A stretch of DNA of 64,000 nucleotides from Odiellus spinosus (lineage: Eukaryota > Arthropoda > Arachnida > Opiliones > Phalangiidae): the NCBI GenBank assembly GCA_963920705.1, contig OY987233.1:12821459-12885458 (forward strand), in the 5' to 3' direction. Shown here piece by piece: positions 1-64,000 of the stretch. The translations under genes were made by a program, and so were the position numbers. The notes beneath the pieces were generated by a model. It saw nothing but the letters and a program-made list of their open reading frames with translations, had not been told where the DNA came from and ran no database searches. The number at the start of each line of letters is the position of its first letter. Position 1 is the first letter of the stretch.

Positions 1-16
1 AATACTCGATTTATAA

Positions 17-350
17 ATGATTTTATCGAATACTCGATTGAAATATTTATCGAATACTCGATTGAAATATTTATCGAATACTCGATTGAAATATTTATCG
101 AATACTCGATTGAAATATTTATCGAATACTCGATTGAAATATTTATCGAATAATCGGTTTAAAAATTTATCGAGTAATCGATTTAAAATAATTTTATCGA
201 ATACTCGATTTCGAAATAATTTTATCGAATAATTGAGTTAACCATAATTTCATCCAATAATCGATTGAAAAATAATTTTATCGAATTCTCGATTGAAAAA
301 TAATTTTATCGAATACTCGATTGAAAAATAATTTTATCGATTAATCGAAT
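17..350. repeat. 24-bp minisatellite (ATCGAATACTCGATTG core)
   Basis: About five near-identical 24-bp units (core ATCGAATACTCGATTG, then an AT-rich tail) run from 17 to 160. They decay into 30-bp variants with the same core up to about 350. Each core holds the inverted pair ATCGA/TCGAT, so a unit can form a small hairpin. The open frame across it exists only because 24 is a multiple of three. Confidence 0.9.
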
Positions 351-3300
351 AATAATTTGATTGCTTAATCAATTTAATAATTTCGATCTAATACTTTAAA
401 TAATACCCACGATATAATATTTCATTAATTAATTTAATAAATAAAATGGATGAGTTATAAATATTCTTTACGGTTTTAAGTTCTTTAAACATAAATAATA
501 AACGAAATGGGTAGCGTTCCTCCTAATTGTAGTAAGAAAAATAATTATCCGTTATTTGGGCAGCTTAGATCTCGCGAAATATATTTTAAAATAATTTAAA
601 CCGTTAACAAAATTAATAAAATAAACTAAATTACGTCCACCCAAATTCGAGTTTAACCTTAATATCCGCGGTGTCTGTTTTTGGCCGTGAAATATGTCGC
701 TTTTTCTAAATATAAACGTTATAAAGCGGGGAAAAACGTAAATACATTGTCCACCTAAAATTGTGGCCGCGACAAAAAAAATGTGAGTCGAAAAAAAAAT
801 AAAAAAAAACGCGAAAATATTTTTTTAAAAAAAAAAAATTAACCGAAATAAAAAAAATAAACGGACTATAATAAAATCGTATTTTCCAGATATATTTGCC
901 CAGGGAGGGAATACGTGTATATATTATATGGCGTGGATTTTAAACGTTATTTCCTGTATAATAATAATATAAAAAAACGCTTAAAAAATACCAGGGTAAT
1001 TTTGAAATAAGAAGAAAAACTTAAATACGTACGTTGTCACGTGTCTCGTAAAATGTCAAAATGTGTAACAAAAAAAATATGTGGCGGAGTTGGGAGTTTT
1101 AAACCAATTTGGGTGGACGTTAAAATGACAACCCCCTAATATTAATTGAAATCATTCATATAATGATATTGACGAAGGTTTTATTCAAATGAGAACCAAA
1201 TTACTAAGAATAGGTTAGATTTTACAGTCCAAAATACAACGTAGTTTTTGTTATCGTTTTAAATTCGTCAAACGACAAAAGTGTTTGTCTCGTTACCTTT
1301 CAAGTAATAAATTGCCCAAAAATAATCGTAACTCTTTTCGGTTACGAAGGGAAATTTGTATTTTCACGATTCAAAAATTTGACTGCGGATAGAACGAATG
1401 CCTAAATGTTTTTACGCGGATTTAGGACTAAGAAGAAAAAAAAATTGTTTCATTTTTTTGTTTCCCAAAAGTTGTTTGTTTAATTTTTCCCTCATTTTCA
1501 TTATTTGTTTTGGTGAAAGTTTTTTTTTTGTTTTTCTTTGGGATTTGTGCACTAATAAATAAACGATTAAACAATAATTGTTTCGAAATTTGAGACTCTC
1601 ATTTGATGATTGGTGCAACCAAATGATGTCTACGAAAATCTTGGCTAATTTGGTATGAACCTACTACGTAGTCCATCGCGTAGTATGGTGATCCAAAACG
1701 CCTAAAATTTCTAAGCCTATGCGACTAACCTATCTCTAGCGTACTAAATTCCCAACTAATCGCAAATTCCACCGTGTTCTCATTGCTCTATCAGAGCGAG
1801 AGTTATCAGATTGAGTGTGTTTTATATTCCATTTGGTCAGTCAGAGTGGTGCACTGAAAATCAACTTATAATTGGGAAAATTGAGTGTTCGCTAAGCATT
1901 ATATTTGCCTTGTCTTGACGCAATCTTACATTGCACCACTCGATGTCCTATAGCGAGTGCGTGCAATGGAAGGAGTTCGCAAGAAATAATAGCGAGAGTT
2001 GATTCATACAGAAAATATGAAAAAATGGATGACACAAAATTTTACTTCCCAGAGTGATGTAAATTAATATCTTAACTATAATAAATGATTTAGAAGTGGG
2101 TTTGATTGTAGAGCAATGAAAGATGAAGAGTTGAAGGACCTCGGCCATGAATAAACCATCAGCGACTCGCGAAACCCCTGTAAAGTCGACTTTTTTTCTA
2201 GCTTAGCAGACGACGTTGGCCATAACAAACTGTACAGTCAAAGGTAGGTTGTGTGCTTAAGGGAATGTTAAAAGGGAAATTTCAGAGCAGATAGGACCTT
2301 TAATCGTCGATGTCACGGTGTAAAAATGAAATTATACCATGATATAGTCAGGGCGGAAGTTTAGTTAGAAAAACAGTAATAATAACATTATTTATTTTGA
2401 AATTAAATGCGATAAGTACAAAGCTAAAAATATAAATGCAAATGGATCAGTCGGTGGGCTGTGCTTCTCTTTGACAACCCGCTGATATGGTAAATATGAA
2501 TCGTTGAGTCAATGGTTGCATGGAAGATACAGAATTAAACGACAGAGACCCTGTAGAATGTAGTCCCAATTTTCAGCCCTTCAGTAGGTGATTGGAGGAG
2601 ACTTCCGGCAGAGGTTCCGTTCTGGTTCTGCCGTAGAGACGTTCTATAGGCAAGATGCTTTCATCATTCTCCCTGCGGCATGGAATGATAGTTATTGGAG
2701 GATTCCCATGATGGAGGTAGGCCGTTTTTGTCCACTCATTAAAACAATAGTAAAAAAAATATCTTGAAGCAGAGGAAATTCTATACAGAAAGTATTTATA
2801 CTTGAATACTCTCATGTCTATGACCACTAGATCGTCCGGTGGACTGTCGAACTCCAACATCAACAATGGAGACATCTCGCATTTCGAGCCTTGTATGTTC
2901 TGATTCTTCTTGGTATATGTTTCTCTTCCTGGTGATATATGAAATGGAGTTTGATGTCTCAGCCATTTCGTTGACTTCGAAATGGTGATGACATTCTGCT
3001 AAGCTTGATCTTCTTGAGTGTTAACAGATTTTCTGCCGTTATCTATCTAAAATAGAGTAGCTAACGTTTCTAGAGTAATTCTAAACCTTCGATTTATAAA
3101 ACTAATCTATACCCAAGGCAGCGAAACGTTTTCAAACGGTGGCCTAATATGAACGCGGCCAGGCTTCCGAGTTACAGCTTGAAAATAAATCAATATTCTT
3201 GTAAGGAAAACATTCCTTACGAACAACTATAATACAAGACTTCTTTTTCTCTATAGTAAACTTTTGACCGCCTTATACCCTTCTATAGTATTTTGTCCGG

Positions 3301-4857
3301 AATTTTAAAACAGTAATATTCTCAAATTCGCATTGATTCACCCAGCGGGGGAACTTCATCTCATCACCTTGGTTTGAAATTAGCGCCATTTAAAGTTAAC
3401 TCCGAAACTAGAGACGGCGTTGCCATCTATCGTTGAAAGCGATAAATTTCTATTAGTGAGAGTGACGTCACCGCCGAGAGAAGAATCTGCCTGGAGCCGA
3501 GTAAACGGAGCAATAAGCCGAGAGGCGTTTCTAGTCAAGTGTGTCAATGTTCGGCAAGGAAATTTTTTTTTACGAAAAAAGAACTCGGTTAAATATGATG
3601 GAAACGCTATTGATACCGCTTCGAATTTTCCTCAATTAATGCGATTAACGTGGAATGATTCGGGTGAGTGTAACGTTTAAAGAATTCTATTCATTTTAAC
3701 CCTAATTTCGTGTCACCCTTGTTAAGCCTCGTCTCTTTTCTCCTGGCGTGAGTGAAGTCGGGTGGTATTGCCTGGTCTGGGTTATTAATTCAAAGAGTTA
3801 CAAGCTAATTAAATCAGGGACTGCTCCGTAAGTTTCGATCATTGTTGCTAAATTATTTAGTACATTTAATGAGTGTTAGATTTAAATTCTAGTTTTAAAC
3901 TCTCTCTGAGAGCGAGCGCTGTCCTATTAGTTTGACATTATCGTTAATGATACTGTACCAGGTTGAGGATCATTTATTTTTAACTTTAATATCAAAACGA
4001 GAACCGTAATCTGCGCTTTATCCTGATAAATTTGTCCTTTGCTTGAACAAAACCAATTTTATTGAACTTATAAGATCCTTTGCATCTTATTCTTATAGGC
4101 CAAGCTCTAAAGCAAAACCCCTTTATCCTGACTTATCAAAACGTGATCTTTATCTTCCGTTTACCTAATCCTTAATCTTTGTTTTAATCGTCAATATTTT
4201 GGTCAGTTTGCGTTTAGCCACCCTGAAGCCAAATGACATAGGAATTTAAAAAATGCGGATTGTCAGCTTTTTTTTTTTTTTTTTTTGGGTTGTTGAGGAA
4301 GTTTAAAGAGGCTGACGTTTTGTGGGAGAGAGGGGGAAAATGTAAATAAGAGACCCAGTCCCACCTAGTAAAGGAAAACCTCTTCAATTCCGCCCACGTG
4401 TTTTTAGAAAATGGTAGGTGTAATTCGGGGGTTGTCAAAATATATTCATTTTCAAGAGCATATTAACAAAATGAACAAATAATATAATTAGTAAACAGCG
4501 TTAAGCCAAACTCTAGCTTTTAGGACTTTTAAATTTGCTTAATCTTTCTTCATTTTTATCGTTGATTAATTAATTTCTAATCAATTGAATAATATTTTTT
4601 CCCAATATATGCCATAGTTTGTTTCATTTTATTTTCAGAGTTAAAGCGTGAGGATGTTTGGGAAAACTTCGAAACTGTTACCTTCATAGTAAGAATAAAT
4701 CTTTGGGAGACTGCAGCTCCCTCAGAGTTTCAAACGGTATAATATTATTTATTATTTTTTAAACAGTAGTCAGTCTGATTGGAATTTGAATTTTCGCCCC
4801 AGTATTTTAATTTGGTCCCAGTTTAAAGAGGTCAATTTTGTTTTTCATCGGTTAGCG
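351..4857. other. AT-rich upstream region, no supported coding exon
   Basis: No exon here could be tied to a protein family. The stretch has A-rich runs (770-860), a poly-T tract (4,267-4,285) and one fragment of a dispersed repeat (2,183-2,312). A GC-richer block at about 3,400-3,662 ends at a donor-like GGTGAGTG and could be a non-coding first exon of the downstream RabGAP gene. Acceptor-like sites lie near 4,638 and 4,768. This is a guess. Confidence 0.4.
2183..2312. repeat. Dispersed repeat family D, half copy
   Basis: It carries the segment AGCAGACGACGTTGGCCATA followed by CTGTACAGTCAA and ends in AGATAGGACCTTTAA. The same block recurs at 33,783-33,903, 37,337-37,573 (as a foldback) and 42,565-42,680. 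It is one arm of that foldback element. Confidence 0.75.
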
Positions 4858-7418
4858 ATGAACGAACGGGAATTAGCGGAGAGAACTCTCCTGGAGCGAG
4901 AGCTGATCATTCGAAATTACGAGATGGGTCGGGAAACGGCCACAATTGATCCCTGGGAAGATCCCAAATTTGAAGTTTATCACGTCACTGATCGATACGG
5001 TTTTTTGCAGTAAGTTTACCACTTTATAATAATAAAAAAAATAAATTAACTCTCAAATTAATTATCAGCGATCATCGTCTGCCGGATAAACTGACGGCCC
5101 ACGAAGCCAAAGTTCGAGAAATTGAAAACGAAAGATTGAACAAATGGTTGAAAATGTTGAAAAATTGGGACAAATATTATCCTGGAGATAAAGTGGGTCC
5201 TAAATCTATTTTTTTGTTTCGTTATAATGAATGACATTTGGCCTTGATCGCTTCGTCATAGCCCAGTTTTCGTTATATTGTTTTTTTTTTTTATTATTTT
5301 AGGTGAGACGGAGGATCTATAAAGGAATCCCCAACGCGGTTCGAGGGGAAGTCTGGTGCAGATTACTCGATGTGGGACGAGTCAAATTGGAACAAGAGGG
5401 AAAATATGAGGTTCCTGTTACATAGTTTGTCTCTTTTAAGGGAGCTTTTCAATATATTTTTTGTGTTTGTGTGTAGGAGATGTTACGGCAAGCTCGTTTG
5501 ATGTCTCCCGATATCAGGCAGATTGATTTGGATGTCAACAGGACTTACAGGAATCACATCATGTTCAGGGAAAGATACGGCGTCAAGTAAGAACCGGACT
5601 AAAAATTAATTATTTTTTATTTAAACGTTTCATCATATTTTTCTCTCGATTTAAAAGGGATTTAATAATTTCGTATTTGAATTTTTCAGTAGATACCTTC
5701 TTAACCTTCATCCTTGATTACCCGTTTTAGGGTTCCAACAATCCTAGTAAAAACTATTGTAAATTTACAAAAACCTATACGCAGTACTTAATCCTAAATT
5801 TAAAATAACTCTGCAGTTGGTACAACCTTTACCGCCAAAATTCCTAGTTTTTATTACTGAATTTTCAAATCCTTCAATGCATCCACAGAAATTAGTTTTC
5901 CCAATGTTGTATGAACCCTGAAAAAATTCTCAGTGTTTCCCCATTGTCTTTTAAAGTATTAAGTTTTTTTTTTTTTTTTTTTTAATTTCCCCTTGAAAGC
6001 TCTTAATTTTTTTTCTTTTTGTTTTTTTGCTTCTTTAGACAACAAGCGTTGTTTCACGTCTTATCGGCCTATTCCGTTTATAACACCGTAAGTTGGAATA
6101 AATTAGGTACAATAAAACCTTGTTATATTATTGGGAAGAAAAATTATGACAAAAACCCTCTCTATTTAAGACGGGTCGCTAATTAGAGGAATTGTAAATA
6201 ATCTAGTGTTTTAATTATTTTGGTCTATTTTTAGGAAGTGGGTTATTGCCAAGGGATGAGTCAAATCGCGGCGCTCCTACTGATGTTCATGAACGAAGAA
6301 GATGCCTTTTGGGCCATGTCGGTACTTATGAGCGACGAAAGACACGCCATGCACGGTAGGAACCATCGATAATTCATTTATATCCTCGATTTCGGAGATT
6401 TCAAAGTAATTTTATCCTTCGTCGTCGTTATCAGGGTTTTTTATTCCCCAGTTTCCGAAACTGGTTCGATTTCAGCAACATCACGATAAAATCCTTTCCA
6501 AGTTCCTACCCAAGTTGAAGAAGCAGCTTGAAAAGTATTATAACGAGACAGTAAACCTTTTTATTTAATATTTAACCATGTTTTTTGCGTTTCATTTAGA
6601 TACGATATCCATTCTAGTTTGTACACTTTGAAGTGGTTCTTCCAGTGTTTCCTGGATCGAGTGCCGTTCACGTTGACGCTGCGTCTCTGGGATATCTACA
6701 CGTTGGAAGGAGAAGTCATTCTCACCGCTATGTCTTACACGCTCATGAAACTGCACAGGAAAACCCTCCTCAAACTCAACATGGACGACCTCATTGAATT
6801 CTTGCAGGTCAGAAATACAAAAGGGGATCAGGGAGGGGGAGGAGTGGATATACTCGAAAGAAATTAAACTTTGTAAGCGATCGGGAAGGGCTCCTACAAA
6901 TCTGGAAAAACCTGCAAATATTAGAGAAATACGTCATTGAGAAAAATCAATTCTAAAATTGGGAAAAAATCTAGAAAATATTAATTGCAGGGTTCCCATC
7001 AAAATCCGAAAATAAAATATGGAAAAAAAGACTTTTTACTGAAAAAAATTGGTTAAAATAGGGACCTTAGGACTAAATATAGAAACCAAATTAATAGGGA
7101 CCAATAAAGAGCCAAATGAAATGTTATCATGACTTATTTAGCGTAGTTAGTGATCTTTTTGGTGCCACATTTCAAAATATAAATCTAAAGATGAAGAATA
7201 TTGCGAAATATTCATTGAAATAATCTGGAAATATGTGTATGGGGCAAATTGGTCTCTTCAAAATGAAGCATAGTAAATTAAGATGAGGCTACAAAATGCG
7301 AGGAACAAAACAGAATGCGGTAGAAAATGTAACTGCAAAATAGATTAATTTTAAAAACAAATTTTTGTAATATTACATTTCTATAAGTTTTGAATTTATT
7401 TTTCTTAATTGAACCATT

Positions 7419-7458
<40 letters not shown>

Positions 7459-9938
7459 CAATCATCTTCCTGACGTTTATCGTTTCATTTCTTGTTAATT
7501 ATTTTTAACAAGTCTTAGTAGATCTTTTTCAGGCTGATCAGACTAAACTTTCGCGTAAGCCGTTTCAGTGGTAATAATTCCTTTTTCTCCGCAACTATAA
7601 TAAATGTCAGGTAAAATTGGAGCACGATTTTGGATATCACGACGACGCGGCCGTCGATGCGTTGCAGTCTTCTCTAGAGGAATTGCGCAAAGCGAAAATG
7701 GAATTGCCACCGGGTAAACCTCCCAATGAACTTCCTCAAAAACCATTTGGCCTTCTCAACGATTTGAAATCAATCGATTCGGCGCAAATCCACAGAAAAG
7801 ACTCGAACCGCAAAGACGTAAGTCGCCTGACAAATTTAAAGGGTTTTAAAGGCCGCCGTTTGGAAGGGTAATCCCTAACACTAGATACAATTCTAACTAG
7901 GCCCTCAAACAGAAATTTTAAGTATTCTAAATTTTCACCTCCTTATTATTATTTCTTTTTGATAGCTTTTTTCCTCAAAATCTAAAGCTAAGGGTAAAAT
8001 TGTCAATCATTATTGTAAACGGTATAAGATTTTAGCTCTAGTGAAGGCTAAATTGAAAAATAATCATTGTCAAAGGTCCAGACGTAGGCTACAGCTTTAT
8101 TTCCATAGAGGCAAAATCTACTGTAGACATGATGAATGTAGGCAAAAAACGATCCTATATTATATTTTACACCAACTTCTTAAATATCCTATATTTTACA
8201 TGAATTTCTTCCCATATTTAACAAATAAGTTTTCAGTGTTCACTCTGAGGTTGGCCCAAGCGAGTTTTTGAAAGAACAGGCGACCTCTTTGACAATTCCC
8301 CCGATGGGCTTGAGAGAAACGATAATTTCCCTGTCTGAACAGCTGCCTTTAACATATATATTTATTTTTTTGTTACTTTTTTTTTTTTTTCTGATTTTCA
8401 CATTGGAGCTCGTTGGCCGCTATTATTTCTTGGCTCGTATTATTTTCTAGATGATTGAAACGTACTTATAGCGCATGCCATGTGATCTTATTTAAATTAT
8501 TTCTCTCGTATTTTCTATCTTTGCACTCTTATTTTTGGTTTATCAAATTTTTATTTCTGCGAAGCTCAGGTAATTTTTACATACTGGTCCGCTTGCGTTT
8601 TTTCTGTTTCTCGTCTGATTGCGTAAATGTATTAATGACGCGTACGCGTTAGCCCTGTTTTGTCGCATCCCAGCCGTATAGCTGGGTTTATTTGATACTT
8701 GGTTGATAAGCAAAATAATCGTGTTTGCTAGATTGAAGCGCAGGGAGTTCAAATATGACTATGTTTAAACTCGTTGCTGTTTTAAAAAGTTTTAACCATT
8801 ATATTTGAACTCTCCGTGGCTAAATCTGTCAAAAACCACTGGTTTTGGTACGGACACTTAAAGTGAAATCCTACTGAACCGCCACACTGATCAGATTTTA
8901 CCGACGGCGGAGAACAATGGGCTAACGCGTATAGAGAGGGCTTTAGTTAAATCGCCTACGTTCCCCCTAACACAGGCGCTAGCAAATGGGAGGGAATCGT
9001 CGCCCATATGGAAACGTCAAGATGGGTCTTCTGATACTCGCCGAACGACTACTTCGTCTACGCGCGCCGCTAACGGTTTTGACAAAGAAGTCAACAACCC
9101 AGCGGTTTCCGAAGATGCTCGAGCGGCGAGTTTTTTCGAAGGTACAACTAATAAGCGCGAATCTCGAGTGTCAGACGTCAACGCTTCGGCCGCGAACCTG
9201 AACGTTACCGAGGACGATGGTAGTTCCATCGTGGATCCGTTGAGTTCGCGAAACTCTTTGGCCGAGACGTCTCAAACTTCGGCTGCCGATTTATCGGCTT
9301 TATCGGGTTTCAGTAGTCCATCGACTACGTTAACGCGTCGAGCCAAAGCGCGCGAATTGGCCAACAGCGCGCCTTCGACCAGTTCGCGCCCTCGGCAAAA
9401 TGCGACGCGAGAGGACCCCGATAAAAGCGGGGGCGGTGGTTCAACGAACGGCGCCAACGCCCAATTGAAACGGTCCTTGTCCCTTTACGATAATGTCGAC
9501 GAAAGCGAAAGTATTGCGGCCGCCGCTATTACCGTTAGAGGAGGAGGTGCGGGTCGATCGTCGCCCGATTCGATTCGTTCGAAATTAAGTTTAACGTCCG
9601 GGACGCGGTCCCCCGACGCCGTTCGAATCTACGTGCCATTCGCCCGCGCCGTTTCTCCCGCCACTTTAAAGGGCGCCCTCGCCAATGAAACTCTGACGAT
9701 CGAGAATCAACTTCGGAACAACGACGACGACTCCTTTGAACCTAAAAGTTTCGCTTCCCCCTCCACGCCTTTTTATTCGCCGTCTCGGAGCGCGTCCGCT
9801 TCGCCCCAAAATAACGGAGATTTGACGCCGACCAATCAGGACCCCAATAAAATCACATTGAGAATTGATTCGCCATTAGCCGAAAGTGGCAAACTTTCTA
9901 AATCGGACAGTTCAACAATTGAAACTGTCGCCATATGA
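4858..9938 (+). CDS. USP6NL: USP6NL/RN-tre-like TBC domain Rab GTPase-activating protein
   Basis: Ten exons: 4858-5009, 5069-5192, 5303-5410, 5477-5586, 6039-6087, 6235-6355, 6435-6534, 6600-6807, 7611-7817, 8976-9938. Together they make 713 aa, and every junction is GT-AG and in phase. The N-terminus has the family blocks [20 protein letters not shown] and WLKMLKNW. The TBC domain spans about residues 100-310, with [12 protein letters not shown], the arginine finger in IDLDVNR (Arg150) and the glutamine finger in YCQGMSQ (Gln187), so catalysis should be intact. The last exon encodes a Ser/Thr-rich disordered tail of about 320 residues. Relatives inactivate Rab5-class GTPases in receptor endocytosis. 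The ATG at 4858 is the first in this frame and fits the human start. A poly-A signal AATAAA lies at 10,043. The final junction is the least certain, and an extra exon near 8,255 is possible. Confidence 0.93.
7421..7458. repeat. Poly-T tract in RabGAP intron 8
   Basis: A run of 38 uninterrupted T residues lies 150 bp before the exon 9 acceptor. Shorter T runs lie at 5,967-5,984, 21,206-21,232 and 52,360-52,383. They may be old poly-A tails or slippage products. Confidence 0.9.
8255..8345 (+). other. Possible unconfirmed exon in RabGAP intron 9
   Basis: After the AG at 8,252-8,253 the frame reads [20 protein letters not shown] and continues to SLSEQLPLT, in phase with exon 9 (phase 0). The composition looks coding, but no good GT donor follows before an AT/T-rich stretch. 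Exon 9 also splices in phase straight to 8,976, so this piece is left out of the model. Confidence 0.25.
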
Positions 9939-12831
9939 AAAACCCTGAATGAAACTATATCGCGCGCCCGGCCGGACTGAACTAAATTTACCATATTTTT
10001 CAAAACGGCGTCAAAAACTTTAAATCTAAAAATGATCCGAATAATAAAAAAATCCCTTCGTTCGTTTTACGCAATTAGTTTTACGATCCTTCTACTCGGA
10101 ATTTTTGATTCGTTTTAAAAAGATAACGAAATAATCTTCCTTATCCCTTTAAAACGATACAAATGGGTTGGCCTAAAATATGCTTCCATAGTTTGGCGAT
10201 TAAATTATTCATTTTAAGTTCATTTAAAGCCATCCAAAAAAGGGGGCGTAGAGTCAGGGGGCGAAGCGTCCTCGCTGCCCTTGTAAAATACTGAGAATAG
10301 TAAATAACGTTAAATTATATTAAATTTAATCAAATCTTCTTGGTAATTTTATTTTATACAAGCTTTTTTTTTTTTTTAGAAATCTCTTTTTTCTTTACGT
10401 TTCTTTTCTTAATATTTTATTTTCCATCCCCTTTGGCCAATTTTAAAAGTCTTTGAATTTAAGATTTTCATGGAGTTTCTGAGTTTATTTTTGCGATAAT
10501 AACTCTCTTAATTCCAAAAACATCAAAGCGCCTCGGTTAATTTTCGAATAATAATTTTAAATGAAGAATGAAAGAAACGAAATTTCGTTTTGTGACTCGT
10601 TGGGTATTGGAAGAAACTCCTCCAATTTAAAGGCTATTATTATTTAGCTCGGATACGATCAGCCTGTAACTCTATAAAATTAAATGGTTTTATTTTTATT
10701 GTACTGTAAGTACAATAATTAGAGCGATTAAAGAACGCCACACACGTGATTCGACTAGAACTGATTTTCGCGTTGTTTAATTTCTTCTGATTAAAATTAT
10801 TTAATATTTTATTCTCCCCTCCGAGAAAGTTCCAATTTCTTTTACATTCCAAATTTATTACCGCTTTATTCCGAGCCATTTAGAAGGCAAACGATTGACG
10901 CTAACGAACCGAAAATAAGTTTTAAAACGAGGCGAATACCGAAATTGACTCTTAGATCAAAAATAATTTTGTATCGGTGAGCGTTTGAAAAACCTTTTTT
11001 TACCAAAACTTTTTCAGTTTTTAACGCCGCTAACTTCCCCTAAAATGTTTTCATGAAACCCTGCTGTCTGTTACGGGCGAGACTGACGATGTAAAAGGAC
11101 GTTGTCTCCCTCTTTTGCTCAAAATATATTTTTTTCCGCGCGATCAAATTATCCTCGCGAAAATTACGACAAAGTTGTATCGAAATAATTTATTAATTTT
11201 AGTACTTAATAATTTAAGCCATTTATTAACCTTTCAACCCCCGCCCGTTTAGTTTATTATATTTTTGATTGATTGGTTCTAGATTTTAATTGTCACGTTG
11301 AAATAAAAAGCCATTTTATTTACATTCGAATTGGTACTGTTTAAAATTTCGGATTCTAATCTCCTGACGATTGAAAAGCGACTATTTTCTCATCAAACTT
11401 CTTGAAAAAACGAGATCTTTTATAACGCCTCATCCTATACTTTTCTTGTTGGAGAAATAACTAAAACGACTGTAGTGCAATCTGAAAAAGGGGTAAATGA
11501 TTAGCACCTTTGGTTTTGAAATAGTACCATCATGGGCCACGTGACCCGCGAAGGATAAACATTGTGAATAATCTGAGGGTATATATGCCTAAACCTTAAT
11601 TTCTAATATAAGTAATTTAAGGCATTAAATTACGATTTTTTTGTTTTAATTCTTTTTTCTCTTTCTCTCTTCCTCCCTCTGTTTACAAAAGAAAAACCAT
11701 TCTTGACCCGAGGAATGATATATTACAACAAAGATTTTCTATGTTTACATTTCAAAAACGCAGCCATTGTTAGGCTTAGTTGATTGAGCAGACAATGTTT
11801 ACACTTTTCGAGCTCTGTTATTGGCCATTTTTTCCAGTTGACAATTAGGCGTGGAACCGTGGACTCCATAGACTGGCATAGAGCATAAACACTAATGTAA
11901 TATTCCACTGACTTTAATCCAATATTTTTTTTCAGTAATTTACTGATTGACAAATGTCTGCCCCCTCAGTGATTTTAATGACTAGTGAGACTTGATCTTT
12001 GAATCTAAACTAAAGCTTTTGATATTTCGTCGATTTTATTCCACTTAACATGTTCCCAAAGTTACTCGCTATTTCGTATGGACTCCATAGAGTTCGTACC
12101 GAAGATTGGGATGAATGGGAATTTCCACACGCCTAAAAATGATTGAGGATTTGAAGGGGGGGATAACGCTTTAGTATCTTATCAAAAGTATTTGCCCTCC
12201 CAACCCAATTCTTGGAAATGCTCTCTAGTTTTTTTGCCCGTTAGCCCTTGACTGTACAAACGGGTCCGAACAAGAGAGAGTACCGTGTGTTCTCTGTATG
12301 CAAATTCTCTAGTCCGTGGTTGGTTACGCCCCACAGACAAGCTTGAAGTTCCCACATCGGGGCTTGCGGACGTGCCTGTTATTGTATAATGGTCGAATAT
12401 AGAACATATTCTAGGAATTTTGGGCATTTTTGGACCGTTTTAGTCAGGTCACAAACTGTTAAAACGCGTTAATTTAACTCAAACAACATTTATTCTAGTC
12501 ATTTTTAAACCGAAATCGCGATGAACAGTGAATTCAAGTATAATATCCTCGGAAGCCGCTAAGCCTAAAACTTAAGCTTGGCCCAGATATCCCTTCAATT
12601 TCAAAAATAACGTGGATTTTTTAATCTTCTTCAAGGTAATTCGAGTTCCTTTCGAGTGTTTTTATTAATTTAAGGTTTGTAGGTAATTTTTGGTTTTTAA
12701 AGTACAATCCTAATTAGAAGTCAGTAGTTATTAAGCGACGTTTACTTTGTTTATCTTGTTGTAAGACAAGCGTTAGCTATTAATGAAATTATTTTCAGGA
12801 AATATCGAAGATATTTGCTTGGTTTAAAATC
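9939..12831. other. Intergenic region between RabGAP and MDM2
   Basis: No coding exon was recognised. AATAAA at 10,043-10,048 is a likely RabGAP poly-A signal. Near the far end an acceptor-like TTTTCAG at about 12,792-12,798 lies just before the MDM2 start codon, so MDM2 probably has an upstream non-coding exon in this interval. Confidence 0.5.
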
Positions 12832-15800
12832 ATGACCACCAACCAGGATTCGAGAGAGACGAATGTAGGTACTGGGTAATTTGGAAACGGTGATAAAATA
12901 TTTGAGACCAGTTAATGATCTGGCATTAATTGGTTTTAATCAATATTGTTATCAAAGTTCCCAAGGTCACGATTAGCGCGTTAAAAGTTGAAACGCTTTT
13001 TATTTTTTAACAATGTGCTTAGGAAAAACCCATAAAATATTGTTGTATTTTTAATATCATCTTACGAGGGAACGAAGTTCGAAATTGGTCCCCTTATAAG
13101 ATTTATTATTTTCTTTCTGTTTTAAAATGTTTTTAGGGTTTCGCTTGCTTTTTAATTTTAGGTCGAGATTAAGTGAGTTTTAATAATCGTATTTTCCTGT
13201 TCTTTCAGCTTTGGTGGATGAAACCGGATTTTTTTAACTGTTTAAAAACAGTTGGCGTTACCGAAAATAAATTAACTATAAAACAGGTACGTTTATTGGT
13301 TTAATAAGATAGTGAAAATAGTTTAATATTGAATCCCTTGATGATTTTTGACAATTGTAGATTATTGAGTATTTGAATAAATATATATTGTTGAATAAGT
13401 TGTTCAATTTGAACGAGGGAATCCCACCTAAGACTTTTTATCTGGGTGATGATCCTTTGTCCAAAGTACTGGGCGTCAAGCAATTCACCGTTCCAGAGTT
13501 GAAGATACTGTTACCCTATCAAATCATCGCCGTAACAAGCAAAAAAGACCATAACGGTAAGTTTTCAAGTTAAGTAATCAAATTTTAGCTAAATAAATTG
13601 TATGTAATTGATGGTTTTACCATCATTTGTGACAAAAATTAGGTCAAATACCAATAATTGCCATCTAAATTAGATTAAATATTTATGATCACATTTGGTT
13701 AAATTTAATATTTTGTCACCAAATTTGGTAAAATTTAAGAGTGTGTGATCAAATTTGGTCAGATTAAACATCCTGTGATCAAGTTTAACAGCTTATGAGC
13801 AAATTTAGTCGAGTTTAACTTCTTGCCATCAAATTTGGTCAAATTTAACATCACCTGATCAAGTTTGGTTAATTTAAAATTTTGCGATATAAATTAGGTG
13901 AATTATAATTGCTTTCAAAACTAAAGTATTTAAATTCTATTAACACGATTTAAATAGTTTTAAATTTAACTTGTGCATATTTTGTTTAGGTCAAAATTCT
14001 AAAAGCGAAGAGGACAAAAATGCAATATTAATAAAACGGAAACTAAATGGTAATTTCTCTCGTTTAAAGGAACTTCTCTGGGTGAATGCTGTTTTTTTTT
14101 TTTCTTTAATTTGTGAATATCCGCGCAGATGAAGAGGCGGGTGATCTTAGCGACCCCAAGAAAGGTCGGCGTGAAGAAGAGGAGTTTTTCAAATACGGCA
14201 CATTTGTTGTTCCGCGGGCTCCCACTTATTTCAGTGGCGACGAGACCGATTATAGCGTGCAAAGCTTGGAAACGGAGTACGTCCGTGATTCGGGTGATGA
14301 CATCCTTTTGTATGATGGCACGCTCAGCCTCCAGGAATATCACAATGCCAGGAACAATATTCTTTCGTCGGGTGATGAAGGCGGAATTGAATACGAAGTA
14401 GAATCAGCTTCCAGTCTCAGTTCAGGATGTTCCGATACCAGCAGCGATGAAGAGGTACTCTTTTCTATTGATGAAAAGTATTCGTTTTTAATGTATATCA
14501 ATGACGAGTACTCAGTTTTTAATGTATATCAATGACGAGTACTCGGTTTTAAATGTATATTAATGATGAATTCTCATTTTGATCAAAAGTTATTTTTCTA
14601 ATCAATTGCTGATGAAGTGTACTCGTTTTTATCAATTATTTATGATGAGTACTCGTTTTTATCAATTATTTATGATGAGTACTCGTTTTTATCAATTATT
14701 TATGATGAGTACTCGTTTTTATCAATTATTTATGATGAGTACTCGTTTTTATCAATTATTTATGATGAGTACTCGTTTTTAACTTTTTATCAATTATTTA
14801 TGATGAGTACTTGTTTTTATCAATTATTTATGACGAGTACTCGTTTTTATCAATTATTGATGAAGATTACTCGTTTTTATCAATTATTGATTAAGGGTAC
14901 TTGTTTTTATCAATTTGTGATAATTACATGGTTTTCATTGTTATTGTGACATTTGAACTTTTAACATCTCTGGGGCATAGGCAATGTATTATTGGGGGCG
15001 TTTCTGGCTGAGCATTTTAGGTTTTTAACACTGGATAGGTCGTCATATCAGAATAAGTGATAGGAGCACTAAACAAATTGTTTTATAAAGTGATATTTTT
15101 CATAAATAAAACCATACTACTAGTTTATTGTTTTCTAATTTCGTCATCCACCAAACAATGTGGTAGCAATTATTAATGCTTAGTACTCGATTTTATTAAT
15201 AAGTGATGAATTTTGATTATTGTTGACAAAAAATCATTTTTCTTGATTATAGATGGCAAATACCTACTTTTTTTTTTTTTTTTTTATTGGAAAATGCACT
15301 AATAAATACTTCATTTTTGTGTTTGTTTGGTTTGATTGTTTCAGGATATAGTTTGCGCTGCTCTGGTGATCACTCAAGACGATAGCGATATGCCATTCTG
15401 GGCAGATGAAAGTGACGAAGATACCATCGACCCCGAGCTAACTCTGGCTGTAAGTTTATTATTCCTATAATTGGGGAGATTTACGTTAACCGACTCCCCA
15501 CTAAATAACGATGGTTATAGACTATTTAGGACCTGGGGAGTTTAGAAAAATTAATTAAAAAAATCTCCAATCAGCGGAAGTTTGAGAAAAAAGAATTTGA
15601 AAATTTGAAATTCCCATGCTAAAATCCCATAGAATGCGCCATAGTTTGGGTTGGGTTAGGTTGGAATCTATGGGATTTAACATGCAAACTTCAAATTTTG
15701 AAATGTGTTTTTCTCAAACTTCCAATGGTTGAAGATATTTTTAAGTATTGTTTCTGAACTCCCCAGGTTCTAATTAGTTCAAAACCATCGTTATTTGGTA

Positions 15801-18800
15801 GGGGGTCGGTTATCGGAAACCTTGCCGGCTTGCCCTATAATTTAATTTTATCATGGCTATTGTCGCTTATTGATTGGTGTTGGTTGGCTTCGCAGGACAA
15901 ATGGTCATGTTGTCACTGCGGAGGTTTGAACGACCCTTTGAGTCGTTTTTGCGGTCGATGTTGGGACATGAGGGTGCATTGGCTGCCCGAGAAGAAAAAA
16001 CATCATCCTCCAACCAATATCAAAAAGAAGCAGCGTCCTCCCAGGCCTGTTAACAAGGTCCATCCTCTTCTCAAGGTGAGAGATAAACAGAAACCGAGAC
16101 AATATTTTCCATTGTCTCGCTCCTATTGTAATTTTTGTTTGGTTTTTCTGGCATTTGCGCTCGTTTAATGATAATTTTCAGAGGGTGGCACGCGAGTAAG
16201 ACTGCGACTCTGAGAAACCCATAACTATTATTTCTCCAACATTTATTCAATATCAAAATCGTTTTTTAGAACAACGTTGTTTTAGGCCCAATTAGTTCCA
16301 GATGAGCGATTAAGCTTTTAGTTTTTGAAGAAGAATGTGGGACCATTAACTCTAAAAATTACGCTAAAACCTTGTTATAACGAAATATCGCTTACGATAA
16401 CTGCCTTTGTTATTTCCCTTTGTTATTGCTTATAACAAATTACATTTAAATATTAACCTTGGCCAATCACTCAAAGCCAAGACTCAGAAAATATTTAAGG
16501 GAAAAAGCGTAGTGCTAAATACAAAACTTAGTTTATGTAATCAATGACCTTGACCAATCACTTTTTCTCTGCAAAGCCAAGGCATAAAAGCTACAAGGAA
16601 AAAGCCCTAGTTATAAGGAAATTTTTCCTAAATTGAACCCCATATGCTAGTGACCTTTAACCAATCTTTCTGTCATCTACAAAGCTAAGACTAGAAAAAT
16701 AAACTTTAAGGAAATAGACCTAGTTTCTAGCTTTATCGGATATACTCTGGTTACTATATGACCAATGACATTCACTAATCAGTCTGTCCACCGCAACGCC
16801 AAGGCTTAGGAACTATAATGAAATTGGTAGGGCTAGTCTTTACTATATAGCCGACAAATCACTGGTTATAAGAGAATTTGTCTAAATCCTACATTTTATG
16901 ATTCTTTCCTTCGAAATTTCAAAACAACAAGGTTTTACCGTAGTTGACAATGATTCTTCCTGGCTGCTGGGTTAGTTGTTCCATTGTTCACTATTTGATC
17001 ACTTATTTTCAATGGATCGTATCGTTTAATGAATCGCGAAATAGAGACCATTTCTTTTCAATTGGTCTTGCTACATGAAATAAGCGATCGATTGATCTTG
17101 ATGCTGTTTCTTTTCAATTTTCGATCAAATTTGGATTTAATTAAGTATACAGTAACGTAATTTTGTTTCTGTCAGTTGTTACATTGCAAACTGCATTCCA
17201 TTTTCTACTTCCTTTGAGGTCAGACGTTGAAAATATTTTCATACAATCACCACGACAAAAGTATAAGTTAGATGAGATTTAATTACGTTTTTAATTATTA
17301 TATTGTAACGGTTTGTGCGAAAAAACTAATCAAAAATGAATTTTTAAATAAATAAGGGTTGGATTGTTTGGAACTTAAATCCATCAGAAATTTTAAAAAA
17401 AGGCCAAGGGTTTAAAATTAAAAATATATGCGGAATATTTATTTACTATGTTCCAGAACAATAATAACTTAAGATTTGACGTGTGATGGAAACGGATTAC
17501 AAATAATTAAGCTTGATATCTGCGACTAATTACACGTGATTAAACTCCTCCGGAAATGGTAAATAAAGGCAAAAAGTTTAGAAATAATACTCAGAATTTT
17601 TATTCCAGATTAATAATAACTCGAGTAGACAAGTTGTATTTATGTTTTGCCAGGAGATGGAGATGGAAATGGATTACAAATAATTGAGCGTGATTTCCCT
17701 GAAAAACGAACGAAACATGGACGAGTCCATTTCACAGGATAGAAAGCGAGGGGGTAGTGGGTTTACAAATTTTTTTTTTGGATCGAGCAAACAACGCATT
17801 AACAGGTTGTAGGATCGTGATGCAAGTAACCGTTACAATATTAATAATTAAACTTTGATTTCAAACTGAAGTATTGGTGACTGGTAGCTTTGACTAATTT
17901 TGATTAGTTCATTTTCCATTTTGTTCGATAGAAAGTCAGTTAAGTCCACCTCTATTTCTTATTTCAATAATTGGTTTCCAACCCCATTATTTAGTTTTAG
18001 AATGGTTTTGAATTTGGCCAACAGTGGAGGTTTCGCGTTTATGTTTAGTCCAATTTTGTTTCCTGAAAACATTCAACGAGGATCCAATCATCGGCGTAAT
18101 TTTTCCCGTTCCTATACGCCGCTGCTCGCACTTGCGCTAGAAATTGCGTATAGTTTGAGTTCGTAAGTTTTTAATAGCTCGGCGATGAAATCAAAGACTA
18201 AATTTCCGTTCAAACGTAATCAGGCCACTCAATATAAAAAATGGAATAGCTTGATTAAAATCGGAGAAAAGAACAATAAAGGTTTCATTGTCATTCTTTC
18301 AAAAGCTTAGGTGCGCAAACTGTACTCGTGATTTTTACAAAGTCACTCTGCAAAACAAATTAGGACTCCTTTTACAATCAGACTGTCGTAAAACAATCGT
18401 TTAGTAGATTTACAATTAGTTCCAGTTGCGCCCTTAAATTTAGAATTTAATAACTTAATATATACAAGTTAAATTTCAGTATTAAATTTACGCGATACAA
18501 ACTTTTTTAAATATTATTGTACATCTTAAGCCTTGGCCTGTATTATATTAGTTACTAAGCCTTGGTTGAAATTTTATACCTTGGTTTCAGTTTTATATAT
18601 TTTAATGCCCTAGTTGAAATTAATATAATTTTTAAGATTTGGTTGAATTTTTTTAAACCTTGATACAAATTTTAATATTTTTAAGCCATTGCAGGAATTT
18701 CATTATATTTCTTCTTAAGCCTTGGCCCAAATTTTAATTTTTTATTATTTAGTATTTACGCAATTTTTGTGAAGCCTCGGCCCAAAAAATCTGAGCTGAA

Positions 18801-19290
18801 AGATTGTTTATACTCTAGTTAGTTTGTATTTGGGGTCCTAAATCCAAATTTGGTTGTTGTCCACCTCTCCGATTGTATCTCAATTGTCTATAATCGTTTT
18901 CAGTCTACAAAATACGAATCTGCGGACTTCAGTAGTCCGAACTGGCAAGAAACGCCAGAGAAAATAAACTCTGGCGAATCTTTACCATCAACTTCGCAAG
19001 ATCAATCCCAATATGAGTTCTCCTCGCAAGATTCGGGGATTTCGCCAGCTGAGAAGTCCGAAGTTAACTCTATCGAAATACCGGACGGAGCTGTCAATAA
19101 TAGCGACAAAATCCTTCCGAATTGCCCCATTTGTCAAGTTAATCCCAAAACGGGGATATTTATTCATGGCAATACCTCGCACCAATATTGCTGTTATAAA
19201 TGCGCTAAAATAATTCAAAAATCCCGCCAGAAATGCCCAGTTTGTCGCAGAAGCATTCTCAAGGTGGTGCGGAACTTTCTCGTCTTATAA
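12832..19290 (+). CDS. MDM2: MDM2 family E3 ubiquitin ligase
   Basis: Eight exons: 12832-12864, 13209-13286, 13361-13556, 13990-14049, 14129-14454, 15345-15449, 15896-16075, 18904-19290. They make 454 aa (human MDM2 has 491), and all junctions are in phase. The p53-binding SWIB-like domain (about residues 14-98) includes FFNCLKTVG, IIEYLNKYILLNKLF and FTVPELKILL. An acidic centre (about 190-262) matches the human order and ends PELTLADKW. The RanBP2-type zinc finger has ligands Cys271, Cys274, Cys285 and Cys288. The C-terminal RING has Cys400, Cys403, His414, His419, Cys423, Cys426, Cys437 and Cys440 and ends at the usual distance, with the hydrophobic tail needed for dimerisation. The family ubiquitinates p53 and itself. 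A basic stretch KKKQRPPRP follows the zinc finger. The exon 1 donor GTAGGT is chosen because it keeps phase. Poly-A signal at 19,315. Confidence 0.95.
13620..13880. repeat. Degenerate minisatellite in MDM2 intron 3
   Basis: Around eight diverged units of about 30 bp share ATCAAATTTGGTCAAATTTA. They lie between exons 3 and 4. Divergence between units suggests an old array. Confidence 0.8.
14459..14935. repeat. 30-bp minisatellite in MDM2 intron 5
   Basis: Five perfect 30-bp copies (core GATGAGTACTCGTTTTTATC) run at 14,641-14,790, with diverged copies on both sides. The array begins directly after the exon 5 donor, so the first unit overlaps the end of the exon. Two frames stay open only because the unit length is divisible by three. 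Confidence 0.95.
15483..15822. mobile_element. About 340-bp foldback element in MDM2 intron 6
   Basis: The left end TTAACCGACTCCCC pairs with the right end GGGGGTCGGTTA, and pairing continues inward (TAACGATGGTT with AACCATCGTTA, GGAAGTTTGAGAAA with TTTCTCAAACTTCC, AAATCCCATAGA with TCTATGGGATTT). Imperfect arms of about 150 bp fill almost the whole intron. No coding capacity is seen, so it looks like a non-autonomous foldback element. Confidence 0.85.
16440..16830. repeat. Degenerate ~110-bp tandem repeat in MDM2 intron 7
   Basis: About four diverged units each contain a form of TTGACCAATCAC, then GCAAAGCCAAGG and AAGGAAA. They lie in the 2.8-kb intron before the RING exon. Confidence 0.65.
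17395..17735. repeat. Two-copy ~170-bp direct repeat in MDM2 intron 7
   Basis: The blocks at 17,395-17,545 and 17,566-17,735 share an AAAGGCAAAAAGTTTA-like start, an AATAATAACT segment and the segment GGATTACAAATAATT. The copies are diverged. Confidence 0.6.
18530..18790. repeat. Degenerate AAGCCTTGG repeat in MDM2 intron 7
   Basis: Irregular units begin with AAGCCTTGG and continue into an AT-rich segment such as TTGAAATTTTAT. Spacing is uneven, so this is an old array just upstream of the last MDM2 exon. Confidence 0.55.
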
Positions 19291-20472
19291 ACTCCCCCAC
19301 TAACGAAACAATTGAATAAAATAAGTAAAGTCTTTCAAAATGTAGGAAATATAATTAGCCCCATTTAGGTTTAACCTCGTTTTCATTCACCACCACATTT
19401 TTGTCCTGTTTTGCGTTTCCTTCACAGAGTTTTTATTATTTAATTAGGCATATTTATCGCAATGTTTCTTGGAATGATTTCATGATTGATTTATTGCAAA
19501 TTAGGTTTTAAGTTGGTAGGGCGAAGCCTCGTTAGTCTTAAGTAAAAAGTATATTTTTCACATTTCCATTTTTCTTGAAAGATTTTGCTATTGATTTAAT
19601 GCAAATTAGTTTCAGGATATTATATATTTTGTTTTTGGAAGGGCTAAACCTCATTAGGCTTAAGAAAAATAAGGTTTTTTGGTCCAAAAAAATTCAATTA
19701 AGGCGACACTTGAACAAAAAGCACTCCCGTGGTGCAATAACCCGCATCCCAACACCATTAAACCATGGATTAATCAACCTCACTGGATTAATCAACCTGT
19801 GAGGTTGATTAATCCATGGTTAAACATTGTTGTATCATCTCCCGTTAGCTCCTTGGACCATGGGGGTCCTTTTTTGTCACAGTAGAATATGAAGTTCAAG
19901 ATCTCATATCACAATCACAAAGTCTAATACGTAATTAGCTATATTTACTTTCGCTAATTAGGGATAAGCAATTTTATTATACATGTTATTCACACTTGAT
20001 TAGTGCAAATTAGTTTTAAGGTTAATTTTTTTTTTGGGGGAGGGCCATAGGTGCATAAAAGATTTTATTGGAGGGATAATCTTCCTTTTCGATTTTATGC
20101 TTTTGAAATAAGGGAGAATGGGGATTTGAATAGTATAACCTATGCCTAGCTAGGTTAATAAGTTATATAATTAGGCTTAATCAGTGTTTTTGATTAATCA
20201 ATCAAATATTCAAAATTAACCAAGTTTAATCTATGGTTTAATTAAAAATATGTTGGATTCAATGTGATACAGTTTGGTTTGAAAACAATTTAATAGAGGG
20301 CGACTCTTAAATTCAAGGTTCAAAAGGTCGCGACAAATAAAAAAAATCCAAATGAATGAAGGAGCTTCTGTTCACTTAGCACTTTGTCCTCCTGAAATTT
20401 TAAAATAAATATATTTTGGATATAATTCCAGTTGTTTTTATTTTAGATTAAACCCAGCATTTCAGTTTAATT
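19291..20472. other. MDM2-UFSP1 intergenic region
   Basis: It holds the MDM2 poly-A signal AATAAA (19,315-19,320), two similar blocks with TTGCAAATTAGGTTTTAAG-like text and a strong hairpin at 19,761-19,821. No coding exon was recognised. Confidence 0.6.
19761..19821. repeat. Perfect 23-bp-arm hairpin
   Basis: The left arm (19,761-19,783, beginning AACCATGGATTAATCAACCT) is exactly complementary to 19,799-19,821. The 15-base loop repeats part of the arm (GGATTAATCAACCT), so it looks like a small direct repeat next to an inverted copy. Confidence 0.95.
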
Positions 20473-21200
20473 ATGAATTTACTTCGAAATGTTCACGAAG
20501 TAGTTTCAAATCCAATTTTGAACGGTAACCCTACTTTGGTAAAACATTCTTACGAATACTATCATTACAAATGTGACGGTTTTAACGACGTTGTAAGTTG
20601 AATCGAATTTTATTTTAATTTATTTAATATAATATATTTGAAAGGGTTGGGGTTGCGGGTATAGGACTTTGCAAACTTTATGTTCGTGGGTTCGTCTCTT
20701 AGCATTTTCTCGAGATCTGGTAAAGTTAACTACCTAATGATTTTTTCCTTTTAAAGTTAATCGCAATGTTAATATTTAATTAGACGGTTAGAGACGTCCC
20801 TACAATACCCGACATTCAAAAAGCATTAGTTGCAATGGGCGATAAAGAAGCTAGTTTCTCTGACTCTCGAGAATGGATAGGTTCCTTCGAAGTTTCTATA
20901 TGTTTGGATTATTTTTATAACGTTGGTTAAAATTGTTAAGTTTAATACCATATTTATATTTAATTCATTCAATATTTTTAAGGTACGTTAATTAAGTTTT
21001 AAATTAATTCGCAGGGTTTTGAATTAATTTTATGTTTCTACAAACAGGTTCCTGGTAAAATTATTCATGTTAATAGAAGAGAAAATTTTAAAAACTACGC
21101 TAGTGTTATTAAAAATCATTTTGAAACGATCGGAGCACCCATTATGATGGGTAAGTAGGTTTTTAATTTTTCGTAGCTGCAATTCTAAACCATTTTGCAG

Positions 21201-21234
<34 letters not shown>

Positions 21235-21786
21235 TAAGTTTAAAAATATTTTTTGGTTTTGAAATTTACAAGGGTAATTATTTGAAAATTGGTAAATTAC
21301 CAGCGCATCTCAAACCACTCAAATGGTAATAAATACAAAGTTTTCTCTAAAGAAGCAAAAAGGTTTTCCACCCCCTTATAGAGTTCTGATACTGAAATCT
21401 GAGTATTTCTCTCCTTCAATTTGAGCATGCAACTGGTTGGCAACACTGGTAGAACCTCTTTAGTGAAAACTATGTATTATTGAATTTAAGGTGGTGACAT
21501 TGATGCTTCGTCGAAAGGAATCTTTGGAATTTGCGAATCTGAAAACGAATTATTTTTTCTAATTTTGGTAAGTATTGTATTTTTATTTTACGTGGAGGTA
21601 CAATTTTTATTTTTGATTAAAACAATTCTAAAATGACTCTAAAATTGGTATTGATAGGATCCCCATTATGTTGGTAAGACGAGAGACCCTTCGGAATTGG
21701 CGCTTAAAGGATGGATAAGTTGGAGAAATGTGGATTCTTTCTTGGATTCATCATTTTATAATTTATGTTTGCCTCAACACCAATAA
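20473..21786 (+). CDS. UFSP1: UFM1-specific cysteine protease, UFSP1-like
   Basis: Six exons: 20473-20592, 20645-20719, 20784-20921, 21048-21150, 21491-21567, 21658-21786. They make 213 aa with all phases consistent. Intron 1 is only 52 bp. The protein covers the peptidase C78 domain: a lead-in block [15 protein letters not shown], the catalytic cysteine box [15 protein letters not shown] (Cys44), [12 protein letters not shown], and the Asp/His box LDPHY (Asp172, His174), ending YNLCLPQH. The family cleaves the UFM1 precursor and removes UFM1 from targets. The length and near-absence of an N-terminal extension fit UFSP1 rather than the longer UFSP2. The catalytic residues look complete. The exon 3 donor (GTTGGT) is not ideal but is the phase-correct choice. 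AATAAA follows at 21,882. The gene starts 1.2 kb after MDM2 on the same strand. Confidence 0.93.
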
Positions 21787-24700
21787 ACTTAATTTCATTC
21801 AGGTAAATGTAGTTTCTAAGCATATCTGAAAACTTTAGATACAAATATAACAAATCACTAGATTTTATTAATTAACATTAGAATAAAGCTTATAAAGTTA
21901 AAATATTTAACATCAAAACTAGAACTACCTATTGTCAAGATAGCAAAAACTACATGGTTTAGCAGACGACAGTTATTAGTGTATTATATTCAAATTCAAT
22001 GCGCGTGATTTTGAGGATCGGTTTGTTTCTATTGCAGTATAAGTATGTAGTATTATTTCATGAGAAAGTTAACGACTCTTTACCAGGAGACGATGGTTAT
22101 TAATGCGTTTGATTCGCATAGTTTTAAGAACCGGTTTATATTTCTGGTAAAATACTGGGAGTAATAATTCCCCTCTTGTCATGACAAGAAAATAACTACC
22201 TAATCGTAAGATTATTCATGGAAAAATTATACTGTATTCGACGAAATGACAGCCTTAGAGGCGTCATAGGGTTTTTTTGGGGAGGTATGTAGAAACAAGC
22301 TAGGTACTTCACGTTCAGGCTTGGAAATAAGGCACTAGTCACGGCATTTGACTACTAAAATAAATGCCCTGACTACTAAAATTAATAAAAATCAGGGTGA
22401 TAACTAGTCAATTTGACTAGTGAAACATTTACCTCAATTCTAATATTCATCAAACCCAAAAAAGGAAAAAACGAGATTATACACAAGTGAGAAAAGCTTA
22501 AATTCAGTCCTCGCGAATACTACTTACGAGATGGGTAAAGCATTATATTAATACCGTCTTTCCTTCTTGTTTCATACCCCAAGTAAAGTAAAGAACCGAA
22601 TAGATTTTCTAGGAGTAATAATTTCATAACTATCGATTATTGATGATTATATTAAGCCTATTAATAAAACGCGGGGAAAAAATGGAAATATCAGGTACTG
22701 TAACGCGGTAAGTTAATTCTAATTTAACATATAATTTAGTAAACACCATCATCTAGTTTAATACTTAACTTACCCTTAAGCTTAGATTTTAAAGACAAGT
22801 GCAATTATAAACGCGTCTTCTGGAAACGAACAAAGCAAATTTGACTGATAAATAATTGGCATTATAAAATAACCTAGAACCAGCAAAAAGAGCCGTTTAA
22901 AAGCACAAATTTCTATTGAAATTATCTATACTTTTGTCAACCTTGAAACCAACAAAAAAAGCCGTCAAATAAAACCTGTTCAAGGCTGGGAGGAAGTTTT
23001 ACCAACTATTATATTGATCGGACGGGACTTACGTTTTATCTTCGTTCGTTACCAAGGGCCGCGCTTCTACTTGAAGTATATTTGACCTTGTTGAATTTGT
23101 TGTACTGGTAGAAATAATTACGTTACTTACCAATAATTCCACTTGATTTGACCTTAGATCGATCGAACTTAAAATGACCCTTAAACTTAATAGTACCAGT
23201 ACGACCATTAGGAAATTTACTTCTGATACAACTGAATGCAAAATTAAATTATCGATTGGAGTTCAAATATTGCGGTGTCAGAAGGGATGTAGTAGCTAGA
23301 CCCTCTTTTAAATTATGATTTTTCTTCCTTCCAAGGTTATAAACCTTTTTAAATCTTTACAGTTTAAATTAACTTATTTTAACTCGTTAAAAACAATCTA
23401 TAAATGGGGATTTTTGAATCTCTTAAAGGTTACCACGTAAGCTTAATATGAAAATGAAAAATAATTTAATAACGCTTAAACAAGTTTTAATCTCCGACTT
23501 ATAAAACGCCAACTTTAAATTTTAAATATATTATTTGCTATATATATTCTTAATTTATTAAAATTAATTATTATTAGCTCTAATTAATTTATCTAAAAAG
23601 TAAAATATCACTTCTATTTTAATTAACCGACTTAATAATTATTATTATTAATAACAAAACTTTAAAAGTATAAATTAAATTAAAAAAAAAAAACAAGAAA
23701 ATCAACTTAAAATTTTCCTTTTCGGGAACCAAAGTTAAAACTATTCGGGGGCGTGACCTATTTTATACCATCAAAATCATTCAAGGCCGAATTATCAGGT
23801 GAATATTGACTAAGCTCCGACCCCAAATATTCATTTTTTGGGCCCTCCTTTAAAACAATCTACAAAAATTTGGCACATTTAACAAATAATTAACTAAAAA
23901 CGTAGACCCGTCTAGCTCGTATAAACAATCTTTAAGGCCAATGGGCCTTGTACTCTCAAGGGGAGGAAACCTTTTTTACGTAACAAAATATGTTGTCTTA
24001 AGTTCGTAGATTTTCTCGTAAGTCTGACAAAGAGTAAATATCTTAAATACATTTTTGGTTATTTAGCAAAATTGTCACTGTAGTAAAAGGCGGCAGTAAC
24101 CTAAAAAAAAGACTGGAAGCTAGCCATTTATATTGAGACTTATTGATCTAACAACGCTGTGTTATAGAGATAGGCCACTTTAGGGAAAAGTGACTTCTAG
24201 AGACGAAGATTTTCGGTGGAAAGACCCAGAGTTCCATATCAAGGTTCTATCATTCTAACTGCCAATTATTTGCAAAACTGGCGCCATTTACCAAAATGGG
24301 TTATCGAGCACAAATACATGTTTTTCAAGGCATAAGACATTTCAAATTCGCGCCTTTTTAAAATGTGGGCGAAACACGTCATATTTTAGCAAATTAGATC
24401 AATTTGCATATTTTAGAAACCAAATAGGCGCGCGTCACGTGATCTCCAGTCTCGAGGTGGGCTAGAAAGGGGAAAGGTGCTGTCAAAGTGGTTGTAGTCT
24501 TGTCGACGACCTAGAGGTTATGGGCAAATGCTTATCTCTATAGCGCAGAGTTGTTAGATCTCTGAATGAGACCCACAAAAAAAAGAGTTTCTTCGATAGC
24601 GAATGACTTCGGCTTATTACATTTCACCCTTCATTTTTTAAAGTAACCGTTTGTTGTAGAGTAATCCCCTCAAAACGTTTCTAGATGGCAAGGTGGACTT

Positions 24701-25033
24701 AATCCGTTGTCCATTTAGAAGTCAGCTACCAATAAGGTATTTTTGGCACGATCACAAAACTTTGACAACTACGCAAAATGCTGATTGAAAAATGACGCGA
24801 AATTTTTACTTCGTATTCAATTTAAAAACCACCTTTCGCGGGAAATAGAATACGGTGTTCCGGATGACGTCATCGTCTCTTTATAACCTTGGTAGAATTT
24901 GGTTAGAAGAAAATAACCACTAAGAAATCCGTGGAAGATTTATTCTATGCATGGTTGACTTACACCCAAAATTCTCTCTCGTCAGTTGGCGAGATATGCT
25001 GGGTATTTTTGTCAGAGCTAAGAACTAAGGATT
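21787..25033. other. Intergenic region, no supported gene
   Basis: This 3.2-kb AT-rich stretch contains the UFSP1 poly-A signal (21,882-21,887), very AT-rich DNA around 23,520-23,700 and one full family E foldback element (24,148-24,567). No exon was recognised on either strand. Confidence 0.55.
24148..24567. mobile_element. Family E foldback element, copy 1
   Basis: The left end GATCTAACAACGCTGTGTTA, then TAGAGATAG, is mirrored at the right by TATCTCTATAGCGCAGAG, then TTGTTAGATCTCTG. A second copy with the same ends lies at 62,943-63,376. No open frame of note is present. A partial end also appears at 57,551-57,575. Confidence 0.8.
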
Positions 25034-27717
25034 TTACGACATCATTGGTTCGTGTTCCGTCGACAGCGGGTTACTTTCCGCTATTAGTTCTTGTACGTTG
25101 GTGGGCGTACATTTATCCGTAACCGCTTGATCAGGGCTTTCGGATTGAACGTTGTTACTATTTTTGGCGTGCACGTTTAGTGTAGTCTTGGGTGGTAGAA
25201 AACCCTTCCACAGTTTATGTACTTCGTCCGGTAAATGTTGATGCCAACTTTTCAAATAATACCTTGTGTACTTCCTGAGTTGTTTAAACTTGCAAAATGT
25301 GGCGTCGCCGTCTGATACTTGTTTAGTTTTCACCAAAAATCCATTTTGTTTGAACGTATCTTCCAATTTTTGCCTAATTATCGTTCTTTGACTAGGTTTA
25401 CGTCTGACCCGGTTCGCGGCACCATTTTCTAACGTATTTCGGGTATTCGTACACGGATTGGTTTGATAAGCCGTACCATGTGGCTGGCTAAGTTGATAAG
25501 CGGGGGTTCCCTGACTCTTTTGGTAACTATTACCTTGACTACATTGACTGCCAATTTGACTAATTTGGTAACTATTACCTTGACTATTTTTGTAACTCGT
25601 TGTACCTTGTTGGCAAATTTGATAGTTGGTATTTTCACCGGGATGGTTCCGTGGCAGAGACATAAAACCTGGAGGTAGTATTTGATTGGCCAAATGTCCG
25701 TAAACACGCGCGGAAGTAGACGCCCGATTTTCATTTTTTTCCAACTCCGAAACGGTACAATTTGTTTCCATTTTCAAAAGCAAATTGTCATCATCTTCGT
25801 CGAATTTATTTTGACACGAAAGATCCAACGGTCCATCGTCGACCATACTCAGGTACTTGTTATAAGGCACGACCCTCCTAGTTGTAGTAGGTTTCCTCCT
25901 ACGTTTCTTACCATCATCGTGATCAAAATCCATTTCATTTTTAACTCGGTTAATGTCCGGGTCTAAGGTGACGACGCTATTGTCCGAATCTGGTAACATC
26001 TTACCGTATTCTAAATATTGTTGGAGAACGCTTGGTTTACTGGCGGTATTCGTTTTCACTTCCGCCTGTATTAAAAGTTCTGTTTTAGGAGCTTTCGATG
26101 CCTCTTCCGGTTTTGGTTTTACTGCAGTTACGGGTTGAGGTTTTGGACTTTTGGGTAAAGCTGGCGAATCGCTGGATAGTGACCAGTTGGACACCATGAT
26201 TTGTTTAGTACCATGTTCTTCGCGCAATCGGCACTCGGCGTGAACTTTCCAAACTTCCCCCGTCCCCCCAGTTGGTCCTCCCTCTTCGGAGGCTAAGCCT
26301 TTCTTTTTTCGTCCGTTTTGGTCCGTATTTGTGCCGGCAATTTTTTCTTCCCTTTCTGATGTGATGCTTTCGGACGGGATAAAGTTATGAAATTTGAGTC
26401 CCCGGCGTTGATTTCGTCTTCCAGTCTTCTTGGCGTTGGTATTTCCGGTTCCTCCAGCCTTCGTTTCTCGGACGGTACATCTGTGTTTTCGTAGGAAGGA
26501 CGGTTTGACTCCGTAACTACGTCCTTGCAACGGCGAGAAGACGCTGTAGAGATTTCCGTCAGATATGTGAAAGAATTTTTGGGAGTATCCGAATCCGCCA
26601 CCACATTCTTCCCTGAGATAACCATTACATCGAATGTCGTAAGTTTAGAAGTTAACCTAGTTACCTTAAGTATCCTAAACCCTACGAAAGGGCCGATAAA
26701 TTTAAATCTCATTTCTTTCACCCATTAAGTAATTTTACTCTCCCTTTAATACTTTTAATATTATCGTTTCATTCTCTATTTAAAGGGAGAATACAACCTA
26801 ATAACAAGCTATTTTTTTATCAATTCCTTATCGTTTAAATAGGCCTTCGCTCATTGGTCGGTCGCTAGACCTTACACGGAGGAAATTCAGCTGATCTCCA
26901 TGAATCCCGTTAAGTCTATTTTCCGGGTAAGTTTTAAATTTATTTCTAGTTTTGTAAACTTTTTATTGATGGATTAGGCCTATTTAAATGATAAGGAATC
27001 GATAAAAATCACTTGTTTTTAGGTTGCATTCTACCTTTAATCGCGAGAAACTTATCGTAACTCGCGAAACTTATAAACTTACGATCTCACTTAAAATCAA
27101 TTTTGATCTAATCTAATTTTAATTAAGTTTGGCGCGATGTTAGAAAGCCATATATACACTCTTAGAATAGACTATAGAGTAATTAATAACTCTCGTAATT
27201 CTAATCCATTCCAAGCTTGCCACGGAAGGGGAATTAAAAAGTGTCCCTTTACGAAATTCTTCCATTGTACCTTTGAATCTTTATTTCGCGTCCAAATAAG
27301 GTAGTACCACCCAATTTATCTAATAAATCGAACTTACCCACCCAATTTAGTTAACTAAATTCAAATATGACCTCTATCGCGACCTTACTAAGAGAAAAAA
27401 AATCTAAATTCCTAAACCACTCCCGATTTCAAGCCAATTGAGGGAAAATTGCCAAAATTTGATACGGCGTTATCTTACCCATTTTCTGCTCCATTATCGT
27501 TACGGTCTATACGTTGGTCTGGCGCTAATTGACCCTCTTGGTGTTGTTCAAGATCTCCTTCGGATTCTAGAATCATTCGCGGTGGTACTACCCGATTTTG
27601 ACAATCGTTTTGATGGTGTCCATGAGGTCCATAAGTCATGGCGACGGTTTCGCGATTGGCTACAGGGTGTTCTTGTTGTTTATCGTTGTTTGTCTCCTTA
27701 GTCATACCAAGGTACAT
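25034..27717 (-). CDS. Putative nuclear protein with CtBP-binding PLDLS motif
   Basis: Two exons on the minus strand: 27717-27479 (ATG at 27717, donor GGGTAAGA) and 26612-25034 (acceptor TATCTCAG, stop TAA at 25036). They join in phase to give 605 aa. Visible parts are an acidic His/Gln-rich N-terminus, a basic region, a likely nuclear signal KKRRRKP (about 315-321), PLDLS at about 341-345, a Gln/Ser/Tyr-rich segment (about 405-465) and a basic-aromatic block at about 488-557 that includes FCKFKQLRKYTRYYLKSWHQ. PxDLS is the motif that recruits the CtBP corepressor, so a transcriptional role is plausible. I do not recognise the family. An overlapping frame at 26,293-26,712 is also open; the phase-consistent splice favours the frame used here. 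The second exon downstream of about residue 210 is the firmest part. Confidence 0.7.
26776..27047. mobile_element. Family C foldback element in the CtBP-motif gene intron
   Basis: It begins TTTAAAGGGAGAATACAACC and ends in GGTTGCATTCTACCTTTAA. Inner segments ATCAATTCCTTATCGTTTAA and GATAAGGAATCGAT also pair. Related copies lie at 30,632-31,079, 33,412-33,952 and 39,175-39,572. Confidence 0.85.
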
Positions 27718-28739
27718 CACACGCGGTATTGCCTCTCAACCTTGATGTCACATTGTTCACGTTAGTCACAAATATTTCCTTAGAATTCTGTGGAAAAAAT
27801 TTTAAAACTTTAAAAACGTTTTTTATATTAGATGTTTTATATGAATAATTACTTATCCCAAGCGGTAGTTAGTGGTTAACTAGTATATAATAGAATAATT
27901 AACTTAATTTTACCTTAATTTCTTTGATTTTTAAATCCAAATTTCGGTTAAAATGATTTTTTGGTCGCGCCTAGTTTTTTTTTGTCACTACACGATATAG
28001 AGTTCGACTTTCTTTGGCCCGTTTTAGAAAATATTTGGAGAGAGTTGGTTTTGTAGCTAGGAGAGGAGTGTTTGCGCGAACGAACCCCTAGCACGCGGGC
28101 AGGGTATCATAAATAGCTTGTCTTAATTTGGAAAACTGGGGGATGGAATCGTCTCTCTCGCGGCGAATCAAGGTGAAGAGACGAGAGAGGAAAGAGCGCG
28201 CTGAGAGAGAGAGAAAGATTTTTGCTCTCCTAAGGCACAGAAGATCAAGAGCTAATCTCCCCATCTTCTCATTCCTTTCTACAAGTTCCTCTTACGGGGT
28301 TTTTGTAGGACAAAAATTGTATAGCGCTTTTAGAGCATTTTACTCTCAAGTTGTGGTGACAATATTGTAGGCCTATTTTTAATTATAAAATTTCAAAATA
28401 ATGATGAGCTGAACTTTAGGTTTCAAACACGATGCCGTCATATTTTGCTCGTACACAATTTTCCTGACTTTTCCAGGTTTTTCGTGACCATTTCTAAATA
28501 ATTCCCCTGACCAATTTTTAATCTTTTTTCATGAATTTATTGGTACGAGCTCTGCTCTTGGCAATTCCCACCTTTTATTTGATATAGTTTATCAATCAGG
28601 GTCAGGATAGTTTACTCGGAATATGAGAAAAAATATTTTATGCTTAGGCAAATATATTCAGTTTAAAATAATTATGTTACAATTGATTGGTCAACCAGGC
28701 AATCATAAACAGTTCTTTGAAACGAAAAGATTTAATTTG

Positions 28740-28885
28740 TCTGACCATTTGGGCTCATTTTCAAATTCTCTGACTTTTCCCTGACATTTTGGGTCATTTT
28801 TCAAATTTCCTGACTTTTCCCTGACCTTTTTGGGTCATTTTTCAAATTTCCTGACTTTTCCCTGACCTTTTGGCCCAATTTCCAA
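28740..28885. repeat. CCTGACTTTTCCCTGACC dispersed repeat
   Basis: Three units of about 45 bp contain TTCCTGACTTTTCCCTGACC followed by TTTTGGGTCATTTTTCAAA. The reverse complement (GGTCAGGGAAAAGTCAGG, with GACCCAAAAGG) recurs at 29,528-29,625 and 41,530-41,600, and a related form makes the array at 36,360-37,170. Confidence 0.8.
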
Positions 28886-29806
28886 GACCTAGTGCGAACG
28901 CGGCTTAAGTTTAAGATTAGAAGCGCGCGCTTTTGATTGGCGGAGAAATAATAATACAAAAGGATCACGCGCTTTTTTATTAAAATATAAAATAAGGCTA
29001 CAGGGAGGAATAATTTGAATCCCACGCGCGAATGAAAATAAATTTGTATAAAATGATTCGACTGCGGTTGCTCCTGAGCTTTCTCGTTGGTTTCCATGGC
29101 AACGCTATCCCCCATTCCTCGCCGGCAAGGATCTTTTTACGGAAGTAAATATCACCTCCCCATCCCCCTTACGCGACAAACATCAAAGCGGGAGAGTCTT
29201 TTTTAAAAGCCACGCGGCGCGAGTTCACCTCAAGATCCGTTTCTCTCCTCGAGAAGTTCCGAGTTGCCAAAATTTTATTTTTCTATTTATGCCCTTTTAA
29301 AGGAGATGAGACGCGAATTCTTTGGAACCACCCAGCCTCTCCTTTCTCTTTCATTTTAGGCTAAGCCTGGAAAGTTGGCATTCTTAAAAAGGAATCGACA
29401 TTCCCTTATACGACTCGTATACTATGGGAAATCTCATTCATCTTCTAAGGTTATATAACCCGATATAGGAATTCCCATATTGAGATCGCGCGGGCGCGAC
29501 TGTCAAACCAAAAGGGAGAATGAAATGAATTCAGGGTTCGTACATGACCTGGAGATGTCAGGGAATTTGGAGATTGGCGCAAAAGGTCAGGAAAAATTCT
29601 GGGAATTTGAAAATTGCATCAAAAGGACTCCGTCTCTTTCATTTTAGGTTCAACGGAGAACCCGAATTTGCCTGTGTTTAATTACCTCCTTATAGCGAGA
29701 CTGAATTCTAGTGTAAATTTGTCCGAAATCTTATTAATCAGTGCAACCCGAGGTGAAACTTTTACAATTACACGCCTCGGGTTGGACTTAAACCACCGTC
29801 CCACGC

Positions 29807-30006
29807 TTTAAAGAGACACTTTGAGCTAAAAATGGAAAAGCTATTGAATTTATTTTCCGAATCACCATGCGTTTGACGGTCGAGGTCTTTGGCATCAAAC
29901 ACCTACCTATTCTCTTAATGGTGGAGCATTACAAGCGCTATTGATGGCTGACATAATATGATTGGCCGGAATCTATATTTACGTCAATAGCTAGTTTCCC
30001 TTTAAC
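29807..30006. mobile_element. Family B foldback element, short copy
   Basis: It begins TTTAAAGAGACACTTTGAGC and ends TAGTTTCCCTTTAA. Its centre has GAGCATTACAAGCGCTATTG and ATATGATTGGCC, which recur in all family B copies. At about 200 bp it is the shortest and most diverged copy. Confidence 0.7.
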
Positions 30007-30631
30007 TTGTTGTGATCTTTTCGCCTCAGGTGGCGTTGATTAGTAACATCATTAAGATGAATTTAATTACTATAGTTGTCCGAACATTTCATTGTCCCTT
30101 TGAACGAGATGATGTTAAAGTCACGTGCGAGCTGGCTCGAGTAGATTCCTCCCTGAAAAGGCAAAGAAGGGCTCGCGCGCGCGCTCTATCTCTCTCTCTC
30201 GCGCCAATTTGCTCTTGAGCTTCCTTGACTGGATGATTTCGCGCGCTTTGCCGGTGTTGTTGGATTTTTGGCGCGAAACTAGCTTCGCTTCGACGGATGC
30301 GCGCGCGCCCTTTCTCTCTACTCTCTCTTTCTCTCTCTCTCTCCGCTCTCACTTTTGATATTTTAAAGAAATATTTTTGTCTCCGTTTACTTTTGCGCAA
30401 ATAAGGAAGCGCCGAAACCAAAATTAGATCTTAAAATAGTTCTCCCAGAGTGTTTTAAAGTGAGGGTGAATTGAGTAAAATGAAGTTTTTTTATTGATTC
30501 TGTTTTTAAAAATAAGACGCGTTTGCTTAGTAAAACATTGGGGAAGTGTTTCGGAATTGTTTAATTATTTTGACACTCAATTAAATCTTGAAGGACCTCC
30601 GACTAATCAAAAGACGACAATGTAACTTTGA

Positions 30632-31079
30632 CTTAAATAGAGAATGCAACCTAACAACAAGCGATTTTTTATCGATTCCTTATCGTTTAAATAGGCCTAA
30701 TCCATCCGTAAAACAATTTGCAAACAAAAATTAAACTAGAAATAAATTTAAAACTTACCCCGAAAATAGGCTTGGCTGGATTCATGGAGATTCTGAACTT
30801 CTTTCCATTGAATGGTCATCGACCTATCGAATGTTATTGAAAGTTTCACCTTAAGATCTCGCCTTAAACGAAAGGCCTTTGCTCATTGGTCGCTGACCCA
30901 TCAATGCGGAGAATTCAGGATCTCCTTGAATCGCACTAAGCCTATTTTGATGGTAAGTTTTATATTTATTTCTAGTTTAATATTTGTTTTTATATATTTT
31001 TTACAGATGGATTAGGCCTATTTAAACCATAAGGAATGGATAAATAAATCACTTGTTAGGTTGCATTCCCCCTTTAATA
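30632..31079. mobile_element. Family C foldback element
   Basis: The left end has GAGAATGCAACCTAACAACA and TTATCGATTCCTTATCGTTT; the right end has the complementary ATAAGGAATGGATAA and TTGTTAGGTTGCATTCCCCC. Both flanks hold a strand-swapped AAACTAGAAATAAATTTAAA. There is no coding capacity. Length is about 450 bp. Confidence 0.85.
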
Positions 31080-31961
31080 AAATCCCCTCGACACGTTCTG
31101 CGGCATTCATTCTTTGAATCCCGCTAATTTTCGTTCTTGATTATTTTCCCGCGCACAATCGCACGTGTTGCGGATATTTTACTTCTGGCAAAAGGTAACA
31201 GGGGAGTCTTTGGATTAGCAACACGTGGAGAATAATATGGAATCCATAAAAAACACTTCATTGTACTTTTCTCCTTCCCTTTAAGAAAGAAAGAGTCGAC
31301 CTAAACTCGCCAGTTAGTGAGTTACAGCCCGAAAACGGATCGGAATTCGCTTCGGAAAAATTGTTTTCCTATCGGTATACATCATCCTTCACAGGTTGCC
31401 ACTTAAATGTAAACCCTAGCTGTCTATATAGGGAATAGACATTACCCTGTCTCCGACCCCCTATGTCTCGCTAATAGCGTATATGGAATGCTGGTGCTAA
31501 ATTTAGATTACCCTTATTTATATAATGTCATCGGGAATACGCGGTAATTAAACTATCAACTCTAGGTTATAGTAATTTAAATTTAATAAAGTGGGTATGG
31601 TATGGATTAGTTAAAGTAGATACGCAACTGTTGACTCGATTCAGGATTAGCAAGCTCGCTAATTTAAATCTTTAGAAATTGAAAAAAATTCCGAGGCTGT
31701 TTTTATAAACGCGTGACGTAGTTTTTACTTTTTATATCCATGTGCTCCCATTTAACGAAAGTGGACTAAAGGCATTTAAAATTTTAATCCTTTTTTTGCA
31801 GAATTCAGATTCATTTGATCGATTTCTGTTGAAATTTATGAATTTTTGACCAAATTAGGTGATTTTTTTTCCTCATTGGATAAGCCAATTTCTTTCGTTA
31901 TTCTATGAGAGAACGATCGATTTGTCGTGAATAAATTTGAGAGTTTAACTCGAGATCAATT

Positions 31962-32215
31962 TAGCTACGTTCACAATAGCCTATCCAAATCGATTTCAAA
32001 CCGTAAAATCAAACCTATATTCAAGCCCCTTCTGTTCACACAACCTCCATAAACCGATTTATTATTTTATCATTTGTCTGCTGTTAAAGCCGAATCGGTT
32101 TGAAACTATTTCCCGAATCAGTTTCGAGTGAAAACAATTTCCAGTTCACACGACTCCAGCCAAATTTTTTCAAACGGTTTGAATCGATTCCAAGGCCAAT
32201 TGTGACCGTAGCTAT
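31962..32215. mobile_element. Family A element
   Basis: It starts AGCTACGTTCACAATAG and ends AATTGTGACCGTAGCT, an inverted pair. Inner text alternates AATCGGTTTGAAAC with its complement. Related copies are at 32,330-32,605, 43,117-43,281, 43,286-44,005, 48,580-48,875, 49,138-49,324 and 51,180-51,324. Confidence 0.8.
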
Positions 32216-32329
32216 TGACAAGCTGCCCGAATCGAGTCAGCATTTGGATGCACTCTACTTTTAATTAATATCCCTAGTGAGCAATCATGCAGTACAATGT
32301 TCGTACGCCGTAACCTTTCCCAGAATGTT

Positions 32330-32605
32330 CTAGAAGATTTGAAACGGTAAAATCAAACCGATATTCTAATCGCCAGGAATCGTTTTAAGCGTCACGTGTT
32401 CACGCATTATCTTTATAAAACGATTTATCGTAGCTTCATCTATCGATTGTTAAAACCAAATCGGTATGAAACTGGTTCCCGAATCGGTTTCGAGAAATCG
32501 AATCAAATCGATTCGGGAAAAGGCGGTTTCCCGTTCACACGACTCTAGCGAAACGTTTTGAAACGATTTAAATCGATTCTAAAGCCTAGTATGAACGCAG
32601 CTACG
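32330..32605. mobile_element. Family A element, second variant
   Basis: It runs from GATTTGAAACGGTAAAATC to AGTATGAACGCAGCTACG. It shares GTGTTCACGCATTATCTTTA and AATCGATTCGGGAAA with the copies at 43,286 and 48,580. Its left end is unclear. Confidence 0.7.
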
Positions 32606-33411
32606 TAAATACGTCACTCGTAATTATGTTTGAATTGACCGCTAATTTTATTATAATTCTTGAAATTTGTAAAAAAAAATAGCAAACCAAAATTATTATT
32701 ATTTAAACAATGCATTTTTTTAGCTTGAAAAACTCGTTAATTGAAACTAAGTACAATTACTTACGTTTAAATTGATTCCGGTAATTGATGTAATTAATTT
32801 TGAGTTCATCCTAAATTTTTAATTTTAAAATTTCCGAATTTTCTTTTGAATTGGTAAACACCGGAAAGTAAATGTTTTGGCAAGGTAAATAACGTGTCTG
32901 TATTTTGTTTAGGTAAGTAAAGCGAAATAAATTTCTTTATTTTTTTTTTTTTTGGGTTGATTTTTAATCACGCTTGAAGATCCGCGTGGTTTTTCTGGCT
33001 TTAAGCCCACTAATATACTCTCGAAAGAATTTCGCATTTTTTCTACCTTTTGCCCTTTTACGGTAATATCATTTTTTGGCGCGCAAGGGTGAGAGAGAGA
33101 GACAGAGAGAAGGAAAATTATTTTTCTACCTCCGCGTTCTCAGGAACCAAAATACTCTAGTACAACACAACAAGGCTTAGTTTTAGATTTTAAGATTTTT
33201 TCGAGTCATTAGATTAAATTGCTTCTATTATTTTGTTAGGTCTTTGAAAATCATCTTCCCTTAAGAGCGCATCCTAGGTTTGTTTTTTACAAATAGTTGC
33301 GGTCAATTTAGACTGCAAAGTGAGAAAAGATGGCCACTTTAAAGGGGCTTTACAAAAAACGCCATATCGACCCTTTAAAGGGAGTATAAAGCTACGGTTA
33401 GACAGTACGAC

Positions 33412-33952
33412 CTTTAAGGGAGAATGTAACCTAACAACAAGCGATTTTTCCTTATCGTTTTAATAGCCCTAATCCACTAGTTAAAAATTATAAGCAAATA
33501 TTAAACTAGAAATAAATTTAAATCTTACCCAGAAAATAGACTTATCTGGATTCATGGAGGTCCTGAATTTCTTCGCATTAATGGGTCGAATGTTACTGGA
33601 AGTCTCATGAAGATCTCATCTTAACGACGGGCCTTTTCTCATTGGTCACTAACCCATCAATGCGAACAAACTCAGGATCTCCATGAATCGAGCTAAGCCT
33701 ATTTTTAGGGTAAGCTTTAAACTTATTTCTAGTTTAACATTTGTTTTTATTTGTAAATTTTTTTACCGGCCTATTTAATCGAGTTCTTTTTCTTAGCAAA
33801 CGACGTTGACCATAAGAAATTTCACAGTCAATTGCTAGGCATAAGGGAAGATAATTTTAAAGGGGCTAATTTCAGAGTAGATAGGACCTTTACACGATAA
33901 GGATTCCATAGAAAATCGACTGTGGTTAGGTTGCATTCTCTCTTTAAGTCCT
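33412..33952. mobile_element. Family C element carrying a family D insertion
   Basis: The left end (TTTAAGGGAGAATGTAACCT) and right end (GGTTAGGTTGCATTCTCTCT) are those of family C. The right arm is interrupted at about 33,783-33,903 by the family D block AGCAAACGACGTTGACCATA ... GATAGGACCTTTA. The order shows D arriving after C. Confidence 0.7.
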
Positions 33953-34423
33953 TGCCTCTACGGATAATCGCGTTTTTGGAGCTCTTCTTTTTAGCACATT
34001 TCGAACGTCGCGCGATAAAACGATCGGCTGCACGCGCGAAGCTCAAAAAAGGCCTATTGCGTAAAGGGCTGTTTCTCGTTCGTTCACCAACTTACGAGAG
34101 ACAACAGAGCCAGAGGCGGTGAGATAGATTTAACTCTCTGGGCTAGCTATTAATTCAGCTACTCCTCTGTTTTAGTAAAGACCATATTGACATCTTCAAA
34201 GAAGTTTGAGTCATGCTTCGTTTCTAATTCCGCGACACGTAATGTGAATCCTGACTCAATAAAAAATACATTAATTGGTACGTACCTCTGAACGCAGCAT
34301 TAACATTCCCTTACATAAAAAACTATTGGGATTTGTATTGGGAATATTCCTATTGGAATCATATTGAAAATCAATGGTGTTTTTGGACCATATAGTATAC
34401 CATTAAGCCCTAATCCCCATAAT

Positions 34424-34495
34424 ACTAAAATAACCGCCCTCAGAGAAAACCGCGCGAAATTTCGCGCGGTTTTCTCTGAGGGCGGTTATTTTAGT
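34424..34495. repeat. Perfect 72-bp palindrome
   Basis: Bases 34,424-34,459 are exactly complementary to 34,460-34,495, with no spacer. The centre is CGCGCGAAATTTCGCGCG and the outer ends are ACTAAAATAACCGCCC and GGGCGGTTATTTTAGT. It is GC-richer than its surroundings. Confidence 0.98.
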
Positions 34496-35843
34496 TTATT
34501 TTAAGACATTTACTTTAGCTATCTTATCCTTTGGGGAAAAAATACGAATTTTCTATTGGCAAAATGAATTTAATTTTAGTTTTAAGATTGAGACAATATA
34601 TATATATATTTTTTTATTTTAAAAAGTTTTAATCTGCTATCCATTCTATTTATTTCCAGTATGCTTGAGCTGAAGTGAATCAGAAGCGTCTGCTACTGCT
34701 TATACAAAACGTCGTCCGTTTTTATGTGGAAGATAAACGCGGGCTTTCTATAATATTAATGAATATTGAATTAATAATTACAGCAATTAACCATAATAGT
34801 TATTTAAATTAATTACAAACGTACGAAAGATACTTGCCAAAGAAAAATTGAAGAAAATCAACACTTTTTCAACGAAAACTAAGGCAAAACATGAATTCTG
34901 TCAAAGTAATCACCAAGCCTAATTTGAATCTAACTGTTGGCTTTATAAGAAATTACTTCAAATTAGTAAACGCATCTTCATGGAATCCTATTACGCTAAT
35001 AAAACACAAAACACCATTGAAACTGATTATCAAGGTACCAACTAGTTAAAAGTTTAATAATTAAGCCTAAATGTATTTTGTTAATCAATTAATTTGAACT
35101 TTTATTATATATAATTTTGTAGATGTTTGAAATTTATCTTGGATATAAGTTTACGACGTTTGTGCCACCGTAAATTCAGGTTATTTTCAACGTGTAGTTT
35201 CGGTCGAAACTCAATGACTTCGTATTTTATAATTGTAAAGCAATCGGTAATATTTAATTTTCGCGATACCATACATTGGTCATTAAAGTCAGTGCTTTAC
35301 GGAAGAAGCCAAAGTGTCGGAACCAAATTTAGTCGTGTGTATAAAATTTGATCGAAGATGAAAGGACAATGACGTAGTAGAGTTTTAATTTATCTCATTA
35401 ATGTGCGGTGACATAACGGTTCGGTTTAATTACGGGTGCTAATTGGATAATATTATGCGACAAGTCAACAAGGGTAAAGACGGGGTAAGTCCCGATATTT
35501 CTGTATATATTCTATGAATGAAAATGAATTTGGGCGTAAGTAAATCAATTATTTTATGAATTTTACGTTTAAGTTAAATCACGTAATCATTACTGGGGAA
35601 CTGATGAGTTTCATTTCGGAGAGTAGTGTAGTATCAGATGACAGTTAATATGCTATCCATAGGGTAGTGTATCATTCAAGGGTTGGATTTAGGGTGTGAT
35701 TTAGGAACGCGATGCTGATATTTTGATCAAAGATAGATTATATTGGCAATAATTCACGCTGAAATAATTTTAATTACCGAGATACTTTTATTTTTGAATT
35801 AAATATTTGTTGGATAATATCAACAATATCAGTGAAATGAGAG

Positions 35844-37962
35844 TTATAATTTACATTTGTAAAGATTAGTATTATCTGTTGGTTTTTTTGTACCATCGAT
35901 ACTATCCGCTAACGGTGTCTCGCTGGTATCATCCTCGAGTTGGGAACCTTTCCCAAATCGTACAAACGCGTCTCGGGCCGGTCGCTCTTGTAGATGTTCT
36001 TTGCGAGCCGTGATAATCCATGGGTCCCGGTTGCGATCCCCCTTGCCATCTTTCTCGCTTGGTTGGCACCATCTGATTAGTTTGGGTGCCACTATGGCTG
36101 GCAGCGAAGCCGTTAGATCAGTGTTAACTCGACGCCTCTTGCGTCCGAAACGGATAAAGTTTTCTCCAGCTTTCTTTTGTTGTTGTTCTCGGTTGATACG
36201 AAACGGTATCGCTGGATTTCCATATTCCCCAATTCCGATTGGTTTTGATAGATCTTGAGCTAAATCTTAAATTTGTAAGCGATATATTACGTCAAATCTC
36301 ATTGTAAATAATCTTGAAATTTGATAGGGAACAGATTAGGTTTAAAATGTCAAGAGAATATCAATGAATTTTAAAATTATGCCCCCAAAATGTCCGGGAA
36401 TTTGGAAATTGAGCCAAAAAGATCAGGGAATTTTGAAATTTCTCCCTAAAATGTCGAAATATTTTTAAATTGCCCCCAAAAGTCCAGGTAATTTTAAATT
36501 GATGCCCAAAAGGTTAAGTTAAATTATGGAATTTTAAAAATGCACCCCCAAATATCAAGCCCTAATCAGGGAATTTTAAAAATGTGCCTTGAAGATCAGC
36601 CAGTTATCAGTGAATTTTAAAATTGCTAATAAATGTCAGGTTAGTTTGAAATTGCTCTTAAAATCAGGAAATTATAAAAAGAACCCCAGAACGACTGGAA
36701 AGGTCAATGAATAAGCATGGAGTTTTAAAATTATCCAGAAAAGGTCATTAAATATCAGGGAATTTTAACACAATGCCCCAAAAATCAGGGAATTTTAACA
36801 CGGTGCCTCAAAAGTCAGGGAATTTTAACACGGTGCCTCAAAAGTCAGGGAATTTTAACACGGTGCCCCAAAAATCTGTGAATTTTAATACGGTGCCTCA
36901 AAAGTCAGGGAATTTTAACACTGTACCTCAAAAGTCAGGGAATTTTAACACTGTACCTCAAAAGTCAGGGAATTTTAACACTGTACCTCAAAAGTCAGGG
37001 AATTTTAACACGGTGCCCCAAAAGTCAGGGAATTTTAATACGGTGCCCCAAAAATCAGGGAATTTTAACACGGTGACCCAAAAGTCAGGGAATTTTAATA
37101 CGGTGCCCCAAAAATCACGGAATTGTAACACGGTGCCCCAAAAATCAGGGAATTTTAAAATTGCTTCCCAACTATAAAATGACCCCCAAACGGTGAGGGA
37201 ATTTTACAATCGCTCTTTGAATGTTAAGCAATAATTGGGGAGTTTGAAAATTTTACTTTTAAAATGTCAGGGCACAAATCCAGGAAATTAAAAACTCGGC
37301 CAAAATGGAAAACTGATTTTTAAAGCCCCATAAAAATCGACTTCTTTTCTTGCTTAGCAGACGACGTTGACCATAAATTGTACAATCAATTTATCAAAGC
37401 AAAGCTCTGTGGATAAGGTAAGATAATTTTAAAGGGACAAATTCTAGAGCAGCTAGGGCCTTTAAAGGCTCTGAAATTTCCCACTTTAAAATGATCTTCC
37501 CTTAATCACACTTAATCCCTTAACTGTGCAGTTTGTTATGGTCAACGTCGTCTGCTAAGCTAGAAAAGAAGGCGTCTTTAAAGGGGGTTTAAAAATCGCA
37601 GATAGTCCCTTTAAAGTGACAGGGAATTTTCGAATAACGCTTAAAAGTTTAATGAAATATATCAGATAATTTTTTTAATTGGAATCAATTTGTTACTTAC
37701 TAGCTTTACTTTTCAAAATTTCTCCAAATATGAGATTGACAATATCGTTAAATCCCTTATTGTTTCGTTTTCTATTGGTGGTTGTGACGGGATCCCTTTC
37801 GAGGTCACGTTGCTCTTGACCGTCGCTGCCCATTTCCAGCTCTTCTTCGAAAACGGGGTATTCGGCCCCCAAATTCTTCTCTAAAACGATGGGTGGGGAC
37901 ATCGAGCCCGTTCGTCGCGTATTCAAAACCAACAACAAATAAAATAAGTCGCTTAACTTCAT
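35844..37962 (-). CDS. Putative RFamide-type neuropeptide precursor
   Basis: Two exons on the minus strand: 37962-37701 and 36265-35844. They splice in phase (GCT A|GTAAGT to TTAAG|AT) and give 227 aa. The N-terminus MKLSDLFYLLLVLN resembles a short signal peptide. A tribasic RKR lies in exon 1. Exon 2 holds KK-AGENFIRF-G-RKRR (residues 118-132), which predicts the amidated octapeptide AGENFIRFamide with Gly as amide donor. A second candidate, DAFVRF-GK (186-193), has only a single basic residue after the Gly. RFamides act as secreted ligands of G-protein-coupled receptors. I do not know which named family this is. An alternative acceptor 6 bp further in is also in phase. A poly-A signal lies at 35,787-35,792, about 50 bp past the stop. 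Confidence 0.75.
36360..37170. repeat. 30-bp minisatellite in the RFamide gene intron
   Basis: About 13 regular 30-bp units (core AAGTCAGGGAATTTTAACAC then GGTGCC) run at 36,775-37,165. Older irregular units begin near 36,360. The unit derives from the dispersed CAGGGAATTT repeat. The long open frame over it (36,773-37,177) comes from the 30-bp period and is not a gene. Confidence 0.95.
37337..37573. mobile_element. Family D foldback element
   Basis: The left arm has CTTAGCAGACGACGTTGACC and the right arm GGTCAACGTCGTCTGCTAAG, a 20-base perfect pair, with further pairing around CTTTAAAG. This is the only complete copy of the element whose halves are scattered at 2,183, 33,783 and 42,565. It lies in the RFamide gene intron, 130 bp from exon 1. 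Confidence 0.85.
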
Positions 37963-39174
37963 CTTTGATAACTGCGCGTTGTCGAGATTTAATTACTTCC
38001 CAAATACTTTTAAAGCTAATTGAAGTTATTCTACAATTATAATTACATTTATACTTGACGTTAAATTAATTATTACCCATCGTTATATCGTTTTGTAATT
38101 ACGTAGGGGTATGTCAGTAAACTAAGGCTAGGTCTTTATCATACCAGGTCCTCGAGGTAATTGAGATATCTAAGCTATTGTACTTGTCTTATATAGTGTA
38201 GACAATGGATAGTTGGTCCCAATGGTAGTTGTCAACTGGTAAATACGGTACGGGATGCCTTATACCACTGTTTTTCTGGTGATATGATCCAGTAGGGTTT
38301 CGCGATATGTATTCGATATTTTAACTTTCATTTTTTTCACGTCGGTTGTTCTAAAAGCCCCCTCCCTTCAAGAATGTATCAGAAAGTTCCATACGGTTTA
38401 CAGTAACGCCAGTAAGGTATCTTCCAAGTGAAATGAATTTGGCGTCGTCTGATTGGCTGAGAGCATCCCCGGCATCCCGCTAGTACTTTATATAAATGCT
38501 ATGAGGAACGTAGAAGCTTCGCGTTTCCTACTACCGTATTAACCCCTCTGGGAAACGCTAAGTACATTGTTGGAAATACCTTCCCTATTTTGGGTTCGCT
38601 ACTTGACCGAGCTCGTACGAAATTGGTGGTTCCTCGGAGACTGATCTTAGGTACGGTCGGTCCATCAGTGAAATTAGACATAAATATCGAATATGGTTAT
38701 CAGAATGATGTCTTAAGTGTTTTTGACAATCTCGCCCTGTTTGAGAAACGATAGAAAAAACTTGCAGCCAGGCTGTACAGCGTAGCCGATGTTATAGCGG
38801 ATTGATATAAAATGTTAAACTTCGTAGGGAATTAAGTAGTTCGCGTCGAGTGTCGAGGTACTGGGGCCTGCGTCGCGTCTTGAAGGTATCTTTATTATTT
38901 TATTATACCTATAGTGGATGGGTTAAAGTTTCTCAGGGATGTTGTTTTCTCGCTATCTTTACTTATCTCTCGGGGAATCATCGCGAATGATAGGGAGTAA
39001 AAATTGAGGGGGGTCCTACCATTATGTTAAGGATCAGACAACTAAGTGACCATCCATCATATTACTACGCCTTATCTCGAGCAGATGAGCTTCGGAAGAA
39101 AGCATCAGTCTCAGGCGATGATATTACGATGACCCCCTTGGAATTTAATTCAGAACACTGGTCACTTTTAGCTT

Positions 39175-39572
39175 AAAGGGAGAATGCAATCTAACAACAA
39201 GTGATTTTTTATCGATTCTTTGTTGTTTAAATAGGCCTAATCCACTAATGAAAAAGTTTATGAACAAATAATAAACTAGAAATAAATTTAAAACTTACCA
39301 TCAAAATGATTATGGAGATCTTGATTTCCTCGCGTAAGTCTCGTAGATATCTCGCGTGAATGACGAGCCTTCGCTCATTGGTCGCTAGACCTTACACGGA
39401 GGCAATTCAGCTGATCTCCATAAATCCCGCTAAGCCTATTTTCCGGGTAAGTTTTAAATTTTTTTCTAGTTTAATACTTGTTTTGTAAACTTTTTATTGG
39501 TGGATTAGACCTATTTAAACGAAAAGGAATCGATAAAAAATCACTTCTTATTTGGTTGCATTCTCCCTTTAA
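39175..39572. mobile_element. Family C foldback element, complete copy
   Basis: The ends TAAAGGGAGAATGCAATC and GGTTGCATTCTCCCTTTA are inverted, with pairing extending about 130 bp inward through TTTAAATAGGCCTAATCCAC and GTGGATTAGACCTATTTAAA. It abuts a family B element, sharing the CCCTTTAAAGGG junction. Confidence 0.9.
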
Positions 39573-39988
39573 AGGGAAACTTGGAGATAAAATAGAACAG
39601 TTTTTGAATTAGTTTTCAGAATCACTCTGCCAAAAAACGTATTCGCAAATTTTAGATACGTTTTGGTGTTTAAATTAATTTCTAACGTTTGGTAAAATTT
39701 GAATTTAAGTAAGCACTTGTAATGTTCTAACATTAAAATAATAGGTAGGTATTTGGTGGGCAAGACCTTAGGCATTATTACAAACGCTGTTGAAGGCTGA
39801 AATTATATGACTCCCCAAATATATACTTACTTTTATTCAAACGTTACCAAACTTTAGAAATGAATTTAAACACCCAAAACGTGTCTAAAAATTGTTTGAA
39901 ATTTCTCGGATACGTTTTTTGGCATCCGGTGATTCCGAAAATAAATTCAAAAGCTGTTTCATTTTTAGCTCCAAGTTTCCCTTTAAAA
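39572..39988. mobile_element. Family B foldback element
   Basis: The left end AAAGGGAAACTTGGAG and right end CTCCAAGTTTCCCTTTAA are inverted. Pairing runs on through the TTTTGAATT and AATTCAAAAGC blocks. The centre contains the family signature CATTACAA. It has no coding capacity. Confidence 0.9.
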
Positions 39989-40343
39989 AATGGTACTATT
40001 TTCCATTGAAAAAATCGTTTCACGCAAGAATTTCAACCCGTTAGAAGCTGTAAACTGTAGAGTACAGATCAGTCTCCAAAAATAACTTTATTATAGTACC
40101 CCTTTAATTTTCCAAAAATATTTACATCGTGGTGTCAGATTCCCTCGTATAATATAATATAATAATAATGGAGGTTTTTTTATATCAAGATTGCGTTGAT
40201 GATTGGTTGTGACGCTGCTTGACCTCTTGACCCCTCTTTTTCTGTATTTATCCCTAAATGAACAATCAAGAATAATGTTTATTATAACGCTGATTTCCAT
40301 ACACTCACTCACTCTGGAATAAGAGTCTGACCTTTTCAAAATC

Positions 40344-41817
40344 TTATTCGTTTCTAACGAGACGCACGGTGTATTTTATGCAAGCCATTTCTTGACCGCC
40401 ACTGGTCAGTTTCACGTCTCCGTAGTAGTCGCCCTATTATAGTTAAGAATAATTAATATCGAATTAAGAAATTCATGGAAGAATGAAGGAATTCACGCAT
40501 GGGAGAATGAAGGAATTCACGCATGGGAGAATGAAGAAATTCATGCATGGGAGAATGAAGAAATTCATGCATGGGAGATAGAAGAAATTCATGCATGGGA
40601 GAATGAAGAAATTCATGCATGGGAGAATGAAGAAATTCATGCGTGGGAGAATGAAGAACTTCATGCGTGGGAGAATGAAATTCATGCATGTGAGAGTGAA
40701 TAAATTCATGCATGGGAGAATGAAAAAATCCATGCATGGGAGATTGAATAAATCCATGCATGGGAGATTGAATAAATTCATGCATGGGAGAATGAAGAAA
40801 TTCTTGGCAGAATGAAGAAATTCCCGAGATAATGAAGTAATTCGCTGGAGAATGAAAAAATTCGCTGGAGAATGAATTGACACCGCTTCGAATTTAATCT
40901 TACTAGTGCCAGTCGAACCAATGATTCACTGAGTTTAGGTATTTTAACGAGAGCGTCTTCTAGTACGTATCTTCCCGATGTAAATGGGCAAGTACAAGGT
41001 TGACTCGCCGGCAAAAGTTTGCAAATTTCGTCCTTCATTAGATCCGCTAGTCGACACAATTGGTATTTGCTGTTTATTTGGATTAAATAAGTTAAAGAAA
41101 ATTTATAATCGCAAGCTACAAACTTGCACTCTTAAGAGGGACCAAATCCACGTTTTTCAATGAGAAATTTAGGACCCTTCTTAGATTGCGAGTGGAGTTT
41201 TGGGGGCTTACCAAGATCCAAATTTGGCCATACAAGGTATTCTAAGGTTCATTTTGTTTCCGAATAACTCGACGGGTTTGTAAATGTTCAAGGCGATTTC
41301 CGAGTCCAAGGGGATATCCGTGTCAAAGGTCACGTCCATAGAGAAACGCAGCTCCCCATTCAATCTCACAGGATCAGGTTTAGCCTCCACTTTGTGCACT
41401 CGAACAGTCGCATTAGAATTACTGCTATTTTCTTGAAATTAAATTGAAAAATTGAAAAAAGATAAATTATTAACATTCTTATTTAAATTCTGTGTTGGTG
41501 AGGGTGTTTAGGTTAACTACAGAGACAGGGTTCGTGCATGACCTGGAGAAGTCAGGGAATTCGGAAATTGACCCAAAAGGTCAGGGAAAAGTCAGGTGAA
41601 TTCTTAGGAATCCATGTATATACGTACCACACGCGGTGTACGAAAAATTTGGTCCATTTCGGTCCGGTTTTGGCGTCGTTTTGATGACGTCGACTTCCGG
41701 TTCTTCAAGCCCTTCAAACTCGTCTTCTGTGACGTCACTTACGCGTCCTTCGTCTTGGGCTAAAATAACTCCTATAGTTAATACGACTAAAACTAACGTA
41801 AATTTGAAAAATAACAT
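40344..41817 (-). CDS. GM2A: GM2 activator-like lipid-binding protein
   Basis: Four exons on the minus strand: 41817-41624, 41424-41212, 41069-40904, 40433-40344. They make 220 aa (human GM2A has 193) with all phases consistent. A clear signal peptide MLFFKFTLVLVVLTIGVILA starts the protein, followed by an acidic stretch. The domain then follows the family closely: NFSYTACG, the EAKPDPV strand, LRIPCMAKFGSC, LCRLADLM, the cysteine-rich CTCPFTSGRYVL and a final GDYYGDVKLTSGGQEMACIK. GM2A carries gangliosides to lysosomal hexosaminidase, and invertebrate relatives bind secreted or lysosomal lipids. The actual substrate here is unknown. The exon 1 donor ACGTATAT is chosen over the nearby GGTACGTA because only it keeps phase. 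Intron 3 holds a minisatellite. Confidence 0.92.
40470..40870. repeat. 24-bp minisatellite in GM2A-like intron 3
   Basis: About 13 to 16 units with core AATTCATGCATGGGAGAATG run from 40,470 to 40,800 and decay toward 40,870. The array touches the exon 3 donor side. GCATGC-like and ATGCAT palindromes recur in each unit. The open frames on both strands are period artefacts. Confidence 0.95.
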
Positions 41818-42329
41818 TTTAAAGTTTTAAATTAAAAATAATTTATTAAAAAAATTGAGACGTCTGATCCCTTGAAATGACAAATTGATTTTGAATTTTT
41901 CAAAATGGGACCGCGAAGGAAAAATTGAGCAAATTTGACTTTGAAATCAAATATCTCGTCGATTATTGTACTCTATATCTAGGAATTTAGAAGTAACGTA
42001 GTAAAAGGCGGCGAGAAACGAATATTTTATCCGTTTTCTCCATATTCGGCGACATTCTTTCACTTTGTCGCTATTATAAAATCAATATGTCAATCATAAT
42101 TATTTGGGGTAAATTTCGATTCCGAATTCCTCGCAAATATTCTCTTAAACAATAAAAGATAATATAATTTATTTATAAATTAAGATTAGGGTTATTTGCC
42201 AGCTTTTAAAGAGAGCATGAACCTACTCGAAAATTTATAATTCGGCTGTATTTTAGTTGTTGAGTAATATCAAAAGTCTATAACATTATTCCATAAAAGT
42301 AAGCAACGCCCCGTTGCTTAATACTATCA

Positions 42330-42545
42330 GCAAAGCACTATTGCGTCAATAATATGATTGATCCGAATGTATACTTCCTTTAAGTTCCTTACATTCAAAC
42401 TCAACCAAACTTTAGAAATTAATTTAAACACCAAAAACGTTTCTAATAATTGTTTGAAAATTCCCGAATACGTTTTTTTGGCTTCCGGTGATTCCGAAAA
42501 TAAATTCAAAAGCTGTTCTATTTTTAGCTCCAGGTTTCCCTTTAA
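42330..42545. mobile_element. Family B element, right half
   Basis: It carries the central ATATGATTGATCCGAAT signature and ends CTCCAGGTTTCCCTTTAA. The left terminal repeat is missing, so the copy is truncated. A family D half follows 20 bp later. Confidence 0.7.
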
Positions 42546-42564
42546 AGGAACTATTTTCGATTTT

Positions 42565-42680
42565 TAAACCCTCTTAGCGGACGACGTTAACAAATTGTAC
42601 AGTCAAAGCTAGTCTGAGTGCGTAAAAGAAGAGCATTTTAAAGGGGGTAATTTTCAGAGCAGATAGGGCATTTAATGGAA
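42565..42680. repeat. Family D half copy
   Basis: It contains TAGCGGACGACGTTAACAAA, TTGTACAGTCAAAGCTAG and AGAGCAGATAGGGCATTTAA, matching one arm of the complete foldback at 37,337-37,573. Confidence 0.7.
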
Positions 42681-43116
42681 TCAATGTAACGGACATTTCT
42701 AACGTATATGTAAGTCAGGGGTTAATTAGAGAAACATGTAGTGTAATGTTGTTACTCAGTTTTTAAATCTATATTACTTATAAGAAATAAATGTCAACTT
42801 CCCTTTGATAAAGTGTTCCATACCCCATTTAATATTTTAATGGTTAAGGGGCCAATAGGTCATTGCTAGATAGATTTGGTTAATCGTATTAGTGCCAGCT
42901 GTATAAATACAATTTCGATATTTGCATCGGGACTCGCTCGCTCGAGAATTTTGTTATTTTTACCTATTGTTTTAACCCGGTTTATTAGAGTTTATTTAAA
43001 CAGAATTCGAATTAAATTCTTTTATACGCTAATCATTTTTAAAATATAGTTGTTAAAAGATCTATAACGTAGGATGATCAGGGAGTATCTTAAGCCGCGT
43101 TAATACAGCTACGTTC

Positions 43117-43281
43117 ACACTTGACTCTTTTAAACCGTTTCGAATGTTCAACTCGACTCTTCGAGATCTTAATTGGATTTTTCGATGAAAGATCTACACG
43201 GGTGACCCCAAAATTTTATAATTTGACCTTTCCATAGCGGTTCAAAACGGTTTTAAAGTCTCTAGTGTGAACGCAGCTTAC
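43117..43281. mobile_element. Family A element, short form
   Basis: Inverted ends AGCTACGTTCACACTTGA and CTCTAGTGTGAACGCAGCTT enclose about 165 bp. The inside has AAACCGTTTCGAATGTT and its rough complement AGCGGTTCAAAACGGTTT. It lacks any open frame. Confidence 0.8.
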
Positions 43282-43285
43282 TAGG

Positions 43286-44005
43286 CCTTGGTATCGATTT
43301 AAACCGTTTCAAAACATTTCGCTGGATCAGTGTGAACGTGAAACCGTCTTTTCTCGAATCGATTTGATTCGATTTCTCGAAACTGCTTCGTGAACCAGTT
43401 TCATATCGATTCGGTTTCAACAACCGATATATGAAGCTTCAATAAATCGATTTGTAAAGATAAGGTACGATTTGAAACGGTAGAATCAAATCGATATTTA
43501 GATCGTCAGGAATCGTTTTAAACGTCAAGTGTTCACGCATTATCTTTATCAAGGAGGATCAGAGAAGGAGAGGAAATGTGGGGCTGCGTTGAGTTAGAGA
43601 GAGAAGAGCCAACCTCCCACTCGGGTGGAAAGGGGGGATAGGAAATTCTCGAGGTAAACTGTTGTCACGTGGTCGCTAGCTAGCGCGTCTCATAAAGGAT
43701 TCGTTTTACCCACGCGACAACATTTTACCACGAAACGTCTCTACCCCCGTTCTCCCAGAGTGGGATTTTAGGCCGACGCAGTAGGAACCGCGCCGTCCCC
43801 ACATTTCCTCTCCTTCTCTGATCCTCCTTGTCTTTATAAATCGATTTATCGGTTGTTAAAACCGAATCGGTATGAAACTGGTTCCCGAAGAGAAATCGAA
43901 TCAAATCAATTCGAGAAAACACGGTTTCCCGTTCGCACGACTATATAGCGAAACTTTCTGAAACGGTTTAAATCGATTCCAAGGCTTAGTATGAACGCGG
44001 CTACA
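43286..44005. mobile_element. Family A element split by a younger element
   Basis: The left part (GCCTTGGTATCGATTTAAAC) and right part (GAACGCGGCTAC at about 44,005) belong to one family A copy. A 281-bp element sits inside it at 43,550-43,830. Its intact sister site is at 48,668-48,705. Confidence 0.75.
43550..43830. mobile_element. 281-bp inverted-repeat element with 7-bp target duplication, copy 1
   Basis: It begins CAAGGAGGATCAGAGAAGGA and ends TCCTTCTCTGATCCTCCTTG, a perfect terminal inverted repeat of about 35 bp. It is flanked by TCTTTAT at 43,543-43,549 and 43,831-43,837. The interior has CTAGCTAGCG and two TTGTCACGTGG-like segments but no open frame. It is non-autonomous. Confidence 0.95.
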
Positions 44006-45050
44006 GTAAGTGTCAGAAGCAAGAGCGCGCTTCTTGCCACGTGATTGGCCGGAGACTCGTTAGCGACGAGATATCACACTATCTATATATCCTCATTATA
44101 CTTTCCCAGTAAGTTAAATATTGATTTGTAGTTGCTGATTGTTTTACAAGCGAATTAGACTGGTTTGAAGGACGAGGAATCTAAACGATAGAAAATTATT
44201 CCTTGTAAATATTAGATTGTAAACGAAAGGAATCGAGTTGAAAGATAATGAAAGTATTTATTATATTATTAAAATGAAATATAACAGTCTTTAAAATAAT
44301 TAGAACGCGTAAATTGACATAAATTATAACGTAATTAACGTAATTACAACCGAGTACCATCGCGCGCTGGCCGAATATACTTATAGACATTGTATACACC
44401 GCGGGACATTTTCAATAATATATTAATACGAAATAATGCCACAAATGAAACCGTTTAAATTAAATTATTATGGCCACGTCGAGAAACGTGTATGTCGCGC
44501 GCTTTTGAATGAACCAATTTTGTTACCAATTACTACAGTCAAAAACCTATTATAGTTTTTCCAAAGTTTTACGAGTGTTACGAGTGCGCGCTGCGTAGTT
44601 TTATCATTATACCAAAAGTTCATTAATTATTCCATAAAAGTAATTAACGTCCAGTAGCGTAACAACTGAAGCAAAAAGCGAGCGCGATGTCATAGACCGT
44701 CACTTTAAAATAGTGAACTCACCCGCACCCCTGTCTGGCTCGAGTGATTTGGATTCTTCAAATCCATATTTTGAGTTGAGAGGGAGGGACGGAATTCAGG
44801 CGGGCCACGCTTGGCTATATCTTCCCTCCCAACTTGGCGGAATTTCTCCAAAGAGTGGCGCTTTCTCCGTTCACTATTTACACCGACTGCGGCCGCTAGA
44901 GTGTCTCGAATCAGTCGGCTCTCTTACGTCGAGTTTGAACTTTGCCCGTAGCGTTACGCTATTGAACGTTAAATACTTTTATGGAATAAGTGATGCCCTT
45001 TTGGTTATAGTTTGATGTTGGGTGGTTGACGAGTCGCGATCGTGTGTCTT

Positions 45051-47483
45051 TTATCCTTGTCGAATGGGCTTTCTCATAAGTCTCCTTCTTCGACCAATCA
45101 CCTCCTCGGGTTTCCTCCAAATGGCGCAACCGCACGAGCCCCTGATAGCGATGACGCTCCAACCAACATCTCCGCTTACCGTGATCACTTTGCCGTACGT
45201 CCAAATGAAATTCTCTTTGCAACGAGAATTCCAAACCTATAAGACCGCCAATTAAAGAAAAATTAAAGTAATTAACTCCGATCTTAGATTAAACGGAAGC
45301 CGTCTGGCCTATACTTACGTTTTTGTTGATTCCTCGGCATTCTATTAAGGTTCGGGCCGAGTAGTAGGCCGAGTGGGCGGAGTCTAATCCCTCTAGACCC
45401 GAACTAGCGCAATAGGTTTCGAAAAAGTACTGGTTAACGACCGTCCCGTTGACCGGAATTCTTTGTAAGACGGTCAGTCGGTTCCCGTAAGGGTCTAAGG
45501 CCTCGGATCGAGCCACCCAATCGCTGACACTCGGGCAGACGTCGTGAGCCACTTCCGGTCCGCTGAAATAGTCCGACCATCGACTTCCGTCTTTATGATC
45601 TTCCAATTGGTCTAAAGGATCGTCTCTGATAGACGCGTCCGACTCGCGAGGGAGGCTTTCCGGTTCCGGGTAGTAACCCGAACGCCGCCTTCTAAAGTTT
45701 CAAAAAAAGAACGTGAAGATGGTCATTATCTCGCGCGAGGAATTCAAATTGGCTAGTTTTTGTCAATGAATAATAAATGAAATCAACCGGAAAAAGTTAA
45801 AAATATAAATGAATATTAATGAGGGAAAATCAATAGTGTATCAAATCAGGGAGGTGAAAGGGACATGCCAACCGCGGCCGTGGGGCATTTGCCCCAGCTC
45901 CTTTTTTTACTTTAGTAGGCTTTGTCAATTCGAGGGGTGGGATGGCCCCGCTTTCTCCCCCAATTCCCTAAAAACGTTGGCAACGTCCCGGAGGAGATTA
46001 AGTTAAAAATAGATGAAATCAAAGAGGTGAAAATTTTTAAATATGTATAATTTACGTGTTAATATTAAATTTAGTTAGATGAAATTAATCAGTGATAATT
46101 AAAAATAGATGAAATTAATCGGTGACAATTAAAAACAGATCAAATTAATCCTAGAGCAATTAAAATAAAACAAATTAATCCTAGTTCAATTAAAAACAGA
46201 TCAAATTAATCCTAGAGCAATTAAAAATAATACAAATTAAATCAGTGACTATTAAAAATAGATCAAATTAATTCTAGTGGAATTAAAAATAGATCAAATT
46301 AATTCTAGTGGAATTAAAAATAATACAGATTAATCATTGACAATTAAAAATATATGAAATTAATCAATGACAATTAAAAATATTACCAATTAATACTAGT
46401 GCAATTAAAAATAATACAAATTAATCCTAGTGCAGTTAAAAAATACAAATAATTAGTGGCGATTAAAAATAGTACAAATAAGTCAAGGACGATTAAAAAT
46501 AGTATAAATTAATCAGTGACAATTAAAATAGATCAAATTAATTAGTGATAATTCAAAATAGATGAAATTAATCAGTGGTAATTAAAAATAGATCAAATTA
46601 ATCAATGGTAATTAAAAATGGATGAAAACAATGAAAAGTTGAAAATGACATTGGACTGTTAAAAATTAACCAAGCCGTAATTAAAAGTAGATAAAATTAA
46701 CCAAGCCGTAATTAAAAGTAGATAAAATTAACCAAGCCGTAATTATAAATAGATAAAAATAATCCAGCCGTAAAATTGGATTAGATAAAATCACGAGGAA
46801 CAGTTGAACATAGATAAAAACCTCGATGAAAAGTTTCAAATAAATTAAATTATATTCAAGACTAATTCAAAATGTGCCAAATTTTGAAAGTGTTATTTTG
46901 CGTAAACGTGAAAATGTAATTTGAACCTTTTGTTAATGGTGGCTTGTCTGAGGTAAGCTTTCCGGGTAACTCTGTACAAATCCCTGGTAGTGACGGTATA
47001 ATTATTGGCCCATGAAGGGTCAGAGGGCATCAAAACCGGAAACGAACTAGCCGAATTTAGTTTGGGCAACGCCGTCGGTTTCCGGGGCGAAAATCTAACC
47101 AATCCCAATCGGACTGGGACTTTCAGTTGACGGTACTCGAAACGATGACTCGGACGCCGTGGATGACTCGTGTCGCCGTCCTCACTTATCGAATTAAATC
47201 GATTCCGCCATTTAATTATAGCGTTATTGACGAGGCTCTCTTCCGATTGGCTGTCGAAGGACGACCCCTTCTCCGATTGGCGGTTTCCGCCGGAAGATTT
47301 CCAAAGAGCTCGTAATCGTTCCAAGAACGTGTCGGCTTCTTCGACGACGTCTCGTTGTTTCGAATTTGGGCCTGCTAAAGTAGCCCCTCTCACAACCGTG
47401 GCGGCGCTGTAAGACGAAGCTCCCGATTGGAGGATAATCAAACCTGCGTAGAAGCTTAATTGGACGGGATTCTTGAAAAGCAT
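45051..47483 (-). CDS. Prepro-neurotrophin (NGF family)
   Basis: Three exons on the minus strand: 47483-46927, 45691-45319, 45236-45051. They make 371 aa with all junctions in phase. A signal-like start (MLFKNPVQLSFYAGLIILQS) opens a prodomain that ends at a polybasic INKRRRR, a furin-type site at residues 186-189. The mature part has the six knot cysteines Cys238, Cys280, Cys304, Cys316, Cys345 and Cys347. Family blocks are VCPSVSDWV, NGTVVNQYFFETYC, CRGINKNVWNSRC and SCGCAIW; compare NGF CRGIDSKHWNSYC. Spacing matches NGF except for about 14 extra residues between Cys2 and Cys3. The family is secreted as dimers that signal through Trk and p75 receptors. NGT at 267 is a possible glycosylation site. 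The exon 1 donor (AG|GTTCAA) is weak but preserves phase and the basic cluster. Confidence 0.94.
46050..46760. repeat. Degenerate ~30-bp minisatellite in neurotrophin intron 1
   Basis: More than 20 diverged units of the form AATTAAAAATAGATCAAATT followed by AATCAGTGAC or AATCCTAGTGC run through the intron. The last three units (46,665-46,745) are a separate near-identical subset with AACCAAGCCGTAATTAAAAG. Confidence 0.9.
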
Positions 47484-47671
47484 TCTCGATTGGTGCTCGC
47501 GCTGTCTTTCGAAATTGATTACGTAGATCTTGCCGAACAAACAGCAACCTATATACAGTTTTAAAACGAGTTAGCCATGATTAGAGTTTAGGTTATAGCT
47601 GATTAATCACGCGGCAGTTTAAAACAAATGAATGAACAAACATTAAGAGCTAGAATATTATTTTATATTAA

Positions 47672-48128
47672 AGGGGACTTGGAGCTAAAACAGAAACAGC
47701 TTTTGAATTTATTTTCGAAATCACCGGATGCCAAAAAAACGTATTCGAGAATTTTCAAAACAATTTTTAGACACGTTTTTGATGTTTAAATTAATTTTTA
47801 AGGTTTGGTAAAGTTTGAATAAAAGTAAAGTATAAATTCGGGTCAATCATATTATTTTAGCTTCCAACAGTGCTTGTAATGTATGCCGGCGTTTGTTGTC
47901 TAAGACGCCGGACTATTCTTTTAATGTTAACACATTACAAGCGCTGTTGAAGGCTGAAATAATATGATTGGCCCGAATTTATTTACTTTTATTCAAACTT
48001 TTCCAAGCTTCAGAAATTAAATTAAACACCAAAAACGTGTCTAATAATGGCTTGAAAATTCACCGATACGTTAGTTGGCATCCGGAGATTCCGAAAATAA
48101 ATTCAAAAGCTGTTCCATTTTTAACTCT
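47672..48128. mobile_element. Family B foldback element with internal hairpin
   Basis: The ends AAAGGGGACTTGGAGCTAAA and AGCTGTTCCATTTTTAACTC are inverted. Inside, GCTTGTAATG and CATTACAAGC bracket a smaller foldback containing GCCGGCGTTTG and its complement. No coding capacity. Confidence 0.85.
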
Positions 48129-48264
48129 TAAAATTGATTAACCTTGGTGATTTCAATTAGACACGCAACTGCTAACTCGATTCGGACCTCGCGTCCAATT
48201 GATCTCACGCAACAAGCTCGCGAATTTAATCACCAGAAATTGAAAAAAATTCCTTAGGTTGTAT

Positions 48265-48556
48265 CAAGAAGGTTCAGATAAGGAGAGGAAAAGTGGGAAC
48301 GGCGCGGCTCCTACTGCGTCGGCCTAAACTCCCACTCTGGGAGAACGGGGGACAGACGGGGGTAGAGATGCTTCGTGGTAAACTGTTGTCACGTGGGTAA
48401 AACGAATCCTTTATGAGACGCGCTAGCTAGCGACCACGTGACAACAGTTTACCTCGAGAATTTCCTATCCCCCCTTTCCACCCGAGTGGGAGGTTGGCTC
48501 TTCTCTCTCTAACTCAACGCAGCCCCACTTTTCCTCTCCTTATCTGATCCTTCTTG
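48265..48556. mobile_element. 292-bp inverted-repeat element with 7-bp target duplication, copy 2
   Basis: Same element as at 43,550-43,830 but reversed. It starts CAAGAAGGTTCAGATAAGGA and ends TCCTTATCTGATCCTTCTTG, flanked by GTTGTAT at 48,258-48,264 and 48,557-48,563. The two copies differ at scattered bases and in internal length (292 against 281 bp). Confidence 0.95.
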
Positions 48557-48579
48557 GTTGTATTTACTTTTCATTTCAA

Positions 48580-48875
48580 TATGCTCTCGTGAGCATTTCT
48601 AAATCGTTTTGAAACGATAAAATGAAACCGATATTCGAATCGCCAGGAATCGTTTTAAGCATCACGTGTTCACGCATTATCTTTATAAATCGATTTATCG
48701 TAGCTTCATCTGTCGGTTGTTGAAACCGAATGTGTACGAAACTGGTTCCCGAAGCAGTTTCGAGAAATCGAATCAAATCGATTCGAGAAAAGACAGTTTC
48801 TCGTTCCCACGACTCTTGCGAAATGTTTTGAAACGGTTGAACTCGATTCCAAGGCCTAGTATGAACGCGGCTGTA
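48580..48875. mobile_element. Family A element, uninterrupted copy
   Basis: It runs from ATTTCTAAATCGTTTTGAAA to CCTAGTATGAACGCGGCTGT. It carries CGCATTATCTTTATAAATCG intact at about 48,673-48,692, the unoccupied version of the 43,550 insertion site. Confidence 0.8.
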
Positions 48876-49137
48876 GAGTAACGAAAGAATTGGCTTACCC
48901 AATCAGTAAAAGTCTTTAATTTTGATCGAAAATGGTCCAAAGTGAAATAATCCGAATTCAACCTGAAGTAGAGTCAGTGGACCAAATCTTTAAATGTAGT
49001 TGGTGCTTTTTTGTTGATTTAGGTTCATTTCCTTTGGTTTGTTTGATCAAATTCTGTTGGAATTTTCAACTTTGGACCTTTTTTGATCAAATTAGAAGAT
49101 TTTAGCTGATTGCGTAATACCCTCTTCAGACGAGACT

Positions 49138-49324
49138 TAAGCTACGTTCACTCTAGCAACTTTAAAATTGTTTTCAAACCGTTTCGATTGTTAAAATTGA
49201 CATTTGAAGCAAACATTCCATTCTTTGACAAATGATCTATATAGTTGACCTTAAATTTTTCAATTTTGACCTTTTCACAATGGTTGAAAACGGTTCCAAA
49301 ACCTCTAGTGTGAACACAGCTATA
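49138..49324. mobile_element. Family A element, short form
   Basis: Inverted ends AAGCTACGTTCACTCTAGC and CTCTAGTGTGAACACAGCT enclose about 187 bp. The organisation is the same as at 43,117-43,281, with ACAATGGTTGAAAACGG near the right end. Confidence 0.85.
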
Positions 49325-51179
49325 ATTAAACGAGGTTTAATCCGATTTACCCGAGCTTTTGCGTGAGATTAATTTGGCAGTATTTTAGGACGGATTAAGA
49401 TTAAAAAAATCTTCCCGGGGAAATTAATCTTAATTAATTTAATTAGGGTTAGTTGAACTTACCTATACGGTATTTGTTAGTCTTGTAGTAATAATGATAA
49501 AAATAATTCAATTATTCCGTGATGAGCTATCGTTGCTGGTCATCGGATGAAATCTTGGAATTCCACTGCCAATCATTTTTTTCGGAAGAAATTTTAAAAT
49601 GAAAAGAGCAATTTCAATTCCGTTATCTCCCACGATTGATTTGGGAATAAAATTCGTTTGGTCAGCGGCAGCACGAACGCGCCACGCCACGCGTAGTTTA
49701 AAAAATCTCTTTTCCCAATGTCGAAATCTCGCGCGCGAATAACAAGTTTTCGCTTTGGAAAAGCGCACGAAGCGCACAATCTCCGCCTCAGCAGCAGCAG
49801 CACCACCGGACCGGGCTCGATTACTTAACCCACCAAACGCTTCTTACGTAAAACAACTCGTGTAGGACGATTATAATAATGGTGTTGGTCAAAAATGGCC
49901 ATTGGGTGGGTGGGGGAGGGATACGTATGTCCGAGAGTGCGTGTGGGTCAATCGCGGTTTTCAACGCGTCGCGCAATTAATCTTAAAGGGATAATGTATT
50001 GCGCCGCGCCTCATTTATTGTTTCCAACCGTCTAGCCTATCCATCAGAGATGTTGCAACCAATGATGGGCATATGTAGTAAAGTGGAAGTCTAGCAAAGC
50101 ACTTCGTATAAAGCGCTTCGCAAGCCTTCCACTGTAGTAAACTTCGTGAAGTAAGCTTATAAAGTACGTACTATAGCCAAAAAAGTCATCACCCCTGTCT
50201 GGCTCGAGTGATTTGGACTCTTCCAAACCATCGACTGAGAAAATCGGACTCGCTACATCGTCACTCGCAGTATGTCGTCTTATAAACTTGAAGGGTGATT
50301 CACTTGTGTTATCATTATTAAAATCTCATCTCGTACGATCACTATAGAGTCAAACATGCCGGGAATTTGGGGAAAAAAACGAGACGAAACTTGGTTTTAG
50401 TCTTGACCGCGGCACTTTCCCTTTACCCTCTGCAATTCGTAAACGTTGACCAACGATAGTAGACGCTCGCGCGCCCTATGAATACTTACTAGGATAATAT
50501 TTAATAATAAAGGTGGGTGTAGTGGTGGAGAAAATGCATGGTTCCTCCCACCCCACGCGCATTATATTTTTCGCTCTTTCTCGCGGTGTAACGTTTCTTT
50601 AAGTCCACTCCCCGGATAAGCCTAATCAAGCTCTAGTGGTGGTTCCATTTCAATTCCTTCCCCCCTCGCACCCCTTCTCGCATTACTCGCGGTTCGCTTA
50701 GATTTGACCACTGGTCACTTTCAAAAATATTATTATAAAATGTAACTATAGTATTTAGGAATAAATGGTTAGAAATTACCCGGAACGCCTACTTAGCTCG
50801 CCAGTCCTTTCTCGGTTTACAAACTTTTCCAATTTCAATTTGATCGAAATGAAGTTAGTTAGTCGTGTTTTTAATCTTTTTGGGAACTTGACCATCAGTG
50901 AAAGAAGGAGTCCGCTAACGACTCTCGTAACCCTTATCTGACTCGTATAAAAATGAAATTCAAATTTAAACTAATTAAGCTCCTCGAATATTGCGGATAT
51001 ATTCAGACGCGCGCATGCGTGGTTTTGTTGGTTCTACTTTTACCGTTACTGTTTGTGCCGTTAGAGGACGCGCTCATGAACCTTACCAGGTTTCAAATGT
51101 TATTAATATCTGTTGTTAATAGACCTATAGATCCGCGCCTGTAAACAAGATGTAAGATTTAACGTAAGTTAATCGTAGG

Positions 51180-51324
51180 TTAATCGATTTCAAACCATTT
51201 CGAAGGATCAATCCGACTATTACCGTATTTGTTGATCGAAGATCCACACTCCAAAATTCCCCAATTTCACCTTTAGAGAACGGTTCAAATCGGTTTCAAT
51301 GTGTCTAGTGTGAACGTAGCTTTA
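51180..51324. mobile_element. Family A element, decayed left end
   Basis: The right end TGTCTAGTGTGAACGTAGCT and the internal GAACGGTTCAAATCGGTTTC are well preserved. The left end is weak (GATTTCAAACCATTTCGAAG). Confidence 0.65.
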
Positions 51325-51387
51325 TTTTTTTACTCCGAATGTTTTTATCTCGAGAAATCCTCGAAGGTACCGAGGTTGGGAAATTAA

Positions 51388-52015
51388 AGGGAAACTAGGA
51401 GCTATAAATGGAACAGCTTTTGAATTTATTTTCGGCGTCATCATGCCAAAAAAAACGTGTTCGAGAATTTTTAAAAACAATCTAATGGACACGTTTTTGG
51501 TGTTTAAATTAATTTCTAAAGTTTGATAAAGTTTGAATAAAAGTAAATATAAATTCAGACTTCAACAGCGCTTGTAATGACCTAACATTAAAAGAATATC
51601 CTGGTGTTTAGATGCCTAAGACCTTGAACATCAAACGCCGGCATATTCTTTTAATGTTAGGACATTACAAGCGAGGGGGCAGAGTGCCGGCAGACACTCG
51701 CGACCTCAGGTGTACAAAAGTTTTGAACTCTTTGCACTATCAAAGCTGAACTCAGTGAACTCATGTGTACAGCGAATTCAAGAGTGTCTGACCCCTCGAT
51801 TACAAGCTCTGTTGAAGGCTGAAATAATATGATTGGCCCGATTTTATATATTTACTTTTATTCAAATTTAACCAAACTTTAGAAATTAATTTAAAGACCT
51901 AAAACTTGTCTAATTATTGTTTAAAAAATTCTGGAACACGTTTTTTGGCACGGTGATTCCGAAAATAAATTCAAAAGCTGAACATTTCCATTTCTAGCTC
52001 CAATTTTCCCTTTAA
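51388..52015. mobile_element. Family B foldback element with two nested insertions
   Basis: The ends AAAGGGAAACTAGGAGC and GCTCCAATTTTCCCTTTAA are inverted. Inside lies a foldback bounded by GCTTGTAATG and CATTACAAGC, and next to it a 127-bp element (51,672-51,798) with its own target duplication. Confidence 0.85.
51672..51798. mobile_element. 127-bp hAT-like non-autonomous element
   Basis: It begins CGAGGGGGCAGAGTG and ends GTGTCTGACCCCTCG. The 8-bp direct repeat ATTACAAG flanks it at 51,664-51,671 and 51,799-51,806. An 8-bp duplication and short ends of CAGGGG-like type are features of hAT elements. That class assignment is inference. Confidence 0.85.
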
Positions 52016-52949
52016 ACGTGTGTGTACGTTATATTTATCGCGCTGCCTAACACGCGCATTGGATGTGGTACGTAGGGAACCTTATTCCCTTAGATCATTG
52101 TCCGGCCTCGCTGCCCCAACCGATAAAAACGATTTCGCAATCAAAAGTATTTTTTCTCTGTTTTATTTTTACGGGTAAACCTTACCGGTGCAGTTCCTTC
52201 TGGGACTAATTAAAACGAAGATGTAACCCGAGATTTTCGCCGCTAGGAGCGCGCTAGTTCCTCGAAGCGAAGGCCATTTTTAACGACAAATTAAATAATT
52301 CTATATCAAATATTTTTCGAGGTTTAATAAAGGGAGAGGCAGACATGGAGCAATTGCAATTTTTTTTTTTTTTTTTTTTTTTTGGAACTTTAACTTTGAC
52401 CGCGGTTTTAATAAAGAACTTAACCTTGGTCGCAAAAACAAGTAATTACAAGATATCTATTTGTGATCCAATTTTTAGCATAGAAACCTTTTCATTGGCC
52501 GTCGTGACGTCGCGAGGATGCGCCCTTGATTTTCTTAGAAATAACCGTCGGGAATGTCGAATAGGAATATAATAAACTCGCCAACCAGAGAATTCAATTC
52601 GTACAGAAAAGGCGAGCGCGTCACACAATAAATAAATCTGTTGGGTTTAATGGGTGAACTCACCCATGCATGTCACCCGGGGTCAACCGATTCTTATGAA
52701 ATTGCACACACACTTTCGTTTGAAACTAAGTTTTGTAGATTTTGTGCTTTTTGAAATACCCCCGTTTAACGAGAACCCCACGTTTATAGCTTAATATTTT
52801 ACCGAATTTGTCTCCCTTACCATAAATTTGAATAACTTTCAGTCTAATCATTATACACTGTAAAAAATAAAGGGTCGGATAAATACCTTTAAAGGTATTT
52901 CTGCTTGCCACCCCAGGCGCACCCTTTTAGGTACTTATTAATACCCTAC

Positions 52950-53470
52950 TTTAGGGGTATTATAAAATACCTTCTATTAAGGGTATTAATGAAGACCTTT
53001 GGGGTACTATTTAGCACCATATATGGTATTTTTTCAGACTTCAAAAAAATACTATTGGGGTTCGAAAAAAGACCTTTTGGGTCATTAGGGGTACTAATTG
53101 GTACCATATATGGTATTTATCCAGACTTCAAAACTTCGCTTTAGGGGTACGAAATAATACCTTTTCGGCCATTAGAGGTACTAATTGGCACCATATAAGG
53201 TATTTATCCAGACTTCAAAACTTCGCTTTAGGGGTACGAAATAATACCTTTTCGGCCATTAGAGGTACTAATTGGCACCATATAAGGTATTTATCCAGAC
53301 TTCAAAACTTCGCTTTAGGGGTACGAAATAATACCTTTTCGGCCATTAGAGGTACTAATTGGCACCATATAAGGTATTTATCCAGACTTCAAAATTTCGC
53401 TTTGGGGTGTGAAAAAATACCTTTTCGGCCATTAGAGGTACTAATTGGCACCATATAAGGTATTTTTCGG
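52950..53470. repeat. 87-bp subterminal tandem repeat
   Basis: About four near-identical 87-bp units start at 53,144, 53,231, 53,318 and about 53,405, each with GGGGTACGAAATAATACCTT and CACCATATAAGGTATTTATC. Older versions lie upstream from 52,950. The GGTATT/AATACC pairs are also found near the other end (56,906-57,115). Confidence 0.95.
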
Positions 53471-53929
53471 GAAAATAAAAGATACTTCTTTCATTATTTA
53501 AATAGTAGCAAACCTGGAAGATTTATTTGTACAAAATAATGGGTTATCATACATCAAAATAAATCCAGATTTGTATTATGGTTTCATGCACTTTGAGAAA
53601 TTGGTTTTTCACGAGGTTACAAGTTTGTTAACTTTAATTTTAGTACAAAGTTATGGGTTGGAAAAGAGGTTTATAACAAGTTTATGATTTTGGTTTTTAA
53701 AAGAAGTTCATTAGTTTGGAAAAGAAAGCTTTTTATAAGACGTTTATGCATTTGAGAAAGATGGGTTTTATGGATTTTGAGAAATGGAATTTTATCACAA
53801 ATATATGAATATGTTAGTTTTTATCACATTTTTATGAATTTGTTAGTTTTAATCACAAATTTGTGGGTTTAGTATTTACCACAAAGATGGGTTCCAAAAA
53901 GGCCTTTTACAACAAGTTTATTATTTTTA

Positions 53930-55268
53930 AATACTAATAATGAGTCATTAAATACTAATAATGAGTCTTTAATTACTAATAATAAACCATTAAATACTAA
54001 TTGTGAATTATGAATTATATAATATTACTATGAATTATTTATTACTAAATATGAATTAAATATTACTAAATATGAATTAAATATTACTAATTATGAATTA
54101 AATATTACTAAATATGAATTAAATATTACTAAATATGAATTAAATATTACTAATTATGAATTAAATATTTAATACGAATTAAATATTTAATACGAATTAA
54201 ATATTTAATACGAATTAAATATTTAATACGAATTAAATATTTAATACGAATTAAATATTTAATACGAATTAAATATTTAATACGAATTAAATATTTAATA
54301 CGAATTAAATATTTAATACGAATTAAATATTTAATACGAATTAAATATTTAATACGAATTAAATATTTAATACGAATTAAATATTTAATACGAATTAAAT
54401 ACTTAATACGAATTAAATATTTAATACGAATTAAATATTTAATACGAATTAAATATTTAATACGAATTAAATATTTAATACGAATTAAATATTTAATACG
54501 AATTAAATATTTAATACGAATTAAATATTTAATACGAATTAAATATTTAATACGAATTAAATATTTAATACGAATTAAATATTTAATACGAATTAAATAT
54601 TTAATACGAATTAAATATTTAATACGAATTAAATATTTAATACGAATTAAATATTTAATACGAATTAAATATTTAATACGAATTAAATATTTAATACGAA
54701 TTAAATATTTAATACGTATTAAATATTTAATACGAATTAAATATTTAATACGTATTAAATATTTAATACGAATTAAATATTTAATACGAATTAAATATTT
54801 AATACGAATTAAATATTTAATACGAATTAAATATTTAATACGAATTAAATATTTAATACGAATTAATTATTTAATACGAATTAAATATTTAATACGAATT
54901 AATTATTTAATACGAATTAATTATTTAATACGAATTAATTATTTAATACGAATTAATTATTTAATACGAATTATTAATTATTTAATACGAATTATTAATT
55001 ATTTAATACGAATTATTAATTATTTAATACGAATTATTAATTATTTAATACGAATTATTAATTATTTAATACGAATTATTAATTATTTAATACGAATTAT
55101 TAATTATTTAATACGAATTATTAATTATTTAATACGAATTATTAATTATTTAATACGAATTATTAATTATTTAATACGAATTATTAATTATTTAATACGA
55201 ATTATTAATTATTTAATACGAATTATTAATTATTTAATACGAATTATTAATTATTTAATACGAATCAT
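53930..55268. repeat. 18-bp / 21-bp AT satellite
   Basis: Three successive arrays: 21-bp units with AATATTACTAAATATG (about 54,030-54,160), about 40 copies of the 18-bp unit AATTAAATATTTAATACG (about 54,160-54,960), then about 14 copies of a 21-bp version with an added TTA (about 54,965-55,265). The 18-mer contains the palindrome TTAAATATTTAA and a single CG. Copies are nearly identical, which points to recent homogenisation. Confidence 0.98.
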
Positions 55269-55895
55269 TAATAAGAGAAATTAATCCAGTAATTATTAAA
55301 TTCTGATCTAGTATTAATAATCCATGAAAAATCCATTTTAATTATAATTGGTCTAATCATAGTTAATTTGATTCTATAATCAATAAATTTCAATCAGTCA
55401 TAAAGCTTTAAATAAATTTAATCACTTTTATTGGTAAAATTGTGATTAATTTTAATTAAGATTAGGATTAGCTTCATCGATTAGATTTATTCTTGATTAT
55501 ATTTAAATTATAATTATTAAAATAGAATTAAGCGTTTAAACTGTGTTAATCGATTTTATCATAATTAAATTAAACTTCTTCATCATTGTTCGATTGTCAC
55601 GTGAACTAAAATATTCTGTCTAAAATTCTGTTCGCCAAAGCATTTTCTATCGCTGGCAGCCAGTGTCAGTTATAATTTCAAACCAGTGGCGTTATTTTTT
55701 CGTTGTGATTTTCAGTCAACACTTTCTACCCAATCGTCCCTTTGCGGTAAGCCTGATAAAGAAAAATTCTTCACTCCACTGCTCTGTATAATACAACAAC
55801 GGTTGTTAAAAGCCTCCTCCATTCGATCCTTGCTTTTACATGTCGGAACCACAGGTCGGTTCTTGCCCTGTTCTGCCATTAATAGACTCATGTGT

Positions 55896-55990
55896 AGGCC
55901 TTGGTAGCTCAGTTGGTTAGAGTGTGGGGCAATTACTGATCCACCCTGAGGTGTGTCTTATGTTGTCATCTCAGGATACCTGTTTATCCA
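55896..55990 (+). other. tRNA-like segment, possible SINE head
   Basis: GGCCTTGGTAGCTCAGTTGG, then TTAGAG, looks like the 5' half of a tRNA with an A box. The expected B box GGTTCGAATCC and a closing acceptor strand are absent. A downstream CCTGAG...CTCAGG pair could form a stem. It is a tRNA-derived repeat head or a broken tRNA, not a working tRNA gene. Confidence 0.5.
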
Positions 55991-58900
55991 CTTAAATCAT
56001 GTTTAAACCGTACCTAATGGTTGTTAAAAACCTTCTCCATACCATGTTATTCTATCTTTTAGGACAGTGATCGGCAGAATAAACTTTCCCTTTTCTGTTA
56101 TATCAGAATCACATTCAGTTTGTTCCTGAAAAAATAAGAGTCCTTCACTCCTTCTTCAAGTTGAAATAACTAGCAAAGGCTTAAGCTTGATAGGATTATG
56201 CTAAGCAGCTAACATACTCGTGAAGGAATTATTGCATATGTTTCCCACTTGAAACTTGAAATTTGGAAAATCATGAAGATTTATAACATATATAAATTAA
56301 TAGATATGCCTACCTTTCAATCTGCGTTTCAGCAACCTTCGATTTCAAAGAGTTAAATACAAGTTAAGTGTGCGCCTAAATTGATGGCTCGGTCGCGTCG
56401 CGTCTCTACTATGAAGAGAACAGAGAGAATACTTAAACGAAGGAGGTGAAAGAGACTGCCCGTTTTCCCGTTCTAACGCGCTTACCGCTTATTGTGCGCT
56501 AGGTACAAGCCTTGGTACAAGCTTCCACTCGTTTGTTACTCACTCAGAGATAGATATCACCTCCGCCAAAAAGTGACGCGGCACCAAGCGTTATTCTCTC
56601 GTCAAGGTTGCTACAGATAATTCGCTGGGTTCTAGTCTCCCGAGCGTTAACATTTGAATCACCAAAAATACAATTTAAACCTTGCGGCGCTTGTTTTAGT
56701 TTACCTTCTATTAATGACATTAGATATTTTACTTTTCTCCAATTAAGATCCCAATAAAACATTAATATCAACAATATGTTTAATAAGACTTACAATGATT
56801 TTGGAATAAAATCTCCAGCGTAGTTTTCATTTCGCGGGGCTTTCCGATTGTTAAGCCTAATTTGACAAAAGTAGGCTTAGGAAAGTAATTTCACGAGCTT
56901 GGTTCGATAATACCTTTTGGGGTTTTAAAAAAGACCTTCTTTACTCATAAAATACCCTTCGGAAGTCGAAAATACCCTAATGGTATTGAAAAGAACCCTT
57001 AAAAATTCTTAGGGTTTGTTTTAGCGCCATCGGTAGTACTAATAAATACCTTAAGGTGTTTTTCCATTAAAAGTACCTTTTAAGGCGTTTAAAACGACCC
57101 CAAATATACCTTCATTTTTTACAGTGTAGCGTTATGAAAATTTGGTTTCATGCGTAAAGGAATGTGGAGAATCGAGTGGTAATGCCCAAATCATTCTCAA
57201 AATTTCCGTTTCCACTTTAATAACGCGTAAAGCGAAAACATGTTTTTGGTGGGTTACATTCGGAACCCAGTAAAGTTATGTAGGTAAGGTCATATTCCCA
57301 ACTATATTTGTATCATTTCGAAGCCCAGAAACTGGGCATTCTATTGAGCGTAAAAATATTTTGGGGGAAAATGATGTTCTACATTTGCTGGACTAAATAC
57401 TGATTTATCAAATTTTATGAAATTTCTACATTTAGGAACAGAAAATTATTTATTTACAATATAAATTTTTGTCCCTTATTCATCAAAATGTTAATGACTC
57501 TAGCGATACCTATTAGAATTCATTGCAAAGTCACTTTTGTCCGAAGAGGCAGCGTTTTAAGATCTCTGGTAGAACATACGGCTCATCTTGTTTAAGAATT
57601 GTTTCCTCTAGTGCTAGGTGTTTTTGAAATTCCAATTATAATCGGTGCTGCAACCTCACACTTCAAATAATTATTAATATTATATTTATTCTCTCGGAAC
57701 GGATCTTAATTGGCGTTGAAAATTCGTTTACCAATGGTAATTTCGTTTTATTGTAAGAATGTAATTTAGCATTTCACGTTGCTCGAACTGTAGATGGTAG
57801 TATTAGGTTCGGGTCTTAATTGACGTCGTAAGTAGTTGGTGGGGGTGATGAGGGTGTGTGGGGTGTTAACCAAAAATAGCCACTTGGGTCAGTTTTTTTC
57901 TTTTCCTTCTTCTCATTTCATCGCGCGCTTTTCATTGGAACTATTCTTAGAAATTGAGAGCTCAACACGAGTTTAACACGAGAAGGAAATTGCATTTTTT
58001 TGTTACTCCCAGAAACACTTGTCACGAATACGTAATTATAAGCGAGCGGGCGATTGTTTCCAGCACGACATCCTAATTCACCATTGGTTAAATCTAGACC
58101 ACACCCCCTCCCCATCCTACGCCGAGAAGTTAACGTATATAATTAATAGTAATCATATGAAACCAAATTTAAACCGCCACTAATAATTTTACTAGCTCCT
58201 ATTATGTAATAAAAATCTTAATGTAATGAAGTTACTGAATACCCTTTTAACTTTGTTTCAGTTATTTACAAAATTAGTCCAGATAGCGATCACAGCTTCG
58301 GTTCGAAACCATGTTTTCCTTCACTTAAAGATAATTTAATTCACTACAATTAATCATACACTATTAATTTACTATGTCCGTACGTGCATTCGTCCGTAAC
58401 TTTCCCCAGAATGATCTAGAAGTGTCATTTAGAGGGCTTGAAAATTTTTGAAAGTGCTTGAAAGGTTTGGAAAGTTCTCTGGAAAATTTCGGAAAATTCT
58501 GAAAAGTCTAGAAAAGTGAAGAATAATCTGTAAAATTCTAGAAAATCCAGGGTTTTTGCTAGTATTTAACTTAAAACGCTTGTTAAACATCGCGCTAAGT
58601 CTAAATCATTATTGTAAATCCTAATTAAAGTGAGGCTATCACGGATTTTTTCATAAACTCCAGATGGAAATTGAGTAGCATTTTCGGAAAGATCGCTGAA
58701 AAAATGTTCCCCTGCAATACTATGTCTTCGTACTATGGTCGCGTGTCTATTGTAGAGCCTACAGTTGATTCTCGGGCGTTCTGGCACCAGTGATAAGGTC
58801 GCTTTCGCGCGGTCTTTTTCTTAAAAGTACTTAATCCAGTTGATGCAGCGCTAATGTTTTCGATCGTCATTTTCGGTCAAGTGGGAACCTAGCTTAAGGT

Positions 58901-59374
58901 TAACGATATCGCTGAAGCGCGAGAGACGTGTCGTCGTGAAAACGCACCTTAGTGTCAGCTACCGAAACAGACAGAGAAATATATATTTGGAGATAATTTA
59001 ATTTCGGGTTTAAAATTAAAAAGGTAGTTTTACTAAATTTGCGTAAATTAGATGTTTAAAAATTATTTAACCGTCCGTTTTTAGCCCTCAAAATTGATTC
59101 GTTCGGTTTATTCGCTTCATTATTATTATTACGATCATCATCACTATTTCCATTTTTCTTTCTATTATTATATATTTGGCGGGAGAAATTGAATCGAATA
59201 CTTTCCGCTCGCATCACCCCGAGCTTGAAACGGAAGTTAGGCGTAACAATGGCCGCGTTACGAAGGGGGCGAGGCTTAGGCCTTTATTACTTTAATAGTT
59301 CCAGCTTAAGTATATTTTTATTATAGCATCCAACCTCCAAATAGAAATTGATTTTGAAACCTCAATTAGAATTT

Positions 59375-60565
59375 AACTTTTTTCCCTGATTCCTTGTAAT
59401 TAAATATATCCCGCTAAATTGTTTCAGAATTAAAAAAAATAATAATAAAGAAAAACGATTAGAATTTATCATTTAAAACTTAGTTAGGCTTAGCTATGTG
59501 TTGGGTTTTTTCACTGTTGCCAAAAAACCAATCAGAGCCAAGATCCAATCACACGAGACTCTATCGAAGTAAGATCGTATAACTCTTGCCGAGTGCCGAT
59601 ATCTAGGTGATAATATAGAGATATTGTTTTAAATTTAAGCTTTGATTTAGAAAAATTTACAAATTTTGTCCAATTAAAGACAGGGCTACGTTTCAAAAAC
59701 TATATGCTTCGCCAATTACGAACTTTTGATGATAATGATGCCTACAGATTTTTTATAAACCAAATTAGAAAAAAACAAAAAAACAAAAGCAAATCTTTAA
59801 TTTAAACCTAGATGTCGCCAGTGGTGCTACGGTTTTATTTACGTACCTCATGGGTTACGCGCTTGGCTCTGATTGGCTCGTTGGTAATGGTAGAGAAATT
59901 TAAACGCAACTGTTATTTAAAGGGATACTATTAGCTGAAATGAAGTATTTTTTTTCTGATTCCTTATGTAAAAATATGCTCCCCTGAATTTTTTCATAAT
60001 TTTTGAAGTACAAATACTATTAGAAAATATTTTTTAAAGTTTTATATCCTAAACATGCATTTGAATTTTTCTACTATTGCCAAGAAGCCAATCAGAACCA
60101 AGGACTCATCCCCCGACTTACTAAGATAAAAAGTAGAAACCCTAGCGACATCTAGGTGATAACGTAGTTTAAATTTTGGATTTGATTTTTATGAAAATTA
60201 GGTTTATAAAAGATTGTAGGCATCATTATCATCCAAAGCTCGTTACTAGCAAAGCTTATAGTTTTTAAAAGGTTGCTGCTGCTTTGGAGAAAATTAGTAA
60301 ACTATTCTATTTCAAATCTTCAATTAAAACCAAGATCTTTATATTATCACCTAGATGTCGCTAGGAGTTCTACGATCTAACTTCGATAGAGTCTCCTGTC
60401 ATTGGCTCTTAGCTTTGATTGGTCCTTTGGCAACAGTGAAAAATTCAAACACATAGCTAAGCCTAATTAAGTTTTAAATAATTAATTCTCATCGAAATAA
60501 TTTTTTAAAAAATGTGAAAAAATTCAGCAGGATATATTTAATTGCAAGGAATCAGATAAAAAATT
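59375..60565. mobile_element. About 1.2-kb composite foldback
   Basis: The outer left block CTGATTCCTTGTAATTAAAT pairs with ATTTAATTGCAAGGAATCAG at the right. CTTAGCTATGTGTT pairs with ACACATAGCTAAG and CACTGTTGCCAAAAAACCAA with the right-hand TTGGTCCTTTGGCAACAGTG. An inner inverted pair (TTGGTAATGGTAGAGAAATT near 59,880 and ATTTTTCTACTATTGCCAAG near 60,065) repeats the same motif. Two related elements seem to lie head to head. Confidence 0.75.
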
Positions 60566-61459
60566 AAAATGGGTACGAAATTTTCACCTAATAATCTTCC
60601 TTTAAATTGATCCTTTAAAGGGACTGTAAATCCCTCGGCATATACCCATTATTTTGTTTTGGGAAAAATACCACGTGTCATTGTCATTGACGTCACATTT
60701 CCATAGGATGTAAGCAAATACAAGATAGTAAATACTCGGGCTGAAGTGTGACGTCAAAAACAATGACATGCGATTTTTTTTCGTAAAAATGGAATGGTTT
60801 CGTTGGGGGGAAGGGGGCAATCATTTGTAGTCCAGTCCCTTTAAGCCTTGGTCAAATAAAACGATTCACATAGTTTTTTCCAAGAATCTAGCCTGAGGTC
60901 GAGGTAGTGTGTAGGCTGTTTGAGGTGGGTGGGCCAATGAGGGCGATACGTCATTTTTGGGTATAATAAAACCATCAAAAGCAATTAAGAGTTGATTCTC
61001 GGGAAACAATTTCATCTTTCTCCAATTCCTTCCTCTCTTTTAACGTACGTTATAGAACTTTAGCTCGACGTGATTATTTGGGAAAAAAAAATGTATTTTT
61101 AACACGAGCCTTGATTAATGATGGGGCTGCCATCCATACCCCCTTCATTAGTTATTCTCCACTTCAATTCCAGCCACCGCTTCTTATATCGCGTGCAAAA
61201 ACACACGCTGTTCACCATCGCGCGTGTGCGACATTCTACATTCGTTTAAAACCCCTTTTTTTATATTTTATTAGTAGCGCGCGCGCTTAAAGGTATAATG
61301 AAAGATTTTTTGGGGGGGGGGGGTTTATTTAGCTAAGCCTAACCTAAAAGTATTGGTGACCGAAACGAGTCTAGTCCAGACATCTTATACGCTGCGCTTT
61401 AAAGATATCTCTTCCCATACCCATTACAGTGTCGAAAAAACGGTATATTCTCTTTCGAC

Positions 61460-61850
61460 CGAATTCCCATATGAACGAAATCCCATTCGGCCGAATAGCT
61501 GCAATTTCTAGCCCATTGGGCTGGGAAAAAGGTTTCTTCCCATTCGACCGAATGGGCTAATAAATTCAAAAATTTAATTCAATCGAATAGAAGCATACGC
61601 ATAATTATATATGTAATACGTTGAATGGAACTTTTGTTAAGCTAGGTTCTTCGTACGTAAACGGTAGTAAAAAAAAGTACAATAATGCAGTTTTAAATAA
61701 TATTTATTTGAAAGGTTAGGTTAGGTTAGGTTAGGTTAGGTTATACCTTGGAAATACCCCAAAAATTTCAAAAACCGCCAAAGCGCGGGTTTTTCGGTCG
61801 AATGGGATTGGGTTCGGTCGAATGGGAATTCGGTCAAAAGGACCCAAAGC
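61460..61850. repeat. Inverted blocks of the CCATTCGACCGAAT type
   Basis: GACCGAATTCCCATATG, CCCATTCGGCCGAATAG and CCCATTCGACCGAATGGG on the left are matched by TTCGGTCGAATGGGATTGGG and GGTCGAATGGGAATTCGG on the right, forming a foldback that encloses the GGTTA tract. Confidence 0.7.
61714..61742. repeat. Telomere-like (GGTTA)6 tract
   Basis: Six perfect GGTTA units (the last base at 61,743 completes the sixth). TTAGG is the ancestral arthropod telomere unit. The tract is internal and short, so it is a taxonomic hint and not a chromosome end. Confidence 0.9.
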
Positions 61851-62942
61851 GAAAAAACCGCAGGGTGATTGTAGCGCCACCTCTTTGTTGGGGATAATAC
61901 GTAGCCTTGACAGCAACTTCCCCCTTTAGTACCTTTACACCCCACCGCGAGACTGGAAGTCACTTGTGTGACACGTGCTTATAATAAATATACTAAACCA
62001 TTTTTTCGTAAATTAGAAAGCCCAAGATTTGTTTTTGAGTCTTTGGAAGCGTTGACGTCAGGGCTTTGATGATATAATTCAGGATCTACCATGAAATTGT
62101 AACGGAAAAACCTTATTTGGAACACAATAATGAACAAATTAAAATCCCATGTAGGAAACAAATGGCAGACGACGCTTAGGCTTCAGTGATCACATGTCCA
62201 CTACCTGCCACTTCTCCACTGCATTATCCGCAACTCGCGGATAGCGCCACCCGTCTCACGACTTCATTTTCCCCCGAAGAGGCATATCTCTAAACCGCAG
62301 CGTATTAGATCCCTGGTTGTCTTTTCACTGTCCCTTTATAGAGTTTTAGTTTGGTAGTTGGCGCGTGCGCGGTGGCATTATTTTGGGTTCAGTTTCCGTG
62401 TCACGTTCGTCGAGGCGAATGGAAGGGGTGGGGGTTAATTGGTTGTAGTACTCGGCACATCCGTTTTAGTTGGCCGGGAACTAATTGCTACCCTCCGTCA
62501 GTTTGTTTAGCGAAATCCGGACAAGCACTGGCCGCGGCCACTGGTCAGCGATTACCGTATAAACGACGGCTAATTTTAGATTCGCTCACTTGAATTAATA
62601 ATTAAAAGTAAAATAATCTGGGCCTTTTTCTTCGAGAATCAAAAAGGGAATACCGAAATAACTCGAGTTACTCAACTTCGTTCGACTATTTCCTCTAATC
62701 GCTTTAAAGTTTAGTTTTTCTCGGTGGGCTCAAAGACTGGATAATATACTGTTTTTCCATTTCAGAAGTTTAATTTCCTAGCCGGTCTTTGTTTAAAAAT
62801 AATATTCAAATAATAAGAACAAACTTCCATCTCCCTTTAAAGGTGGTATTCGACCCAAATTTGGGTTGAATTACCTAATTACCTTTAGCTTTCATTAGTA
62901 ATTCCACGAATCCACCATGTCCCAACGGGCGCTGAAGCCCCC

Positions 62943-63376
62943 CAGAGATCTAACAACGTTGCGCTATAGAGATATGCCTCTTTGGGGAAAAGTTACTTCT
63001 GTAAACGGGTGGCGCCACCTGCGAGACACTTTGATAATCTGTGGATAGACCCTGAATTCCATGTCAAGGTTCTATCACTCTGACGACGTCCATTATTCGC
63101 GAAGATAATGGGTAATCGGCCACAAATACGTGTTTATCAAGGCTTAATGGATTTATTTTCAAATTTTACGCGTCACACACGTGACCTCTTGTCTCGATGT
63201 AAGGTGGTAAAGGGGCATAATACGAAGAATTTTTACGAACCTTGGTAAAGGGGAAGGTGCTGTCAAAGCCACGTTTTATCCTCAGAGATGGCGCTATAAT
63301 CAACCCACGATTTGTCGACGACATAGAGGGTATGGGAAGAGGCGTATGTCTATAGCGCAGCGTTGTAAGATCTCTG
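62943..63376. mobile_element. Family E foldback element, copy 2
   Basis: It starts CAGAGATCTAACAACGTTGC and ends GCGTTGTAAGATCTCTGG, with GCTATAGAGATATGCC and TATGTCTATAGCGC also paired. It shares GGTTCTATCA and GGTGCTGTCAAAG segments with the copy at 24,148-24,567. Confidence 0.85.
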
Positions 63377-64000
63377 GTAGCGTCGCATTAAAGGTTGGCC
63401 CTTTTGGTCCCCTGGCCCCGGGCGCGAACGAAAAGGGGGCTCCTCAACCTCATTTTAGTCTTTCCACCTAGCTAAATAAACCAAACATTCCAATTGGTTT
63501 AATGCCCACCCCCGCGAAACTGCTCTTAATTCATCCGAGGCGCTTCATTGGACTTTGTCCGATAAATTTTCCAAATGTTCCTAATTTCTGGACATTTGTC
63601 CATTAAGAAAAAAACTTCTAGGTAAAGGAAATCTGGCAGTGTCTGATCTTTTTGAATTTGCGAAGGGATTAATGTTTTCATCCCACGGAGCAATGTAAAG
63701 TGGATGGAGAAACGTTTTCAATTTGATTTTGGCGCCCTATCATGCCATTGATGGGTTTTGGCCTGATTTTGCGCCATTTAAAAGATTTACTGTTGTAAAC
63801 CGCGTTATTTAGGCGTTAAATCGCGTTGTTTGAAAGCCTTCTTCTCCATTATTTATTCCTCCAAGTAAGGAAGGAAAAATCCAGTTAGTTTTCAATGGCG
63901 ATAACAGCTGGCGCCACTTATATAGGATTTTCTCTTAAATCAAAGCAGATAATATAATAAGTTGTCTTACGTTGAGAGACGTTTCTTTCTCGTGAGATTA

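Follow-up and report, generated by a model that had tools for sequence, protein, structure and literature searches.

The arachnid Odiellus spinosus carries, on the minus strand of the 64,000-nucleotide stretch analysed here (contig OY987233.1; hereafter the window), a predicted three-exon gene for a 371-aa protein of the NGF/BDNF/NT-3 family, in which the second and third cysteines of the knot stand 24 positions apart, against 10 in NGF. We consider it highly probable that the locus is a neurotrophin gene whose product would act as a secreted, dimeric Trk ligand with a tolerated extension of its L3 loop, the segment between Cys2 and Cys3.

Gene model and precursor layout

Joining 47483-46927, 45691-45319 and 45236-45051 in frame yields 371 codons with no internal stop. 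Recomputation returned the same coordinates, exon count, protein length and cysteine spacings as the first-pass annotation had given. The features of the locus are as follows.

46927..47483, minus strand: exon 1; Met, signal-peptide-like hydrophobic stretch VQLSFYAGLIIL, prodomain, N-glycosylation site NYT, weak donor at the end
45692..46926, minus strand: intron 1; 1235 nt, tandem repeats inside
45319..45691, minus strand: exon 2; most of KRRRR, 48-residue N-terminal arm, Cys1, Cys2, long loop, Cys3, CRGINKN
45337..45411, minus strand: codons from Cys2 to Cys3 inclusive; 75 nt, 23 residues between the cysteines
45237..45318, minus strand: intron 2; 82 nt, GT..AG, phase 0, between Cys3 and Cys4
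45051..45236, minus strand: exon 3; VWNSRC (Cys4), Trp99-equivalent, Cys5-x-Cys6, basic C-terminal tail, stop

The exons have a GC content of 0.50, 0.54 and 0.50 (exons 1, 2 and 3), whereas the introns are at 0.27 and 0.35. The exon 2 donor (AAC/GTAAGT) agrees with the consensus at 8 of 9 positions, and the acceptors are TTTAG and TATAG, the latter preceding exon 3. The donor of exon 1 (AAG/GTTCAA) is weak, agreeing at 5 of 9 positions, and the junction of exons 1 and 2, like the splicing as a whole, is a prediction from such signals. Four GT dinucleotides with the required phase occur towards the 3' end of exon 1 (46926, 46977, 47043 and 47070); use of the one at 46977, which agrees at only 3 of 9 positions, would yield a protein of 354 aa instead of 371. 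Since all four candidates lie within the prodomain, the cysteine knot is the same whichever is chosen. The choice alters the end of the prodomain and the cleavage site: the K of the polybasic KRRRR and part of its first R are encoded by exon 1, and the rest by exon 2.

The predicted precursor comprises a signal peptide, a prodomain and a basic cleavage site, as judged by simple hydropathy and with KRRRR depending on the weak exon 1 donor, together with two N-glycosylation sites (NYT and NGT). The knot cysteines are residues 238, 280, 304, 316, 345 and 347, giving spacings of 42, 24, 12, 29 and 2; the corresponding values for human NGF are 43, 10, 12, 28 and 2. The protein has the six knot cysteines with terminal CxC expected of the NGF family, and the conserved Gln is also present. 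The NGF-like blocks QYFFETYC, CRGIN and VWNSRC are there, as noted at first pass. Cleavage at KRRRR would leave an N-terminal arm of 48 residues before Cys1, compared with 14 in NGF, and the C-terminal tail extends 24 residues beyond Cys6, compared with 10 in the NGF sequence used.

Much of intron 1 is taken up by a minisatellite with a unit of ~30 nt (46076-46627) and by 31-nt repeats (46662-46773). A MITE-like element is present in two copies of opposite orientation, one on each flank of the gene, at 43550-43750 and 48356-48556. After reverse-complementing, these arms are identical at 194 of 201 positions, and the left copy carries inverted repeats of its own.

Assignment to the neurotrophins

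The whole protein matched a single Pfam family at E up to 10, namely NGF (PF00243), with 77.3 bits (E=1.2e-21) against a curated cut-off of 27 bits. The mature region scored 79.5 bits (E=2.5e-22) and exon 2 alone 44.9 bits (E=1.5e-11), while exon 3 alone fell under the cut-off at 21.7 bits (E=2.2e-4). Other matches were sub-threshold: PF08354 with the mature region (11.9 bits, cut-off 25) and PATR with exon 1 alone (12.3 bits, cut-off 27). Human NGF and human NT-4, run as controls, scored 185.9 and 157.7 bits on PF00243, compared with 77-80 for the Odiellus protein. Judged by its PF00243 score, a chance match to the NGF family is ruled out.

A sequence search of the PDB at E up to 10 returned 18 matches, 17 of which are named NGF, BDNF, NT-3 or NT-4; the 18th is labelled Ovulation-inducing factor, which we take to be NGF. 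Over three blocks, one with a 1-residue gap, 35 of 73 positions are identical to human NGF. His75, Tyr79 and Arg103 of NGF, which are Trk contacts in the NGF-TrkA structure, are replaced by Val, Arg and Ala, and on this comparison the vertebrate Trk-contact positions are only partly kept. The residues listed as separating neurotrophins from Spaetzle include Trp130, Ile/Val133, Asp18 and the absence of Pro13 (Wilson 2009, PMC2772990). By numbering mapped by hand, the equivalents of Trp130, Ile133 and Asp18 (W99, I102 and D30) place the Odiellus protein on the neurotrophin side. It departs once from the neurotrophin family motif, in the form in which the vertebrate consensus is quoted in the same paper, carrying N at a [DE] position; this motif is not required of invertebrates.

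A placement of the domain with Spaetzle within the superfamily, and signalling by way of Toll receptors, is scarcely credible. Spaetzles have the same knot, and human NGF itself scores weakly on the Spaetzle profile PF16077 (23 bits), human NT-4 giving 14.2 bits. Moreover, a four-sequence MAFFT alignment, gappy and with Cys2 misplaced, puts identity to fly Spaetzle at 28%; in that alignment, however, identity reaches 38% to NGF and 36% to NT-4. PF16077 was not matched by the whole protein, the mature region or the exons at E up to 10, a search in which the HMMER filters may conceal weak matches, whereas the Drosophila Spaetzle knot, a member of the same knot superfamily, scored 107.5 bits on it and gave no match to the NGF profile. 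The NGF-type Trp, Ile and FFET block are all in place, and Spaetzle is absent among the 18 PDB matches. A Spaetzle identity was rejected on the unmatched PF16077 and the positive fly control. The first-pass annotation had called the protein a neurotrophin and proposed a profile search to separate it from Spaetzle. The domain proved nearer to the NGF profile, the controls kept the two profiles apart, and the neurotrophin assignment stands.

The Cys2-Cys3 segment is probably translated as read

The loop has a GC content of 0.56 and a GC3 of 0.60, resembling the remaining coding sequence, against 0.27-0.35 in the introns. Its spacing of 24 falls outside the vertebrate values (10 in NGF, BDNF and NT-3; 17 in NT-4), although spacing here is not a strict criterion of the family. 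PDB alignments gave 10 for venom NGF, BDNF and NT-3, and human NT-4 (identical to PDB 1b8m_B) gave 17. Relative to this set of vertebrate NGF, BDNF, NT-3 and NT-4, the Odiellus loop is longer than that of NGF by 14 residues and than that of human NT-4 by 7. The contrast with a value of 10 originally drawn for NGF therefore holds for venom NGF, BDNF and NT-3 but shrinks once human NT-4 is considered.

A long loop of this kind could arise from an error in the model, with a short intron or other splicing leaving a spacing like that of NGF or NT-4. The loop does end in an acceptor-like TTAATAG and contains GT dinucleotides. We enumerated GT/GC-AG stretches of at least 20 nt lying wholly within the loop, and three were in frame and free of stops. 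Their removal leaves spacings of 17, 3 and 5, never 10, and the candidates measure only 21-63 nt. Excision of one 21-nt stretch would produce the spacing of 17 found in NT-4; however, no animal spliceosomal intron is known to be that short. The GC content of the loop likewise sets it apart from the introns. An intron within the loop was judged unlikely, as no candidate restores the NGF spacing, and a modelling error of either type seems very improbable. Because its composition is exon-like and no internal candidate of at least 20 nt would give a spacing of 10, we take the loop as translated; it is very probably real coding sequence. The enlargement of the Cys2-Cys3 segment noted at first pass is borne out at a spacing of 24, with a hidden intron unlikely.

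Decay of the gene, with the loop as a product of relaxed drift in a failing gene or pseudogene, is also highly improbable. The weak exon 1 donor, the mismatch in the family motif and the replacement of several vertebrate contact residues might be read in this way. Against this, 371 joined codons run without an internal stop, and the six cysteines, the basic cleavage site, both N-glycosylation sites and the strong exon 2 donor have all been retained.

A probable tolerated extension of the L3 loop

Reading the locus as a functional neurotrophin gene, we infer that it would encode a secreted pre-pro-protein of the NGF/BDNF/NT-3 family. The signal peptide would be removed, a furin-type protease would then cleave after KRRRR, and the cysteine-knot domain would dimerise. 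The dimer is expected to activate a Trk receptor, and probably also a p75NTR-like receptor, on neurons. The lengthened L3 would represent a lineage-specific extension at the pole that holds the N- and C-termini. As a Trk/p75 ligand the product is most likely unremarkable: it would be secreted and dimeric, with a surface loop of greater length.

The neurotrophin family, to judge from NT-4, already tolerates an insertion between Cys2 and Cys3. Human NT-4 (1b8m_B) resembles the Odiellus protein in having a segment longer than that of NGF in the same place; its segment is glycine-rich and 7 residues shorter. NGF, BDNF and NT-3 share the knot and the core blocks with the Odiellus protein but differ in their spacing of 10 rather than 24.

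Accounts of the L3 loop differ. A review describes L3 (NGF 59-67) as highly conserved, assigns it together with the C-terminus to a second p75NTR epitope, and cites activation of TrkA by an L3-derived peptide (PMC8200100). In another paper, contrary to that review, the length of L3 is given as variable. The review's statement counts against a freely varying loop; the spacings of 10 and 17 among vertebrate neurotrophins favour variability over high conservation. The first-pass annotation had located the extra residues at the receptor surface. The p75NTR epitope and the TrkA-activating peptide in the review (PMC8200100) support that placement as far as it goes, yet the sources disagree, and a long L3 need not alter recognition. 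Most simply, the longer L3 would be a tolerated extension, with a role at the receptor possible.

A stronger proposal is that the long arm (48 residues), L3 (23) and tail (24) together form an enlarged, lineage-specific receptor epitope. It is suggested because the N- and C-termini and L3 meet at one pole in NGF; we regard it as rather unlikely. Were it true, engagement of a Trk or p75NTR-like receptor would be altered.

Comparison with known neurotrophins

Wilson 2009 (PMC2772990) describes a neurotrophin in Daphnia, tick ESTs from Ixodes and Rhipicephalus, and sequences resembling neurotrophins from Capitella, Helobdella and Lottia; the search described there gave no fly orthologue. Lauri 2016 adds a neurotrophin from Platynereis and cites Aplysia. 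Additionally, a crab transcriptome includes a transcript matched to a shrimp protein that bears the name neurotrophin, its subtype unspecified (PMC5279790), and in an eLife study the family is taken to occur throughout the bilaterians (PMC7535936). The view that true neurotrophins are known from only some protostomes is therefore a fair one as far as these accounts extend, with no orthologue found in flies and reports from Daphnia, two ticks, annelids and molluscs. Because Daphnia, tick, annelid and mollusc members have already been reported, a further protostome neurotrophin is unsurprising.

Arthropods supply some of the nearest counterparts. The Daphnia pulex protein Dappu-NT is likewise described as a multi-exon precursor with a signal peptide, prodomain, cleavage site and six-cysteine knot (PMC2772990); it is predicted with 6 exons, 4 of them in the knot, whereas the Odiellus gene has 3, of which 2 encode the knot. 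The tick neurotrophins (Ixodes and Rhipicephalus) are arthropod members too, known in that paper from ESTs. Vertebrate neurotrophin precursors, unlike that of Odiellus, are described as contained in one major exon (PMC2772990). The single predicted knot intron of Odiellus, between Cys3 and Cys4, fits the multi-exon invertebrate type.

The protein is of a kind already known from water fleas and ticks, and its loop lies at a site of known length variation. No published comparison of loop lengths in invertebrate neurotrophins was found among the literature matches listed, going by titles and abstract openings. Pattern searches for relatives in prokaryote genomes and viral contigs gave 119 and 6 matches, respectively, 0 of which were confirmed by tblastn, as expected for an animal gene.

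Sampling of the neurotrophin family is patchy, and the locus contributes one more well-formed invertebrate gene to it, along with a natural test of the length that the L3 loop can tolerate. If the elongated pole contacts a receptor, it would illustrate how recognition between neurotrophins and their receptors has diverged outside the vertebrates.

Other features of the window

Rfam and tRNA scans of the whole window returned no matches. A LIN7 neighbour was sought among 116 hand-chosen ORFs of the window, drawn from 214 that passed an entropy filter and were 56 aa or longer, and no such Pfam family appeared at E up to 0.01.

A RabGAP-TBC exon lies on the plus strand at 6544-6867 (PF23436, E=3.8e-11; PF00566, E=3.7e-10); it resembles USP6NL. 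Exons of an Mdm2-like E3 ligase occur at 15758-16168 and 18823-19290 on the same strand, encoding a RanBP2-type finger and a RING whose best matches are Mdm2 2c6a (E=3e-8) and Mdm2 7ahy (E=1.3e-12), respectively. MDM has been reported in its complete form from molluscs, annelids, chelicerates and myriapods, and in a partial form from a few hexapods and crustaceans (PMC5543598).

Two minus-strand ORFs, at 35847-36266 and 37693-37992, probably belong to one FMRFamide-like precursor, a joining that we infer. The first has a signal-peptide-like start and GTAAGT at its end. The second encodes two peptides ready for amidation, with FIRFGRKRR and FVRFGK at their ends, and scored 17.2 bits (E=0.0065) on Pfam FARP, for which the cut-off is 15.5. 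Genes encoding two FIRFamides are mentioned for Daphnia and a copepod (PMC12035899). Judged by sequence content only, the Mdm2-like and FMRFamide-like genes, with the TTAGG run described below, would point to an arthropod and perhaps to a crustacean, an invertebrate deuterostome being less likely.

An 18-nt tandem array of ~64 copies with 98% matches spans 54048-55265 and produces long repetitive ORFs on both strands. Finally, a perfect 31-nt run of TTAGG, a 5-nt unit that serves as the telomere repeat in many arthropods, is located at 61713-61743; TRF counts 6.2 copies.
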